The notes under the pieces are model-generated. The model did no database searches. It saw only the letters and a program-made list of their open reading frames with translations, and was not told where the DNA came from. A stretch of DNA of 64,000 nt from Aureimonas sp. AU4 (GTDB taxonomy: Bacteria > Pseudomonadota > Alphaproteobacteria > Rhizobiales > Rhizobiaceae), in NCBI RefSeq assembly GCF_001463765.1, contig NZ_BBWK01000017.1:62001-126000 (forward strand), given 5' to 3'. Every line of letters starts with the position of its first letter. Position 1 is the stretch's first letter. Position numbers and translations under genes: made by a program. Shown here in pieces: positions 1-64,000 of the stretch.

Positions 1-937
1 AGGCGCGGTCGTTCCAGATGTTGCGGGCGTGGCTCGCCAGAAGCCGCGACAGGGCCGGCGAGGAGAGATCGGGCGCGCCCGCGACGAGGTCGGCCACATG
101 GACCGCGTCGGGCAGCGAGTAGCCGGTGGTCGGATGGAACAGCGCGCGCGCGAGGCCCACCGTCGGCACGCCCCTCGCCTCCTCCACGAGCGCGTCGATG
201 TCGCCGCCGAGCGCGATCGGCAGGATGCCATGCTCCTCGCGAAGGAGGCGCCCCTCGCCCCAGCCCGCCGCCTGCGCATAGGCCCGCAGCGCTCCGCGCA
301 GGCGCTCGGTCTCCAGCGCCTCGCCGTCGGCATAGTAGGTATCTTCCACCAGGAGGCGGGTGGGTGAAAACGGCAGGACGTAGACGAAGCGGTAGCCGTC
401 GCTCTGGGGAACAGTGGCGTCCATCACGACGGGACGCGCGATGCCGTGCGGGCGCTCGAACTCCCATTCCTGACCGAGGAACTTCTGGAAGCCGAGGTCG
501 AGATGGGCCGAACGACGCTGGCCGCGCCCGTCGATCACGGCCCTTGCGCGAAGCACCGTCTGGTCGGCGAGGGTGACGCTGGTCTCGTTCAGCTCGACGA
601 CGGGGGTGCCGAGGCGAAGCGACGGACCCATGACGCGGCCGAGAACGTCGCGGAAGCGCTCGGAGGTCGCGGAGTTGTAACCGGTCGAGACGGTTCGCCG
701 GCGACGCGGGAAGCGCACGTCGTAGTCCGTCCAGCGGTGCTCGACGAACGGATCGAGCCAGCCGTGCTCGGCGGCCGAAAGGTCGCCGTCGTGGAAGCTC
801 CAGGTGTGGTTGCCGCCGAGCCGCTCCGCCCCTTCCAGGAGAAGCACCCGCAGGTCCGGCCGGCGCTGCGCGAGGCGATAGGCGATCAGCCCGTTGGCCA
901 GGCCCCCGCCCGCCAGGATCAGGTCGTACTCGCTCAT
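1..937 (-). CDS. crtY: Lycopene beta-cyclase, C-terminus cut by window edge
   Basis: This flavoprotein cyclises the ends of lycopene to give beta-carotene in the carotenoid pathway. About 312 residues are visible and the C-terminus lies off the left edge. The N-terminus has a dinucleotide-binding segment, LILAGGGLANG, followed by the CrtY hallmark GGNHTWSFH near residue 42. Its ATG overlaps the crtX stop codon as ATGA, so the two genes are probably translationally coupled. Transcription runs leftward, and crtI and crtB would be expected beyond the edge (inference). Identification is firm; only the end is missing. Confidence 0.93.
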   Translation of the reverse strand, partial: MSEYDLILAGGGLANGLIAYRLAQRRPDLRVLLLEGAERLGGNHTWSFHDGDLSAAEHGWLDPFVEHRWTDYDVRFPRRRRTVSTGYNSATSERFRDVLGRVMGPSLRLGTPVVELNETSVTLADQTVLRARAVIDGRGQRRSAHLDLGFQKFLGQEWEFERPHGIARPVVMDATVPQSDGYRFVYVLPFSPTRLLVEDTYYADGEALETERLRGALRAYAQAAGWGEGRLLREEHGILPIALGGDIDALVEEARGVPTVGLARALFHPTTGYSLPDAVHVADLVAGAPDLSSPALSRLLASHARNIWNDRA

Positions 938-2178
938 GCCCGCACCTCCTCCAGTCGGCGCGCCGGAGCGCCCACCAGCCCTTCCGCGATCGCGGCCGCC
1001 CGCGCGCAGCCGCCGCCCGACCGGATGTCGGCACCGATGCGCCGCGCCGCAAGGGCGAAGCCGGGATCGGCCAGAAGGCGGGCGAGAGCGGTTTCGACGC
1101 GCGATATCGTCAGGCCCCGATGCGGAAGGGCCAAGCCCGCGCCGCGATAGGCGAGACGGGCGGCCACCCCCGGCTGGTCGAAGCCGAAGGGGATGGCGAG
1201 ACAGGGCACGCCCATCTCCAGCGCGTCCATCGCCGTGTTGAGCCCGCCATGGGTGACGCACACGTCGGCCTCGCGCAGGATGGCGCGCTGGGGCAGGAAG
1301 TCGGTGACGAGATCGGCATCGAGCGAGGCGGCCTCGGCCGCCGTCAGAAGGCCGCAATGGGCGATGGCGAGGCGGGTGCCGAGGCGCCGGCAGGCCGCCG
1401 CGATGCGCCGGAAGAGCCCGAGGCGGTGTCCCTGCAGCGTGCCGAAGGAGGCGAAGACGAGCGGTCGCCCGTTCTCGCGACGAAGCGGCGCCGCCTCCTC
1501 GACCTCGAGGCCGCGAAACGGGCCGACCGCGAAGATCCGCCCCCCTTCGCGCGGGAAGTCGAAGCTCGCGACCGTCTGGCTGATGGTTCCCAGCGGCGAG
1601 AAGCAGTCCTCGAGCGTCGCGATGCCCGCAAGATCGAAGGCATCCGCCCAGCGCCGGACGGCACGGTTCTGCGCGCCCATCGCGATGCCGGCCACGAGCG
1701 CCCCGCCGCGATTGCGCTTCAACCCTTGCGGGGACGGATCGAAAGGCCAGCCGAGATAGGGCGGCGGGATGGCGGGATCGGGATCGGCCGGCAGCGCCGA
1801 GGCGACCGAGACGAAGGGCAGCTCGAGGTGGCGCGCCAGAAGCCCGCCGGCCGGCTCCATCTGGTCGGCGAGGATCGCCTCGGCGCCGAGATCGCGAAGA
1901 AGGGGCGGCGCGAGGCGGCAGAGCGCATCGGTGCGGCGCGCCGCCTCGCGGACGGTGGAGAGCACTCCCCGGCGGCCGGCCAGCGCGTGACGCCGGGCCT
2001 CGCCCGCCTCGCCCGCGATCTCGAAGGCTGGGACCTGCACCGAGCGCGACAGCGCGGCGCCGCCATGGTTCAGGACGAGCGTGGCCTCGTGGCCGCGTGC
2101 CGCCAGCGCCTCGCCCAACGCCTCGAAGGCGCGAACGTGGCTCCAGAACGGAGGACAGACGAGGGCAAAGCGGGTCAT
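934..2178 (-). CDS. crtX: Zeaxanthin glucosyltransferase
   Basis: This is a 414-residue GT1-family glycosyltransferase of the CrtX type, which transfers glucose from UDP-glucose to the hydroxylated ionone rings of zeaxanthin. The N-terminus MTRFALVCPPFWSHVRAFEALG is typical of the family. The C-terminal sugar-nucleotide site reads THGGLNTAMDALEMGVP, then PFGFDQPGVAARL. The ATG at 2178 was chosen over an open extension to 2328 because homology begins here, although no strong Shine-Dalgarno sequence is visible. It is the first visible gene of a crtX-crtY unit. Its presence implies that the pigment is glycosylated and that a CrtZ hydroxylase is encoded elsewhere. Confidence 0.9.
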   Translation of the reverse strand: MTRFALVCPPFWSHVRAFEALGEALAARGHEATLVLNHGGAALSRSVQVPAFEIAGEAGEARRHALAGRRGVLSTVREAARRTDALCRLAPPLLRDLGAEAILADQMEPAGGLLARHLELPFVSVASALPADPDPAIPPPYLGWPFDPSPQGLKRNRGGALVAGIAMGAQNRAVRRWADAFDLAGIATLEDCFSPLGTISQTVASFDFPREGGRIFAVGPFRGLEVEEAAPLRRENGRPLVFASFGTLQGHRLGLFRRIAAACRRLGTRLAIAHCGLLTAAEAASLDADLVTDFLPQRAILREADVCVTHGGLNTAMDALEMGVPCLAIPFGFDQPGVAARLAYRGAGLALPHRGLTISRVETALARLLADPGFALAARRIGADIRSGGGCARAAAIAEGLVGAPARRLEEVRA

Positions 2179-2584
2179 GCGGGCCGGGGGGAAGCGACGG
2201 GGCCGCCGGTCCGGGGACGAGGGGCGGAGGAATCGAGGACGGGGACGGGCAGACGCCGCGCCGGTTCGGTTGGTTTTGGCACAACCGCCGCAAAAGGGAA
2301 GGCACGCGAAGCGCCCGGAGGGTACCACGGACCACGGACAGGGGTTGCATCGGACCCAAAAGAGCCAGGCACCGGCTTGGGGCCAGCCACGGATCCCGCC
2401 CGTCCGCGTGGACCATCGCCGGGCCCGGCCGCCGCCCGCATCGACCTGCCCCGGCTGCTACCAGGCGGGTGGCACGCCGCCCCTGTCGCGGGTCCGTCGC
2501 TCCCTCGAAATCTTTTCCACAGAACACGGCCGCCGTGCGACATCGCGGTCGGCAACCGCAACGCGTATCGCGCGTTGCAGGCGC
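2179..2584. other. Divergent intergenic region, 406 bases
   Basis: This region lies between the divergent crtX and DUF2585 genes and should hold both promoters. I see no convincing -35/-10 pair, no RNA gene and no ORF with coding character. The only clear structure is the inverted repeat at 2558-2578, annotated separately. Confidence 0.5.
2558..2578 (+). promoter_or_regulatory. Inverted repeat just upstream of a start codon
   Basis: GCAACGCG-N5-CGCGTTGC is a perfect 8-bp inverted repeat ending six bases before the ATG at 2585. It covers the position of the ribosome binding site. It could be a repressor operator or an mRNA hairpin that limits translation initiation. The function is inferred only from position. 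Confidence 0.45.
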
Positions 2585-3169
2585 ATGACCGATCTCGCCC
2601 CCGTTCTGCCGCGTTTCCGACACAGGGGCCTTCTCCTGCGGCGTCCGGTCGTCCTCGCGGGGATCGCGCTCCTGACGCTTCTGGCCATGCTGACGTGGCT
2701 GCGCCTGATGGGCCGGCCTTGGGTCTGCGCCTGCGGCACGGTCGCGCTATGGGACGGCGACCCGCATTCGCCGGGTGCCTCGCAGCAGTTCGCCGATTGG
2801 TACTCGCTGCTTCATGTCGCGCTCGGCATGGGCCTCTACGCCGCGCTGTCGCGCGCGCGGCCGCGCTGGCCCCTGTCTTGGACGCTGCTTCTGGCGGTCG
2901 GCTCCAGCGCGATCTGGGAGATGGTCGAGAACACGAGCTTCGTGGTGGCGCTCTTCGACGGCGCGGCCGGGGCGCCGTCCTATTCGGGCGACAGCGTCCT
3001 CAACGCGTTCGGCGACACGGTGTTCGTCACGCTCGGCTTCCTGTTCGCGCGATCCGTGCCGCTCTGGGGATCGCTCCTCGCGCTGGCCGCGATCGAGGCG
3101 TCCATCGCCCTTTCCATCCAGGACGGCTTCGTCCTCGGCACGTTGCGCGTCCTCGGCATCTCGGTCTGA
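2585..3169 (+). CDS. DUF2585 (UPF0314) membrane protein, paralogue 1
   Basis: This is a 194-residue integral membrane protein with about four or five hydrophobic segments, the first near residues 22-40. It carries the family pattern CxCG, LW-x-G, SQ-x3-DWYS and, later, WEMVENT and YSGDSVLNAFGD. These motifs recur in a second copy at 29163-29744. Compared with that copy, it has lost the histidine and HG positions after DWYS (LLHVALGMG here, HLIHG there). The family has no established function. It is monocistronic and converges on the ATPase gene with a 10-bp gap. The inverted repeat before the start suggests regulated translation or transcription. Confidence 0.8.
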   Translation: MTDLAPVLPRFRHRGLLLRRPVVLAGIALLTLLAMLTWLRLMGRPWVCACGTVALWDGDPHSPGASQQFADWYSLLHVALGMGLYAALSRARPRWPLSWTLLLAVGSSAIWEMVENTSFVVALFDGAAGAPSYSGDSVLNAFGDTVFVTLGFLFARSVPLWGSLLALAAIEASIALSIQDGFVLGTLRVLGISV

Positions 3170-3179
3170 GGCCGCCGCC

Positions 3180-4697
3180 TCAGGCCCGGCGCATGCGGGG
3201 CGTCATGCCGGGCGTGGGCTTGGAGACGCCCGGACCCGTGCGCCAGTTCGGCCCCGCCACCGTGACCACGCGGTTGCCCCGGAAGTCCGTCTCGCTCGCG
3301 ATGAAGCCGCGCTCGGCCATGTAGGTCAGAAGGAAACGGCCGCGCGAGGGCGAGTGGCTGCCATAGGCGCGCGCGAGCGTCGCGTCGTCGGGACAGGGCT
3401 CCCCGCCCCGCGCCGCCTTGGCGATCAGGAGGAAGACGCCCTGCATGTCCTCGGGCAGTTCCTCGGAGCGCGCCACCACCTCGGCCCAGGCCTCGTCCGC
3501 TCCGCCCTCGCCGACGCCGGCCCGCGCAAGGCCGAGGCGGCGGCGAAAGGCCGCCATGTCGAGCGTCGTGCGCCCGAGGCGCTTCAGGCGGCAATGGACG
3601 AGGAAGTCCTGGTAGAGGACGGGTGCCGGGCGGAAGGCGGCGTCGGGCGCGCTCATCAGCTCGCCGATGATCTCGTCTATCTGCTGTTCGAGCTCCTCGG
3701 CATCGATCGGGTCGGCCTCGGGCTCGGCTTCCGCGGCGCCCGCCGCCATGCGCGGCCCGGCGACGCGCTCGAGCAGTTCGTGGGTCGAGACCACGGGCTC
3801 GCGCGGCGCGCGCGGCGGCGGCGGCAGGGCCACCGGCTCGTCGGCGCCGGCCGTGAAGATGAGGTCGGCCATGGCCTCGGGGCTCGCCTCGGGCAGCGCC
3901 ATCAGGACCGGTCGGCCGGAGCGGCCCGCCGTCTCCACCGAGCCGATGCGAACCGGCAGCGGGCGGCGCGAGAGCGCGGGGCCGAGCGCCACGAAGTGGC
4001 CGGGCTGGAGGTCGCGGAAGCGTTCGGCCTGGCGGCGGTCCATGCCGAGGAGGTCGGCGGCGCGCGCCATGTCGATGTCGAGGAAGGTGCGGCCCATCAG
4101 GAAGTTCGAGGCTTCCGCCGCGACGTTCTTGGCGAGCTTGGCGAGGCGCTGGGTGGCGATCATGCCGGCCAGCCCGCGCTTGCGGCCGCGGCACATGAGG
4201 TTGGTCATGGCGCCGAGCGAGATGCGGCGCGCCTCGTCGGCCACCTCGCCCGCCATGGAGGGCGCGAAGATCTGCGCCTCGTCCACGGCGATCAGCATCG
4301 GGAACCAGTAGTGCCGGTCGGCGTCGAAGAGCCCGTTCAGGAAGGCGGCGGCGCAGCTCATCTGCACCTCGGCGTCGAGCCCCTCGAGGTTGAGGACGAC
4401 GGAAGCGCGGTGCTGGCGGATGCGGGCGGCGATGCGGCCGAGCTCGGCCGGGGTGCGATCGGCATCCACCACGACGTGGCCGAAGCGCTCGGAGAAGGAC
4501 ACGAAGTCGCCCTCCGGGTCGATGATCGCCTGCTGCACGAAGCCGGCGCTCTGCTCCAGGATGCGGCGGAAGAGGTGCGACTTGCCCGAGCCGGAATTGC
4601 CCTGGACGAGCAGGCGCGTGGACAGGAGTTCCTCGAGATCCATCTCCGCCGGCTCGCCGGTGGCGGTGGTCCCGAGATCGACGGCGACCTTGGTCAA
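3180..4697 (-). CDS. HerA/DUF87-like ATP-binding protein
   Basis: This is a 505-residue P-loop ATPase of the HerA-FtsK type. Walker A is GNSGSGKS at residues 33-40 and Walker B is IAVDEAQIF, with acidic pair D139-E140. The region around residue 160 (NLMCRGRKRGLAGMIATQR) has sensor-like character. The C-terminal third holds a proline-rich linker and what looks like a winged-helix tail. A TTG start was chosen because GGAGAAG lies about eight bases upstream and no ATG is in frame. Classical HerA pairs with the nuclease NurA, but none is present here. The substrate is unknown; DNA translocation is a family-based guess. Confidence 0.8.
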   Translation of the reverse strand: MTKVAVDLGTTATGEPAEMDLEELLSTRLLVQGNSGSGKSHLFRRILEQSAGFVQQAIIDPEGDFVSFSERFGHVVVDADRTPAELGRIAARIRQHRASVVLNLEGLDAEVQMSCAAAFLNGLFDADRHYWFPMLIAVDEAQIFAPSMAGEVADEARRISLGAMTNLMCRGRKRGLAGMIATQRLAKLAKNVAAEASNFLMGRTFLDIDMARAADLLGMDRRQAERFRDLQPGHFVALGPALSRRPLPVRIGSVETAGRSGRPVLMALPEASPEAMADLIFTAGADEPVALPPPPRAPREPVVSTHELLERVAGPRMAAGAAEAEPEADPIDAEELEQQIDEIIGELMSAPDAAFRPAPVLYQDFLVHCRLKRLGRTTLDMAAFRRRLGLARAGVGEGGADEAWAEVVARSEELPEDMQGVFLLIAKAARGGEPCPDDATLARAYGSHSPSRGRFLLTYMAERGFIASETDFRGNRVVTVAGPNWRTGPGVSKPTPGMTPRMRRA

Positions 4698-4927
4698 TTC
4701 GATGCTTCTCCGGCGCGGGCGCGGACGGAGCCGAAGGGGACGGCGGGCGCCCGGCGCGTTCGGCTCTGGTTGAAACCAATCCTAGCGCGGGCTGCTGTGG
4801 AAAAGGAGTCCCGCCGGCGTTTCTGTCCACACGAGGACGCCGTTTTCCCGCATCGCGCGAGCCGACGAAGCGGGCCGCATCGGGCCGGGCGACGACCGGC
4901 CCGGCCCGAGACGGTGGTCCTAGCGGC

Positions 4928-5614
4928 TCAGAGCCACTTGTCGTAGTCGGAGACGAGGAGGTGGACGGGCTCCTCGTCCTCCTCGATCTCGGCGAAGCGC
5001 CCGATGGCCTCGGCGAAGACGTTGTCGGTGAGGTCGTCGTTGACGGTCGAGACCTCGCCGATCAGGACGTCGCCCCCCTCGCCCCAGAAGGCGTGCCAGT
5101 CGGTGCGCGGCATGAGCGTGACGCTCTCGCCGGGTTGGAGGCGCAGGATGTCGCCCCCCTTCATCTGGCGCCGCATGCCGTCGGTCACGACGTTGACGGG
5201 AGCCGCCTTGTCGATCGAGCCGTCGGGGGCGGCGGTGTAGAGCTTGAGCGCCAGCGTGCCGCCGCCCCGGTTGATGATGTCCTCGGCCTTGAGGTCGTGG
5301 CGGTGCATGGGCGAGAGCTGATCCTGGCGCGAGATCATGATCTTCTCGGCATAGAGCATGCCGCGCCCCGCCTTCAGGTCGGCATTGTCGCCGTTGCGCG
5401 TGGTGAAGAGGAAGAGGCCCATATTGTCGAAGTCGCCGCGACCGTAGTCGGTGATGTCCCAGCCGAGCCGGCGCTCCACCACGGCCGAGAGCTCGCTCCG
5501 GCGCGCCTTCATCTCGCTCGGCGAAAGATAGGCGAAGGGCGGCATGCGGTAGCCGAAGGAGCGGATGAACTCGTCCCCCTCGCGCAGGATCTCGTTGACG
5601 CGCGAACGCTTCAT
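4928..5614 (-). CDS. D-lyxose isomerase (D-lyxose ketol-isomerase)
   Basis: This is a 228-residue cupin-fold sugar isomerase that interconverts D-lyxose and D-xylulose, and often D-mannose and D-fructose in this family. The metal site is readable: H104 and H106 in SPMHRHDLKAED, E111, and H174 in TDWHAFW. The ATG at 5614 follows AGGAGTG and is preferred to an open extension to 5770. It is monocistronic and divergent from cydA. No pentose transporter, kinase or regulator lies beside it, so its physiological substrate cannot be read from context. Confidence 0.87.
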   Translation of the reverse strand: MKRSRVNEILREGDEFIRSFGYRMPPFAYLSPSEMKARRSELSAVVERRLGWDITDYGRGDFDNMGLFLFTTRNGDNADLKAGRGMLYAEKIMISRQDQLSPMHRHDLKAEDIINRGGGTLALKLYTAAPDGSIDKAAPVNVVTDGMRRQMKGGDILRLQPGESVTLMPRTDWHAFWGEGGDVLIGEVSTVNDDLTDNVFAEAIGRFAEIEEDEEPVHLLVSDYDKWL

Positions 5615-5802
5615 GGCAGCACTCCTCCCTGGAACGCCCGACCGCCGGGCGGGAGCGCTCCTAGCACGCCGGATCGGCTCCGGGCGACAGGGGCTTGGGC
5701 AATCCGTCCGCTTTCCCGCGAGAGCTTGGGTGCTAAAACCTTTCCATCGGACGACGCGCCGGACGGGCACCGGCCCGGGCGCGCCCGCGAAAGGACGCCG
5801 CC

Positions 5803-7239
5803 ATGTTCGAAGGCTTCGACCCCGTGCTGCTCGCGCGCATCCAGTTCGCCTTCACGGTCTCGTTCCACTTCTTCTTTCCCGCCTTCACGATCGGCCTCGC
5901 CTCGTTCCTGGCTGTCCTGAACGGCCTGCATCTGGCGACCGGCCGGCAGGTCTACCGGACGCTGTTCCAGTACTGGGTCAAGATCTTCGCCGTGAGCTTC
6001 GCCATGGGCGTCGTGTCGGGCATCGTGATGAGCTACCAGTTCGGCACGAACTGGAGCGTCTTCTCGGACAGGACGGGTTCGATCCTCGGTCCGATGATGG
6101 CCTACGAGGTGCTATCGGCCTTCTTTCTCGAGGCCGGGTTCCTCGGCGTCATGCTGTTCGGGCTGAACCGCGTCGGCAAGGGCCTGCACATGTTCGCGAC
6201 CCTCATGGTGGCGCTCGGCACGCTCGGCTCGGCCTTCTGGATCCTGTCGGTGAACTCGTGGATGCACACGCCGGCCGGCTACGCGGTGGCGGCCAACGGG
6301 CAGTTCGTGCCGGAGGATTGGTGGGCCATCGTCTTCAACCCGTCCTTCCCCTACCGCCTCGCGCACACGGTGCTCGCGGCCTACCTGACGACCGCCTTCG
6401 TGGTGGGCGGGGTGGGCGCCTTCCACCTCCTGCGCGACCGGCACAACGCGGCCGCGCGCACCATGTTTTCGATGGCGCTCTGGATGGCGACCGTGGTCGC
6501 GCCCGCGCAGATCCTGATGGGCGACGCGCACGGGCTCAACACGCTGGAACACCAGCCCATGAAGGTCGCCGCCATGGAAGGGCACTTCGAGACGAACCGC
6601 GATGGCGGCATGCCGCTCACGCTCTTCGGCCTTCCCGACATGGAGGCGGGACGCATGCGGAACGCGGTCGCCATTCCGCAGCTCGGCTCCCTGATTCTCA
6701 CCCACTCGCTCACCGGCGAGGTCAGGGGCCTCGACCAGTTTCCCCGCGAGGACTGGCCCAACGTCTGGATCGTCTTCTTCACCTTCCGCATCATGGTCGG
6801 CATCGGCTTCGCCATGCTCGGGATCGGCCTGTGGGCGCTGTATCGCCGCGTCCGGGGCTCGATCTTCGAGGATCGCTGGCTGCAGCGCGCCGCCGTCGTC
6901 ATGGCGCCGAGCGGCTTCGCGGCGGTTCTGGCCGGCTGGATGACCACCGAGGTCGGGCGCCAGCCCTACACGGTCTACGGCCTCCTGCGCACGAGCGAGA
7001 GCCATTCGCCGATCGCGGCCTCGGCGGTCGGCACCTCGCTTCTCGCCTTCATCGCCGTGTACTTCGTCGTGTTCGGCGCGGGCGTCTACTACATCCTGCG
7101 CACCATGGGCAAAGCGCCGAGCGTCTTCGAAGCGGGGCCCGATCCGCTCCTGCCGATCCGCACCGCCGGCATCACGCCGGGGCCGGCGATGGACGTCGTG
7201 GACGGCACGGTGGCCGGCGCCGCGCGCGCCGAAGCCTGA
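5803..7239 (+). CDS. cydA: Cytochrome bd-type quinol oxidase subunit I
   Basis: This is a 478-residue polytopic subunit carrying the three haems of a bd-type terminal oxidase, which reduces oxygen with electrons from quinol. H22 in FTVSFHFFFP matches the axial haem ligand. RLAHTVLAA and FRIMVGIGF carry the His and Met ligand positions. The quinol loop begins at HQPMKVAAMEG and is short, about 80 residues, which suggests the cyanide-insensitive (CioA) short-loop subgroup. GWMTTEVGRQPY is the conserved GRQP segment. AAAGGA precedes the ATG. It leads an operon with cydB and a DUF2474 gene. The cydDC exporter is not nearby. Confidence 0.95.
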   Translation: MFEGFDPVLLARIQFAFTVSFHFFFPAFTIGLASFLAVLNGLHLATGRQVYRTLFQYWVKIFAVSFAMGVVSGIVMSYQFGTNWSVFSDRTGSILGPMMAYEVLSAFFLEAGFLGVMLFGLNRVGKGLHMFATLMVALGTLGSAFWILSVNSWMHTPAGYAVAANGQFVPEDWWAIVFNPSFPYRLAHTVLAAYLTTAFVVGGVGAFHLLRDRHNAAARTMFSMALWMATVVAPAQILMGDAHGLNTLEHQPMKVAAMEGHFETNRDGGMPLTLFGLPDMEAGRMRNAVAIPQLGSLILTHSLTGEVRGLDQFPREDWPNVWIVFFTFRIMVGIGFAMLGIGLWALYRRVRGSIFEDRWLQRAAVVMAPSGFAAVLAGWMTTEVGRQPYTVYGLLRTSESHSPIAASAVGTSLLAFIAVYFVVFGAGVYYILRTMGKAPSVFEAGPDPLLPIRTAGITPGPAMDVVDGTVAGAARAEA

Positions 7240-7251
7240 GAGGAGAGCATC

Positions 7252-8265
7252 ATGGATCTTCCCCTTCTCTGGGCCTTCATCCTCGCCTTCGCCGTCCTCG
7301 CCTATGTCGTGCTCGACGGCTTCGATCTGGGCATCGGGATCCTGTTCCCGTTCCTCAAGCGACACGAGAACCGCGACACGGCGATGAACACGGTCGCGCC
7401 CTTCTGGGACGGCAACGAGACCTGGCTGATCTTAGGGGGCGGCGGGCTCTTCGCGGTCTTCCCGCTCGCCTACGCGGTTCTCATGCCCGCGCTCTACGCG
7501 CCGATCATCGCGATGCTGCTGGCGCTGATCTTCCGGGGCGTCGCCTTCGAGTTCCGCTGGCGCACCGTGCGCTGGCGCGGCGTGTGGGACCTGTCCTTCT
7601 TCGCCGGCTCCCTGGTGGCGGCCTTCGCGCAAGGCGTGTCGCTCGGTGCGATCGTGCAGGGGATCGAGGTCTCGGGCCGCGCCTATGGCGGGGGCTGGTT
7701 CGACTGGGCGACCCCCTTCTCCATGATGACCGGGGTCGCCGTCGCGGTCGGCTACGCGCTTCTCGGCGCGACCTGGATCGTCATGAAGACCGAAGGACCG
7801 CTGAACCGCCTCGCCGCCCGCTACGCCCTCTTCCTGGGCGCGGGAACGGTTCTCGCCATCGCGGTGGTCTCGGCCTGGATGCCCTTCCTCCAGCCGAGCT
7901 TCTACTCGCGCTGGCTGACCTTCCCGCAGATCTTGGCGGTGGCGCCGATCCCTGCTCTCGTCGCGCTCTCGGCCTGGAGCCTCTGGAAGGGCCTGCGCAA
8001 TCCGATCTCGGGCCGGCGGCCCTTCCTGTCGGCGCTGGCGCTCTTCGCGCTGTCCTTCGCGGGCATCGGCATCTCGTTCTATCCGAACATCCTGCCGCCC
8101 GCGCTCACGATCTGGCAGGCCGCCGCGCCCGATTCCAGCCTCGTCTTCCTGCTGGTCGGCGCCTCGGTCCTGATCCCGCTGATCCTCGCCTACATGACCT
8201 ATTCCTACTGGGTGTTCCGGGGAAAGGTGATCGAGGGCGAGGGCTATCACACGCACGGCCACTGA
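7252..8265 (+). CDS. cydB: Cytochrome bd-type quinol oxidase subunit II
   Basis: This is the 337-residue second subunit of the bd oxidase, with eight or more membrane segments. Family motifs include the N-terminal VLDGFDLGIGILFPFLKRHENRD region, FWDGNETWL, and GVAFEFRWR near residue 100. It starts 12 bases after the cydA stop and follows AGGAGAG. It is required with CydA for a stable oxidase. The C-terminus ends in a short basic, histidine-rich tail (GYHTHGH), a minor feature that I cannot interpret. Confidence 0.95.
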   Translation: MDLPLLWAFILAFAVLAYVVLDGFDLGIGILFPFLKRHENRDTAMNTVAPFWDGNETWLILGGGGLFAVFPLAYAVLMPALYAPIIAMLLALIFRGVAFEFRWRTVRWRGVWDLSFFAGSLVAAFAQGVSLGAIVQGIEVSGRAYGGGWFDWATPFSMMTGVAVAVGYALLGATWIVMKTEGPLNRLAARYALFLGAGTVLAIAVVSAWMPFLQPSFYSRWLTFPQILAVAPIPALVALSAWSLWKGLRNPISGRRPFLSALALFALSFAGIGISFYPNILPPALTIWQAAAPDSSLVFLLVGASVLIPLILAYMTYSYWVFRGKVIEGEGYHTHGH

Positions 8266-8266
8266 C

Positions 8267-8374
8267 GTGCCCGTCGCGCTGCGCAGGCTCCTCTGGTTCG
8301 CCGCGATCTGGCTCGCCAGCATCGCGGCGCTGAGCGTCGTCGCCTATGCGATCCGCTGGGCGATCATGCCCTGA
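8267..8374 (+). CDS. DUF2474 small membrane protein of the cyd operon
   Basis: This 35-residue protein begins MPVALRRLLWFAAIWLAS and has one transmembrane helix at about residues 8-29. It uses a GTG start one base after the cydB stop. DUF2474 proteins are typically encoded directly after cioB/cydB and are thought to act as small accessory subunits, analogous to CydX. Position, size and the single basic-flanked helix support the call. It ends eight bases before the end of the convergent udgX gene. Confidence 0.78.
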   Translation: MPVALRRLLWFAAIWLASIAALSVVAYAIRWAIMP

Positions 8375-8381
8375 CCGGGCG

Positions 8382-9854
8382 TCAGAGCGCGATCTCGGGC
8401 ACGAAGGCCTTCACGCGGCCCATGTCCTCCTCGAACAGCGTCTGCTCGCGCGCCTGCGCCTCGGCGTCGGGCAGGCGCAGGATGTAGGCGGGGTGGACGG
8501 TGACGAGGAGCTTGGTGTCGCCGCCGGGCAGGTCGATCAGGCGCGAGCGCGTGTCGCGGATCGTCACCGTCTTGCCGATCACGGCGGCGGCGGCGGTCGC
8601 CCCGAGCGCCACGATAAGCTTGGGTCGGATCAGCTCGCGCTCCTGTTCCAGCCACCAGCGGCAGACCTTCACCTCGCTGACCGCCGGCGTCTTGTGGATG
8701 CGCCGCTTGCCGCGCGGCTCGAACTTGAAGTGCTTGACCGCGTTCGTGACGTAGGCCTGCGCCCGGTCGACGCCGGCCGCCTCCAGCGCCGCGTTGAACA
8801 CCTTGCCGGCGGGCCCGACGAAGGGGTGGCCGGCCAGATCCTCCTGGTCGCCCGGCTGCTCGCCGACGAAGATCACGGGCGCGTCCGGCGGCCCCTCGCC
8901 GAACACGGTCTGGGTGGCCGGCTCCCAGAGCGGGCACGCCTTGCAGTGACGCGCCTGCTCGCGCGCCTCCTCGATCGTGTCCGGAGCCTTGTTGAAGCCG
9001 TTGAAGGCGGGAACGGCTGCCGCTCGTGCCATGGTGTTGCGCTCCGATTGTTTCTCGGCACGCAAACTCGGCAGGGTCGGCGCGGTTTCGATCATGCGGC
9101 GCGAGGCCGCCTCGGCCCCTCGGATCAGGGGCTCGATCAGCGCGGCCTCGGGCAGGTTGTGCCAGTATTTCTTCGGCATCTCGGCCTGCATCGCCTTCAC
9201 CTTCAACCGGGCCGGGTTGAAGATCGAGGAATAGTAGGTGAGCCAGAGCGCCTCGGTGTCGTCGTCGGCCGGCTTCTGCGACGCGTCGGCACCCGGCGCG
9301 AAGACCATCTCCGCCCCGTCCCAGTGGACCGAACGCTTCGGCGTCAGGATGCTCCAGATCATGCCGGGAAAGCGCCGGAGGAAGAAGGGCGCGGTCAGCT
9401 CCACCACGTGGTGGAAGGGCTCGAACCAGGCGATGTAGTGGCGCTGCCCGTCGGTCGTTTCCACCTCGCGGAAGCGCACGAAGGCCTTCATCTTGTGGCT
9501 GTCGCGGCGCACCGCCTTTTCGAACTCGGCGGCGCGCGCGACATCCGCGTCGGACGCCACTTCCAGAAGCCCCTTCTCGCGCTGCAGGCGCCACAGGAGG
9601 CGGTAGGCGAGGCGGAAGCGCTCGGGGTCCGCATGGCAGACGACCTTGCGCGCCAGATCGGGAAAGGCGCGCGGGACGCTCAGGCCGGGCGCGCCGTCCG
9701 GCATCGCGCCCAGCGGCTCGGCAAAGAGCGGCCCGGCCTCGTCGCCGACGCAGAAGTCCATCTCGTCCGGCGAGACGCCCAGCGCCACGGCCCGGCGCGC
9801 GGCCTCGCGCCAGCCCTCGAAGTCCGCCGGATGGTCGAGGCGCGCGAGCTTCAT
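8382..9854 (-). CDS. DUF4130-UdgX fusion, uracil-DNA-binding protein
   Basis: This is a 490-residue two-part protein. Residues 1 to about 270 match the DUF4130 'DNA metabolism' domain, with AWFEPFHHVVELTAPFF near the centre. The rest is a family-4-like uracil-DNA glycosylase domain: GEQPGDQEDLAGHPFVGPAGK, then GKRRIHK, and TVHPAYILR near the end. KRRIH (residues 383-387) is the UdgX signature, whose histidine (H387 here) forms a covalent link to uracil-containing DNA in the studied mycobacterial enzyme. Its start lies three bases after the radical SAM stop, so the two genes are one unit. The role of DUF4130 is not established. Confidence 0.9.
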   Translation of the reverse strand: MKLARLDHPADFEGWREAARRAVALGVSPDEMDFCVGDEAGPLFAEPLGAMPDGAPGLSVPRAFPDLARKVVCHADPERFRLAYRLLWRLQREKGLLEVASDADVARAAEFEKAVRRDSHKMKAFVRFREVETTDGQRHYIAWFEPFHHVVELTAPFFLRRFPGMIWSILTPKRSVHWDGAEMVFAPGADASQKPADDDTEALWLTYYSSIFNPARLKVKAMQAEMPKKYWHNLPEAALIEPLIRGAEAASRRMIETAPTLPSLRAEKQSERNTMARAAAVPAFNGFNKAPDTIEEAREQARHCKACPLWEPATQTVFGEGPPDAPVIFVGEQPGDQEDLAGHPFVGPAGKVFNAALEAAGVDRAQAYVTNAVKHFKFEPRGKRRIHKTPAVSEVKVCRWWLEQERELIRPKLIVALGATAAAAVIGKTVTIRDTRSRLIDLPGGDTKLLVTVHPAYILRLPDAEAQAREQTLFEEDMGRVKAFVPEIAL

Positions 9855-9857
9855 GGC

Positions 9858-11096
9858 TCAGAACAGGCTCAGCTGCTGGGCGGGAGGCTTCCTGACCAGC
9901 GTCTCGCGCCCGTCGAGCCGGGCCGGCGTCCAGTCGATCGCCTCCACGAAGGGGCGCACCTTCTCGATCGAGCCGCACAGCCGCTTCACGTCGTCGAGGC
10001 GCAGGCTTCGATGGCGCCGCGTCGACAGGATGCGGTCCACCGACTTCGTGCCGAGGCCCGGCACGCGCAAGAGCATCTCGCGGTCGGCGCGGTTGACGTC
10101 GACCGGGAAGCGCCCCCGATTCTTGAGCGCCCAGGCGAGCTTGGGGTCGATGGCGAGATCCAGCATGCCGCCCTCCCCGCCCGACACGATCTCGTCGCGC
10201 TCGAAGCCGTAGAAGCGCATCAGCCAGTCGGCCTGGTAGAGCCGGTGCTCGCGCATCAGCGGAGGCTTGGCCAGCGGCAGGGCGGACGAGGAGTCGGGGA
10301 TCGGCGAAAAGGCGGAATAGTAGACGCGACGCAGGCGATAGTTGCCGTAGAGGTTCTCGGAGCGGCCGAGAATGTCGTCGTCGCTGGCGGCGTCCGCCCC
10401 GATGATCATCTGCGTCGACTGCCCGCCCGGCGCGAACTTCGGGGGCTTCACGCGGTCGCGCGCCTCGCCCTTGTGCTCGTCGATCTTGAGCCGGAGGTGC
10501 CCCATCGAGCGCTTGATGTCGCGGGGCTTCTTCTCGGGCGCGAGCCGCTCCAGCCCGATGTCGGTCGGCAGCTCGATGTTGATCGACAGGCGGTCGGCGA
10601 ACAGCCCCGCCTCCTCGATCAGCTTCGGCGACGCGTCGGGAATGGTCTTGAGGTGGATGTAGCCCGCGAAGTTCTCCTCCATGCGCAGCTTGCGCGCGAT
10701 GCGGACCATCTCCTCCATCGTGTAGTCCGAGGAGCGGATGATGCCGGACGAGAGGAACAGGCCCTCGATGTAGTTCCGCTTGTAGAACTCCATCGTCAGC
10801 TTCACGACCTCCTCCACCGAGAAGCGCGCGCGCTGAACGTTCGAGGACGAGCGGTTCACGCAGTAGACGCAGTCGTAGACGCAGAAGTTCGTCATCAGGA
10901 TCTTGAGGAGCGAGATGCAGCGCCCGTCCGGCGCATAGGCATGGCAGATCCCCGACCCTTCCGTGGATCCGATGCCGCCGGTCTTGGAGGAGTCGCGCTT
11001 GGCGGTTCCGCTGGAAGCGCAGGACGCGTCGTATTTCGCGGCGTCCGACAGGATGGCGAGCTTGGTCTTGAGCGTCATCTGGGCCATCCCGAACAT
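9858..11096 (-). CDS. Putative DNA modification/repair radical SAM protein
   Basis: This is a radical SAM protein of the family (rSAM_link_UDG) found beside UDG-like domains. The 4Fe-4S motif CVYDCVYC is CX3CX2C at residues 72-79. The C-terminus has a helix-hairpin-helix-like element, VPGLGTKSVDRIL, suggesting DNA contact. The family N-terminus KLAILSDAAKYDASCASSG is intact. I prefer the ATG at 11096, preceded by AAGGAAG, over the upstream ATG at 11123, which would add nine residues. It is the first gene of a two-gene unit with the DUF4130-UdgX fusion. The reaction and substrate are unknown. Confidence 0.88.
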   Translation of the reverse strand: MFGMAQMTLKTKLAILSDAAKYDASCASSGTAKRDSSKTGGIGSTEGSGICHAYAPDGRCISLLKILMTNFCVYDCVYCVNRSSSNVQRARFSVEEVVKLTMEFYKRNYIEGLFLSSGIIRSSDYTMEEMVRIARKLRMEENFAGYIHLKTIPDASPKLIEEAGLFADRLSINIELPTDIGLERLAPEKKPRDIKRSMGHLRLKIDEHKGEARDRVKPPKFAPGGQSTQMIIGADAASDDDILGRSENLYGNYRLRRVYYSAFSPIPDSSSALPLAKPPLMREHRLYQADWLMRFYGFERDEIVSGGEGGMLDLAIDPKLAWALKNRGRFPVDVNRADREMLLRVPGLGTKSVDRILSTRRHRSLRLDDVKRLCGSIEKVRPFVEAIDWTPARLDGRETLVRKPPAQQLSLF

Positions 11097-11322
11097 ATAG
11101 TGTTCTTCCTTCGTTCCGGCCATGCTCGACGATGGCTTATCCCAAGGAAATCGGCGGAAACGGCCGATCGGCGTTCAGCCTGGGTTCATGACCGTAAGGC
11201 GACCTTGCGATCAGTTTCCCGTGTTCGGGGAACCGGAGCGAATTTCCGTGCTTCCCGACCCGTGGGACGTTGTTCGCAGGGCGCGCAAAGCGCCTTGCAG
11301 GAGTTATGAGGATATCTTGCCG

Positions 11323-11748
11323 ATGCGTCGTTCGATCTCGTCGTTTCTTGCCGCCGCGCTGCTCGCCACGAGCGGCCTGACCGTCGCCTCCGCCCCGGCC
11401 GAGGCCCAGAGCTACCGCCAGCAGCAGCGTTTCGTGGAGCGCTTCTGCGCCCGCAATCCCGGCGCGCGCGACTGCCGCGAGTTCCGTCGCGACGCGCGCC
11501 GCTGGGACAACCGCCGCTACCAGCGCTGGTACCGCGACAACTACCGCCAGGACCGCCGCGACGCGACCACGGCGGCGATCTTCGGCCTTGCCGCCGGGGC
11601 GGCGCTGGGCGCGGCGGCGGCCAACAGCGGTGGCGGCTACAGTTCGAGCCAAGCCCAGCGCTGCGCCGCGCGCTACCGCACCTACGATCCGCGCACCAAC
11701 ACCTATGTCGCCAACAGCGCGGGCGAGCGCCGCATCTGCCGCCTCTGA
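11323..11748 (+). CDS. BA14K-family secreted protein, copy 1
   Basis: This is a 141-residue small exported protein. A signal peptide ends near residue 29 (ASAPAEAQS). It is followed by a basic, arginine- and tyrosine-rich region, a glycine-zipper-like hydrophobic stretch (GLAAGAALGAAAA, about residues 90-102), and a C-terminal BA14K-type motif, CAARYRTYDPRTNTYVA, ending RRICRL. BA14K is named for a Brucella immunoreactive protein; its molecular role is unclear. A second gene of the same design follows at 11918. Confidence 0.8.
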   Translation: MRRSISSFLAAALLATSGLTVASAPAEAQSYRQQQRFVERFCARNPGARDCREFRRDARRWDNRRYQRWYRDNYRQDRRDATTAAIFGLAAGAALGAAAANSGGGYSSSQAQRCAARYRTYDPRTNTYVANSAGERRICRL

Positions 11749-11755
11749 CGCGTTC

Positions 11756-11787
11756 GGTGGGCCGCGTCCGCGAGGGTGCGGCCCACC
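11756..11787 (+). terminator. Hairpin after the first BA14K gene
   Basis: A perfect 10-bp stem, GGTGGGCCGC paired with GCGGCCCACC, has a 12-base loop and starts eight bases after the stop codon. No run of T follows, so it may act as a processing or stability element instead of an intrinsic terminator. Confidence 0.4.
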
Positions 11788-11917
11788 CGCCCTTGAAACC
11801 GAAGCGTTCAGCGCGCGTTCAGGTGCCGGATCATACGGGTTGAGGCGACCCCTCCAGGCTCCGCTTGTTCGGAGCGACCTCCAGGGACCGACCTCGAACG
11901 CTTCGGAGTGTTTCGCC

Positions 11918-12403
11918 ATGCGCATGCTTCTCGCAGGTTTGGCCGCCGTTCTCACCGTCACGGCCGGCGGCGCCACCGCCGCCAAGGCGGAGCCCTGGGG
12001 CTACGGCCCCGGCCCCTACTACGGCGGGGGATACGGAGGGGGCTATTATCGCCACCACGACCGCGGCTTCCGGGGCGGCGACGCGCTGGTGGGCGGCGCG
12101 ATCGGCCTCGCCGCCGGCGCGCTTCTAGGCTCGGCGCTCTCGCAGCCCCGCCCCGCGCCCGCCTATGTCGATCCCTACTACGGCCGCCCGGTCTACGCGG
12201 CGCCCGCCTACCGCGCGCCCGCGCCCGTCTATGTCGAGCCGCCGGCCTACGAGGACAGCTATCCCGCGCCCCGCACGGTCCGCTACTACAACCGCGCACC
12301 GAGCGGCCACGTCGAGCGCTGCCTCGCGCGCTACCGCTCCTACGACCCGCGCTCCGACACGTTCGTGGGCTACGACGGCTACGCGCGCCGCTGCAATCTC
12401 TGA
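11918..12403 (+). CDS. BA14K-family secreted protein, copy 2
   Basis: This 161-residue protein is built like its neighbour: a signal peptide to about residue 25 (TAAKAEP), a Gly/Tyr-rich segment, a glycine-zipper hydrophobic stretch (GGAIGLAAGALLG), a Pro/Tyr-rich linker, and a C-terminal BA14K motif, CLARYRSYDPRSDTFVGYDG, ending RRCNL. The ATG was chosen because GGAG lies upstream and the signal peptide begins there. It is probably cell-envelope associated. The shared C-terminal block with the gene at 11323 suggests tandem duplication followed by divergence of the middle region. Confidence 0.8.
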   Translation: MRMLLAGLAAVLTVTAGGATAAKAEPWGYGPGPYYGGGYGGGYYRHHDRGFRGGDALVGGAIGLAAGALLGSALSQPRPAPAYVDPYYGRPVYAAPAYRAPAPVYVEPPAYEDSYPAPRTVRYYNRAPSGHVERCLARYRSYDPRSDTFVGYDGYARRCNL

Positions 12404-12426
12404 ACGCGGCACGCTTTCCAACCAGG

Positions 12427-12454
12427 GGCCCCGGAGCGATCCGGGGCCTTTTTT
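12427..12454 (+). terminator. Intrinsic terminator after BA14K copy 2
   Basis: GGCCCCGG and CCGGGGCC form an 8-bp GC stem with a six-base loop, followed directly by six T. It ends the BA14K unit and separates it from tamA. Confidence 0.88.
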
Positions 12455-12651
12455 CGTGCGCGGACAGATCGATAGGACCCGCCCTGTGGGTTGCTGTGGA
12501 CGGGCGTGCCAAGGTGTGGCGCAAGTCCCACAAAAGCCTCGTCGCTTCGCCCTGCGTCGAGCGGACCGGTTGTCATCGGGGGCCAACTCGGCATCTTGAA
12601 CGGCAAGTGGATCCCGAGTGACGGCCCGATGGGCCGCTGGGGGTTGGCCGG

Positions 12652-14682
12652 ATGCGAGCGGTTCCGCCGCGCATCCGGACATCGGGTGGGAAAGCGTTCG
12701 CGTTGGCACAGACCCTGACGGCATCCTGGCTGCGCACGACCTGCGCCGCCCTCCTGCTGGCTTCGGCCGTGACACCGGTGGGCGCGCAGGCACCGACGCG
12801 CCCCGCCGCCTCGCCGCTCCGCTTCCTCGATCCGTTCAACCTCTTCACCTCGCCCGAAGCCGAGGATCCGGGCATTCCCGATCCCGTGCGCTACGAGGCG
12901 ACGCTCACCGTCATGCCGGACGAGAGCGGGCTGCAGAAGACGCTGGAGCGAGCCTCCTCGCTGATCGCCGACGAGAAGGAGCCCGTTTCGGGCTCGCTCG
13001 GGCTCCTGGCCAAGGCGCGCACCGATCGCCGCCGCATCGTGGCGGCCCTCTACGAGAACGCGCGCTACGACGGGCTCGTGACGATCCGGGTGGACGGGCG
13101 CGACATCGCGACCCTCGAGCCGGACGCGACCTTCGACACCTCGCGCACCGTGCCGGTCGAGATCACGGTGGATCCCGGCCCCCTGTTCACGATCGGAACC
13201 GTCACGGTCGAGGCCGACGACCGGGGCCCGATCGACACCGCCCCCTACGAGCTGACGCCGGGCTCGAACGCGGGATCGGTGCGCATCCTCGCCGCCGAGG
13301 GACGAATCCTCACCGACCTTCGCGACCAGGGCCGCCCGTTCGTGGCGCTGACGCGGCGCGAGGTGGTGGCCGATTCCGCCACGCGCCGGATCGACGTGGC
13401 GCTCCGCATCTCGCCGGGCGGCGTCGTGCCCTTCGGCCAGACCTATGTCGAGGGCACGAGCCGGATGAATCCGGGCTTCGTCGCCTACATGGCGGGCATC
13501 CAGCCGGGCGAGACCTATTCGGTCGCCGCGATCGAAAAGGCGCGCAAGCGCCTCGTCGGCCTCAACGTCTTCTCCACCGCCAACGTCAAGGCGAGCGATG
13601 CGCAGGCAGACGACGGGACGCTCCCGGTCCAGGTCGTGGTGGCCGAGCGCAAGCGCTTCGTGTTCGGCGCGGGCGCGACCTTCTCCAACACGGAAGGCGC
13701 CGGCGCCAACGCCTACTGGGAGGACCGCAACGTCTTCGGCCGCGCCGAGTCGCTGCGCATCGAGGGCAAGGTCGCGCGCATCGGCGCCGAGACGCTGTCC
13801 GACAACTCCCGTCCGCTGGACGGCTTCGACTATTCGGCGAGCGCGACCTTCCGCAAGCCGGGCGTGCTCGGGCCCGACTCGGTCTATGTCGGATCGCTGA
13901 TCGGCCTGCGCGAGCAGCCGCTCGCCTACGACCGCACCTCGGTCGCCCTGACAAACGGCGTCGAGTACCAGATCGACGACCGGCAGAAGGCGACGCTCGG
14001 CATCCGCGCCGAATACGAGACGGTGCGCGACTATTTCGGCGAGAACGAGTTCCTGATCGCCTCCGTGCCCGGCACCTACACCTATGACGGTCGCGACAAC
14101 GAGCTGAACCCGACGCGCGGCTTCCTCGCCAAGCTCTCCGCCGAGCCCTCCTACGAGATCGAGAACGGCACCTTCTTCGCCAAGGCTCGCGGCGACGTCT
14201 CGGCCTACCTGTCGTTCGACGACGAGGGCCGGTTCGTGGCCGCCGGACGCGTTGGCTACGGCGCGATCGTGGGGGCGGACCTCGCCGAAATCCCGAACGA
14301 CCGGCGCTTCTATGCCGGCGGCGGCGGCTCGATGCGCGGCTACGCCTTCCAGTCGATCGGTCCCTACACGCCCCCGATCGCCTTTCCCGGCACCAACCCG
14401 AACTTCGTCGACACGCCGATCGGCGGGCTGTCGGTCTTCGAGGCCTCGGCGGAGCTGCGCTTCCGCATCACGGAAAACATCCAGATCGTGCCCTTCGTGG
14501 ACGGGGGAACGGTCGGCACCGACCTCGCCCCCGACTTCGGCGAGTTCAAGCTGGGGGCCGGCGTCGGCGCCCGCTACATCACGAGCTTCGGCCCGATCCG
14601 CGTCGACGTCGCCCTGCCGCTCGATCCCGGCCCGCGCGACTCCTCGTTCCAGATCTACGCCGGTATCGGGCAGGCCTTCTGA
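12652..14682 (+). CDS. tamA: TamA-type outer membrane assembly protein (BamA/Omp85 family)
   Basis: This is a 676-residue Omp85-family protein that works with TamB in the insertion and assembly of outer-membrane proteins or in envelope homeostasis. A hydrophobic export signal lies at about residues 26-46 (TTCAALLLASAVTPVGAQA). POTRA-like domains fill the first half. The C-terminal barrel has GGGGSMRGYAFQSIGP, matching the family's R-G-[FY] segment, and ends in phenylalanine (AGIGQAF), the usual barrel signal. The start is uncertain: the ATG at 12652 gives a long N-region, and a TTG near 12703 is an alternative. Its stop codon overlaps the tamB start (TGATG). Confidence 0.88.
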   Translation: MRAVPPRIRTSGGKAFALAQTLTASWLRTTCAALLLASAVTPVGAQAPTRPAASPLRFLDPFNLFTSPEAEDPGIPDPVRYEATLTVMPDESGLQKTLERASSLIADEKEPVSGSLGLLAKARTDRRRIVAALYENARYDGLVTIRVDGRDIATLEPDATFDTSRTVPVEITVDPGPLFTIGTVTVEADDRGPIDTAPYELTPGSNAGSVRILAAEGRILTDLRDQGRPFVALTRREVVADSATRRIDVALRISPGGVVPFGQTYVEGTSRMNPGFVAYMAGIQPGETYSVAAIEKARKRLVGLNVFSTANVKASDAQADDGTLPVQVVVAERKRFVFGAGATFSNTEGAGANAYWEDRNVFGRAESLRIEGKVARIGAETLSDNSRPLDGFDYSASATFRKPGVLGPDSVYVGSLIGLREQPLAYDRTSVALTNGVEYQIDDRQKATLGIRAEYETVRDYFGENEFLIASVPGTYTYDGRDNELNPTRGFLAKLSAEPSYEIENGTFFAKARGDVSAYLSFDDEGRFVAAGRVGYGAIVGADLAEIPNDRRFYAGGGGSMRGYAFQSIGPYTPPIAFPGTNPNFVDTPIGGLSVFEASAELRFRITENIQIVPFVDGGTVGTDLAPDFGEFKLGAGVGARYITSFGPIRVDVALPLDPGPRDSSFQIYAGIGQAF

Positions 14683-17600
14683 TGCGGTTTCCCCACGCCC
14701 TCCTCGCCGTCGTCGCGCTCGCCCTCGCCTGGCTCGCCCCGGTCGCCCCGGCGAAGGCGCAGTTCCTCGCCGGCCAGCTCGAGAACCTCCTGTCGACGCC
14801 CGACCGCACGGTGCGCGTTCAGGGTCTCAGCGGTGTCCTCAGCGGGAACCTGCGCATCCAGGAGGTGACCGTCGCCGACCGAGACGGCGTGTGGCTGACG
14901 GCGCGCGACCTCGCGCTCGACTGGTCGCCGCTCGCGCTCGTGCGCAAGAACGTCTCGGTCGAGAACCTCACCGCCGGCCAGATCACGCTCGCGCGCCTGC
15001 CGCTGGCGGGCCAGACCCCGGCCGAGTCCTCCGAGGGCGGCTTCTCGCTTCCCTCGATCACGGCCGACATCCGCAACATCCAGGTGAACGAGTTCGCGCT
15101 CGGCGAAGCGGTGGCGGGCGTGAGCGCCCGGCTTGCCGCGCAGGGGTCGCTGCGCCTGTCCGCCGACCCGGCGGTTCTCGACGCGAATCTGGCGATCCGT
15201 CGCCTCGACCAGCCGGGCGAGGTGAACCTCAAGCTCGGCTTCGAGCCGGCGAACAACCGGCTCGAGATCGCGATGAACGCCAGCGAGCCGGCCGGCGGCC
15301 TCGTGGCGGGGCTCCTGAAAATCCCTGGCGCGCCGCCGGTGGCGCTTTCGATCCAGGGCAACGGCCCGCTCGACGCCTTTTCGGCGAACGGCACGCTGGA
15401 TCTTGGCTCCGAGCGCGCGGCCACCCTTCAGGCCTCGACGCAGAACGGCGGCGACGGCCGGCGCGTCCAGGCCGACCTCACGGCCCTGACGGCTCCCTTC
15501 GTGCCGGAAGCCTATCTCGGCACGGTGGGCCGCGATCTGCGCCTGCAGGCGAACGTCCTGCTGCGCCCCGACGGCGCGATCGCCATCGACACCGGACGTC
15601 TCGTGTCCGGCAATCTCGACCTGACGGCGCAAGGGGTCCTCGACCGCTCGGGCTCCGCCAACGACCTGACGGTGGCGCTGCGCACCGACGAGGGCAATCC
15701 GATCCCGATCGTTCTCGGCGAGGCGGGCGCACGCACCGCGATCGACCTGTCGCGCCTCGATGCGCGGCTGCAGGGCGCCTTCTCGGCCGCGGCCGTCGAG
15801 CTCTCGGCCGCCGCCCGCTCGGCGGGCTATGCCGACTACGCCGTGAACGAGCTCACGGCCTCGGCGAGCTCCACGGCCTTCGACCTGAACAACATCGCCG
15901 GCCCCCTCCAGCTTCAGGCCGACGCGCGCAGCGCCAGCGTTCCCGCCGGCATCGCGACGCGCGTCCTCCAGGGGCCGATCAGCCTGCGCGGCCAGGGCGC
16001 GCTGACGGCGGACGGGATCGGCCTCGACAGCGCCAGCCTCAAGACCGCCGTGGCCGAGCTGTCGCTGGCCGGGCAGGCGGCGCTGAACGTCTCGACCTTC
16101 GCGCTCGACATCCAGAGCCGCTTCCAGACCGAGGCGCTGGCCGCGGACGCCGTTCCCTATGTGGGTCCGAGCGTCGCGATCGCGGGACGCGCCTCGCGCG
16201 CGGCCGACGGCTCGTTCGCGCTCTCCGACTTCAGGGTCGACGGCGACGCGCTGGACCTGTCCGGGACCGCGAGCCTCACCGGCGAGACCATCGCCGCCGC
16301 CGTGTCGGGCCGCCTCAACCAGGCGGTGGTGGCGGGTAGCGGGCTCGACGGCGAGGCGGAGTTCAAGCTCGACGCCTCCGGCACGACCGCCGCCCCCGCG
16401 ATCGACCTCACAGCGACCGCCGCGCGCCTCGATGTGGCGGGCCGTCGCCTCGAGAACCTCGACGCCCGCATCCAGGGCACCTTCCCGCTCGACGCGCCCG
16501 CCGGCACGGTGGCGGTGAACGGCACCTATGACGGCGCGCCGCTCCGGCTAGCCGCAACGCTCGCGACCGAGGGCGGCGTGCGACGGCTGACCGACCTCGT
16601 CCTGCGCCAGAACCGCAACCGGGTCGAGGGCTCGGTCGCGCTCGACGACGAGAACCGCGCCACCGGCCAGCTGCGCCTCGACCTGCCCGACGCAGCCCCC
16701 CTTCTGGCGCTCGCCGGCCAGACCGGCGCGGGCACGCTCAACGGGACCGTGAACCTTGCGGTCGGCTCGAACGGAACGCCGACGGCGGACCTCGACCTCG
16801 CGGCCCCCACCGTCACGCTGAACGGAAACAGCCTTACTGAGGCCCGCATCCGACTGCGCGCGACCGACTATCTCCAGCGCCCGCAGGTTTCGGGAACGGT
16901 CCGCGCAGCCGAGATCGAGGCGGGGTCGCTCACCGTGTCGCGCCTCGACGCCGCGCTGGAGGCGATCAATCGGGCGACCGCCGTCAACGCCTCGCTCCGG
17001 CTCAACGGCGTGCCGACCGAGCTGTCGGGCGACGTCGCCTTCACCGATGCCGGGACCGTGGTCGAGCTTCGGCGCCTCGCCGCCCAGGTGCCGAACGCCC
17101 CGCTCTCGCTGGCCGAGCCCGCCACGGTCACGCTCGGCTCGGTTCGCACCACGATCAGTCGCGTTCTCCTGAACGCCGGCTCGGGCTCGCTCGAACTCTC
17201 GGGCTCGGCCGGCGACACGCTCGACCTCGACCTTTCGCTGAACCGGCTGCCGGTCGCGCTCGCCAATCCCTTCGTCGCCGATCTCGACGCGTCGGGAACC
17301 TTGACCGGCACCGCCGCCCTCAAGGGCTCGGCCTCCTCGCCCGACGTCGATTTCTCGCTCCGGGCGGCGGACGTCGAGACCCGCCAGACGCGGCAGGCCC
17401 GCCTCGCCCCGGTGGAGGCGAACCTTCAGGGACGCCTGCGCGACGGTACCGCGACACTGGATGCCGCGCGCGTGTCGCTGGGGTCGGGCACGATCGACGC
17501 GAGCGGCACGGTCGGCGAGACGCTCGACCTCGATCTGGCGCTCACCAACCTGCCGGTCGCGCTCGCCAACGGCTTCCGCGAGGGCCTGGGCGCCTCGGGC

Positions 17601-20042
17601 CGCATCGACGGCACGGCCACGGCGACCGGCTCGATCGCCAACCCCGCCGTCCGCTTCGACCTGACCGGCGCCGACATCACCGCCACCGATGTCGCGCGGG
17701 CCGGCGTGCCGCCGCTTCGGGTCGAGATCGCGGGCCTTTATCGCGGCTCGACGGTTCGCCTCGACCGCGCGCTCGCGACCGTCGGCTCGGGCCGGATCGA
17801 GGCGACCGGCAGCATCGGGCGCGATCTCGACCTCGACCTCACGATCGCCGAGCTTCCCGCCGCGCTCGCCAACGGTTTTGTCCAGGGCCTCGATGCGCGC
17901 GGCACGATCTCCGGCAGCGCGAAGGCGACCGGCTCGATCGCCGATCCGACCGGCCGCTTCGAGCTCGCGAGCCGTGGCCTTTCGGCAGCCCCGCTGCGAC
18001 GGGCCGGTATCGAGGAGGTTCGCCTCGATCTCGCCGGCACGATCGCCGACAGCGCCGTGCGCTTCGAGCGCGGCACGGTACAGGTGGGCGACGGCTCGCT
18101 GCAGCTGTCGGGCACACTCGGCCGAACGCTCGACCTGCGCCTCGCGCTCGACCGCCTGCCGCTCGCGATCGCGGACGCGGTACGCCCCGACCTCGGCGCG
18201 CGCGGCACGCTGTCCGGCGAGGCCTCGGCCACGGGCACGCTCAGCAATCCGAGCGCGCGCTTCGACGTCACGGCGCGCGGCGTCTCGGTGGCGCAGGGGC
18301 GGCAGGCCGGTGCGCCGCCGATCGATGCGGTCGCACGCGGCTCCTATTCGGGCGGCACGCTGCAGCTCGAAACCGCGCAGCTGGATCTCGGTTCGGGCCG
18401 CGTCACGGCGTCGGGTTCGGTCGGGCAACGCCTCGATCTCAACGCCGATATCCGGGGCGTACCGGTGTCGCTCGCCGCCGCCGTGGTGCCCGATCTCGCG
18501 CCCACCGGGACGCTCGACGGAACGGTTCGCGCCACCGGCTCGGTTTCGGCGCCGGCCGTCGACTACGACCTGCGCGTGGCGAGCCTCAGCCTCCAGCCGA
18601 CGCGTGAGGCCGGCGTCGGGCCGCTCGACGTCGCGGCGCGCGGCACCTATTCGGGCACCCGCGTCACGGTGGACGGGACGCTCAGCGGCGATGGCCTGCA
18701 GTTCTCGGCCAACGGCTCGGTCGGGCTTGCGGGAACGCCGAGCTTCGACCTCGCCCTCAACGGCACCGCACCGCTCGCGCTCGCCAACCGGACGCTGGCC
18801 ACGGGCGGCCGTTCGGTGAGCGGCGTGGTCCGGGTCGACGCGCGCGTCACCGGAACGGCGGCGGCGCCCAACGTGACCGGCACGGTCACGACAAGCGGCG
18901 CCACCTTCAACGATACGGGCGCCAACGTCTCGCTGGAGAACATCCAGGCCAACATCGCGCTGAACGGCCAGTCGGCGACGATTCAGAGCCTGACCGCCAA
19001 CGTGCGCTCGGGCGGAACGGTGCGCGTGTCGGGCACGGTGGGCTTCGGGAACGGCTTCCCGGCCGACCTCACCATCAACGGCGATCAGGTGCGCTACGCC
19101 GACGGCGAGTTCGCGACGGTGCGCCTCGACGCTTCGCTGCGCCTCACGGGACCGCTGACGGGCGATGCCCTCCTGTCGGGCACCGTGAACACGAGCGAGA
19201 TCAACATCCAGGTTCCCGAGAACCTGCCGACCTCGCTGGCCCAGATCGACCTCAAGCGGCGCAACACGCCACCCGCCGTCCTCAGGCAGCTGCGCGAGAT
19301 CAACCCCGACAGCGGGTCCGGCGGCACGGGCGGCTCGGGCGGCATCCGCCTCGACGTCACCGTGAACGCGCCCAACCGCGTCTTCGTGCGCGGCCGGGGC
19401 CTCGACCTCGAGCTCGGCGGCACGATCCGCGTCCAGGGCCCCGTCTCGGGTCTCGGCGTCAGCGGCGGCTTCGAGCTCCAGCGCGGGCGCTTCCAGCTCC
19501 TGTCGCGCCGGCTCGACTTCAGCCGCGCGACGCTGACCTTCAACGGCGACCTCGTGCCGACGCTCGACCTCCTCGCCTCGTCGGATACGGGCGACGGGGT
19601 GACCGTCAACGTCGCGATCACGGGTCCCGCCAACGCGCCGAGCTTCTCCTTCACCTCCACCCCTGCCCTGCCGCAGGACGAGGTGCTGGCGCGGCTCGTC
19701 TTCGGACAGGGCACGGCCAACCTGTCGCCGCTCCAGATCGCGCAGCTGGCCTCGGCCGCCGCACAGCTCGCCGGCGTCGGCGGCTCGACGGGCCTTCTCG
19801 ACAACCTGCGCTCGCAGCTCGGCGTCGACGACATCGACATCCGCACGACCGCCGACGGCCAGGCGGCGGTGGGCGTCGGGCGCTACCTCAACGACAATAC
19901 CTATGTCGGCGTCGACTCCACGGGCCGCGTCTCGATCGACCTCGAGCTCGGCGCCGACATCAAGGCACGCGCCGCCGTGGGCGCGAACGGCGGCGAGGTC
20001 GGCGTCTTCTACGAGCGCGAATACGGCGACCCGAAGCCCTGA
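14682..20042 (+). CDS. tamB: TamB, translocation and assembly module inner-membrane protein
   Basis: This 1786-residue AsmA-like protein is anchored by an N-terminal hydrophobic segment (LLAVVALALAWLAPVAPAKA, within residues 1-27). A very long beta-rich periplasmic region follows, and the conserved TamB (DUF490) C-terminal domain occupies roughly the last 400 residues, ending YLNDNTYVGVD and FYEREYGDPKP. It pairs with TamA across the periplasm, and members of this superfamily are thought to move phospholipid. The start overlaps the tamA stop. A run of near-100-residue repeats with the core LPVALAN occupies the middle; this is annotated separately. Confidence 0.92.
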   Translation: MRFPHALLAVVALALAWLAPVAPAKAQFLAGQLENLLSTPDRTVRVQGLSGVLSGNLRIQEVTVADRDGVWLTARDLALDWSPLALVRKNVSVENLTAGQITLARLPLAGQTPAESSEGGFSLPSITADIRNIQVNEFALGEAVAGVSARLAAQGSLRLSADPAVLDANLAIRRLDQPGEVNLKLGFEPANNRLEIAMNASEPAGGLVAGLLKIPGAPPVALSIQGNGPLDAFSANGTLDLGSERAATLQASTQNGGDGRRVQADLTALTAPFVPEAYLGTVGRDLRLQANVLLRPDGAIAIDTGRLVSGNLDLTAQGVLDRSGSANDLTVALRTDEGNPIPIVLGEAGARTAIDLSRLDARLQGAFSAAAVELSAAARSAGYADYAVNELTASASSTAFDLNNIAGPLQLQADARSASVPAGIATRVLQGPISLRGQGALTADGIGLDSASLKTAVAELSLAGQAALNVSTFALDIQSRFQTEALAADAVPYVGPSVAIAGRASRAADGSFALSDFRVDGDALDLSGTASLTGETIAAAVSGRLNQAVVAGSGLDGEAEFKLDASGTTAAPAIDLTATAARLDVAGRRLENLDARIQGTFPLDAPAGTVAVNGTYDGAPLRLAATLATEGGVRRLTDLVLRQNRNRVEGSVALDDENRATGQLRLDLPDAAPLLALAGQTGAGTLNGTVNLAVGSNGTPTADLDLAAPTVTLNGNSLTEARIRLRATDYLQRPQVSGTVRAAEIEAGSLTVSRLDAALEAINRATAVNASLRLNGVPTELSGDVAFTDAGTVVELRRLAAQVPNAPLSLAEPATVTLGSVRTTISRVLLNAGSGSLELSGSAGDTLDLDLSLNRLPVALANPFVADLDASGTLTGTAALKGSASSPDVDFSLRAADVETRQTRQARLAPVEANLQGRLRDGTATLDAARVSLGSGTIDASGTVGETLDLDLALTNLPVALANGFREGLGASGRIDGTATATGSIANPAVRFDLTGADITATDVARAGVPPLRVEIAGLYRGSTVRLDRALATVGSGRIEATGSIGRDLDLDLTIAELPAALANGFVQGLDARGTISGSAKATGSIADPTGRFELASRGLSAAPLRRAGIEEVRLDLAGTIADSAVRFERGTVQVGDGSLQLSGTLGRTLDLRLALDRLPLAIADAVRPDLGARGTLSGEASATGTLSNPSARFDVTARGVSVAQGRQAGAPPIDAVARGSYSGGTLQLETAQLDLGSGRVTASGSVGQRLDLNADIRGVPVSLAAAVVPDLAPTGTLDGTVRATGSVSAPAVDYDLRVASLSLQPTREAGVGPLDVAARGTYSGTRVTVDGTLSGDGLQFSANGSVGLAGTPSFDLALNGTAPLALANRTLATGGRSVSGVVRVDARVTGTAAAPNVTGTVTTSGATFNDTGANVSLENIQANIALNGQSATIQSLTANVRSGGTVRVSGTVGFGNGFPADLTINGDQVRYADGEFATVRLDASLRLTGPLTGDALLSGTVNTSEINIQVPENLPTSLAQIDLKRRNTPPAVLRQLREINPDSGSGGTGGSGGIRLDVTVNAPNRVFVRGRGLDLELGGTIRVQGPVSGLGVSGGFELQRGRFQLLSRRLDFSRATLTFNGDLVPTLDLLASSDTGDGVTVNVAITGPANAPSFSFTSTPALPQDEVLARLVFGQGTANLSPLQIAQLASAAAQLAGVGGSTGLLDNLRSQLGVDDIDIRTTADGQAAVGVGRYLNDNTYVGVDSTGRVSIDLELGADIKARAAVGANGGEVGVFYEREYGDPKP
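17230..18800 (+). repeat. About 300-bp tandem repeats within tamB
   Basis: The protein motif LPVALAN, or close variants (LPAALAN, LPLAIAD, VPVSLAA, APLALAN), recurs near 17247, 17549, 17850, 18153, 18456 and 18770. The period is close to 300 bases, or about 100 residues. Each unit reads roughly LDLDL..LP.ALAN..., then G.L.G.A.ATGS...P..RF, then GSG.I.ASG. These are diverged internal duplications that lengthen the TamB beta-groove. Confidence 0.8.
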
Positions 20043-20124
20043 ACCGAAGCGGGCCGTCCGGCGTTATGACGGGGCGATGACAGGCGGGCCGCAGCGCCCG
20101 CCTCGCTTCCCGAAAGGTTCGACG

Positions 20125-20352
20125 ATGAGCACCGAGTCCCTGAAATACGCCAAGTTCGACGACAGCAACGGCCGCAGCCACGCCTCGCCCGACGCCGTGG
20201 TGGACCATCCGGACCTCGACCACGACGAGAAGCACTCGATCCTGAAGGAATGGCGCGCCCGGGTCGACGCCGACAACCGCGCCGACGGGATCGACCCGAA
20301 CGCCTCGACGCTGGACCAGGCGATCGAGCGTCTGGCGGGCCTTCGCACCTGA
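20125..20352 (+). CDS. Conserved small acidic protein, function unknown
   Basis: This is a 75-residue soluble protein preceded by GAAAGG. The core, SPDAVVDHPDLDHDEKHSILKEW at about residues 21-43, resembles a small-protein motif seen widely in alphaproteobacteria in which a Pro-x-x-Val segment is followed by (D/S)xxEKxxILxxW. No signal peptide or membrane helix is visible. It lies 82 bases after tamB and upstream of the glycogen operon, with no overlap to either. I do not know its function. Confidence 0.65.
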   Translation: MSTESLKYAKFDDSNGRSHASPDAVVDHPDLDHDEKHSILKEWRARVDADNRADGIDPNASTLDQAIERLAGLRT

Positions 20353-20448
20353 TCTTCCCGCTCCCGCAGCCCGGCGACCGGCCCTTTCGGCCCGCAGCCA
20401 TGTTTATGGCGCCGGCGGGTTTGACGAGGCCGCCAGTCCTGCGTCAAC

Positions 20449-20476
20449 TTGGGTTTAGCGAGAGGTCCGCTATGTA
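20449..20476 (+). promoter_or_regulatory. Candidate promoter of the pgi-glg operon
   Basis: TTGGGT at 20449 and TATGTA at 20471 are separated by 16 bases, 48 bases before the pgi start. The -10 box lies inside the palindrome at 20462-20485. The match to consensus is moderate. Confidence 0.35.
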
Positions 20477-20485
20477 GCGGGTCTC
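20462..20485 (+). promoter_or_regulatory. Palindrome in the pgi leader
   Basis: CCGCTA-TG-TAGCGG forms a perfect 6-bp inverted repeat. It extends outward as an RNA hairpin through two G-U pairs and then GAG/CTC. It overlaps the candidate -10 box and could be an operator or a leader hairpin. Confidence 0.4.
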
Positions 20486-20523
20486 CCGCCGTCTGCTGCG
20501 GCGCAACAACGGACCCGATTCTC

Positions 20524-22176
<1,653 letters not shown>

Positions 22177-22181
22177 CCCGT

Positions 22182-24656
<2,475 letters not shown>

Positions 24657-24682
24657 GGGCCGGGATAAATTTTGTGGGTCGA

Positions 24683-24718
24683 GCGCCCGCCTGCTGCCAG
24701 CGCAGCGGGCGGGCGCTA
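24683..24718 (+). other. Strong hairpin between glgP and glgC
   Basis: AGCGCCCGCC pairs with GGCGGGCGCT, and the stem continues inward through one wobble to give 15 bp around a six-base loop. It starts 26 bases after the glgP stop. Only TTT, two bases further on, follows, so full termination is unlikely. It could attenuate transcription or protect the upstream mRNA. It lies where glgB would be expected. Confidence 0.6.
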
Positions 24719-24810
24719 TGTTTCAGGCCGTCACGAATCCTGCGAGGCGCGGGTCGGGCGGCATGCAAGGGCTCAAAGGCCCACGCGTAAGGGGGAGGAG
24801 TCGAGGGACG

Positions 24811-29152
<4,342 letters not shown>

Positions 29153-29162
29153 CCGGGCGTCC

Positions 29163-29744
29163 GTGAGCGACGTTCTCGCCCGGCGGGGCCTTGCGCCCCG
29201 CTGGCTCCTCGCCTCGCTTCTCGTCGCGCTCTGCGCCGGCGCGGTGCTGCTTCTGATGGGCCGCGTACCGATCTGCCCCTGCGGATACGTGAAGCTCTGG
29301 CACGGCGAGGTCGTGTCGTCCGAGAACTCGCAGCACCTCTCCGACTGGTACTCGCCTTCGCACCTGATCCACGGGCTCCTGTTCTACGGCGCCCTGCATC
29401 TCCTGCTGCGGCGGTGCCCGCTCGGGCTCCGCCTTTTCCTCGCGACGCTCATTGAGGCGGCGTGGGAGATCGCCGAGAACACGGACGCTGTGATCGGGCG
29501 CTACCGCGAGGCGACGATCGCGCTCGACTACTACGGCGACAGCGTCGTCAACTCGCTGTCGGACATCGGCTTCATGATGCTCGGCTTCTGGCTCGCCTCG
29601 CGCCTGCCGGTCTGGGCGAGCGTTCTGATCGCGGTCGCGTTCGAGACCCTGACGACCTGGCTGATCCGCGACGGCCTCGCCCTCAACGTCCTGATGCTCG
29701 TCTACCCGCTGGACACGGTGCGGCAATGGCAGGGAGGCGCCTGA
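29163..29744 (+). CDS. DUF2585 (UPF0314) membrane protein, paralogue 2
   Basis: This is a 193-residue membrane protein using a GTG start ten bases after pgm. It has the fuller family pattern: CPCGYVKLWHG, SQHLSDWYSPSHLIHG, EAAWEIAENTDAVIGRYR and DYYGDSVVNSLSD. About four or five transmembrane segments are visible. It is inserted between pgm and glgX and must be co-transcribed with glycogen genes; the debranching gene starts one base after its stop. It is a diverged paralogue of the gene at 2585. The function is unknown, and the glycogen link is by context only. Confidence 0.82.
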   Translation: MSDVLARRGLAPRWLLASLLVALCAGAVLLLMGRVPICPCGYVKLWHGEVVSSENSQHLSDWYSPSHLIHGLLFYGALHLLLRRCPLGLRLFLATLIEAAWEIAENTDAVIGRYREATIALDYYGDSVVNSLSDIGFMMLGFWLASRLPVWASVLIAVAFETLTTWLIRDGLALNVLMLVYPLDTVRQWQGGA

Positions 29745-29745
29745 C

Positions 29746-31740
29746 ATGCGGATCACGGCCGAACACGGATGCCCGGAGCGCCTGGGCGCCAGCCTTTCGC
29801 CGGACGGCGTCCATTTCGCGGTCGCCTCGGCGGACGCGACGCGGATCGAGCTCTGCCTGTTCGAGCCGGGATCGGCGCGCGAGACGGCCCGCCTTCCCCT
29901 GCCCGGCCGCCGGGGCGACCGCTGGTTCGGCTTCGTGCCGGGGCTGGAGGCGGGCGCTCTCTACGGTTATCGCGCGCACGGCCCCTTCGATCCCGCGCGC
30001 GCCCTGCGCTTCGACCCGGCCAAGCTTCTGGTCGACCCTTATGCGCTGGAGATCGACCGGCCCTTCGTCTACCACCCGGCGCTCGCCGCGCCCGCCACGG
30101 ACCGTCTCGACACGGCGGCCCTCGTGCCGCGCGCCGTGGTCGTCGACCCGCCGCGCGACGCCGGGCGCCTGCCCCCAGGGCGGCCGGGTCTCACCTATGA
30201 GCTGAACGTGCGCGGCTTCACGCAGCGCCATCCCGATGTGCCCGAGCGCCTGCGCGGCACGCTCGCCGCGCTCGCTGAGCCGGCGGTTCTCGACCATATC
30301 GCGGGGCTCGGCATCGCGTCGGTCGAGCTCATGCCGATCGCCGCCTTTCTCGACGAGCGCCATCTCGTGCGCCTCGGCCTCACCAATGCCTGGGGCTACA
30401 ACCCGATCTGTCACATGGCGCCGGACCCGCGCCTCGTACCCGGCGGCTGGACCGAGGTGCGCCGCGTGACAGAGGCCTTCCACGCACGCGGCATCCGCGT
30501 CCTCCTCGACGTCGTCCTCAACCATTCCGGCGAGAGCGACCGGATCGGCCCGACCGTCTCCTGCCGCGGCCTCGACAACCGCCGCTTCTACCGCCACGAG
30601 CCGGACGGCGAGCTCGTCAACGTGACGGGCACCGGCAACACCTTCGCGCTCGACCGCGAGCCGGGCCTCGGACTGGCCCTTGCGACGCTGCGCGCCTGGG
30701 GCGAGCGCGGCGGCATCGACGGCTTCCGCTACGATCTGGCGCCCGTTCTCGGCCGCACCGACGAGGGCTTCCGCGCGGACGCGCCCCTGCTGCGGGCGAT
30801 CGCCGCCGACCCCGTCCTCGCCACCATGATCCATGTCGCCGAGCCCTGGGACATCGGCATGGGCGGCTATCAGGTCGGCCGTTTTCCGCAGCCCTTCCTG
30901 GAATGGGGCGACGGCTTCCGCGACGACGTTCGGCGCTTCTGGCGCGGCGACCGCCAGACCCTGTCGGGGCTGGCGACGCGGCTCGCCGGCTCGCCCGACC
31001 GCTTCGACCCCGAAACTCGGCGCCCGAGCGACTGCGTCAATTTCGTCTGCGCACATGACGGCTTCTCGCTGCTCGACCTCGTCTCCTACGAGGACAAGCA
31101 CAACTGGGCGAACGGCGAGGAGAACCGCGACGGCCACGGCGACAACCATTCCTGGAACAACGGGGTGGAGGGCGAGACCGCCGACCCCAGCGTGCGCGCG
31201 GCGCGCGGCCGCGACAGGCGCGCGCTTCTCGCCACCCTTTTCCTGGCGCGCGGCACGCCCCTGATCGTGGCGGGCGACGAGTTCGGCCGCACGCAGCACG
31301 GCAACAACAACGCCTATGCGCAGGACAACCCGACGACCTGGATCGACTGGGAGGCCGCCGACCTCGACCTCGCGCGCTTCACCGCCGGGCTCGCCGCGCT
31401 GCGCCGCGCGGAGCCGGCGCTCCATGACGACCGCTTCCTTCTCGGCCTCCCGCTCGGCGGCGAGCCCGACGTCACGTGGCTCGGGCGCGAGGGCGCGCCC
31501 ATGGAGCCGGCGGAATGGGAAGAGCGGACAACGAACTGGCTCGGGCTGCGCCTGGCGGGCGGAGCGGGGGGCCCCGCGGTCCTTGCCTATCTCAACGCCT
31601 CGCTTGGGGCGGTCGCGGTCGAGCCCCCTCCCGGCCGCTGGCGGCTCCTCCTGCGCTCCGACGCGCCGGGCGAGGCGCTGGAGACCGCGCCGCTTTCGCT
31701 TCCGCCGCGCTCTGTCACGATCTTCGCCGCCGAGGCGTGA
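29746..31740 (+). CDS. glgX: Glycogen debranching enzyme
   Basis: This 664-residue GH13 enzyme cleaves alpha-1,6 branches of phosphorylase-limit dextrin. An N-terminal carbohydrate-binding (CBM48-like) domain is followed by the barrel, with motifs DVVLNHS, GFRYDLAP (nucleophile D330), HVAEPWD (acid E366) and CAHDG (D438). KHNWANGEENRDG is characteristic of the GlgX/TreX group. It is the last gene of the operon. Its presence implies branched glycogen, so a branching enzyme must be encoded elsewhere or be replaced. Confidence 0.95.
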   Translation: MRITAEHGCPERLGASLSPDGVHFAVASADATRIELCLFEPGSARETARLPLPGRRGDRWFGFVPGLEAGALYGYRAHGPFDPARALRFDPAKLLVDPYALEIDRPFVYHPALAAPATDRLDTAALVPRAVVVDPPRDAGRLPPGRPGLTYELNVRGFTQRHPDVPERLRGTLAALAEPAVLDHIAGLGIASVELMPIAAFLDERHLVRLGLTNAWGYNPICHMAPDPRLVPGGWTEVRRVTEAFHARGIRVLLDVVLNHSGESDRIGPTVSCRGLDNRRFYRHEPDGELVNVTGTGNTFALDREPGLGLALATLRAWGERGGIDGFRYDLAPVLGRTDEGFRADAPLLRAIAADPVLATMIHVAEPWDIGMGGYQVGRFPQPFLEWGDGFRDDVRRFWRGDRQTLSGLATRLAGSPDRFDPETRRPSDCVNFVCAHDGFSLLDLVSYEDKHNWANGEENRDGHGDNHSWNNGVEGETADPSVRAARGRDRRALLATLFLARGTPLIVAGDEFGRTQHGNNNAYAQDNPTTWIDWEAADLDLARFTAGLAALRRAEPALHDDRFLLGLPLGGEPDVTWLGREGAPMEPAEWEERTTNWLGLRLAGGAGGPAVLAYLNASLGAVAVEPPPGRWRLLLRSDAPGEALETAPLSLPPRSVTIFAAEA

Positions 31741-31794
31741 AACCGGCGCGGCAAGGCGCTACATGACGGCTTTGCGCGGGACCCGACGCTCTTC

Positions 31795-33612
31795 ATGCCT
31801 ATCCAGGAACTGCCCCCCACCCTGATCGACCAGATCGCCGCCGGCGAGGTGGTGGAGCGGCCGGCCAGCGTCGTGAAGGAGCTGGTCGAGAACGCGCTGG
31901 ACGCGGGCGCCCGGCGCATCGAGATCGTGACGGCGGGCGGCGGCAAGTCGCTGATCCGCGTTTCCGACGACGGCTGCGGCATTCCGGAAGGGGAACTCGC
32001 CCTGGCGCTGCGCCGCCACTGCACCTCGAAGATGGCTGATGGTCTCGACGCCATCTCCACGCTGGGCTTTCGCGGCGAGGCGCTGCCCTCGATCGGATCG
32101 GTCGCGCACCTCACCTTGCGCTCGCGCGTCAAGGGCGCGCCCGCGCACGAGATGGTGGTGGAAGGCGGTCGCATGAGCGGACCGCGCCCGGCAGCCCTCG
32201 GCGGCGGCACGGCGATCGAGGTGCGCGACCTCTTCCAGGCGGTGCCCGCGCGCCTCAAGTTCCTGAAAGGCGAGCGCGCCGAGGCACAAGCCATCACCGA
32301 GGTCGTGCGGCGCATCGCGCTGGCCTTCCCGCACGTGCGCTTCGAGCTGGCGGGCGAGGACCGGTCCGAGACGGTGCTTGCCGCCGTCGACGAGAGCGAC
32401 CGCATCGCGCGCGCGGCGGCCGTGATCGGCGCGGACTTCGCCGAGAACGCGCTCCCCCTCGACGCCGAGCGCGAGGGTATCAGGCTCACCGGCTGGGTGG
32501 GCCTGCCGAGCTTCCATCGCGGCACGGCCGCGCATCAGTACGCCTACGTGAACGGCCGCCCCGTGCGCGACCGGCAGATCCTCTCGGCGATCCGCGGCGC
32601 CTATGGCGACCTCATGGTCAAGGACCGCCATCCGGTCTGCGTCCTGTTCCTGGAGGTCGATCCGCGCGACGTCGACGTCAACGTCCATCCCGCGAAAAGC
32701 GACGTGCGCTTTCGCGACCCCGCGCTGGTGCGCGGCCTCGTGGTCGGCGCGATCCGCCGCCTGATGCTGGATCGGGGCCTTCGTGGCTCGACGGAAGGGG
32801 CCGACGGGCTGCTTCAGCGCTTTCGCGCCGGCGGTGGCAGCTGGCAGGCGCCGCCCCCGCCCCCGCCTTTCGAGGCGGCCAGCCATCCGTTCCGCCCGTT
32901 GGACACGGCACCGCCCGGCCCCGGTCGCGGCTCTGGCCTGGCCGAGCGGGAAACGCGCTTCGGCGGCTTCGAGCCCTCCGCGCGCGCGGCCCCCGCAGCC
33001 CTGTCCCAGACCCCGGCACCCGCCGCCGACTATCCGCTCGGCGCCGCCCGCGCCCAGGTCGGACGCGCCTTCGTGGTGGCCGAGACAGCCGACAGCCTCG
33101 TGATCGTCGACCAGCACGCCGCGCACGAGCGCCTCGTCTTCGAGGCGCTAAAGGACGCGCTGCACGCCCGCGCCCTTCCCTCCCAGATGCTGCTCCTGCC
33201 CGAGGTCGTGGACCTCACCGAGGCCGAGGCGGACCGGCTGGCGGGCGAGAGCGAGACGCTCTCGCGCTTCGGCCTCGTCGTCGAGCGCTTCGGCCCGGCC
33301 GGGCTCATGGTGCGTGGGACGCCGGCTCTGCTCGGCGAGGTGGATGCGCATCGCCTCCTCCGGGATCTCGCCGACGAGGGCGCCGACGGGCCGGGCTCAG
33401 GCGCTCCCCTGCGCGCGCGGCTCGACCACGTGGCGGCCACCATGGCGTGCCACGGCTCGGTGCGCGCCGGACGTACCCTGCGCCCCGAGGAGATGAACGC
33501 GCTCCTGCGCCGCATGGAGGCGGTGCCGGGCTCGGGCACCTGCAACCACGGCCGCCCGACCTTCATCGAGCTGAAGCTCGCCGACATCGAGCGCCTGTTC
33601 GGCCGGCGTTGA
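31795..33612 (+). CDS. mutL: DNA mismatch repair protein MutL
   Basis: This is a 605-residue protein with an N-terminal GHKL ATPase ([25 protein letters not shown], then DDGCGI and [10 protein letters not shown]), a proline-rich linker from about residues 345 to 410, and a C-terminal dimerisation domain. The endonuclease motif [12 protein letters not shown] (DQHA-x2-E-x4-E) begins at D439. By family knowledge this marks a MutL that nicks DNA itself, as in bacteria lacking MutH. It is monocistronic or pairs loosely with the downstream DUF2093 gene. Confidence 0.96.
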
Positions 33613-33675
33613 CTTCGCGCGCCGCTTCGCGCGAACACGGAACCCACGAAACGCGATGAACCGAGGCGACACCCG

Positions 33676-33891
33676 ATGATGAACCGCATGGACAGCGGCG
33701 GCGAGGCGAAGCTGCGCTACGGCGATGCCGACTTCGAGGTGCTGCGCCCCGGCGCCTACGTGCGCTGCGCGGTAACGGGCGAGGCCATCCCGCTCGACCT
33801 CCTGCGCTACTGGAGCGCCGAGCGCCAGGAGCCGTACCGCGACGCGGCGGCGTCGCTCCAGCGCGAGCTTCAGCTGCGCGGCCGGGCCTGA
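33676..33891 (+). CDS. DUF2093 small protein
   Basis: This is a 71-residue protein with the DUF2093 pattern: YGDADFEVLRPGAYVRCAVTG, then IPLDLLRYWS and RQEPY. It is soluble and of unknown function. The last 22 bases overlap the end of the convergent lpxK gene. A hairpin, TTCGCGCG paired with CGCGCGAA at 33614-33635, separates it from mutL. DUF2093 genes commonly sit beside lpxK in this order, which may reflect an envelope connection. Confidence 0.8.
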   Translation: MMNRMDSGGEAKLRYGDADFEVLRPGAYVRCAVTGEAIPLDLLRYWSAERQEPYRDAAASLQRELQLRGRA

Positions 33892-34898
33892 AAGCGCCGC
33901 AGGGTCTCATCGACGAGCCGGCGCGCGCCGTCCTCGCCGATCTCGAGCCGATGCTCTAGGACAAGGGCGCGCATGGCCAGGCCGCGCACGGGCCCCGGTC
34001 CCGCCCCCGTCATGCGGGCGCGGTCCTTGGCGGTGGTCACCAGCGCGAGCCCGAGGCTGTCGGCCTCCTGCAGGAGCGATCGCGCGTCCTCGCCGGTATA
34101 GGGATGGTGGTCGGGAAAGCGCTGCTCGGCCACGATCTCGGCGCCCGCCCCGCGCAGCGCGCGCGCGAACTTCTCGCCGTCGGCGATGCCGGAAAAGGCG
34201 AGGCAGCGCAGCCCCCGGAAGGCCTCGCCGTTGGGCGCGAGCGAGCGGGCGCGGTAGACCGGGCGGCCGGCCAGCTCTCCCAGCGCCTCGACGGCGCGAG
34301 TCCCCTCCCCCTCGCCCGCCACGAGAAGCGCCGAGGCGCGCTCCAACTGAAGATCGAGGCTCGCCCGCAACGGCCCGGCCGGCAGGACGCGGCGGTTGCC
34401 CAGCGCGCGGTGCGCGTCCACCACGAGGAGCGCGAGATCGGGATGAAGGCGCGCGCTCTGGAAGCCGTCGTCCATGATCGCGAGGTCGCAGCCCTCGGCC
34501 CGGAGCGTTGCCGCGCCCGCCCCGCGGTCTCGTGCGACCACGGTGGGCGCAAGGGCCGCGAGCAGCAGCGGCTCGTCGCCGATCAGCGCGGCGCCGTCGC
34601 GCCCGTCGGCGACGAGATGGGGCGCCCCGCGCCCCGCCGTGCCGCCATGGCCGCGGGTGAGAAAGCCCGGCCGCAGCCCGAGCGCCAGAGCCGCCTCGGC
34701 CAGCGCCAGCGCGGTCGGTGTCTTGCCGGCACCGCCCACGGTCGGGTTGCCGACGCACAGAACCGGGATCGCGGCCTGCGCCGTGGCGCCCGCCCGCAGG
34801 CGCCTGTCGGCCGCCGTGCGGTAGAGGAGCGCGGGCAGCGCCAGGGCGGCCGACCGCAGGCCCGGCTCGCGCCACCAGAAGGCGGGCGCGCGCGCCAC
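33870..34898 (-). CDS. lpxK: Tetraacyldisaccharide 4'-kinase
   Basis: This 342-residue inner-membrane-associated kinase phosphorylates the 4' position of the lipid A disaccharide. The N-terminal hydrophobic segment is followed by the P-loop VGNPTVGGAGKTPTALAL (near residues 50-67) and the IMDDGFQ motif. It starts at GTG two bases after the waaA stop. It is the last gene of an envelope cluster read leftward and overlaps the 3' end of the DUF2093 gene by 22 bases. Confidence 0.94.
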   Translation of the reverse strand: MARAPAFWWREPGLRSAALALPALLYRTAADRRLRAGATAQAAIPVLCVGNPTVGGAGKTPTALALAEAALALGLRPGFLTRGHGGTAGRGAPHLVADGRDGAALIGDEPLLLAALAPTVVARDRGAGAATLRAEGCDLAIMDDGFQSARLHPDLALLVVDAHRALGNRRVLPAGPLRASLDLQLERASALLVAGEGEGTRAVEALGELAGRPVYRARSLAPNGEAFRGLRCLAFSGIADGEKFARALRGAGAEIVAEQRFPDHHPYTGEDARSLLQEADSLGLALVTTAKDRARMTGAGPGPVRGLAMRALVLEHRLEIGEDGARRLVDETLRRFQARPRS

Positions 34899-34900
34899 CG

Positions 34901-36220
34901 CTAGCGCCCGCCCCGGCGGTCGCGCCGCACCTCAAGCCGCAGCGGCAGGAGGAAGGGGTCGAGAGCCGCGATCGTCCGATCCAGAGCGCCGCCCATCTCG
35001 CCCACCGCCTCGCACGCGCCCGCCATCATGGCGCGCCGCGCCTCGGGGTCCGCGAAGAGCTGGGCGACCGCCTGCCCGAGTTCCGCCTCGCTCTCCACGA
35101 GCCGCACGCCGCCGCGCGACAGGAGCTTGGCGTAGACGTCGCGGAAGTTCTGCACCATGCGGCCCGAGACGATCGCGGTCTGGAGCATGGCGGCCTCCAT
35201 CGGATTCTGCCCACCCTCAGCGCTCAGCGACTTGCCGATGAAGGCGATCTCGCAGAGCCGGAGGTAGAAGCCCATGTCGCCGATCGTGTCGCCGATCAGG
35301 ACGTCGGTGGTGGGATCGGGCAGCTCGCCCCGGCTCCAGCGCGCGGCGCGAAGGCCGAGCGTGGCGAGTTCGCGCTCGATCGCGTCGGCGCGCTCGATAT
35401 GGCGCGGCACGATCACGGTGAGGAGGCGCGGCCGGTCCTCGCGCAGGGCAAGGTGAACCCGCGCCGCCATCATCTCCTCGCCCTCGTGGGTCGAGAGCGC
35501 CGCCCAGACCGGGCGCAGCGCGATCACGCGGCGGGCCTCCTGGAGGTCGCGGGCGTCGGCGCCGGGCGGGGGCGCGTCGGCCTTGAGGTTGCCGGCGACG
35601 CTCACCGAGCGCGCGCCGAGCAGATGGTAGCGCTCGCCGTCGATCGCCGACTGGGCGACGATGTGGGCGAGATTCTCCAGAAGCGTTTCGGCGAGCCAGG
35701 GCACCGACTTCCAGCGCCGGAACGAGCGGTCCGACAGGCGCGCGTTGACGAGGATCTGCGGCACGCGGCGGCGCTGCAGCTCGGCCATGGTCATGGGCCA
35801 GAGCTCGCTCTCGGCGAAGACGGCGAGATCGGGCCGCCAATGGTCGAGGAAGCGGCGTACGCAGGGGCGAAGGTCGAGCGGCACGTACTGATGGATGACC
35901 TCGGTGCCGAGGCGCTCCTCGACCAGCCCCGCCGAGGTGACGGTACCCGTGGTCATGAGCACGGCGACGCCGGTGGCCGCGATCTCGCGCACCATGGGCT
36001 CGACCGCCGCACTCTCGCCGACGCTCGCGGCGTGGACCCAGACGAGCGGCTGGCCGGGCGGGCGCGGCTCGCTCGCGTGCCCGTAGCGCTCGCGCCGTCG
36101 CGCGGGCTCCTCCTTGCCGCGCCCGGCGCGCCAGCGGACATAGCCGCCGATCGCGGGATAGGCGGCCTGGCCGAGGAGGCGGTAGGCTCCGAGCGCCGTG
36201 CGCGACAGGCGGTCGCTCAC
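34901..36220 (-). CDS. waaA: 3-deoxy-D-manno-octulosonic acid transferase
   Basis: This 439-residue GT30 enzyme adds Kdo to the lipid A precursor at the inner membrane. A short hydrophobic N-terminus is followed by the family segments WVHAASVGE and AESELWP, and then FIGKSLSAEGGQNPMEAA towards the C-terminus. The GTG start overlaps the stop of the upstream acyltransferase gene (GTGA). Together with lpxK it provides late steps of Kdo2-lipid A synthesis. Confidence 0.94.
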   Translation of the reverse strand: MSDRLSRTALGAYRLLGQAAYPAIGGYVRWRAGRGKEEPARRRERYGHASEPRPPGQPLVWVHAASVGESAAVEPMVREIAATGVAVLMTTGTVTSAGLVEERLGTEVIHQYVPLDLRPCVRRFLDHWRPDLAVFAESELWPMTMAELQRRRVPQILVNARLSDRSFRRWKSVPWLAETLLENLAHIVAQSAIDGERYHLLGARSVSVAGNLKADAPPPGADARDLQEARRVIALRPVWAALSTHEGEEMMAARVHLALREDRPRLLTVIVPRHIERADAIERELATLGLRAARWSRGELPDPTTDVLIGDTIGDMGFYLRLCEIAFIGKSLSAEGGQNPMEAAMLQTAIVSGRMVQNFRDVYAKLLSRGGVRLVESEAELGQAVAQLFADPEARRAMMAGACEAVGEMGGALDRTIAALDPFLLPLRLEVRRDRRGGR

Positions 36221-37011
36221 GCCCGGGCCTCGGGAACGAGGCCGTCGGCGAGCGCGAGGGCCCTGGTGTTGGCGCGCTCGATGGCGGCGGTCACCTCGCG
36301 GCGGAGGCGCTCCATGTCGTTGGGGGTCGAATCAGGGGGAACGAGGATCGGCGGCTCCATGGCCACCGCCATGCGCCCGAAAGGCAGCGGGATCGTGGTG
36401 CGGTCCCAGGTTTTCTCCAGGGTCCGGCGCCGGCTGGTGGCGGCGGCCGAGGGAATGATCGGACGGCCCGAAAGCTTGGCGAGCGTCACGATGCCCAGCC
36501 CCGCCTCGCGCGGCACGCCCTTCGGGACATCCGCGATCATGCAGACGCCCGTGCCGGCATCCAGAAGCCGCTTCAGCTCGATCAAGGCGCGTGCCCCGCC
36601 CTTGCGCGAGGCGGCCTCGCGCACGCGCCCGCCCGAGCCGCGCACGGTGCGGATGCCGAAGCGCTCCACCACGCCCGCGTTGATCTCGGCGTCGGCCGAG
36701 CGTGACAGAAGCGCGACATAGGGCAGGTGGCGCGGCCGGAAGAAGGGCGCGAGCAGGTGCTGCCCATGCCAGAGCGCCACGATCGCGGGATGCTGGCTCG
36801 TGAGGATGGCGGAGAAGTCGTCGGAGCCGCTCGCCGGGCGCTGCGCCGCGCCGATAAGGCGCAGGAGGTCGAACACCGCCCGCCCCGCGACGCGCATCGC
36901 GAAGGGCTGGCGCGACAGGGACTTGAGGCGGCGCTGCAGGCGCACGCGCAGGCGCTTGCGGCGGGGTCGCGCGACATCCGGCACGCCGGCGGCCCCGCGT
37001 CCTTCGCTCAA
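36217..37011 (-). CDS. DUF374 lysophospholipid acyltransferase-like protein
   Basis: This is a 264-residue protein of the DUF374 group, related to lipid A and phospholipid acyltransferases. ALWHGQHLLAPFF carries the histidine of the acyltransferase-like motif. SRSADAEINAGVVERFG and CMIADVPKGVPREAGLG follow as family blocks. I chose the TTG at 37011 because it overlaps the DUF4170 stop as TTGA; the long open frame upstream is an out-of-frame extension. Its place before waaA and lpxK suggests a role in lipid A or outer-membrane lipid. Substrate unknown. Confidence 0.85.
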   Translation of the reverse strand: MSEGRGAAGVPDVARPRRKRLRVRLQRRLKSLSRQPFAMRVAGRAVFDLLRLIGAAQRPASGSDDFSAILTSQHPAIVALWHGQHLLAPFFRPRHLPYVALLSRSADAEINAGVVERFGIRTVRGSGGRVREAASRKGGARALIELKRLLDAGTGVCMIADVPKGVPREAGLGIVTLAKLSGRPIIPSAAATSRRRTLEKTWDRTTIPLPFGRMAVAMEPPILVPPDSTPNDMERLRREVTAAIERANTRALALADGLVPEARA

Positions 37012-37244
37012 GCGGCGTCCGGGTTCAGGAACCGGTGCAGGTGGACGATGAAGTAGCGCATGGCGGCGTTGTCGACGGTGGCCTGCGCCTTGCCGCGCCA
37101 GGCGGTGAGCGCGGAGGCGTAGTCCGGAAACACGCCCACGATCTCGATCGCGGCGGGATCGCGGAACTCGACGCCCGACAGGCTCTTCAGCTCGCCGCCG
37201 AACACGAGGTGGAGCCGCTGCGGCGAGGTTTCTTCGCTGACCAT
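37008..37244 (-). CDS. DUF4170 small protein
   Basis: This is a 78-residue soluble protein with the DUF4170 layout: LHLVFGGELKSLSGVEF, then GVFPDYASALTAWRGKAQATVDNAAMRYFIVHLHRFLNP. No function is known. It sits immediately upstream of the DUF374 gene, with a four-base overlap, and starts the envelope run DUF4170-DUF374-waaA-lpxK. Confidence 0.83.
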   Translation of the reverse strand: MVSEETSPQRLHLVFGGELKSLSGVEFRDPAAIEIVGVFPDYASALTAWRGKAQATVDNAAMRYFIVHLHRFLNPDAA

Positions 37245-37276
37245 CGTCTTCCAAAGTCCGTTCGAGGAGAGGCTAC

Positions 37277-38056
37277 TCAGGCAGCCGCGGCCGCGCGCCC
37301 GTAGCCGAACAGGCGCTCCAGCGCGGCGTCCGCGCCGGCCACCAGTACGCCATGCCTCGCCGGCCGGAGCTTGTAAAGGTGGCGCTCCCCGTCGAGCCGG
37401 GCGAGGCGCCCGCCTGCGCGCTCCAGGATGAGGTCGGCCGCCGCCACGTCCCAGTCGTTGGCGTGGGGACCGACGATCGTGCCGTCGAGGCGGCCGGCCG
37501 CCACCAGGGCGAGGCGGTAGGCGAGCGAGGGGATGGAGCGCTGGAAGTCGACCTCCGCGCCGAGCCGCCCTTCCAGGCGCCGGCGCATGCCGTCGGGCAT
37601 GGACAGGCGCATGGCGCCCGCCCCGACCGACGCCTCGATCGGAACGCCGTTGAGGGTCGCAGGACCTTCGGCGGTGGCGAGGAAGGTCTCACGGAGCGCG
37701 GGCGCTTCCAGGACGCCCGCCACCGGGCGCCCCGCCTCCACCACCGCGATCGAGACGCACCAGGTCTCGTCGCCGCGCAGGAAGGCGCGCGTGCCGTCGA
37801 TCGGGTCCACTACGAAGAAGCGGTCCTCGCCGTCTGCCGACCCTTCCGTCTCGGTCTCCTCCGACACCCAGCCGTAGCGCGGGCGCGCCGAAAGGAGCGC
37901 CTCGCGCAGGAAGCGGTCCACGGCGAGGTCGGCCTCGGAAACGGGCGAGGAGCCGTTCTTCAGCCAGCTTTCGGGGTCCTGCCGCCAGTAGCCGAGGGCG
38001 ATCCGCCCGGCCTCGCGCGCGGCCTCGGCCAAGAGGTCGATGTCCTCCACGCTCAA
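37277..38056 (-). CDS. Inositol monophosphatase-family phosphatase (CysQ-like)
   Basis: This is a 259-residue metal-dependent phosphatase. The metal-binding motif DPIDGTRAFLRG and the second signature WDVAAADLILERAGG are intact, as is GSSPVSEADLAVDRF. 3'(2'),5'-bisphosphate nucleotidase (CysQ) and inositol-1-phosphatase activities both occur in this group and cannot be separated by eye. The TTG at 38056 overlaps the pmbA stop as TTGA. A GTG six bases further on is the other possible start. Confidence 0.83.
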   Translation of the reverse strand: MSVEDIDLLAEAAREAGRIALGYWRQDPESWLKNGSSPVSEADLAVDRFLREALLSARPRYGWVSEETETEGSADGEDRFFVVDPIDGTRAFLRGDETWCVSIAVVEAGRPVAGVLEAPALRETFLATAEGPATLNGVPIEASVGAGAMRLSMPDGMRRRLEGRLGAEVDFQRSIPSLAYRLALVAAGRLDGTIVGPHANDWDVAAADLILERAGGRLARLDGERHLYKLRPARHGVLVAGADAALERLFGYGRAAAAA

Positions 38057-39393
38057 CGACCCGCCACGGTCATCTCGCCGATCCGCAAGGTCGGCACCAC
38101 GAGCGAGAAGCGCGTGTCGGCGTCGTCGGCGGTCTCGATCGCGCGATACATGTCGGCCAAGTTCCCAGCGATCGTGAACTCCGAGACGGGGCGGCCGAGG
38201 CGGCCCTCCTCGATCAGGAAGCCCGAGGCGCCGGTGGAATAGTCGCCGGTCACGAGGTTGGCGCCGTGGCCGATGGTCTCGGTGACGTAGAGGCCCGACC
38301 ACGTGTCGCGCAGGAGGTCCTCCACCGGGCGCCGCGCGCCGCCGGTGAGCGTGACGTTGGTGGACGAGGGCGAGACGCCCGACGAGGAGCGCAAGGCGCG
38401 CCCGTTGGTGCGCAGGCCCAGCTCGCGCGCCGCCGCGCTGTCGAGGATCCACGAGCGCAGGGTGCCGTTCTCGACGAGCGCGAGACGCTCGCCGCGCACG
38501 CCCTCGCCGTCGAAGGGGCGCGAGCCGGCGCGCCGGCGCAGAAGCGGCTCGTCGACCAGCGACAGCGCCTCCGGCAGGACGGCCTCGCCCATGCGGTTCT
38601 TCAGGAAGCTCGTGCCGCGCGCGATGCCCGCGCCGTTGATCGCGCCGACCAGGCTGCCAATGAGGCCGCGCGACACGCGCGGGTCGAGGACGATCGCATA
38701 GCGCCCGGTCGCGACCTTGTCGGGGTTGACGCGGGCGACGGCGCGCTCGCCGGCCCGCCGGCCGATCGAGGCCGCGTCCTCGAGGTCGGCGAGGTGGATG
38801 CGGCTGTCGAAGTCGTAGTCGCGCTCCATGCGCGTTCCTTCGCCCGCGAGCACGCTCACCTGCCGCGAGAAGCCGGAGCGCTGGCGGAAGCCGCGAAAGC
38901 CGGTGGAGGTGACGAGAACGAGGCCCGTCGCGCCCATGCCCGCCGAGGCGCCGCCGGAATTGGTGACGCCCGGCACGGCGCGTGCGGCTTCCTCCGTTTC
39001 TAGGGCGCTCGCGACCATCGCCTCGCCGCCCATCTCGCTCGGGTCGAAGAGGTCGAGATCGGCGATCTCGCGCGCGAGCAGCTCGGGCTCGGCCAGGCCT
39101 GCATGGGGGTTCTCGGGCGAGACTCGCGCCATGGCCACGGCGCGCTCGGCGAGGCGGTCGGGGTCGGCGCGGATGTCGGCCGAGACCGTGGCCGAGCGCT
39201 TGCCCACGAAGACGCGCAGCGACAGGTCGTCGCTTTCCGATGATTCGGTTTCCTCGACCCGGCCGAGGCGCACCTCGACCGAGCGCGAGCGCGAGCGCAC
39301 CACCGCCGCGTCCGAGGCGTCGGCCCCGTGGCGCCGCGCGGCCGAGATCAGCCGCTCCCCGAGATCGGCGAGGGGGGACAGGTCGTCACTCAT
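38053..39393 (-). CDS. pmbA: TldE/PmbA-family metalloprotease
   Basis: This is a 446-residue protein of the TldD/PmbA family. In this family TldD supplies the HExxxH catalytic motif and TldE/PmbA is the partner; no HExxxH is visible here, which fits PmbA. Family blocks include LSLRVFVGKRSATVSAD, GAGIARGTSFL and the C-terminal VSEFTIAGNLADMYR. The complex acts on unfolded or modified peptides, such as microcin precursors. A tldD partner is not in the window. It overlaps the phosphatase gene by four bases. Confidence 0.88.
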   Translation of the reverse strand: MSDDLSPLADLGERLISAARRHGADASDAAVVRSRSRSVEVRLGRVEETESSESDDLSLRVFVGKRSATVSADIRADPDRLAERAVAMARVSPENPHAGLAEPELLAREIADLDLFDPSEMGGEAMVASALETEEAARAVPGVTNSGGASAGMGATGLVLVTSTGFRGFRQRSGFSRQVSVLAGEGTRMERDYDFDSRIHLADLEDAASIGRRAGERAVARVNPDKVATGRYAIVLDPRVSRGLIGSLVGAINGAGIARGTSFLKNRMGEAVLPEALSLVDEPLLRRRAGSRPFDGEGVRGERLALVENGTLRSWILDSAAARELGLRTNGRALRSSSGVSPSSTNVTLTGGARRPVEDLLRDTWSGLYVTETIGHGANLVTGDYSTGASGFLIEEGRLGRPVSEFTIAGNLADMYRAIETADDADTRFSLVVPTLRIGEMTVAGR

Positions 39394-39496
39394 GGGGAAA
39401 CCGCCAAAGCTTTTGCACTCGCCCCATCTATTATGCGATGGCCGGGCTTCAAGCACGCCGACGGTCCGGCGCGCCGACGATGGGGAGACCCGCGCC

Positions 39497-41326
39497 ATGG
39501 AGGCGGCACCACTCTTCGCGGAAATCCTCCTGATCCTGGGCGGCGGCATCGTCGCGGGCACGCTGTTCAAGCGGATCGGCCTCGGCACGGTGCTGGGCTA
39601 TCTCTTCGCCGGCATCCTGATCGGACCCGTGCTGCAGCTGATCGAGAACGGGCAGGAGGAGATCCTCCATCTCGGCGAGCTCGGCGTCGTGTTCCTCCTC
39701 TTCATCATCGGCCTGGAGCTGAAGCTCTCGCGTCTCTGGGCGCTGCGCCGCCAGATCTTCGGGCTCGGCCTCGCGCAGGTCGTGGTGACGGGCGCGGTGC
39801 TGACGGGGGTCATGACGCTCGCGACGAACTGGCAGGCGGCGACGGTGATCGGCTTCGGCCTTGCCCTTTCCTCCACCGCCTTCGCGCTGCAGATCCTGGA
39901 GGAGCGCGGCGAGCTCGCCACGCGCTTCGGCCAGAGCGCGTTCGCCGTGCTCCTGTTCCAGGATCTCGCGATCGTCCCGCTGCTCGCCGTCCTGCCGCTG
40001 CTCGCCCCGGCGGGCGAGGCCTCGGCGGCGGTGCACGCGCCGGTCTCGCCTCTCTGGTCGGTGGGGGCGCTGGTCGCGCTCGTCGTCGTGGGGCGCTACG
40101 TCCTCAATCCGCTGTTCCGCATCCTCGCCCAGGCCGGCGCGCGCGAGGTGATGATCGGGGCGGCGCTCTTCGTGGTGCTGGCCTCGGCGCTCCTGATGGG
40201 GCTGGCCGGCTTCTCCATGGCGATGGGCGCCTTCATCGCGGGCGTGCTGCTGGCCGAAAGCTCCTACCGCCACGAGCTGGAAGCCAATATCGACCCGTTC
40301 CGCGGCCTTCTCCTCGGCCTCTTCTTCATCGCGGTCGGCCTGTCGCTCGACCTTTCGGTGATCGCGGCCAACTGGTGGATCGTGCTTCTGGGCACGCCCG
40401 CCCTGATGCTGGTGAAGGCGGCCGTGCTCTACCCGCTCTGCCGGCTTTTCGGCGAGAGCCACACCGCGGCGCTGCGCGTCGCGCTCGTGCTGCCGCAGGG
40501 CGGCGAGTTCGCCTTCGTCCTGTTCTCGGCGGCGAGCGGGGCCGCGATCCTGCCCGCCGAGCTCGGCTCGCTGCTCGTCGCCGTCGTGACGCTTTCCATG
40601 GCGCTGACGCCGCTCACCGACTATCTCGGCCGCAGCTTCTCGGTGGAGGACGAGGGGCTGGAGGCGCCCGAGGAGGATTTCGCGGGCGCCGGCTCCGACA
40701 TCCTGATGATCGGCTTCTCGCGCTTCGGGCAGATCGCGGCGCAGGTGCTCCTGTCGAGCGGCCTTGGCCTCACCATCCTCGACTCCTCGCCCGAGCGCAT
40801 CCGCAACGCGGCGCGCTTCGGCTTCCGCATCTACTACGGGTCGGGGCTGCGCCTCGAGGTCCTGGAGGCGGCCGGCATCCGCCGCGCCAAGATCGTGGCG
40901 GTCTGCACCAACACGCCCGAGACCACGACGCGCATCGTCGACCTCATCCGCGCCGAGTTTCCGGACGTGCGCCTCTTCGTGCGCTCCTACGACCGCAACC
41001 ACACGCTGGCTCTGCGCGAGCGGGGCGTCGCCTTCGAGATCCGCGAGACGCTGGAATCGGCCCTGAGCTTCGGCGGCGCGACTCTGGAGGCGCTGGGCTT
41101 CGACCACAAACAGGCAGAGGCCGTGGTGGGCGACGTGCGCACGCGCGACGCCGAGCGCATCCTCCTGCAGCAGGCCCGCACCGCCGGCACCGGCTCGAGC
41201 GTCCTGGCGCCGACGCGCGTCACGCCCGAGCCCCTGCCCGAGCCGCGCCCGCCCGGCTCCAGGACGCGCACGGCCCGCACGCAGGACGCCGCTCCCGCCG
41301 CGCCCAGTCCCGAGCCCGTACGCTAA
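39497..41326 (+). CDS. Kef-type cation:proton antiporter (CPA2 family)
   Basis: This is a 609-residue protein. Residues 1 to about 385 form a polytopic CPA2 exchanger domain, including LFIIGLELKLSRLW and FQDLAIVPLLAVLPLL. A TrkA-N nucleotide-binding domain follows, starting ILMIGFSRFGQIAAQVL near residue 400. The last 80 or so residues are a Pro/Ala-rich tail. It probably exports potassium in exchange for protons under nucleotide or electrophile control. No KefF/KefG-type ancillary gene is adjacent. It is divergent from pmbA with 103 bases between. Confidence 0.9.
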   Translation: MEAAPLFAEILLILGGGIVAGTLFKRIGLGTVLGYLFAGILIGPVLQLIENGQEEILHLGELGVVFLLFIIGLELKLSRLWALRRQIFGLGLAQVVVTGAVLTGVMTLATNWQAATVIGFGLALSSTAFALQILEERGELATRFGQSAFAVLLFQDLAIVPLLAVLPLLAPAGEASAAVHAPVSPLWSVGALVALVVVGRYVLNPLFRILAQAGAREVMIGAALFVVLASALLMGLAGFSMAMGAFIAGVLLAESSYRHELEANIDPFRGLLLGLFFIAVGLSLDLSVIAANWWIVLLGTPALMLVKAAVLYPLCRLFGESHTAALRVALVLPQGGEFAFVLFSAASGAAILPAELGSLLVAVVTLSMALTPLTDYLGRSFSVEDEGLEAPEEDFAGAGSDILMIGFSRFGQIAAQVLLSSGLGLTILDSSPERIRNAARFGFRIYYGSGLRLEVLEAAGIRRAKIVAVCTNTPETTTRIVDLIRAEFPDVRLFVRSYDRNHTLALRERGVAFEIRETLESALSFGGATLEALGFDHKQAEAVVGDVRTRDAERILLQQARTAGTGSSVLAPTRVTPEPLPEPRPPGSRTRTARTQDAAPAAPSPEPVR

Positions 41327-41348
41327 CGGGCCCAGGATCTGCGGGCGT

Positions 41349-41564
41349 TCAGGCCTTGTGGACCTCGCTGTCGCTCTTGAGCACCTTCGTGCCGTCCTCC
41401 TGCTTCAGGAGATAGGCGGGGTTGTCGTTGGTCGCCTTGCGGGTGACCTCCTTCCCCTTGATCTTGCGCGTCACCTCCTTGGTGAACGTCTGCTCGACCT
41501 TGCCCTGGGCCTTGGACGAGCCGTACTTCCATTCGACCTCGGTGCCCTTGCGGATATCGGTCAT
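41349..41564 (-). CDS. DUF2945 small tudor-like protein
   Basis: This is a 71-residue basic protein, MTDIRKGTEVEWKYGSSKAQG at the start and NPAYLLKQEDGTKVLKSDSEVHK at the end. This is the compact DUF2945 (HVA1/tudor-like) fold. Such proteins are small and widespread, and often appear beside stress genes; the activity is unknown. It is convergent with the antiporter gene and divergent from the topoisomerase gene. Confidence 0.8.
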   Translation of the reverse strand: MTDIRKGTEVEWKYGSSKAQGKVEQTFTKEVTRKIKGKEVTRKATNDNPAYLLKQEDGTKVLKSDSEVHKA

Positions 41565-41740
41565 GTCGGCGAACTCCTGTTGGCTGATGTCGGGAAGGCC
41601 AATGTGGCGGCGCGACCCCGGGTTCCGCCCCTCGCTCGCTTGTCCACAGCGCGGCGATGCGGCGCGCCTTCCCGCCCGGAACGCCGAGGCCCCGGCCCTC
41701 GTTGGGATGGCGACCTGACCTTTCCGAAAGCTTCGTCGTC

Positions 41741-42778
41741 ATGCACGACCGCCTTCTGTTCCATGCCGAGCGCTTCGGCCTCGTCATGGTGGACCCGACC
41801 CTCTTCACCGTCGAGCGCCGCCGCCACGGGCGCGGGCACCGCATCTGCTTCTCGGGCGGCGAGGCCATCACCGACCGCCCGCTGAAGGCGCGCATCAAGG
41901 CGCTCGTGCTGCCGCCGGCCTGGCGCGACGTGAAGATCTGCGTCGACGAGAACGGCCACATCCAGGCGACGGGCCGCGACGAGAAGGGCCGCATCCAGTA
42001 CCGCTACCACGACGCCTGGGTGAACGTGCGCAACGCGGTGAAGACCGAGCGCCTTCTGCGCTTCGGCCGGGCGCTTCCCACGCTCCGCCGCAAGCTCGAG
42101 GCCGACATGAAGCGAAACGCCGACGACGAGCGCGCGACGGCGGCCGTGGCGGCGCGCCTGATCGACCTCTCGGCCATGCGGCCCGGCCACGAGAAATACG
42201 CTGAGGACGGCGGGCGCGGCGTCGCTTCGCTCCGGCGCGAGAACCTCAAGCTCGGCGAGAAGCGCGCCGTCCTGAAGTTCATCGGCAAGTCGCACCAGAC
42301 CAACGTCGTGGAGATCGAGGACCGGCAGCTCGTGCGCTCGCTGGAGCGCATGAAGGCGGGCCGCTCGAAGCGACTCTTCCGCTTCACGGGCGCCGACCTC
42401 AAGCGCCACGACCTGACCGCCAACCTTCTCAACCGCTACCTGCGCTCGGCGTCGGGCAAGCGCATCTCGGCCAAGGACTTCCGCACCTTCCACGGCTCGG
42501 CCGAGGCGCTGCGCTTCCTTCTCGAGGACGTGGAGCCCGCCGAGCGCGACACCCTGCCCAAGCGTCGCCGCGCGGTCGCGAAAGCCATGCGCTCGGTCTC
42601 GACGGTCCTGCGCAACACGCCGACCGTCGCGCGCGCGTCCTACGTCCATCCCGAGATCGTCGTCGCCTTCGAGGAGGAGCGCCTCTCGCCCGACCTCCTG
42701 CGCGGGCGCTCGCGCGAGGGGCTGACCAGCGTCGAGACCGCCTTGATGCGCTTCCTGGAAGAGACCGCGCAGGCCTGA
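41741..42778 (+). CDS. DNA topoisomerase IB (poxvirus/eukaryote type)
   Basis: This is a 345-residue type IB topoisomerase that relaxes supercoils through a 3'-phosphotyrosine. The catalytic tyrosine is Y301 in ASYVHPEIV. The active-site arginine region AMRPGHEKYAEDGG, the lysine in FIGKSHQ and the KDFRTFHGS segment are present. The last of these reads KDFRTW in most relatives, and the GKSGK-like lysine loop is also altered. The ATG at 41741 is used; an open frame to 41657 adds residues unlike the family. Bacterial TopIB is an accessory enzyme, common in this order. Confidence 0.9.
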   Translation: MHDRLLFHAERFGLVMVDPTLFTVERRRHGRGHRICFSGGEAITDRPLKARIKALVLPPAWRDVKICVDENGHIQATGRDEKGRIQYRYHDAWVNVRNAVKTERLLRFGRALPTLRRKLEADMKRNADDERATAAVAARLIDLSAMRPGHEKYAEDGGRGVASLRRENLKLGEKRAVLKFIGKSHQTNVVEIEDRQLVRSLERMKAGRSKRLFRFTGADLKRHDLTANLLNRYLRSASGKRISAKDFRTFHGSAEALRFLLEDVEPAERDTLPKRRRAVAKAMRSVSTVLRNTPTVARASYVHPEIVVAFEEERLSPDLLRGRSREGLTSVETALMRFLEETAQA

Positions 42779-42781
42779 GCC

Positions 42782-43687
42782 TCAGACCACGAAGCGGGCG
42801 ACCTCTTCCGGCGAGGGGCGGCCGAGCGGCCAGCCGCGCTCCGCGAAACCGGCCGCGATGAGGTCGCGCGCCTGGTCGCGCAAAGGCTCGGTCTCGGCGA
42901 GGATCGTGCGGGCGCGCAGGAAGTCGAGGACGCGGTAGCGCGAGACCGGCGGCTGAAGGAAGACCTCGGGCGGGCCGGCCACGAGCTTGGCCCGGATCAC
43001 CGCCGACATCATGATCTGCGAGGCGCCGATCATGGCCTCCAGGGGGGTGGGCAGGAGCGAGGTGCCGGCCTCGGGTCCGCCGGTCACGTCGCAGGCGACG
43101 ACGAAGTCGCAGGTCCGCGCCACGACGTCGAAGGGCAACGGGTTCGCGATCCCGCCGTCCACCAGCACCCGCCCGCCCCGGCGCACCGGACGAAAGAGGC
43201 TCGGCAACGCGATCGACGCGCCCACCGCCGAGGCCGTGTCGCCCGTCTCGATGCTCAGTTCCTCGCCCTCATAGAAGCTCGTGGCCAGGACGCTGAGGCG
43301 GATCGGCATATGCTCGATCCGGGCCGGCACGCGCGCGGGCAGGAAGGCGGCGACGAGCCTCTCGGCGTTGAGCTGGCCGATCCGGAAGCCGCCGTCGGCC
43401 AGGAACTCGGCGAGCGAGGCGGGGCGCGAGTGCCACAGGCGGCCCGCCGCGATCCGGGGCGTCGCCAGCGCTTCCAGGACATGGGCGGTGATCTCGCGGG
43501 CGCTGAGGCCCGAGGCGTAGCCCGCCCCGATCAGCGCGCCGATCGAGGAGCCGGCGACGTGCGCGGGCCGGAGGCCGAGGTCGTCAAGCGCTTGGAGGAC
43601 GTGGAGATGGGCGATGCCCCGCGCGCCCCCGCCGCCGAGCGCGAGGCCGATGCGGGGCGGCGGCGGGGTGGCGCCGCCCTCACCCAT
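42782..43687 (-). CDS. Patatin-like phospholipase (RssA type)
   Basis: This is a 301-residue serine hydrolase. The oxyanion loop GGGGARG lies at residues 18-24, the nucleophile S48 is in GSSIG, and the catalytic Asp is D177 in VDGGIANPLP. It has no signal peptide and is therefore probably cytoplasmic. It precedes no obvious partner. The convergent topoisomerase gene ends three bases before it, and the M16 pair reads in the same direction just upstream, so the three may form one unit. Confidence 0.9.
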   Translation of the reverse strand: MGEGGATPPPPRIGLALGGGGARGIAHLHVLQALDDLGLRPAHVAGSSIGALIGAGYASGLSAREITAHVLEALATPRIAAGRLWHSRPASLAEFLADGGFRIGQLNAERLVAAFLPARVPARIEHMPIRLSVLATSFYEGEELSIETGDTASAVGASIALPSLFRPVRRGGRVLVDGGIANPLPFDVVARTCDFVVACDVTGGPEAGTSLLPTPLEAMIGASQIMMSAVIRAKLVAGPPEVFLQPPVSRYRVLDFLRARTILAETEPLRDQARDLIAAGFAERGWPLGRPSPEEVARFVV

Positions 43688-43705
43688 GGCTCCGGGGTCC
43701 CTGGC

Positions 43706-45031
43706 TCAGGCCCCTTCGGGGCCGACCGTGATGACGGTCGGGTCCACCGACAGGAGCTTGCGCGCGATGCGGCGCGCGTCGTCGATCGTCACGGCGTCGA
43801 TCAGCGCCTGGCGCCGGTCGATGTAGTCGGTGCCGAGGTTGTCGAGCTGGATCCCGACCAGCGTCGAGGCGATGGCGAGCGAGGAGGACAGGTTCTGCAC
43901 GGCGTAGGAGCCCTTCACGAAGGCCTTGGCGCTGTTCAGCTCCTCCTCGGTCGGCCCCTCTTCGGCCATGCGCTTCAGTTCCTGCCGGACCAGGGCGACG
44001 CTCTCGCTCGCCTTGTCGGAGCGGGTCGCCGTGGAGCCCGTGAGCAGCGCGGCGTGCTCGTAGTTGGCGAGCGAGGAGTTCGCCCCGTAGGCGAGGCCCC
44101 GCTTCTCGCGGATCTCCTGGTAGAGGCGCGAGGTGAAGGTGCCCCCGCCCAGCACGTGGTTCATGAGATAGGCGGCGAAGAAGTCGGGGTCGTCGCGCTT
44201 CACGCCGGGCAGAACGAACTGGATGCGGGTCTGGGGCAGATCGAGCGGAACGGCCACGACCTGGCCGGTCGCCGGGGCGATCTCGGGCACGGGGCGCAGC
44301 TTCGGGGTCGCGGCGAGCGGGCCGAAGACCTCGTCGAGCCGGGCGGCGAGTGCCTGCGCGCTGATCGCGCCCACCACGCCCACCACGAGGTTGCCGCGCG
44401 AGAAGGAGGTGCGGCGAAAGCGGTCGAGATCGGCCACCGTGATGGTCGGCACGGACTGGAGCGTTCCCTCGACGGGGCGCGAATAGGGATGGTTCGGGAA
44501 GACGGCGGTGCGGAAGGCGCGGCCCGCCAGCGTGCCGGGATCGTTCTCGTCGCCCCGGATGCCGGCCAGGATCTGGCCGCGGATGCGCTCCACCGGCTCC
44601 TCGTCGAAGCGCGGCTCGTTGAGCGACAGGCGCAGGAGGTCGAAGGCCTCGTCCTGCGTGTCGACGATGGTGCGGAAGTTGCCCGAGAAGTTGTCGAGCC
44701 CGGCGTCGAAGGAGAGGCTGACGCCGAGCTCGTCGAGCTTGCGCTGGAAGTCCTGGCTGCGGATGTCGCCCGCGCCCTCGTCGAGCAGTCCCGACAGGAG
44801 GTTGGCCGTGCCCTCGCGGTCCGGGTCGTCGCCGGTCGAGCCCGCGCCCTTGAAGGCGAAGCGCATGGCGATCAGCGGGTTGGTGTAGTCCTCCACGAGA
44901 AGCGCGTGGATGCCGCCGGGGCTCGTCACCTCCTGGATCGTGACGGCCTCGGCGACCGGGGCCGCGAGCAGGCCGCCCGCGAAGGCCACGATGCCGGAGA
45001 AGAGGGCGACGGGTCGAAGGATCGGGTTCAT
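43706..45031 (-). CDS. M16-family peptidase-like subunit, non-catalytic
   Basis: This 441-residue protein is exported, with a signal peptide MNPILRPVALFSGIVAFAGG ending near AEA at about residue 29. It has the two-lobed M16 fold, but where the zinc motif HxxEH should be it reads LLSGLLDEG, so it is not an active peptidase by itself. C-terminal-lobe blocks (NHVLGGGTFTSRLYQEIREKRGLAY) are intact. It follows the active M16 gene, and the pair probably forms a heterodimer. I prefer the ATG at 45031; a GTG at 45049 overlaps the previous stop (GTGA) and is possible. Confidence 0.87.
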   Translation of the reverse strand: MNPILRPVALFSGIVAFAGGLLAAPVAEAVTIQEVTSPGGIHALLVEDYTNPLIAMRFAFKGAGSTGDDPDREGTANLLSGLLDEGAGDIRSQDFQRKLDELGVSLSFDAGLDNFSGNFRTIVDTQDEAFDLLRLSLNEPRFDEEPVERIRGQILAGIRGDENDPGTLAGRAFRTAVFPNHPYSRPVEGTLQSVPTITVADLDRFRRTSFSRGNLVVGVVGAISAQALAARLDEVFGPLAATPKLRPVPEIAPATGQVVAVPLDLPQTRIQFVLPGVKRDDPDFFAAYLMNHVLGGGTFTSRLYQEIREKRGLAYGANSSLANYEHAALLTGSTATRSDKASESVALVRQELKRMAEEGPTEEELNSAKAFVKGSYAVQNLSSSLAIASTLVGIQLDNLGTDYIDRRQALIDAVTIDDARRIARKLLSVDPTVITVGPEGA

Positions 45032-45045
45032 CGAGGATCTCAGGG

Positions 45046-46554
45046 TCACGAGCGGGTATCGCCGACCGGCGCGGGCGGGGTGTTGGCCGGGGCCGGGACG
45101 CCGGCGGCGGCCGGCGAGCCCTCTTGTGCCTTGGCGTCGGCCTCGTCGGTCGCGCCGCCGGGCAGGAGGCGGCCCGTCACCGAGCGCTTCGCCTGAAGCA
45201 CCTTGCGCGCCGCCGCGTTCACCTCGTCGACGGTGACGGCCTCGATGCGCTGGGGCCAGCCGTCCACCTGTTCGATGGTCTGGCCGATCGAGATCGCCGC
45301 GCCGTAGCGGCGCGCCATCGCGGTCTGGCTGTCGGCGAGATAGATCAGACCCTTTCGCACGCGGTTCTTGGCCGCCTCCAGCTCATCCGCCGTCACGCCG
45401 TCCTTGAGGAGGCGCGCGACCTCTTCGTCGGTGGCCTTCTCGACGTCGGCCAGCGTCGCCTCGCCGCGCGGCGTGGCGTAGGTGACGAACTGGCCGTCGT
45501 CGATCGCCGTGCCCTGATAGGAGGCGCCGGTTCCGGCGGCGAGACCCTTCTCGACCACCAGCGCGCGATAGAGACGGCTCGTCGAGCCACCGCCTAAGAT
45601 GTCGGCCAGAAGATCCAGCGCCTCGGCCTCGCCCGGCTTGCCGTTCATCTCGGACGGGGCGAGGTAGACGGTCTGGACGCTCGGCTGGGTGACGCGCGGA
45701 TCGCTCAGGGACACCTCGCGCGCGGCGAGCGGCACGGGCTCCTGCGGGCGGATGCGGGGGCCCGGCTCGGCGCGGCGCTTGACCTGGCCGAAGGTGCGCT
45801 CGGCCATGCCGCGCACCGCCTCGGCGTCGACGTCGCCCGCGATCAGGAGCGTCGCGTTGTTGGGCGTGTAGTACTTGTCGTAGAAGCGGATCGCCTGGTC
45901 GCGCGACAGCGTCTCCATCTCCTGGCGCCAGCCGATCACGGGCGTGCCGTAGGGCGAGTTCTGGAACAGCGCGGCGTCGACCGCCTCGCCGAGCTGGGCG
46001 CCCGGCTGGTTGTCGACGCGCATGCCGCGCTCCTCCAGAATGACGTTGCGCTCGGGCAGCACGACCTCGTCGGTGAGGACGAGATTCTCCATCCGGTCCG
46101 CCTCGAAGCCCATCATGCGCTCCAGCGCCTCGACCGGCACCTGCTGGTAGTAGGCGGTGTAGTCGTAGGAGGTGAAGGCGTTCTCCTCGCCGCCGATCGC
46201 GGCCACCGCGCCCGAGAACTCGCCCGCCGGGTGGTTGCGCGTGCCCTTGAACATCAGGTGCTCGAGGAAGTGGGCGATGCCGGACTGGCCGCGCTCCTCG
46301 TCGGCCGAGCCGACCTTGTACCAGATCATCTGCGTGACCACCGGCGCGCGCCGGTCGGGCAGAACCACGACCTGGAGCCCGTTCTCCAGCGTGAAGGAGG
46401 TGATCGCGGGGCGCTTGGCCTCGGCCTGCGCGCGCTCGACGGCGGGCGCCGCGCCCGGCGGGGTCGGTGCCTCCTGCGCGCGGGCCGGTGACAGGGACAG
46501 GACGGCGAGAAGCGCCAGGAGGCAGACGCCGGAGCGCCGGGCGGAAACGGTCAT
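45046..46554 (-). CDS. M16-family zinc metallopeptidase, catalytic subunit
   Basis: This is a 502-residue periplasmic protease. A signal peptide ends near SPARAQ at about residue 26. The inverted zinc motif HFLEH (HxxEH) is followed by the distal glutamate in the NVILEERGMRVDN segment. The ATG at 46554 follows GAGGAAG; the open frame beyond it is not family-like. It is paired with the HxxEH-lacking subunit downstream, an arrangement seen for many bacterial periplasmic M16 peptidases. Confidence 0.92.
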   Translation of the reverse strand: MTVSARRSGVCLLALLAVLSLSPARAQEAPTPPGAAPAVERAQAEAKRPAITSFTLENGLQVVVLPDRRAPVVTQMIWYKVGSADEERGQSGIAHFLEHLMFKGTRNHPAGEFSGAVAAIGGEENAFTSYDYTAYYQQVPVEALERMMGFEADRMENLVLTDEVVLPERNVILEERGMRVDNQPGAQLGEAVDAALFQNSPYGTPVIGWRQEMETLSRDQAIRFYDKYYTPNNATLLIAGDVDAEAVRGMAERTFGQVKRRAEPGPRIRPQEPVPLAAREVSLSDPRVTQPSVQTVYLAPSEMNGKPGEAEALDLLADILGGGSTSRLYRALVVEKGLAAGTGASYQGTAIDDGQFVTYATPRGEATLADVEKATDEEVARLLKDGVTADELEAAKNRVRKGLIYLADSQTAMARRYGAAISIGQTIEQVDGWPQRIEAVTVDEVNAAARKVLQAKRSVTGRLLPGGATDEADAKAQEGSPAAAGVPAPANTPPAPVGDTRS

Positions 46555-46603
46555 CAAGCGGGATCTTCCTCGCGGGCAGCCGAAGACAATGGGTTCAGGG
46601 CCG

Positions 46604-46632
46604 ATATCGTGCGCCGCCCAGAAAGGCACCAA
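46604..46632 (-). promoter_or_regulatory. Candidate promoter of the M16 pair
   Basis: On the minus strand, TTGGTG (46632-46627) and CGATAT (46609-46604) are separated by 17 bases, 49 bases before the M16 start codon. The match to the consensus is moderate. Confidence 0.35.
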
Positions 46633-46662
46633 TTACGTTTTTGTAAGGGCTCGGGCCGCGCG

Positions 46663-47223
46663 TCACGCGGGGGCAAGGAAGCGCAGGCACGTTTCGCCCA
46701 TCGCGCGCTCGTCGAGAAGCTTCAGTCCCTCGACCGGCGTGAAGGGCGCGTCCAGCCCTTCCTCGAGGACGAGAACGGCCTCGGGGCCCAGCCATCCGCC
46801 CGAGACGAGCGCGGCGAGCGCCCCCTCGCCGAGCCGCCGGCCGTAGGGCGGGTCGAGAAGAACGAGGTCGAAGGCCTCGATCGTGCCGGCCGCCCCGAGG
46901 CGCGTGGCGTCGCGCCGCAGGATCTTGGTGCAGCCGTTGAGGCCGAGCGCCTCGCAGTTGGCGCGGATCAGGCCGCGCCCTTCCGCGCTCTCCTCGACGA
47001 AGACCGCGAAGCGGCCGCCGCGCGAGATCGCCTCGATGCCGAGCGCCCCGGTGCCCGCGAAGAGATCGAGGACGCGCGCGCCCTCGAACCGGACGCCCAT
47101 GCCGTGGACGAGGATGTCGAACAGGGCGCCGCGATGACGCTCCGAGGTCGGACGGATGGACGCGCCCGAGGGCGAGACCAACGGGCGCCCCTTGAGGGCG
47201 CCCGCCACGATGCGAAGCGTCAC
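46663..47223 (-). CDS. rsmD: 16S rRNA (guanine-966 N2)-methyltransferase
   Basis: This 186-residue Rossmann-fold methyltransferase acts on G966 of 16S rRNA during 30S assembly. Motifs are MTLRIVAGALKGRPLVSP at the N-terminus, VLDLFAGTGALGIEAISRG for S-adenosylmethionine binding, and LLDPPYG for the target base. It starts at GTG six bases after the pseudouridine synthase stop, so the two rRNA-modification genes are co-transcribed. Confidence 0.94.
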   Translation of the reverse strand: MTLRIVAGALKGRPLVSPSGASIRPTSERHRGALFDILVHGMGVRFEGARVLDLFAGTGALGIEAISRGGRFAVFVEESAEGRGLIRANCEALGLNGCTKILRRDATRLGAAGTIEAFDLVLLDPPYGRRLGEGALAALVSGGWLGPEAVLVLEEGLDAPFTPVEGLKLLDERAMGETCLRFLAPA

Positions 47224-47229
47224 GGGCCG

Positions 47230-49461
47230 TCAGCTCCGGTCGGAGCGTCCGCCGCCGCTCGGGCGGGGCCGCCCGGGTCCGGAGCGGGGACGATCGCCCC
47301 CGCCGCCCGAACGCGAGGGTCCCGAGCGCGGCGGACGGGAGGCCCGCTCGTCGCGCTCGCGCTGGCGGTCGGCGCGCTCCTGCTTCTTCTTCTCGCCCGT
47401 GGCGCGGGCGCCGGGCGCCATCCACACGTTGGCGGAACGGCGCGGCGCGTCCTTGGGCCGGCTCGAGCGCTTCTCCTCGCCGCCTTGTCCGCCGTCGCGG
47501 CTCTCGAAGCGGCGCGGGCGATCGCCGCCCTCGGCCCGGTCGCGCGGCGGGCGGTCGCCCTCGTCGCGGCCCGCCCCGAAGCGCGGCTTGTCGCCGAACT
47601 TGCGGCCCTCGCCGCGCCCGCCCTCGCGCGGACGCGTGTCGAGGCGACCCAGCGCGTCGGCGCGCTTGGCCTCGCCGAAGCGCTTGCGGTTGGGCCGCTC
47701 GCCGCCGAAGCTCATCCATTCCGAGCGCTCGGGCTTGCTCGCGCGCTCGGTCTTCTCCTCGCTCTCGACCGCCTCCTCGCGGCCCGGTCGCGCGGCGGCG
47801 ACGGGCTTGTTCGAGAAGGGGTTGAGGATCGGCGCGTCGAAGTCGGCGCCCGACTCCTCGATCAGGGTGGGCCCGAGCTGGTCGCGGAGCGTGCGCCCGT
47901 TGATCTCCTGCACCGCGCCCTCCTCCAGCTCGCCGAGCTGGAAGGGCCCGAAGCTCAAACGGATCAGCCGGTTCACCTCGAGGCCGAGATGCTGGAGGAC
48001 GCGCTTGACCTCGCGGTTCTTGCCCTCGCGAAGGCCGAGCGTCAGCCAGACGTTGTGCCCCTGCGTGCGGTCGAGGCTCGCCTCGATCGCGCCGTAGAAG
48101 ACGCCCTCCACCGCGATGCCCTGACGCAGCTCGTCGAGCCGCTCCTGCGTGATCTCGCCGTAGGCGCGCACGCGGTAGCGCCGCAGCCAGCCGGTGGACG
48201 GCAGCTCCAGGACGCGGGCGAGCCCGCCATCGTTGGTGAGAAGGAGCAGGCCTTCCGTGTTGATGTCGAGCCGCCCGACGGTGAGGACGCGCGGCATCTC
48301 GGCCGGCAGGCGATCGAAGACGGTCGCGCGCCCTTCCGGGTCGTGGTTGGTGGTGACGGTGCCGGCGGGCTTGTGGAACATCCAGAGGCGCGTGCGCTCG
48401 ATCGCGGGCAGCGGCTTGCCGTCGATCTCGATGCGGTCGCTCATCGTGACGTCGAGCGCGGGGGAATCGAGCTTGCGCCCGTTCACCGACACGCGCCCGT
48501 CGGCGATCATGCCTTCGGCGTCGCGGCGCGACGAGATGCCGGCGCGCGCCAGGCGCTTGGCGATGCGCATCGAGCCGTCGGCCGTGGCCTCCGCCGTGGC
48601 GGCGGGCGCCGCCGTGCGGCGCTCCGTGCGCGGGCGGCGCTCCGATCCGCCCTCCAGCGCGCTGGCGCGGCCCTGGCTGCCGCCCTCCTCGTGCGAGCGC
48701 TGACCGCGCGAGCGGTCGCGGCGCGGCTCATCGCCGGAGCGCTTGGGCGCCGAGCCGTCGGGCGAGCCGAACATGCCGCGCGAGCGCGGCACGAAGGACT
48801 TGCGCTCGCCGCCATCCCTCTCGCGCGCCTCGCGCGCACGGGACGCGCGGCGCTCGCCGCCCTCCCCGTCCTCGCGGCGAGGACGGAACGGGCGATCGCC
48901 CTGGCTGCGCGCGGGACGCTCGCCGCCGTCGTCGGAACGGTTGCGATAGGGGCGCGGCGCGTCGCCCTCCTGCCGGGGCGCCCGCTCGCGGAACGGCCGG
49001 TCGCCGCCGCCGCTGCGCTCGGTACGTTCCGTGCGCTCGCGGCGTGGGGCCTCCGCCGACCCGCCCGCTTCGGAGCGCGGCTTGAAGGAGCGGGGCTTGA
49101 ACGCGCGCTCGCCGCCCTCCGCGCGCGCGCCCTCGGTGCGCGGCTTGCGGAACGGACGCTCGGAGCGCTCGGCGCCCTCGGCCTGCGCCGGGCGGGCGCG
49201 GAACGGCTTGGCGCCACCCTCGCGGCTGCCGCCCCCGTCCCGGCTGCCGCCGGGCTTGCCGCCGCCGAAGCGCTTGCCTCCCTCGAAGCGCTTGGCTCCG
49301 TCGCCGCCCTTGGCGCCGCCGAAGCGCTTCGGACCGCCGGGTCCCCGGCCGCCGCCACCGCCGCCCGTCGGCCGTCCACCGCCGCTGCCGCCGCTGCCGC
49401 CGCGCGGACCCTTGCCCCTGCCGTTGCCGGAGCGGCCCGCGCCCCCGTTCTCGTCGCTCAT
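47230..49461 (-). CDS. rluB: RluB/RsuA-family pseudouridine synthase with long disordered arms
   Basis: This is a 743-residue protein whose enzyme core is of ordinary size. Residues 1 to about 295 are Gly/Arg/Ser-rich low complexity, with KRFGG- and RPFR-type repeats. The S4 RNA-binding domain starts near residue 298 (AKRLARAGISSRRDAEGMI). The catalytic segment is GRLDINTEGLLLLTNDGG, with D399. From about residue 545 to the end the sequence is again Arg/Gly/Asp-rich. RluB modifies U2605 of 23S rRNA in E. coli; the exact target here is assumed. The long basic arms probably bind RNA or ribosomes non-specifically. Confidence 0.88.
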   Translation of the reverse strand: MSDENGGAGRSGNGRGKGPRGGSGGSGGGRPTGGGGGGRGPGGPKRFGGAKGGDGAKRFEGGKRFGGGKPGGSRDGGGSREGGAKPFRARPAQAEGAERSERPFRKPRTEGARAEGGERAFKPRSFKPRSEAGGSAEAPRRERTERTERSGGGDRPFRERAPRQEGDAPRPYRNRSDDGGERPARSQGDRPFRPRREDGEGGERRASRAREARERDGGERKSFVPRSRGMFGSPDGSAPKRSGDEPRRDRSRGQRSHEEGGSQGRASALEGGSERRPRTERRTAAPAATAEATADGSMRIAKRLARAGISSRRDAEGMIADGRVSVNGRKLDSPALDVTMSDRIEIDGKPLPAIERTRLWMFHKPAGTVTTNHDPEGRATVFDRLPAEMPRVLTVGRLDINTEGLLLLTNDGGLARVLELPSTGWLRRYRVRAYGEITQERLDELRQGIAVEGVFYGAIEASLDRTQGHNVWLTLGLREGKNREVKRVLQHLGLEVNRLIRLSFGPFQLGELEEGAVQEINGRTLRDQLGPTLIEESGADFDAPILNPFSNKPVAAARPGREEAVESEEKTERASKPERSEWMSFGGERPNRKRFGEAKRADALGRLDTRPREGGRGEGRKFGDKPRFGAGRDEGDRPPRDRAEGGDRPRRFESRDGGQGGEEKRSSRPKDAPRRSANVWMAPGARATGEKKKQERADRQRERDERASRPPRSGPSRSGGGGDRPRSGPGRPRPSGGGRSDRS

Positions 49462-49556
49462 GATCGCTTTTGCTCTTGGAAACCGTTTGGGCGACGCATA
49501 GCAAACTCGCGTCGCCGCTTGTGAAGGAAAATGGATTGCACGCCGCCGGTTCCCTG

Positions 49557-49985
49557 ATGGACGAGGCCCTGGAGGAGGCGCGACGCGCCGCCGAGCGGGG
49601 CGAGACGCCGGTGGGCGCCGTGGTGGCGGAGGGAACGCGCATCGTGGCGCGGGCCGGCAACGAGACACGCGCGCGGCTCGACCCGACCGCCCACGCGGAA
49701 ATCCTGGCGATCCGACGCGCCTGCCGCGCGGTCGGATCGGAGCGCCTGCCGGGCCTCGATCTCTACGTGACGCTGGAGCCCTGCGCCATGTGCGCGGGCG
49801 CCATCTCGTTCGCCCGGATCCGGCGCCTCTACTTCGGGGCGGACGATCCCAAGGGCGGCGCCGTGGACTGGGGCCCGCGCTTCTTCGCTCAAGCCACCTG
49901 CCACCATGCCCCGGAGGTCTACGGCGGGATCGGCGAGAGCGAGAGCGCCCGGATGCTGCGCCGCTTCTTCGCCGAGCGGCGCTAG
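49557..49985 (+). CDS. tadA: tRNA-specific adenosine deaminase
   Basis: This is a 142-residue zinc deaminase that makes inosine at the wobble position of tRNA-Arg(ACG). The zinc site is H46-A-E48 plus PCAMC (C76, C79), with E48 as proton shuttle. The start is uncertain. The ATG at 49557 matches the family N-terminus, but a TTG at 49536 has a better Shine-Dalgarno sequence (AAGGA) and would add seven residues. It is divergent from the pseudouridine synthase. Confidence 0.93.
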   Translation: MDEALEEARRAAERGETPVGAVVAEGTRIVARAGNETRARLDPTAHAEILAIRRACRAVGSERLPGLDLYVTLEPCAMCAGAISFARIRRLYFGADDPKGGAVDWGPRFFAQATCHHAPEVYGGIGESESARMLRRFFAERR

Positions 49986-49995
49986 CGGGCGGACA

Positions 49996-50664
49996 TCAGA
50001 ACGGCCAGAGCTTGCCGAGCTTCGAGGCGATCGTGCCCGTGCCCTTGGCGCGACGCTCCTTGACCTCCTCGTCGGTGCCCTGTTCGCCGACCGGAGCTGT
50101 GGCGGCGGGCGCGCGGTAGGCGAGCGGCGGCTCGGACAGGTAGCGGCGCACCTCGGGCGAGCCCTGCTTGCCGACCGAGGCGCGCTCGGCGACGGCCAGA
50201 CGCTGCCCCGCCATGGTGCGCGGGTCCACCCAGTTGTTCTCGACCTCCGTGCGACGCCCGACGTCGGAGCGGGCGGCGGCCGAGCGGCGGCGCAGGTCGG
50301 CGGGATCGACGCCCTCCTTCTGCGAGGTCGCGAAGGCGACCGGCAGCGGCTGCTCGCTCGTGTCCGGGGCGGCGGCGAAGAGCCGGCCGCGCCGTGCCTC
50401 GGGCGATTCCGGCAGGCTCGGATCGCTCGAGGCCGGCTCGCGCGGCGGCGGCAGGGTGCCGACGGTCTTCGGCTTCACCAGCTCGGCGCGCGGCGTGTAG
50501 TCGATGCGCGGCGCGTTGGTGGAGCCGAGCGCGACGACGTTGTCGAGGTCGTTGAAGAGCTGCTGCCCCTGGCTGACGCCCGTGCCGTAGGTCGGCCCCA
50601 TGCAGCCGGCGAGCGTCAGGACCGAGGCGCAGGCCAGCGCGGCGCGGATGGCGTTCGAGGTCAT
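49996..50664 (-). CDS. Predicted lipoprotein, function unknown
   Basis: This 222-residue protein has a lipoprotein signal peptide with lipobox LAGC near residue 21 (VLTLAGCMG), so it is probably anchored in a membrane facing the periplasm. The rest is Pro/Ala/Arg-rich with no domain I recognise. An NWVDPRTMAGQ-like block near residue 145 looks conserved in character. GAGGGGAAG precedes the ATG. It follows ileS in the same direction after a strong hairpin and converges on tadA. Confidence 0.72.
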   Translation of the reverse strand: MTSNAIRAALACASVLTLAGCMGPTYGTGVSQGQQLFNDLDNVVALGSTNAPRIDYTPRAELVKPKTVGTLPPPREPASSDPSLPESPEARRGRLFAAAPDTSEQPLPVAFATSQKEGVDPADLRRRSAAARSDVGRRTEVENNWVDPRTMAGQRLAVAERASVGKQGSPEVRRYLSEPPLAYRAPAATAPVGEQGTDEEVKERRAKGTGTIASKLGKLWPF

Positions 50665-50774
50665 GCGGCTTCCCCTCACGAGCGGCACCCTTCCCCCTGG
50701 AACAGGTGCGCCGAATCTCTATATGGCCGCCGTTCCATGACAATCCGGCGATTTTGCGGGCGAGTCCTATCGCG

Positions 50775-50805
50775 TCCGGCGCCCGGCTGTCCACCGGGCG
50801 CCGGA
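50775..50805 (-). terminator. Hairpin after ileS
   Basis: TCCGGCGCCCGG and CCGGGCGCCGGA form a perfect 12-bp stem with a seven-base loop, beginning eight bases beyond the ileS stop codon. There is no T tract on the ileS-reading strand, so it may stop transcription weakly or stabilise the message. Confidence 0.55.
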
Positions 50806-50812
50806 GCTGGGC

Positions 50813-53800
50813 TCAGGCGGCGGGGCGAAAGCCCAGCTCGCGCAAGGCGGCGGCGTCGCGCGGGGTCACGTCCGGGAAGTCCGGGTCCGAGCCCACCAGC
50901 GGCGAGACGATCCAGGAGCGCGCGCACTTGGCGCCCTCGGCCCGCCCCGGCACCACCGCGATGCCGGGCGTGTCGGCAAGGCGGAACGCGCCCTCGGGCG
51001 CCGCGTCGCCCGACAGGCGGGCCGCGCTCGTGATCGCGACCTCGGCCCAGTCGACGCTTTGGAGAAGCGCGCGCAGCTCGCCGTCCTCGACATGGATCAC
51101 GGGCGCCGCCTCCAGCGAGGAGCCGATGCGCTTGGCGCGCCGCTCCTCCTCCAGGGCGCCTGTCACCACGCGCCGCACGCGGCGGATGCGCGCCCACTTC
51201 TCGGCGAGCGCGGCGTCGGCCCAGGCCGGGTCGCACGCGGCGAACTGCTCCAGATGCACCGAGCGGCGGTCCGGATGGCGGGAGAGCCAGGCTTCCTCGG
51301 CCGTGAAGGGCAGAAGCGGGGCGAGCCACAGGACGAGCCGGTCGAAGATCGCGCGCACGACCTGAAGGCTCGCGCGGCGGCGCGGCGAGGACGGCGCGTC
51401 GCAGTAGAGCGCGTCCTTGCGGATGTCGAAGTAGAAGGCCGAAAGCTCCACCACCGCGAAGTCGAGCAGCGTCCTCGCGATGCGCTTGAAGTCGAAGGCG
51501 TCGTAGGCGCGCAGCACCACCGTCTCGATCTCGGCAAGGCGATGGAGCATGAGGCGCTCCAGTTCCGGCATCTGATCGAGCGGCAGCTCGTCGCCCCGGT
51601 CGTGGTGCAGGGTGCCGAGCATCCAGCGGATCGTGTTGCGCAGCTTGCGATAGGAGTCGACGTTGGTCTGGAGGATCGTTTTTCCGAGGCGCAGGTCCTC
51701 GGAATAATCGGAGGAGACCACCCAGAGGCGCAGGATGTCGGCGCCCGACTGCCGGATGACCTCCTGCGGCGTCACGACGTTGCCGAGCGACTTCGACATC
51801 TTGCGCCCCTCCTCGTCCATGACGAAGCCATGGGTGAGGACGGCGTCGTAGGGCGCGCGTCCGCGCGTGCCGCACGATTCCAGGAGCGAGGAGTGGAACC
51901 AGCCGCGATGCTGGTCGGAGCCCTCGAGATAGAGGTCCGCCGGCCACTTCAGGTCGGGACGCTTTTCCAGGCAGAAGGCGTGGGTGGAGCCCGAATCGAA
52001 CCACACGTCGAGGATGTCGCGCACCATGGTCCAGCGGGTCGCATCGTGCTCGTTGCCGAGGAAGCGCTCCTTGGCGCCCTCCGCGAACCAGGCATCCGCC
52101 CCTTCCCGCTCGAAGGCCTCGAGGATGCGCGCGTTCACCGCCTCGTCCTTGAGGATCTCGCCGTTCTCGTCGGCGAAGACGCAGATCGGCACGCCCCAGG
52201 CGCGCTGGCGCGACAGGACCCAGTCGGGCCGGTCCTCGATCATCGCGCCGATGCGGTTCTGGCCGCTCTGGGGCACGAAGCGCGTGTCGCCGATGGCCTT
52301 GAGGGCGCGGTTGCGCAGCGTGTCCTCGCCCGCCGGGGCGGCTACGCCCTCGCCGAGGCCGTAGCCGGCGAGGTCCTTGTCCATGTGGACGAACCACTGC
52401 GGCGTGTTGCGGTAGATCACCGGCTTCTTGGAGCGCCAGGAATGGGGGTACTGGTGCTTGAGGCGACCGCGCGCAAGGAGGTTGCCCGCAGCCTTCAGCG
52501 CCTCGATCACGCGCGCGTTGGCATCGCCCTTCTTGCCCTTGTCGTCGAGGACGCGCGCAGGCCCGCCCTCGGCGTCCGGCCCGAAGCCCGGCGCGTCCTT
52601 GGTGTAGAAGCCGTCGTCGTCCACCGGGAAGGGGATGGCGGGATCGATGCCGCGCGCGGCGAGCTCGCGGCGGCTGGCGGTCCAGACGTCGAAGTCCTCA
52701 CGGCCGTGGGAGGGCGCGGTGTGGACGAAGCCCGTGCCCGCATCGTCGGTGACGTGCTCGCCGGCAAGGAGGGGCACCTCGAAACTGTAGGGGCCAGACA
52801 GCGCGTTAGGACCGGACGCATCATAGAGCGGATGGAAACACGTCATGCCACTCAGAACAGGCGGCTGAACGTCGCGTAGCCGCCGCCAGCCTCCGTCGGG
52901 TACGCGGGCCTTGGCAAACGCATCTGCTGCCAACTTGTCCGCTAAGATCAAGTGCTCGCCTTGAGCGGCCCAACGCGGATTCTCAGCGTCGTCGGGTGCC
53001 GTCACCTCGTAGAGGCCGTAGGTGACGCGATCGGAATAGCTGATCGCTCGGTTGCCAGGAATTGTCCAAGGTGTGGTCGTCCAGATGACAATGGACGCGC
53101 GTTGTAGATCGTCGGGGTTGTCGCCCCCCTCGCCTACTGTCCCGGCAGCCGACCGAACCGGGAATTTCACCCAGATCGTGTCGGACTCGTAGTCCTGGTA
53201 CTCGACCTCGGCCTCGGCGAGCGCGGTCTTCTCGACCACCGACCACATGATCGGCTTGGAGCCGCGGTAGAGCTGACCGCTCATGGCGAACTTCAACAGC
53301 TCGCCCGCGATCACGCTCTCGGCGCCGTAGTTCATCGTGAGATAGGGGTTCTGGAAGTCGCCCTCGACGCCGAGACGCCGGAACTCCTCCGACTGGATGC
53401 CGACCCACTCCTGCGCATACGCCCGGCACTCGCGGCGGAAGGCGATCATGGCCGAGGAGTCGCGCAGATCGGGCTTCTGCTTGCCCTTGGAGCGGTAGTT
53501 CTCCTCCTCGATCTTCCACTCGATCGGCAGGCCGTGGCAGTCCCAGCCCGGCACGTAGTTCGCGTCGAAGCCGCGCATCTGGAAGGAGCGCGTGATCGCG
53601 TCCTTCAGCACCTTGTTCAGCGCGTGACCGATATGGAGGTGGCCGTTGGCGTAGGGCGGGCCGTCGTGGAGGACGTATTTGGGGCGACCCGCCGACTCGG
53701 CGCGCAGCGTGCCGTAGAGATCCATCGCGTCCCACTGGGCCAGCCAGCGCGGCTCGGCCTCGGGCAGGCCCGCGCGCATGGGAAAGGCCGTTTCGGGCAG

Positions 53801-53854
53801 GAACAGCGTCTTGGAATAGTCGAGCGCGGGTGTCTCGGCGGTCGTCTCGCTCAT
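50813..53854 (-). CDS. ileS: Isoleucine-tRNA ligase
   Basis: This 1013-residue class I synthetase charges tRNA-Ile and edits mischarged valine. HIGH is at residues 74-77, KMSKS at 685-689, and the CP1 editing domain includes [11 protein letters not shown]. The C-terminus keeps only one cysteine (KCARSW) of the four that bind zinc in many bacterial IleS proteins, and the CPRC position reads TPRD. The stretch from about 53170 to 52790, in the editing domain, uses TTA, TTG, GTT, CCT, AGT and GAT codons that are rare in the flanking parts. It is monocistronic or coupled to the downstream lipoprotein. Confidence 0.96.
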
Positions 53855-54138
53855 GAGATCATCGTCCGTCTCGCGGCGCGGCGGGGCGTCAAGGCCCGGC
53901 GGCGGCGCGGAAAAATCGTCGGGGTCGGCGGCGGCAAGGCAATCCCGGACCCTCGCAGGCCTTTCGGCCGATCAGAGGGCCGGGCTGGGAATTCGCGAAG
54001 GGCGATGGGCGGGCGCGTCCGGCATGGCGCGGCATGTAGCAAGTTCGGGCGCGCAGGAAAAGGCGCGCGAGACATGCCGTTGACGGGGCTCCGCCGCCGG
54101 ATCCATCTGGCCCGCCGAAACCGCCGCGAAGGCCGCCC

Positions 54139-54603
54139 ATGACAGATCCCGTCCAGATCCATGATCTGCGCGCCCTCCCCGCTCACGCCGATACGGTGGC
54201 CGACCGCGGCTGGCGGGAATGGTGGAGGGCGAGTGGCACCCCTCTGGCAACCTACCGGGCGCGCGTCGAGGACAGCCTCTCGGCCGGAGACTTTCCGTTC
54301 ACGCTGGTAGCCCATCGCGGCGGCGCCTTCGTCGGCATGGCCTCCCTGATCCGAAGCGACATGGAAGCGCGGCCCGATCTGACCCCTTGGGTCGCGGCAG
54401 TCTTCGTGGAGCCGGCCGAAAGAGGCAAAGGCCTCGGCGGAATGCTGGTGAAAGCCGTCGCGGGGCGCGCCTTCGGGCAAGGCCGGACGCGGCTTTTTCT
54501 GTGCGCCGAGCCGCGCAACGCACCGTTCTACGCCCGGATGGGTTGGCGGACGGTGGAAGCGAACGTGAACGGCCTCGATGTCCTGGCGCTCAACCGGCGC
54601 TAG
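54139..54603 (+). CDS. GNAT-family N-acetyltransferase
   Basis: This is a 154-residue acetyl-CoA-dependent transferase. The coenzyme-A-binding core reads VAAVFVEPAERGKGLGGMLVKAV (R/Q-x-x-G-x-G/A type). It is followed by LFLCAEPRNAPFYARMGW, the typical C-terminal motif of GNAT enzymes. The substrate cannot be inferred. It is convergent with ribF, and the two stop codons share the palindrome CTAG. Confidence 0.87.
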   Translation: MTDPVQIHDLRALPAHADTVADRGWREWWRASGTPLATYRARVEDSLSAGDFPFTLVAHRGGAFVGMASLIRSDMEARPDLTPWVAAVFVEPAERGKGLGGMLVKAVAGRAFGQGRTRLFLCAEPRNAPFYARMGWRTVEANVNGLDVLALNRR

Positions 54604-55574
54604 AACGCCACGGCACGGTCGAGCGGCGAAAGCGGCTGCGCGCCGGCGAGCAGCGCCCTCGCCTCCGCCGTGTCGACGTTCATGCGCTCCACCAGCGCCT
54701 CGACCGACTCGAAGCGCTCCTCGCCCCGGATGAAGCCGAAGAGCGAGATGTCAGCCGTCTCGCCGTAGAGATCGCCCGAAAAATCGAACAGGAAGGTCTC
54801 GAACAGCGCGTGGCCGTTGTCGAAGGTCGGGCGGCGGCCGAAGCTCGCCACGCCGTCGTGGAGCGCGCCGTCGGCCCGGCGAAGGCGCACGGCGTAGATG
54901 CCGTGGGCGAGCAGCCCGTCCTCGGCCAGCGCCATGTTGGCCGTGGGGTAGCCGAGCGTGCGGCCGAGCTTGGCGCCGTGGACGATCTCGCCCCGGAACG
55001 TCCAGCGATAGCCGAGCAGGGCGGCCGCCGCCGCCGCGTCGCCGTTCATCAGGTCCTCGCGAATGCGCGACGAGGAGACGACGAGCCCCCCCTCCTCCGT
55101 GAACGCGGGAACCGTGGTGACGGAAAGGCCCGCCGAGGCGCCGCGCTCGGCGAGAAAGCGTGCGTCGCCCCCGCGCCGGGCGCCGAAGCGGAAGTCGTAG
55201 CCCGCCACGACATGGGCGGCGCCGAGCTCGGCGAGGATCGTGCGGTCCACGAAGTCCTCGGGCGAGTGCCCCGCGAACTCGAGGTCGAAGGGCTGCTCCA
55301 CCACGGCCTGGAAGCCGAGAAGGCCGAGCAGACGCGCCTTCACGGCGGGCGGCGTCAGGCGCGGCACGGGATGGGCCGGGCGGAACACCGTGCGCGGATG
55401 GGGCTCGAAGGTGAGGCACACGAGCGGGCGCCCCTCGCGCTCGGCGATCTCGTGCGCCGCGCCGAGAACGGCCTGGTGGCCGCGATGGACGCCGTCGAAG
55501 TTGCCGATCGCGACCACGCCGCCCCGCAGCTCGGCGGGCAGCGCGGCTGCCGCGACGACGCGTCGGCAGGTCAA
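54600..55574 (-). CDS. ribF: Bifunctional riboflavin kinase/FAD synthetase
   Basis: This is a 324-residue enzyme making FMN and then FAD. The N-terminal nucleotidyltransferase domain has GNFDGVHRGHQAVLG, and the C-terminal kinase domain has GRTLGYPTANM and GVASFGRRPTF. The TTG start at 55574 overlaps the stop of the upstream HAD gene (TTGA). A much longer open frame extends upstream in the same phase but lies antiphase to the HAD gene and is not real. Confidence 0.93.
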   Translation of the reverse strand: MTCRRVVAAAALPAELRGGVVAIGNFDGVHRGHQAVLGAAHEIAEREGRPLVCLTFEPHPRTVFRPAHPVPRLTPPAVKARLLGLLGFQAVVEQPFDLEFAGHSPEDFVDRTILAELGAAHVVAGYDFRFGARRGGDARFLAERGASAGLSVTTVPAFTEEGGLVVSSSRIREDLMNGDAAAAAALLGYRWTFRGEIVHGAKLGRTLGYPTANMALAEDGLLAHGIYAVRLRRADGALHDGVASFGRRPTFDNGHALFETFLFDFSGDLYGETADISLFGFIRGEERFESVEALVERMNVDTAEARALLAGAQPLSPLDRAVAF

Positions 55575-56419
55575 CGCAGCGACGCCATCATGTAGCGCGC
55601 GCTGACGCCGCGCTCGCGCATCGCGGCGGCCAGATGCCCGGGATGGCCGAGCACGTCGGCGAGCTCGTCGCGGTGGATGCCGTGGGTGACGAAGAGGCAG
55701 TCGGCCCCGAAGTTCGCCGCGCCCCGCACGTCGGTGAAGAGCCCGTCGCCGATGCACAAGGTGCGGCGCGGCGGGGTGGGCAGCGACGCGCTCGCCACCT
55801 CGTAGATCGGACGGTGCGGCTTGCCAGCCAGATGCACCTCGCCGCCGAGCTCGGCATAAAGCGCGCCCAGCGCGCCGGCGCAGAAGATCAGGCGCTCGCC
55901 CCGGTGGACCACGATGTCGGGATTGGCGCAGACGAGCGGCAGCCGGCGTTCGGCCAGACGCCCGAGAAGCGCGCGGTAGTCTTCCGGCGTTTCGCGCTCG
56001 TCGTCGCGAAGGCCCGTCACGACGATCCCTTCCGCCTCGTCCTCGGCGACGGGACGCGCATCCAGCCCGTCGAAGAGATCGCGGTCGCGCACGGCCCCGA
56101 TATGAAGGAAGCGGCGCGGGCCCGCCTCGATCATGGCGCGCGTGGCGTCGCCCGAGGTGACCACGCGGTCGTAGCCCTCCGGGTCGACGCCGAGGGCGCC
56201 GAGCTGCGCCACGACGCCGGCCGAGGGACGCGGCGAGTTGGTGAGGAGCACGACCCGCGCCCCGTCCTCGCGCGCGCGGCGCAGGGCCGCGACGGCTTCC
56301 GGATTCTGCCGCACGCCGTCGTGCACGACGCCCCAGACGTCGCAGAACAGGGTGTCGTAGTCGCCCGAAACCTCGCGCAGGCTCTCGATGCCGCGCAAGG
56401 GGGCGCCGTCGTCGCTCAT
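55571..56419 (-). CDS. HAD-superfamily class IIA hydrolase (TIGR01459 type)
   Basis: This 282-residue phosphatase-like protein belongs to the group related to NagD and PGP. HAD motif I reads LFCDVWGVVHDG, motif II LLTNSPRPS, and the C-terminal motif CIGDGLFTDVRGAANFG. HLAGKPHRPIYE supplies the conserved lysine. The substrate is unknown, although tight coupling to ribF hints at a flavin-pathway phosphatase step (inference). Its upstream region is shared with the divergent groES operon. Confidence 0.86.
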   Translation of the reverse strand: MSDDGAPLRGIESLREVSGDYDTLFCDVWGVVHDGVRQNPEAVAALRRAREDGARVVLLTNSPRPSAGVVAQLGALGVDPEGYDRVVTSGDATRAMIEAGPRRFLHIGAVRDRDLFDGLDARPVAEDEAEGIVVTGLRDDERETPEDYRALLGRLAERRLPLVCANPDIVVHRGERLIFCAGALGALYAELGGEVHLAGKPHRPIYEVASASLPTPPRRTLCIGDGLFTDVRGAANFGADCLFVTHGIHRDELADVLGHPGHLAAAMRERGVSARYMMASLR

Positions 56420-56682
56420 GCCCGATCCACTCCTTCGCCGGGGCGGCTCCCCGCCCGGTGGGGTGGCGATAGCGGAGCTCCGGGCGAAGGGTCAAGCGAG
56501 CGCGGTGACGCAAGGGCGCCGGAACGAAGCGAGGCGGGCGTCACGCAATCGTCGCGCCGGCCTGCGAGATCGACCCTTGGATGAGCGGGGGCCCGTCCCC
56601 ATCTGGGCGGGTATCCATCGCTCGATGCGGGCCGTGGGTTGCGCGCGAGGCGGGCGTTTCCCCCACGGGAAAGCTGGCGCGG

Positions 56683-56714
56683 AACTTGACAGCGGAACCT
56701 TTCCTCACCTATCT
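56683..56714 (+). promoter_or_regulatory. groESL promoter, RpoH-like
   Basis: CTTGACA at 56683 and CCTATCT at 56708 are spaced like a promoter. Both resemble the alphaproteobacterial sigma-32 boxes, and TTGACA also suits the housekeeping sigma factor. The boxes end ten bases before CIRCE, so HrcA bound there would block transcription start. Confidence 0.65.
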
Positions 56715-56723
56715 GCGGCGCCG

Positions 56724-56750
56724 TTAGCACTCTCCATCGGCGAGTGCCAA
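56724..56750 (+). promoter_or_regulatory. CIRCE operator (HrcA binding site)
   Basis: TTAGCACTC-N9-GAGTGCCAA matches the consensus TTAGCACTC-N9-GAGTGCTAA with one mismatch in the right arm. It lies 68 bases before the groES start and predicts HrcA repression. Confidence 0.93.
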
Positions 56751-56817
56751 AAGCTCCTTGGGCTCCTCGGCCGCGTTCCGGCCGGTGCGGGCTCCCATAA
56801 GAAGGAAGGTTCGATCC

Positions 56818-57114
56818 ATGGCCAGCGTGAACTTCCGCCCCCTGCACGACCGCGTCGTCGTCCGGCGCGTCGAGTCCGAGAACAAGACCGCGGGCGGCAT
56901 CATCATCCCCGACACCGCCAAGGAGAAGCCGCAGGAAGGCGAGATCATCGCGGTGGGCGCGGGCGCCCGCGACGAGACCGGCAAGGTCAACCCGCTCGAG
57001 GTCAAGGCCGGCGACCGCATCCTGTTCGGCAAGTGGTCGGGCACCGAGATCAAGCTCGGCGGCGAGGACCTGCTCATCATGAAGGAATCCGACATCCTCG
57101 GGATCGTCGGCTAA
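56818..57114 (+). CDS. groES: Co-chaperonin GroES
   Basis: This is the 98-residue lid of the GroEL cage. [13 protein letters not shown] at the N-terminus, the mobile loop [16 protein letters not shown], and the C-terminal [17 protein letters not shown] are canonical. AAGGAAGG precedes the ATG at 56818. It is the first gene of the groESL operon, under CIRCE control. Confidence 0.98.
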
Positions 57115-57147
57115 CAGCCTTCCCTTCTTCTTCCCTTCAATCCTTGA

Positions 57148-58848
<1,701 letters not shown>

Positions 58849-58888
58849 GTCCCGGCCTACCTGCCCCCGCGGCAGACAAACGTCAGAA

Positions 58889-58920
58889 GGCCCGGCGGAG
58901 CGATCCGCCGGGCCGTTTTT
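58889..58920 (+). terminator. Intrinsic terminator of groESL
   Basis: GGCCCGGCGGA and TCCGCCGGGCC form an 11-bp stem with a four-base loop (GCGA), followed by G and five T. It starts 40 bases after the groEL stop. Confidence 0.92.
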
Positions 58921-58976
58921 CGTGTAAGAGGCCCCGTTCGACGCGCCCCGGCCCCCTTCCAGTCCTGCGGAGACCG

Positions 58977-59753
58977 ATGACCGACTTTCTCCTGTTTCTC
59001 GTGGTCGGCGCCCTCGCCCAGCTCGTCGACGGCGCGCTCGGCATGGCCTACGGCGTCATATCGTCGACGGTGCTTCTCAGCTTCGGCATCACGCCGGCCG
59101 TGACTTCGGCCTCGGTCCATACGGCCGAGCTCTTCACCACGGCCGCCTCGGGCACCGCCCATATCGCCAACCGCAACATCGACTGGCCGCTGTTCCGGCG
59201 CCTCGTGCCCTTCGGCGTGGCGGGCGGCGTCTTGGGAACCTACGTCCTGACCTCGATCGAGGGCGATGCGATCCGCCCCTTCGTCGCGGCCTATCTCGCC
59301 GTGATCGGCGTGCTCCTCACGCTGCGCTCCTTCCGCAAGATGCCGCGCGCCCGCACGCCCCTGGCGCTCGTGCCGCCGCTCGGCCTCGGCGGCGGCTTTC
59401 TCGATTCGATCGGCGGCGGCGGATGGGGACCGATCGTCACCTCGGGCCTGCTCGGCGCGGGCGGCCAGCCCCGCTACGTGATCGGAACAGTCAACGCGGC
59501 CGAGTTCCTGGTCACGCTCGCCGTCTCGCTTTCGTTCGTGCTGGCGCTGGTCACCGGCCATTGGGAGGAAGCGGGCGATCTTACCACCCACGCCCTTTCG
59601 GTGCTCGGCCTCATCGCGGGCGGCGTCCTGGCCGCGCCGATGGCGGGCTACGCGGTGCGCCGCATTCCCGAGCGCCTGCTCCTGCGCATCGTCGGGCTCC
59701 TGATCTCCTGTCTCGCCCTGCAGCAGATCGTCGGACTTCTTTCCAAGAGTTAA
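58977..59753 (+). CDS. TauE/SafE-family transporter
   Basis: This is a 258-residue membrane protein with about seven or eight transmembrane helices. The N-terminal half has [17 protein letters not shown] and the second half [21 protein letters not shown], the two pseudo-symmetric signatures of the sulfite-exporter (TauE/SafE) family. It probably moves sulfite or organosulfur anions out of the cell, but the substrate is not shown. It stands alone between groEL and csbD. Confidence 0.88.
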
Positions 59754-59765
59754 TGTCGTCAGCCA

Positions 59766-59791
59766 GGAACCAATCTGTCGCACCCAAGGTT
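59766..59791 (+). promoter_or_regulatory. Candidate EcfG-type stress promoter of csbD
   Basis: GGAAC at 59766 and GGTT at 59788 are separated by 17 bases, close to the general-stress sigma factor consensus GGAAC-N16/17-CGTT with one mismatch in the -10 box. It lies 57 bases before csbD, a stress-type gene. Confidence 0.55.
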
Positions 59792-59848
59792 TTCCGCCCA
59801 TAGACCGGACAGTGAGGTCCGGCCATTCGAAACAGATGGAGTGGCATC

Positions 59849-60037
59849 ATGGTCGACTCGAACGAGATCAAGGGCGGCGCCAAGGAAATCGGCGGCAAGC
59901 TCAAGGAAGCCATCGGCAACGCGATCGGCAACGACCGCATGGCGGCCGACGGGCTCGCCGATCAGGCCGAAGGCAAGACCCAGAAGAACTACGGCAAGGT
60001 CAAGGACGCCGTGAAGGATCAGGTCGGTCGCCACTAA
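59849..60037 (+). CDS. csbD: CsbD-family stress protein
   Basis: This is a 62-residue highly charged protein with the CsbD pattern: [20 protein letters not shown], then [28 protein letters not shown]. It is soluble and helical, induced in general stress in several bacteria, with no defined activity. ATGGAGTGG lies upstream of the ATG. It is flanked by a stress-type promoter and a strong terminator, so it is a one-gene unit. Confidence 0.9.
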
Positions 60038-60062
60038 GACCGCCATCCGCATCGCATGAGGG

Positions 60063-60088
60063 AAAAGCCGGCCGCAGGGCCGGCTTTT
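60063..60088. terminator. Bidirectional-type terminator after csbD
   Basis: AAAAGCCGGCC and GGCCGGCTTTT form an 11-bp stem with a four-base loop, bearing A on one flank and T on the other. It ends csbD 25 bases after its stop. Confidence 0.85.
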
Positions 60089-60159
60089 CCTGTTGGGGGC
60101 CCAGGGCTTCCCGTGTAAACCGCGCCACGACCCTATCCTCTCGGCAAGGACGCAAGGCA

Positions 60160-61551
60160 GTGGCTGGAACCAGACGCGAAACGGATTCGATCGGCGCGAT
60201 CGAGGTGGCGACCGACCGCTACTGGGGCGCCCAGACGGAGCGCTCGCTCAACAACTTCCGCATCGGCACCGACAAGCAGCCCATCGCGGTGATCCACGCG
60301 CTGGCGACCGTCAAGAAGGCGGCGGCGCGCGTCAACCAGGGCTACGGCAAGCTGGACGCCAAGCTCGCCGACGCGATCGTCGCGGCCGCCGACGAGGTGA
60401 TCTCCGGCCGGCTCGACGACCACTTCCCGCTCGTCGTCTACCAGACGGGCTCGGGCACGCAGACCAACATGAACGTCAACGAGGTCATCTCGAACCGCGC
60501 CATCGAGCAGCTCGGCGGCGAGATGGGCACGAAGAAGCCGGTCCATCCGAACGACCACGTCAACATGGGCCAGTCGTCCAACGACGTGTTCCCGACCGCG
60601 ATCCACGTGGCGGTGGCGATCGAGGCGACCCAGCGCATCTTGCCCGCGATCGACGCGCTGCACGCCTCGCTCGACGCCAAGGCGAAGGCGTTCGACCACA
60701 TCATCAAGATCGGCCGCACCCATACGCAGGACGCGACCCCGATCACGCTCGGCCAGGAGTTCTCCGGCTACGCGGCGGCGCTGGAGCTCGGCAAGATCCG
60801 CATCGAAAAGGCGCTGCACGACGTGTTGGCGCTGGCGCAGGGCGGCACGGCGGTCGGCACCGGGCTCAACGCACCGGTCGGCTTCGACGTGCGCATCGCC
60901 GACGAGATCGCCCAGCTGACCGGCCTCCCCTTCCGCACCGCCGAGAACAAGTTCGAGGCGCTCGCCTCGCACGGCGCGCTCGCCTTCTTCCACGGCTCGC
61001 TCAACGCGCTGGCGACCGACCTCTTCAAGATCGCCAACGACATCCGTTTCCTCGGCTCGGGCCCGCGCTCGGGCCTCGGCGAACTCTCGCTCCCCGAGAA
61101 CGAGCCGGGCTCCTCGATCATGCCGGGTAAGGTCAACCCGACCCAGGCCGAGGCCCTCACCATGGTGGCGGCCGAGGTCTTCGGCCACGAGACCACGGTG
61201 ACGGTCGCGGCGAGCCAGGGCCATTTCGAGCTCAACGTCTTCAAGCCGGTGATCGCCAACGCCGTCCTGTCCTCGATCCGGCTTTTGGCCGACGGGATGG
61301 ACAGTTTCCGTGAACACTGCGTCGACGGGATCGTCGCCAACGAGAGCCGCATCCGCTCGCTCATGGAGCAGTCGCTGATGCTGGTGACGGCGCTCGCGCC
61401 CACCATCGGCTACGACAACGCCGCGACCATCGCCAAGACGGCCCACAAGAAGGGCACGACGCTGCGCGAGGAGGCGCTCGCCTCCGGCCTCGTCGACGGC
61501 GAGACCTACGACCGGGTGGTGGACCCGGCGGCGATGACGCGTCCGGGCTGA
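60160..61551 (+). CDS. fumC: Fumarate hydratase class II
   Basis: This 463-residue oxygen-stable enzyme converts fumarate to malate in the citric acid cycle. The superfamily signature [13 protein letters not shown] and the active-site segments [14 protein letters not shown] and [11 protein letters not shown] are intact. I chose the GTG at 60160, with AAGGA upstream and a family-like N-terminus ([10 protein letters not shown]). The open frame back to 59812 crosses csbD in another phase and is not coding. Confidence 0.94.
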
Positions 61552-61563
61552 GGACTGGTTTCC

Positions 61564-61598
61564 GGAATCGCCCCAATCGACTCGATTGGGGCGATTCC
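61564..61598. repeat. Perfect 35-nt palindrome after fumC
   Basis: GGAATCGCCCCAATCGA and its exact reverse complement face each other around a single central C: 17 of 17 pairs, no mismatch. It starts 13 bases after the fumC stop. As RNA it would form a long hairpin, but no T tract follows. It may be an unusual terminator or a protein-binding site. Confidence 0.75.
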
Positions 61599-61600
61599 CG

Positions 61601-61630
61601 TTGACGATCAGTCGCGTCCGGCACGGCTAT
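61601..61630 (+). promoter_or_regulatory. Candidate doxX promoter
   Basis: TTGACG at 61601 and GGCTAT at 61625 are spaced 18 bases apart, immediately after the 35-nt palindrome and 66 bases before the doxX start. Confidence 0.4.
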
Positions 61631-61695
61631 CGGGGAGCGGCAAGCTTCGGCATCCCTATGGGCCTCGAAACCCGTTGCCCTCCCGGAGCTTTCCC

Positions 61696-62094
61696 TTGAA
61701 CCCCGCCGTCCTGCTTCTCGCTCGCGTCTTCCTTTCCATCCTCTTCATCGTGTCCGGCTTCGGCAAGCTGACGGGTGCCGAGGGCTTCGCCGGCTATCTC
61801 GGCTCGCTCGGCGTGCCCGGCGGCGTCGCCATGGCCTATCTCGTGGGCGCTCTGGAGTTCTTCGGCGGCCTCGCGATCCTGGTCGGCTTCCAGACCCGCA
61901 TCGTCGCCTACGTGCTGGGCGCCTTCTGCATCGCGACCGGCGTGCTCGCGCATCTCGGCCCGGACCAGTCGACCTCGCTCATGAAGAACATCGGCCTGTG
62001 CGGCGGCTTCCTGGCGCTCGCCGCCGCCGGTGCCGGCGCCTACTCGGTGGACGCCCGCTCGGGCCGCGCCAGCGCCTCGCTCGCCCGCGCCTGA
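61696..62094 (+). CDS. DoxX-family membrane protein
   Basis: This is a 132-residue protein with four transmembrane helices and the DoxX pattern LFIVSGFGKLTGAEGFAGYL near the N-terminus. The TTG at 61696 was chosen because GGAG lies at the right distance. A second in-frame TTG at 61675 would add seven residues. The family is linked to redox or thiol homeostasis in some bacteria; the exact role is unknown here. It is a single-gene unit between a palindrome and a terminator. Confidence 0.85.
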   Translation: MNPAVLLLARVFLSILFIVSGFGKLTGAEGFAGYLGSLGVPGGVAMAYLVGALEFFGGLAILVGFQTRIVAYVLGAFCIATGVLAHLGPDQSTSLMKNIGLCGGFLALAAAGAGAYSVDARSGRASASLARA

Positions 62095-62120
62095 TCGGCT
62101 TCGTCCCAAACGTATCGAGG

Positions 62121-62151
62121 AACGGCCGCCCCTCCCCGGGGCGGCCGTTTT
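62121..62151. terminator. Terminator between doxX and hisG
   Basis: AACGGCCGCCCC and GGGGCGGCCGTT form a 12-bp stem with a five-base loop and end in four T. It lies between convergent genes and could serve both, since AA flanks the left arm. Confidence 0.8.
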
Positions 62152-62156
62152 CGCAT

Positions 62157-62852
62157 CTAGGTCCGGAAGCGCGCGACGAGCCGCGCCAGCGCTTCCGCGT
62201 CCTTGCCCGCCCGCGGCCGAGCGAGCGCGGCGGCGAGGCACGCCTCGGAGCGCAGGATCACGCCGTCCTCGAGGACGCGCAGCTGGTTGGCGACAAGCGT
62301 CGATCCGGTCGAGGTGATGTCCACGATGAGGTCGGCCGAGCCCGCCGCCGGGGCGCCCTCGGTGGCGCCGAGGCTTTCCACGATGCGATAGCTCTGGATG
62401 CCGTGGCTCCGCGTGAAGAAGCCCTGCGTCAGGCGCCAGTACTTGGTCGCGATGCGCAGGCGACGCCCGTGGCGGGCGCGGAACTCGGCCGCCACGTCTC
62501 CGAGGTCCGCCATGGTCTCGACGTCGGCCCAGGCATGGGGCACCGCCACGACCACGTCGGCATGGCCGAAGCCGAGTCGCGCCTCGATGCGCACCAGCCG
62601 GTCCGCGTCGGGAATGGTCTCGCGCAGGAGGTCCTCGCCGGTGATGCCGAGGTCGATCGCCCCGTCGCGCAGCTCGCGCGCGATCTCCGAGGCCGACAGA
62701 AGCAGGACCTCCAGCCCGTCCGCGCCCCGCACCTCGGTGCGATAGGAGCGCGGATCGCTGGCCGAGAGCACCTCGATGCCCGCGCCCGCCAGCTTTGCTA
62801 CGCACTGGTCCTTGAGGCGGCCCTTGGAGGGGATGGCGAGGGTAAGCGTCAC
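62157..62852 (-). CDS. hisG: ATP phosphoribosyltransferase, short form
   Basis: This 231-residue enzyme catalyses the first step of histidine synthesis, joining ATP and PRPP. Its length marks the short form, which lacks the C-terminal regulatory domain and needs His[13 protein letters not shown] at the N-terminus, [10 protein letters not shown], and [14 protein letters not shown] for PRPP binding are present. The GTG start overlaps the hisZ stop (GTGA), coupling the two subunits. Confidence 0.95.
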
Positions 62853-63970
62853 GGTCTCGCCTCCAGCGCGGTGCCGATCCGGTCGAGCCAGAGCGTGAAG
62901 CCGACCGCGGGGATGGGCTCTCCGGCGCCGAGATAGCCGACCAGCCGGTCGTAGCGCCCGCCGCCCGCCAGCGGCTCGGGCGATGCCGGACCGAGGGTCT
63001 CGAAGACGAGGCCGGTATAGTAGTCGATCGGGCGCCCGAAGGCCGCGCGGTAGCGCAGCGAGGCGGGATCGACGCCGGCCTCCGACAAGGCGCGGTTGCG
63101 CGCGGCAAAGCCTTCGATCGCCTGCGCGAAGGCGGCGTCCCGTCCGAGCCGGGCGAGACGCTCGGGTGCCTCGCCTGCCGGACAATCCACCGCCAGAAAG
63201 GCCGACAGGCGCTCGAGGCTGTCGCGATCCAGCCGCGTGTCGGCAAGCTCGGTCTTTTCCAGAAGCCGCTCGGCGATCTCGGCGGCCCCCCGCCCGCGCT
63301 TGGGGGGCAGGCCGCCCTCTTCGATGCGGCCGGCCACGAGCGCTTCCAGCCCGACGCGGTCGCGCGCCCGCGCAAGGCGCAGGACCGCCGCGTCCGCGGA
63401 GGGCGGCGCGCCCGAGCCGTCCGACAGGGCCGCGAGCGCGGCCTGGAGGAGGTCGTCGCGGCCGAAGGCGCGCACGAGGCGGCGGCGCCATCCGGCGGGA
63501 AGCGCCAGCGCCGCCAGGAAGGCCTCGAACAGCGTCTGGTCGCCGACCACGGTGCGGAGCGAGGCGGCGGGCAGGCCGCAGACCTCGAGCCCGGCCAGCG
63601 CATCGGCCAGCGTCGCCGCGTCGGCCGCCGCGCGGTTCGGCTCGCCGAGATTCTCGACGCCCGCCTGGCGGAACTCCGCCGTCTCGCCGCGCCGCTGGCG
63701 GAAAACCAGGCCGTTGTAGCTGTAGCGGCGGGGCAGCGAGGCCCCGTTCGCGATATGGGCGAGGCACACCGGCACGGTGAAGTCGGGGCGCAGGCACAAG
63801 GTCTCGCCGCCCTCGCCGCGCGTCAGGAAGATGCGCCGGCGCAGGTCCTCGCCGAGCGTGTCGAGATAGGGCTCGGCGCGCTGGAGGATCGGCGTCGCGG
63901 TGGGCACGGCGCCGCGCCCGGCAAAGAGCGCGGCGAGCCTGGCGTCGAAGGGCGTGCCGGCGGCGGCCAC
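62849..63970 (-). CDS. hisZ: ATP phosphoribosyltransferase regulatory subunit
   Basis: This is a 373-residue paralogue of histidyl-tRNA synthetase that has lost aminoacylation and forms the regulatory partner of short His[34 protein letters not shown] and, near the C-terminus, [23 protein letters not shown] are HisRS-like blocks. The GTG at 63970 is the best visible start, but the frame stays open to the window edge, so a start up to ten codons earlier or beyond the edge cannot be excluded. hisS is often the next gene upstream. Confidence 0.92.
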
Positions 63971-64000
63971 CGGACCGGGGTCGCCGGGCGCAGGCAGAAA

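Follow-up and report, generated by a model that had tools for sequence, protein, structure and literature searches.

A radical SAM and DUF4130 gene pair of Aureimonas with a predicted clamp-binding tail, a LexA-type box and an add-on UdgX domain

The window, the whole 64,000-nucleotide stretch of Aureimonas sp. AU4 DNA that was analysed, contains a gene pair whose core is a radical SAM protein (rSAM) and DUF4130, with UdgX as an add-on. On balance, we favour the reading that the pair is an SOS-induced, clamp-tethered operon for processing DNA lesions, in which the radical enzyme acts with DUF4130 on damaged DNA. A role in DNA damage is held with high confidence; that the chemistry is direct reversal or conversion is a tentative proposal. 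Within a family that is catalogued but uncharacterised, the Aureimonas copy is unremarkable, and it offers a new feature that can be tested. Earlier papers already cover the families, the pairing and SOS control in other organisms, and the earlier note was right to call the pairing known and poorly described; the clamp-type tail and the order of loss are new here.

Table 1. Features of the gene pair and its upstream region (window positions)
Feature	Position	Strand	Remarks
Radical SAM protein (rSAM), TIGR03916	9858..11087	-	409 aa from likely start; profile match
DUF4130-UdgX fusion protein	8382..9854	-	490 aa
DUF4130 domain	9147..9626	-	Pfam PF13566 match
UdgX domain	8418..9140	-	TIGR03914 match
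UdgX R-loop KRRIH	8694..8708	-	Motif; cross-linking His = residue 387 (8694-8696)
CX3CX2C, radical SAM [4Fe-4S] motif	10860..10883	-	C69/C73/C76; numbering from ATG at 11087
Three further invariant cysteines	10917..11021	-	C23 (11019-11021), C48 (10944-10946), C57 (10917-10919); 109/109 homologues
Helix-hairpin-helix (ComEA-like HHH_3 match)	10014..10103	-	Below Pfam cut-off here; above in L116
LexA-type (SOS) box GAACGAAGGAAGAAC	11102..11116	-	Best hit in 64 kb window, 15.3 bits
Overlapping palindromic GAAC-N7-GTTC site GAACATATAGTGTTC	11091..11105	+	12.95 bits, second best in window
C-terminal QLSLF, predicted beta-clamp-binding motif	9861..9875	-	Consensus match; residues 395-409 pLDDT < 50

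Both ORFs were found on the minus strand with a gap of three bases, in agreement with the earlier note. In a whole-protein profile scan, rSAM scores 572.1 bits against TIGR03916 (rSAM_link_UDG; cut-off 343.5), which places it in that family, and 40 bits against Pfam Radical_SAM (cut-off 29.5). The TIGR03915 (DUF4130) partner that TIGR03916 expects in the genome is present, and its gene adjoins rSAM here. This partner scores 136.7 bits against Pfam DUF4130 (cut-off 27), 217.5 bits against TIGR03915 (cut-off 112.25; residues 8-237 covered) and 329.3 bits against TIGR03914/UdgX (cut-off 189.95); together with the KRRIH motif, these scores bear out the previously proposed fusion. Searches of an open-licence library yielded no biochemical function for the rSAM/DUF4130 family and, among the papers inspected, no link between the rSAM family and the clamp, and the papers found there describe neither a clamp-binding tail nor the order of loss. 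The family is present merely as a listed annotation in PMC9611098 and in the available part of PMC8307549, and a family gene is upregulated in co-culture (PMC9848294) and on desiccation (PMC13130816). PMC10434189 was discarded as a source on the family, as it concerns different genes.

The rSAM protein most likely starts at 11087 and not at 11096. In an alignment by eye with five close relatives, of which four are Aurantimonas and one is Fulvimarina, the relatives' boxes and ATGs align with 11102-11116 and 11087, and 11087 is preferred because the alternative ATG, at 11096, sits between the LexA-type box and the relatives' start-codon position. The CX3CX2C reported by the earlier note is present as C69/C73/C76, and is invariant in the 28 sequences of alignment A1 and in 109/109 aligned homologues (frameshifted L106 left out). 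The predicted structure has the core fold of the radical SAM superfamily, its best structure matches being HydE and lipoyl synthase (Z 17.6) and biotin synthase (16.6). Aside from this motif, C23, C48 and C57 are invariant in the same 109 homologues and possibly form a second metal site; the loop between C23 and C48 (residues 24-47) has pLDDT < 50 in the model. All three are missing from the Gemmatirosa homologue, and no DUF4130 was found beside that homologue. The helix-hairpin-helix (HhH)-like tail is weak in the Aureimonas protein, with an HHH_3 score of 20.2 bits against a cut-off of 27, and clears that cut-off in the divergent homologue L116 (30.9 bits).

A comparative-genomics proposal of 2013 would make rSAM a thymine photolyase resembling spore photoproduct lyase (SplB), with DUF4130 modifying thymines. 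The two proteins belong to the common CX3CX2C superfamily, and SOS control is reported for both in the available part of PMC8565304. However, when NCBIfam was scanned with E values up to 0.1, the weak matches (HydE, ThiH, MqnE, MoaA and others) included no model named as a spore lyase, and the structure matches are headed by the three enzymes above. The absence of SplB from the best 50 structure matches listed carries no weight either way. SplB is not known to have the three extra invariant cysteines or an obligate partner, and we regard this proposal as unlikely.

Co-occurrence was scored in 199 genomes of the phylum, with presence defined as a score over cut-off. The rSAM family is widespread, being over cut-off in 38/199 genomes, and DUF4130 accompanies it in 38/38. 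Caulobacter vibrioides, the species of the laboratory strain C. crescentus NA1000, has a TIGR03916 match and a TIGR03915 score over cut-off. Over-cut-off UdgX is found in 28/38 rSAM genomes vs 9/161 others. Hence genome-wide co-occurrence, the check named in the earlier note, upholds the rSAM-DUF4130 pair but does not tie rSAM specifically to the covalent uracil binder, ten of the 38 rSAM genomes being without over-cut-off UdgX. Conversely, UdgX is over cut-off in seven genomes that have no rSAM and no over-cut-off DUF4130. Four genomes that lack rSAM keep UdgX, and their DUF4130 is either damaged or reduced to a remnant; the loss series is L121, L120, L119, L122 and L123, of which L121 has an intact DUF4130 although rSAM is missing. 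DUF4130 is thus very likely the obligate partner of rSAM. At the locus level, DUF4130 is fused to UdgX in 93/111 loci (of the remaining 18, two are truncated at the locus end), and stands without a fused UdgX in L114, L115 and L117 (Fusobacterium, Subdoligranulum and a faecal record labelled phage) and in L118 (Acinetobacter). Such locus counts are not counts of independent events, because a single scan supplied 80 of the 110 loci, and its proteins were 63-84% identical and almost all from Alphaproteobacteria.

In the UdgX domain, motif A, the R-loop with its His and motif B (HP..xxxR), as defined in the available part of PMC10359453, are found as GEQPG, KRRIH and HPAYILR, respectively. The His, whose cross-linking role is described in the same part and had been pointed out in the earlier note, is kept in all 45 rows with UdgX in alignment A2 (56 rows). 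The cysteines C304, C307 and C398, inspected as three candidate ligands of a 4Fe-4S cluster, are each present in 42/45 of these rows. That source cites a report of a covalent adduct between B. diazoefficiens UdgX and uracil DNA. In a structure search with the whole fusion model, the top matches, where named, were records of uracil-DNA glycosylases and polymerases; for the DUF4130 fold, the two solved-structure matches (E 1.7 and 1.9) were taken as chance. These data bear on a second alternative, in which rSAM serves UdgX by releasing or processing the covalent UdgX-DNA adduct or by making the base that UdgX removes. The frequent fusion, the enrichment of UdgX in rSAM genomes and the invariant His speak for it, yet the ten rSAM genomes without over-cut-off UdgX, the seven with UdgX but neither partner over cut-off and the four unfused loci make it quite unlikely.

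The region upstream of rSAM carries two overlapping sites (Table 1) that lead all matches of a matrix derived from 89 boxes of the family, the third-best match in the window reaching 8.1 bits. The direct-repeat site at 11102-11116 fits the alphaproteobacterial LexA box GTTC-N7-GTTC (PMC9578287, Table 1, from the part available), although its core is not AT-rich as in the family consensus, and the genome holds many matches to the bare pattern (128 sites vs 65 for the reversed control). Upstream LexA-type boxes occur in 100/110 loci vs 0.43% of 19,850 control windows. Three of the ten remaining loci have CTGT-N8-ACAG upstream, and seven of the 110 (L003, L019, L044, L075, L090, L094 and L099) have neither box type. 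PMC8565304 (part available) reports SOS control of the family in Bacteroidetes and cites it for Verrucomicrobia and Alphaproteobacteria, and such control has been inferred in C. acetobutylicum (an excerpt of PMC3828012), the COG numbers of these papers being equated with the TIGR models by annotation. Given the conserved boxes, the Aureimonas pair is probably induced by DNA damage.

The rSAM protein ends in QLSLF, which at the extreme C-terminus and in a region of low predicted order fits the beta-clamp-binding consensus Q-aliphatic-x-[L/M]-[F/L] or hexamer in a flexible region (PMC11139829 and PMC12309361). By strict patterns, 105/110 loci have such a tail (97 pentamers and eight hexamers), and a first, slightly different pattern gave 104/110; elsewhere the pentamer pattern occurs six times in 43,153 other residues. 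Across the alignment of 109 proteins, conservation is 99% for the first Gln, 48% for position 3 and 94% for position 4, a profile also typical of known clamp ligands (PMC11139829). The five more distant complete proteins L114-L118 end in QLKLF, QLSLF, QLSLW, QLSFF and QLSLGF. A short motif alone is no proof of clamp binding; its conservation makes it likely that rSAM binds the replication clamp through this tail, which suggests how the enzyme reaches damaged DNA.

Genes for imuB and/or dnaE2 (identity checked on samples) lie in 14 loci of several lineages, and dnaE2 lies <= 3 kb from rSAM in 6/38 rSAM genomes of two lineages. The association of rSAM with DnaE2 is strong across the phylum sample (32/38 vs 51/161) and weak inside the class (26/27 vs 28/36, p = 0.07). 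The imuB and dnaE2 matches of the Aureimonas genome are on contigs other than the window's. When the ORFs flanking the pair in the 80 genome_contigs loci were clustered, the clusters beyond rSAM and DUF4130 covered <= 9 loci each, imuB and dnaE2 among them; the largest third cluster was rejected as a partner, as it consists of antisense ORFs. A hemerythrin gene is inserted between rSAM and DUF4130 in six loci, and a gap between the two genes is also seen in L034, L035, L039 and L090. A viral or mobile origin was considered and rejected: a single-protein scan of viral_contigs gave no relative and a profile scan gave two loci. Ten records of the phage collection have a match; the one examined, of 240 kb, looks bacterial, with glyQS and aidB close by. 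Further, 158 plasmid records have a match, many of them large replicons. A defence system was likewise rejected, with nothing matched in PADLOC at E up to 0.01, and a distant DNA search gave no match in E. coli.

In the mechanism we favour, LexA would repress the operon, and upon damage rSAM would be made and would dock on the beta sliding clamp via its disordered tail, its HhH domain holding DNA. DUF4130 may present or recognise the substrate or perform a second step, because this is the simplest account of its constant co-occurrence with rSAM and its decay without it. A 5'-deoxyadenosyl radical would then alter the lesion-bearing base at or behind the stalled fork; among the possible chemistries, direct reversal or conversion is tentatively preferred and would allow the clamp-bound translesion machinery to proceed. 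The accessory UdgX would remove uracil and covalently cap the abasic site, an activity of UdgX elsewhere for which the residues are present here. The earlier note's radical SAM enzyme acting on DNA is therefore kept, as probable from these sequence features. Rather doubtful is a bolder version, in which rSAM joins the ImuB/DnaE2 mutasome on the clamp as a third, SOS-controlled component and, together with DUF4130, alters damaged bases of the template at the fork by means of a second iron-sulfur site (C23/C48/C57) whose presence follows that of DUF4130; UdgX would cap the resulting abasic sites, and in one lineage hemerythrin would shield the enzyme from oxygen. That rSAM instead modifies a protein (DUF4130 or a replisome protein) or tRNA, the clamp motif merely localising it, is very unlikely, since the HhH, the LexA-type boxes, the clamp motif and the imu/dnaE2 linkage all indicate DNA, although the fold is as close to radical enzymes acting on small molecules or proteins as to those acting on nucleic acids.

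The rSAM family is labelled 'putative DNA modification/repair', and the conserved clamp-type tail, with DUF4130 and not UdgX as the invariant partner, turns this vague annotation into a simply testable one. To our knowledge, spore photoproduct lyase is the only radical SAM enzyme known for direct DNA repair; if the favoured reading is true, it is no longer the sole one. Compared with the catalogued TIGR03916/TIGR03915/TIGR03914 family, all three models are over cut-off here and no structural distinction of the Aureimonas copy was seen. Its UdgX domain shares the three motifs of Mycobacterium smegmatis UdgX and matches solved UdgX chains (phmmer E 2.5e-49), with Ala in motif B where the definition gives Ser (HPS(S/A)..); it differs in being fused to DUF4130 and adjoining an rSAM gene. 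Like SplB (PMC8307549, part available), rSAM would be a radical SAM enzyme acting on DNA, but no SplB model was among its matches at E up to 0.1, and it has the extra cysteines, DUF4130 partner, HhH and clamp motif. The ImuA-ImuB-DnaE2 mutasome is SOS-controlled, as the pair probably is, and linked to the clamp by ImuB (PMC9578287, part available), and its genes adjoin rSAM loci in several lineages, whereas the Aureimonas pair comprises a radical enzyme and is without a polymerase domain.

The radical SAM protein (rSAM) and the fusion of DUF4130 to UdgX both score far above the family cut-offs, the fusion with 217.5 bits for TIGR03915, 329.3 bits for TIGR03914, and 136.7 bits for Pfam DUF4130. 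The UdgX part matches the solved M. smegmatis UdgX (E 2.5e-49) and carries the motifs GEQPG, KRRIH, and HPAYILR. In alignment A2 of family proteins (56 rows), the R-loop His is retained in all 45 UdgX-bearing rows, and motif A is GEQPG in 43 of them and GEAPG in two. The earlier note had placed a gene pair at 8382-11096. Both genes, their families, the three-base spacing, and KRRIH hold; the rSAM start is better placed at 11087, because five near relatives (L032-L035 and L039) align their box with 11102-11116 and their start codon with 11087.

Features of the window and of homologous loci (L-numbers) gathered for comparison
Sequence	Feature	Coordinates	Strand	Remark
window	radical SAM protein gene	9858-11087	minus	TIGR03916, 572 bits, far above cut-off
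window	DUF4130-UdgX fusion gene	8382-9854	minus	three bases downstream of rSAM gene
window	LexA-type box GAACGAAGGAAGAAC	11102-11116	minus	alphaproteobacterial LexA box GTTC-N7-GTTC, in reverse
window	cydA and cydB (cytochrome bd oxidase)	5803-8265	plus	adjoin operon, convergent
window	small secreted-looking protein	11323-11748	plus	just upstream of operon, divergent
window	small secreted-looking protein	11908-12403	plus	just upstream of operon, divergent
window	Omp85-family protein	12652-14682	plus	
window	1786-aa ORF	14682-20042		after Omp85-family gene
L016	hemerythrin (HHE) gene	1374-937		
L088	hemerythrin (HHE) gene	8277-8765		
L096	hemerythrin (HHE) gene	8318-8767		
L104	hemerythrin (HHE) gene	8503-8934		
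L112	hemerythrin (HHE) gene	7312-7743		
L125	hemerythrin (HHE) gene	2714-2235		
L116	Gemmatirosa rSAM homologue	4800-6095		HhH and QLSLW, without N-terminal cysteine triad

The plain pattern of the alphaproteobacterial LexA box (GTTC-N7-GTTC in Table 1 of PMC9578287) is weak evidence alone, because it occurs three times in the window versus 1.5 expected and is frequent genome-wide (128 sites versus 65 for the reversed control). The weight comes from conservation across loci. A LexA-type box is found in the 200 nt preceding the DAA(K/R)YD anchor in 100 of 110 loci (the window's own counted in, L002 left out), versus 0.43% of 19,850 control windows. CTGT-N8-ACAG takes its place in three of the ten boxless loci (L021, L024, and L030), and neither box type was found in the other seven anchored loci (L003, L019, L044, L075, L090, L094, and L099). 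With a matrix built from 89 family boxes, the window's two overlapping sites, the direct-repeat box and a palindromic GAAC-N7-GTTC at 11091-11105 (plus strand), take the first (15.3 bits) and second (12.95) ranks in 64 kb, the third being 8.1. The AT-rich core seen in the consensus is missing from the direct-repeat box. For Bacteroidetes, PMC8565304 reports that the operon is SOS-controlled, citing Verrucomicrobia and Alphaproteobacteria as well, and such control was inferred for C. acetobutylicum (PMC3828012); in an Acinetobacter, a gene of this family is among those upregulated on desiccation (PMC13130816).

The rSAM C-terminus reads PPAQQLSLF. The review PMC11139829 describes a clamp-binding motif that comes as a pentamer or a hexamer and has the consensus QL(S/D)LF; B. 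subtilis PolC has QLSLF as its clamp motif (PMC12309361). Within the last 18 residues of 110 homologues, the pentamer occurs in 97 and the hexamer (QLGFGF, QLSLAL, or QMALAL) in eight, our hexamer pattern being broader than the review's in that it permits F as well as L/M at position 4, and so admitting the four QLGFGF. The remaining five have QGSLF (L019), QMALW (L030), QPRLL (L074), QFELF (L103), or a frameshift (L106). Elsewhere, the pentamer pattern occurs six times per 43,153 other residues. Conservation among 109 aligned proteins is 99% for the Gln, 48% for position 3, and 94% for position 4. Distant proteins retain the motif although their tails differ: QLKLF in Fusobacterium, QLSLF in Subdoligranulum, QLSLGF in Acinetobacter, and, just outside the strict pattern, QLSLW in Gemmatirosa and QLSFF in a faecal phage-labelled record. 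The tail is disordered in the structure model (pLDDT under 50).

Across 199 sampled genomes of the phylum, rSAM, DUF4130, and UdgX exceed their cut-offs in 38, 40, and 37, respectively. All 38 rSAM genomes have DUF4130 and 28 have UdgX; seven genomes have UdgX with neither of the others above cut-off. DUF4130 is present in 111 of 117 loci; it lies 3 kb away in L018, and the records of L078, L097, L112, and L113 end close downstream. Two genomes have DUF4130 without rSAM. One (L121) has an intact DUF4130 and the box, and no rSAM similarity was found at E 0.01; in the other (L120), DUF4130 lacks the segment surrounding PKKYW and an Arg that is invariant elsewhere. Five loci from the UdgX-only genomes were examined: just the final part of DUF4130 is left ahead of UdgX in L119, L122, and L123, and no DUF4130 was found in L124 and L128. 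This series, which we infer to represent losses and not late gains, suggests that DUF4130 is of little use without rSAM, whereas UdgX is useful without it. Free-standing UdgX genes are seen in L119-L124 and L128, three with DUF4130 remnants in front; some such proteins, our comparison suggests, derive from the fusion via loss of rSAM and DUF4130. The three extra cysteines of rSAM are present in 109 of 109 aligned homologues and missing in L116, where no DUF4130 was found beside the rSAM homologue. Judging from this one case, the cysteines may be tied to DUF4130. The L116 homologue possibly belongs to a second rSAM subfamily.

Among the matches listed, those closest to the rSAM model (pLDDT 80) have Z scores between 16.6 and 17.6 and are HydE, lipoyl synthase, and biotin synthase. 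The fusion protein model is confident (pLDDT 93, pTM 0.59). The invariant DUF4130 residues in A2 include H120, R127, E145, R161, W167, R216, W231, and E236. In the more diverse alignment A3 (16 rows), R127, R161, and R216 are invariant, H120, W204, W231, and E236 are conserved to at least 90%, and E145 is not kept; hence a basic, DNA-binding-like surface appears more probable than catalysis by E145. The reading we favour is a radical enzyme under SOS induction and tethered to the clamp: DNA damage would induce the operon, rSAM would be tethered to the clamp, and rSAM and DUF4130 would act together on damaged DNA. The sequence comparisons support the proposed regulation, tethering, and partnership, while damaged DNA is a presumed substrate and the chemistry is likewise presumed.

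Among 128 loci searched, a hemerythrin gene lies between rSAM and DUF4130 in L016, L088, L096, L104, and L125; in L112 it directly follows rSAM, and the record ends soon afterwards. These loci represent a variant form of the operon. Two inserted genes tested score 51.8 and 67 bits with Pfam Hemerythrin. A natural guess is that the inserted protein is an oxygen- or iron-handling helper for the iron-sulfur radical enzyme.

imuB and/or dnaE2 (identity confirmed with Pfam and NCBIfam on samples) occur in 14 of 117 loci, the flanks of L003-L031 being too short to show most such neighbours. Nine loci, eight with Sphingomonadales titles plus L097, have same-strand upstream imuB and/or downstream dnaE2; imuB is divergent in Henriciella, Bradyrhizobium (L110), and three further genomes with the same tail. 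In 6 of the 38 rSAM genomes (G035, G111, and G149 of one genus; G087, G128, and G146 of one family), no more than 3 kb separates dnaE2 from rSAM. Genome-wide, DnaE2 accompanies rSAM in 32 of 38 genomes versus 51 of 161 others. This co-occurrence is mostly lineage, since inside the class the difference (26 of 27 versus 28 of 36) gives only p = 0.07. In the genome from which the window comes, two imuB/dnaE2 pairs are present, both located away from the operon.

The two small proteins encoded near the operon have similar C-terminal ends; the 11323-11748 product matches BA14K (39.2 bits), and the other matched no Pfam family at E 0.001 despite this resemblance. The Omp85-family protein has a barrel match above the cut-off and one POTRA match at it. 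The ORF that follows may encode a TamB-like partner, as guessed from gene arrangement.

The window's operon belongs, as an ordinary member, to a family already catalogued and still uncharacterised, for which the pairing of the genes and the SOS link are already known. No link between the rSAM family and the clamp was found in our searches of the open-licence literature. As far as these searches show, neither the predicted clamp-binding tail nor the order of loss has been described so far, and both make the function of the operon directly testable.
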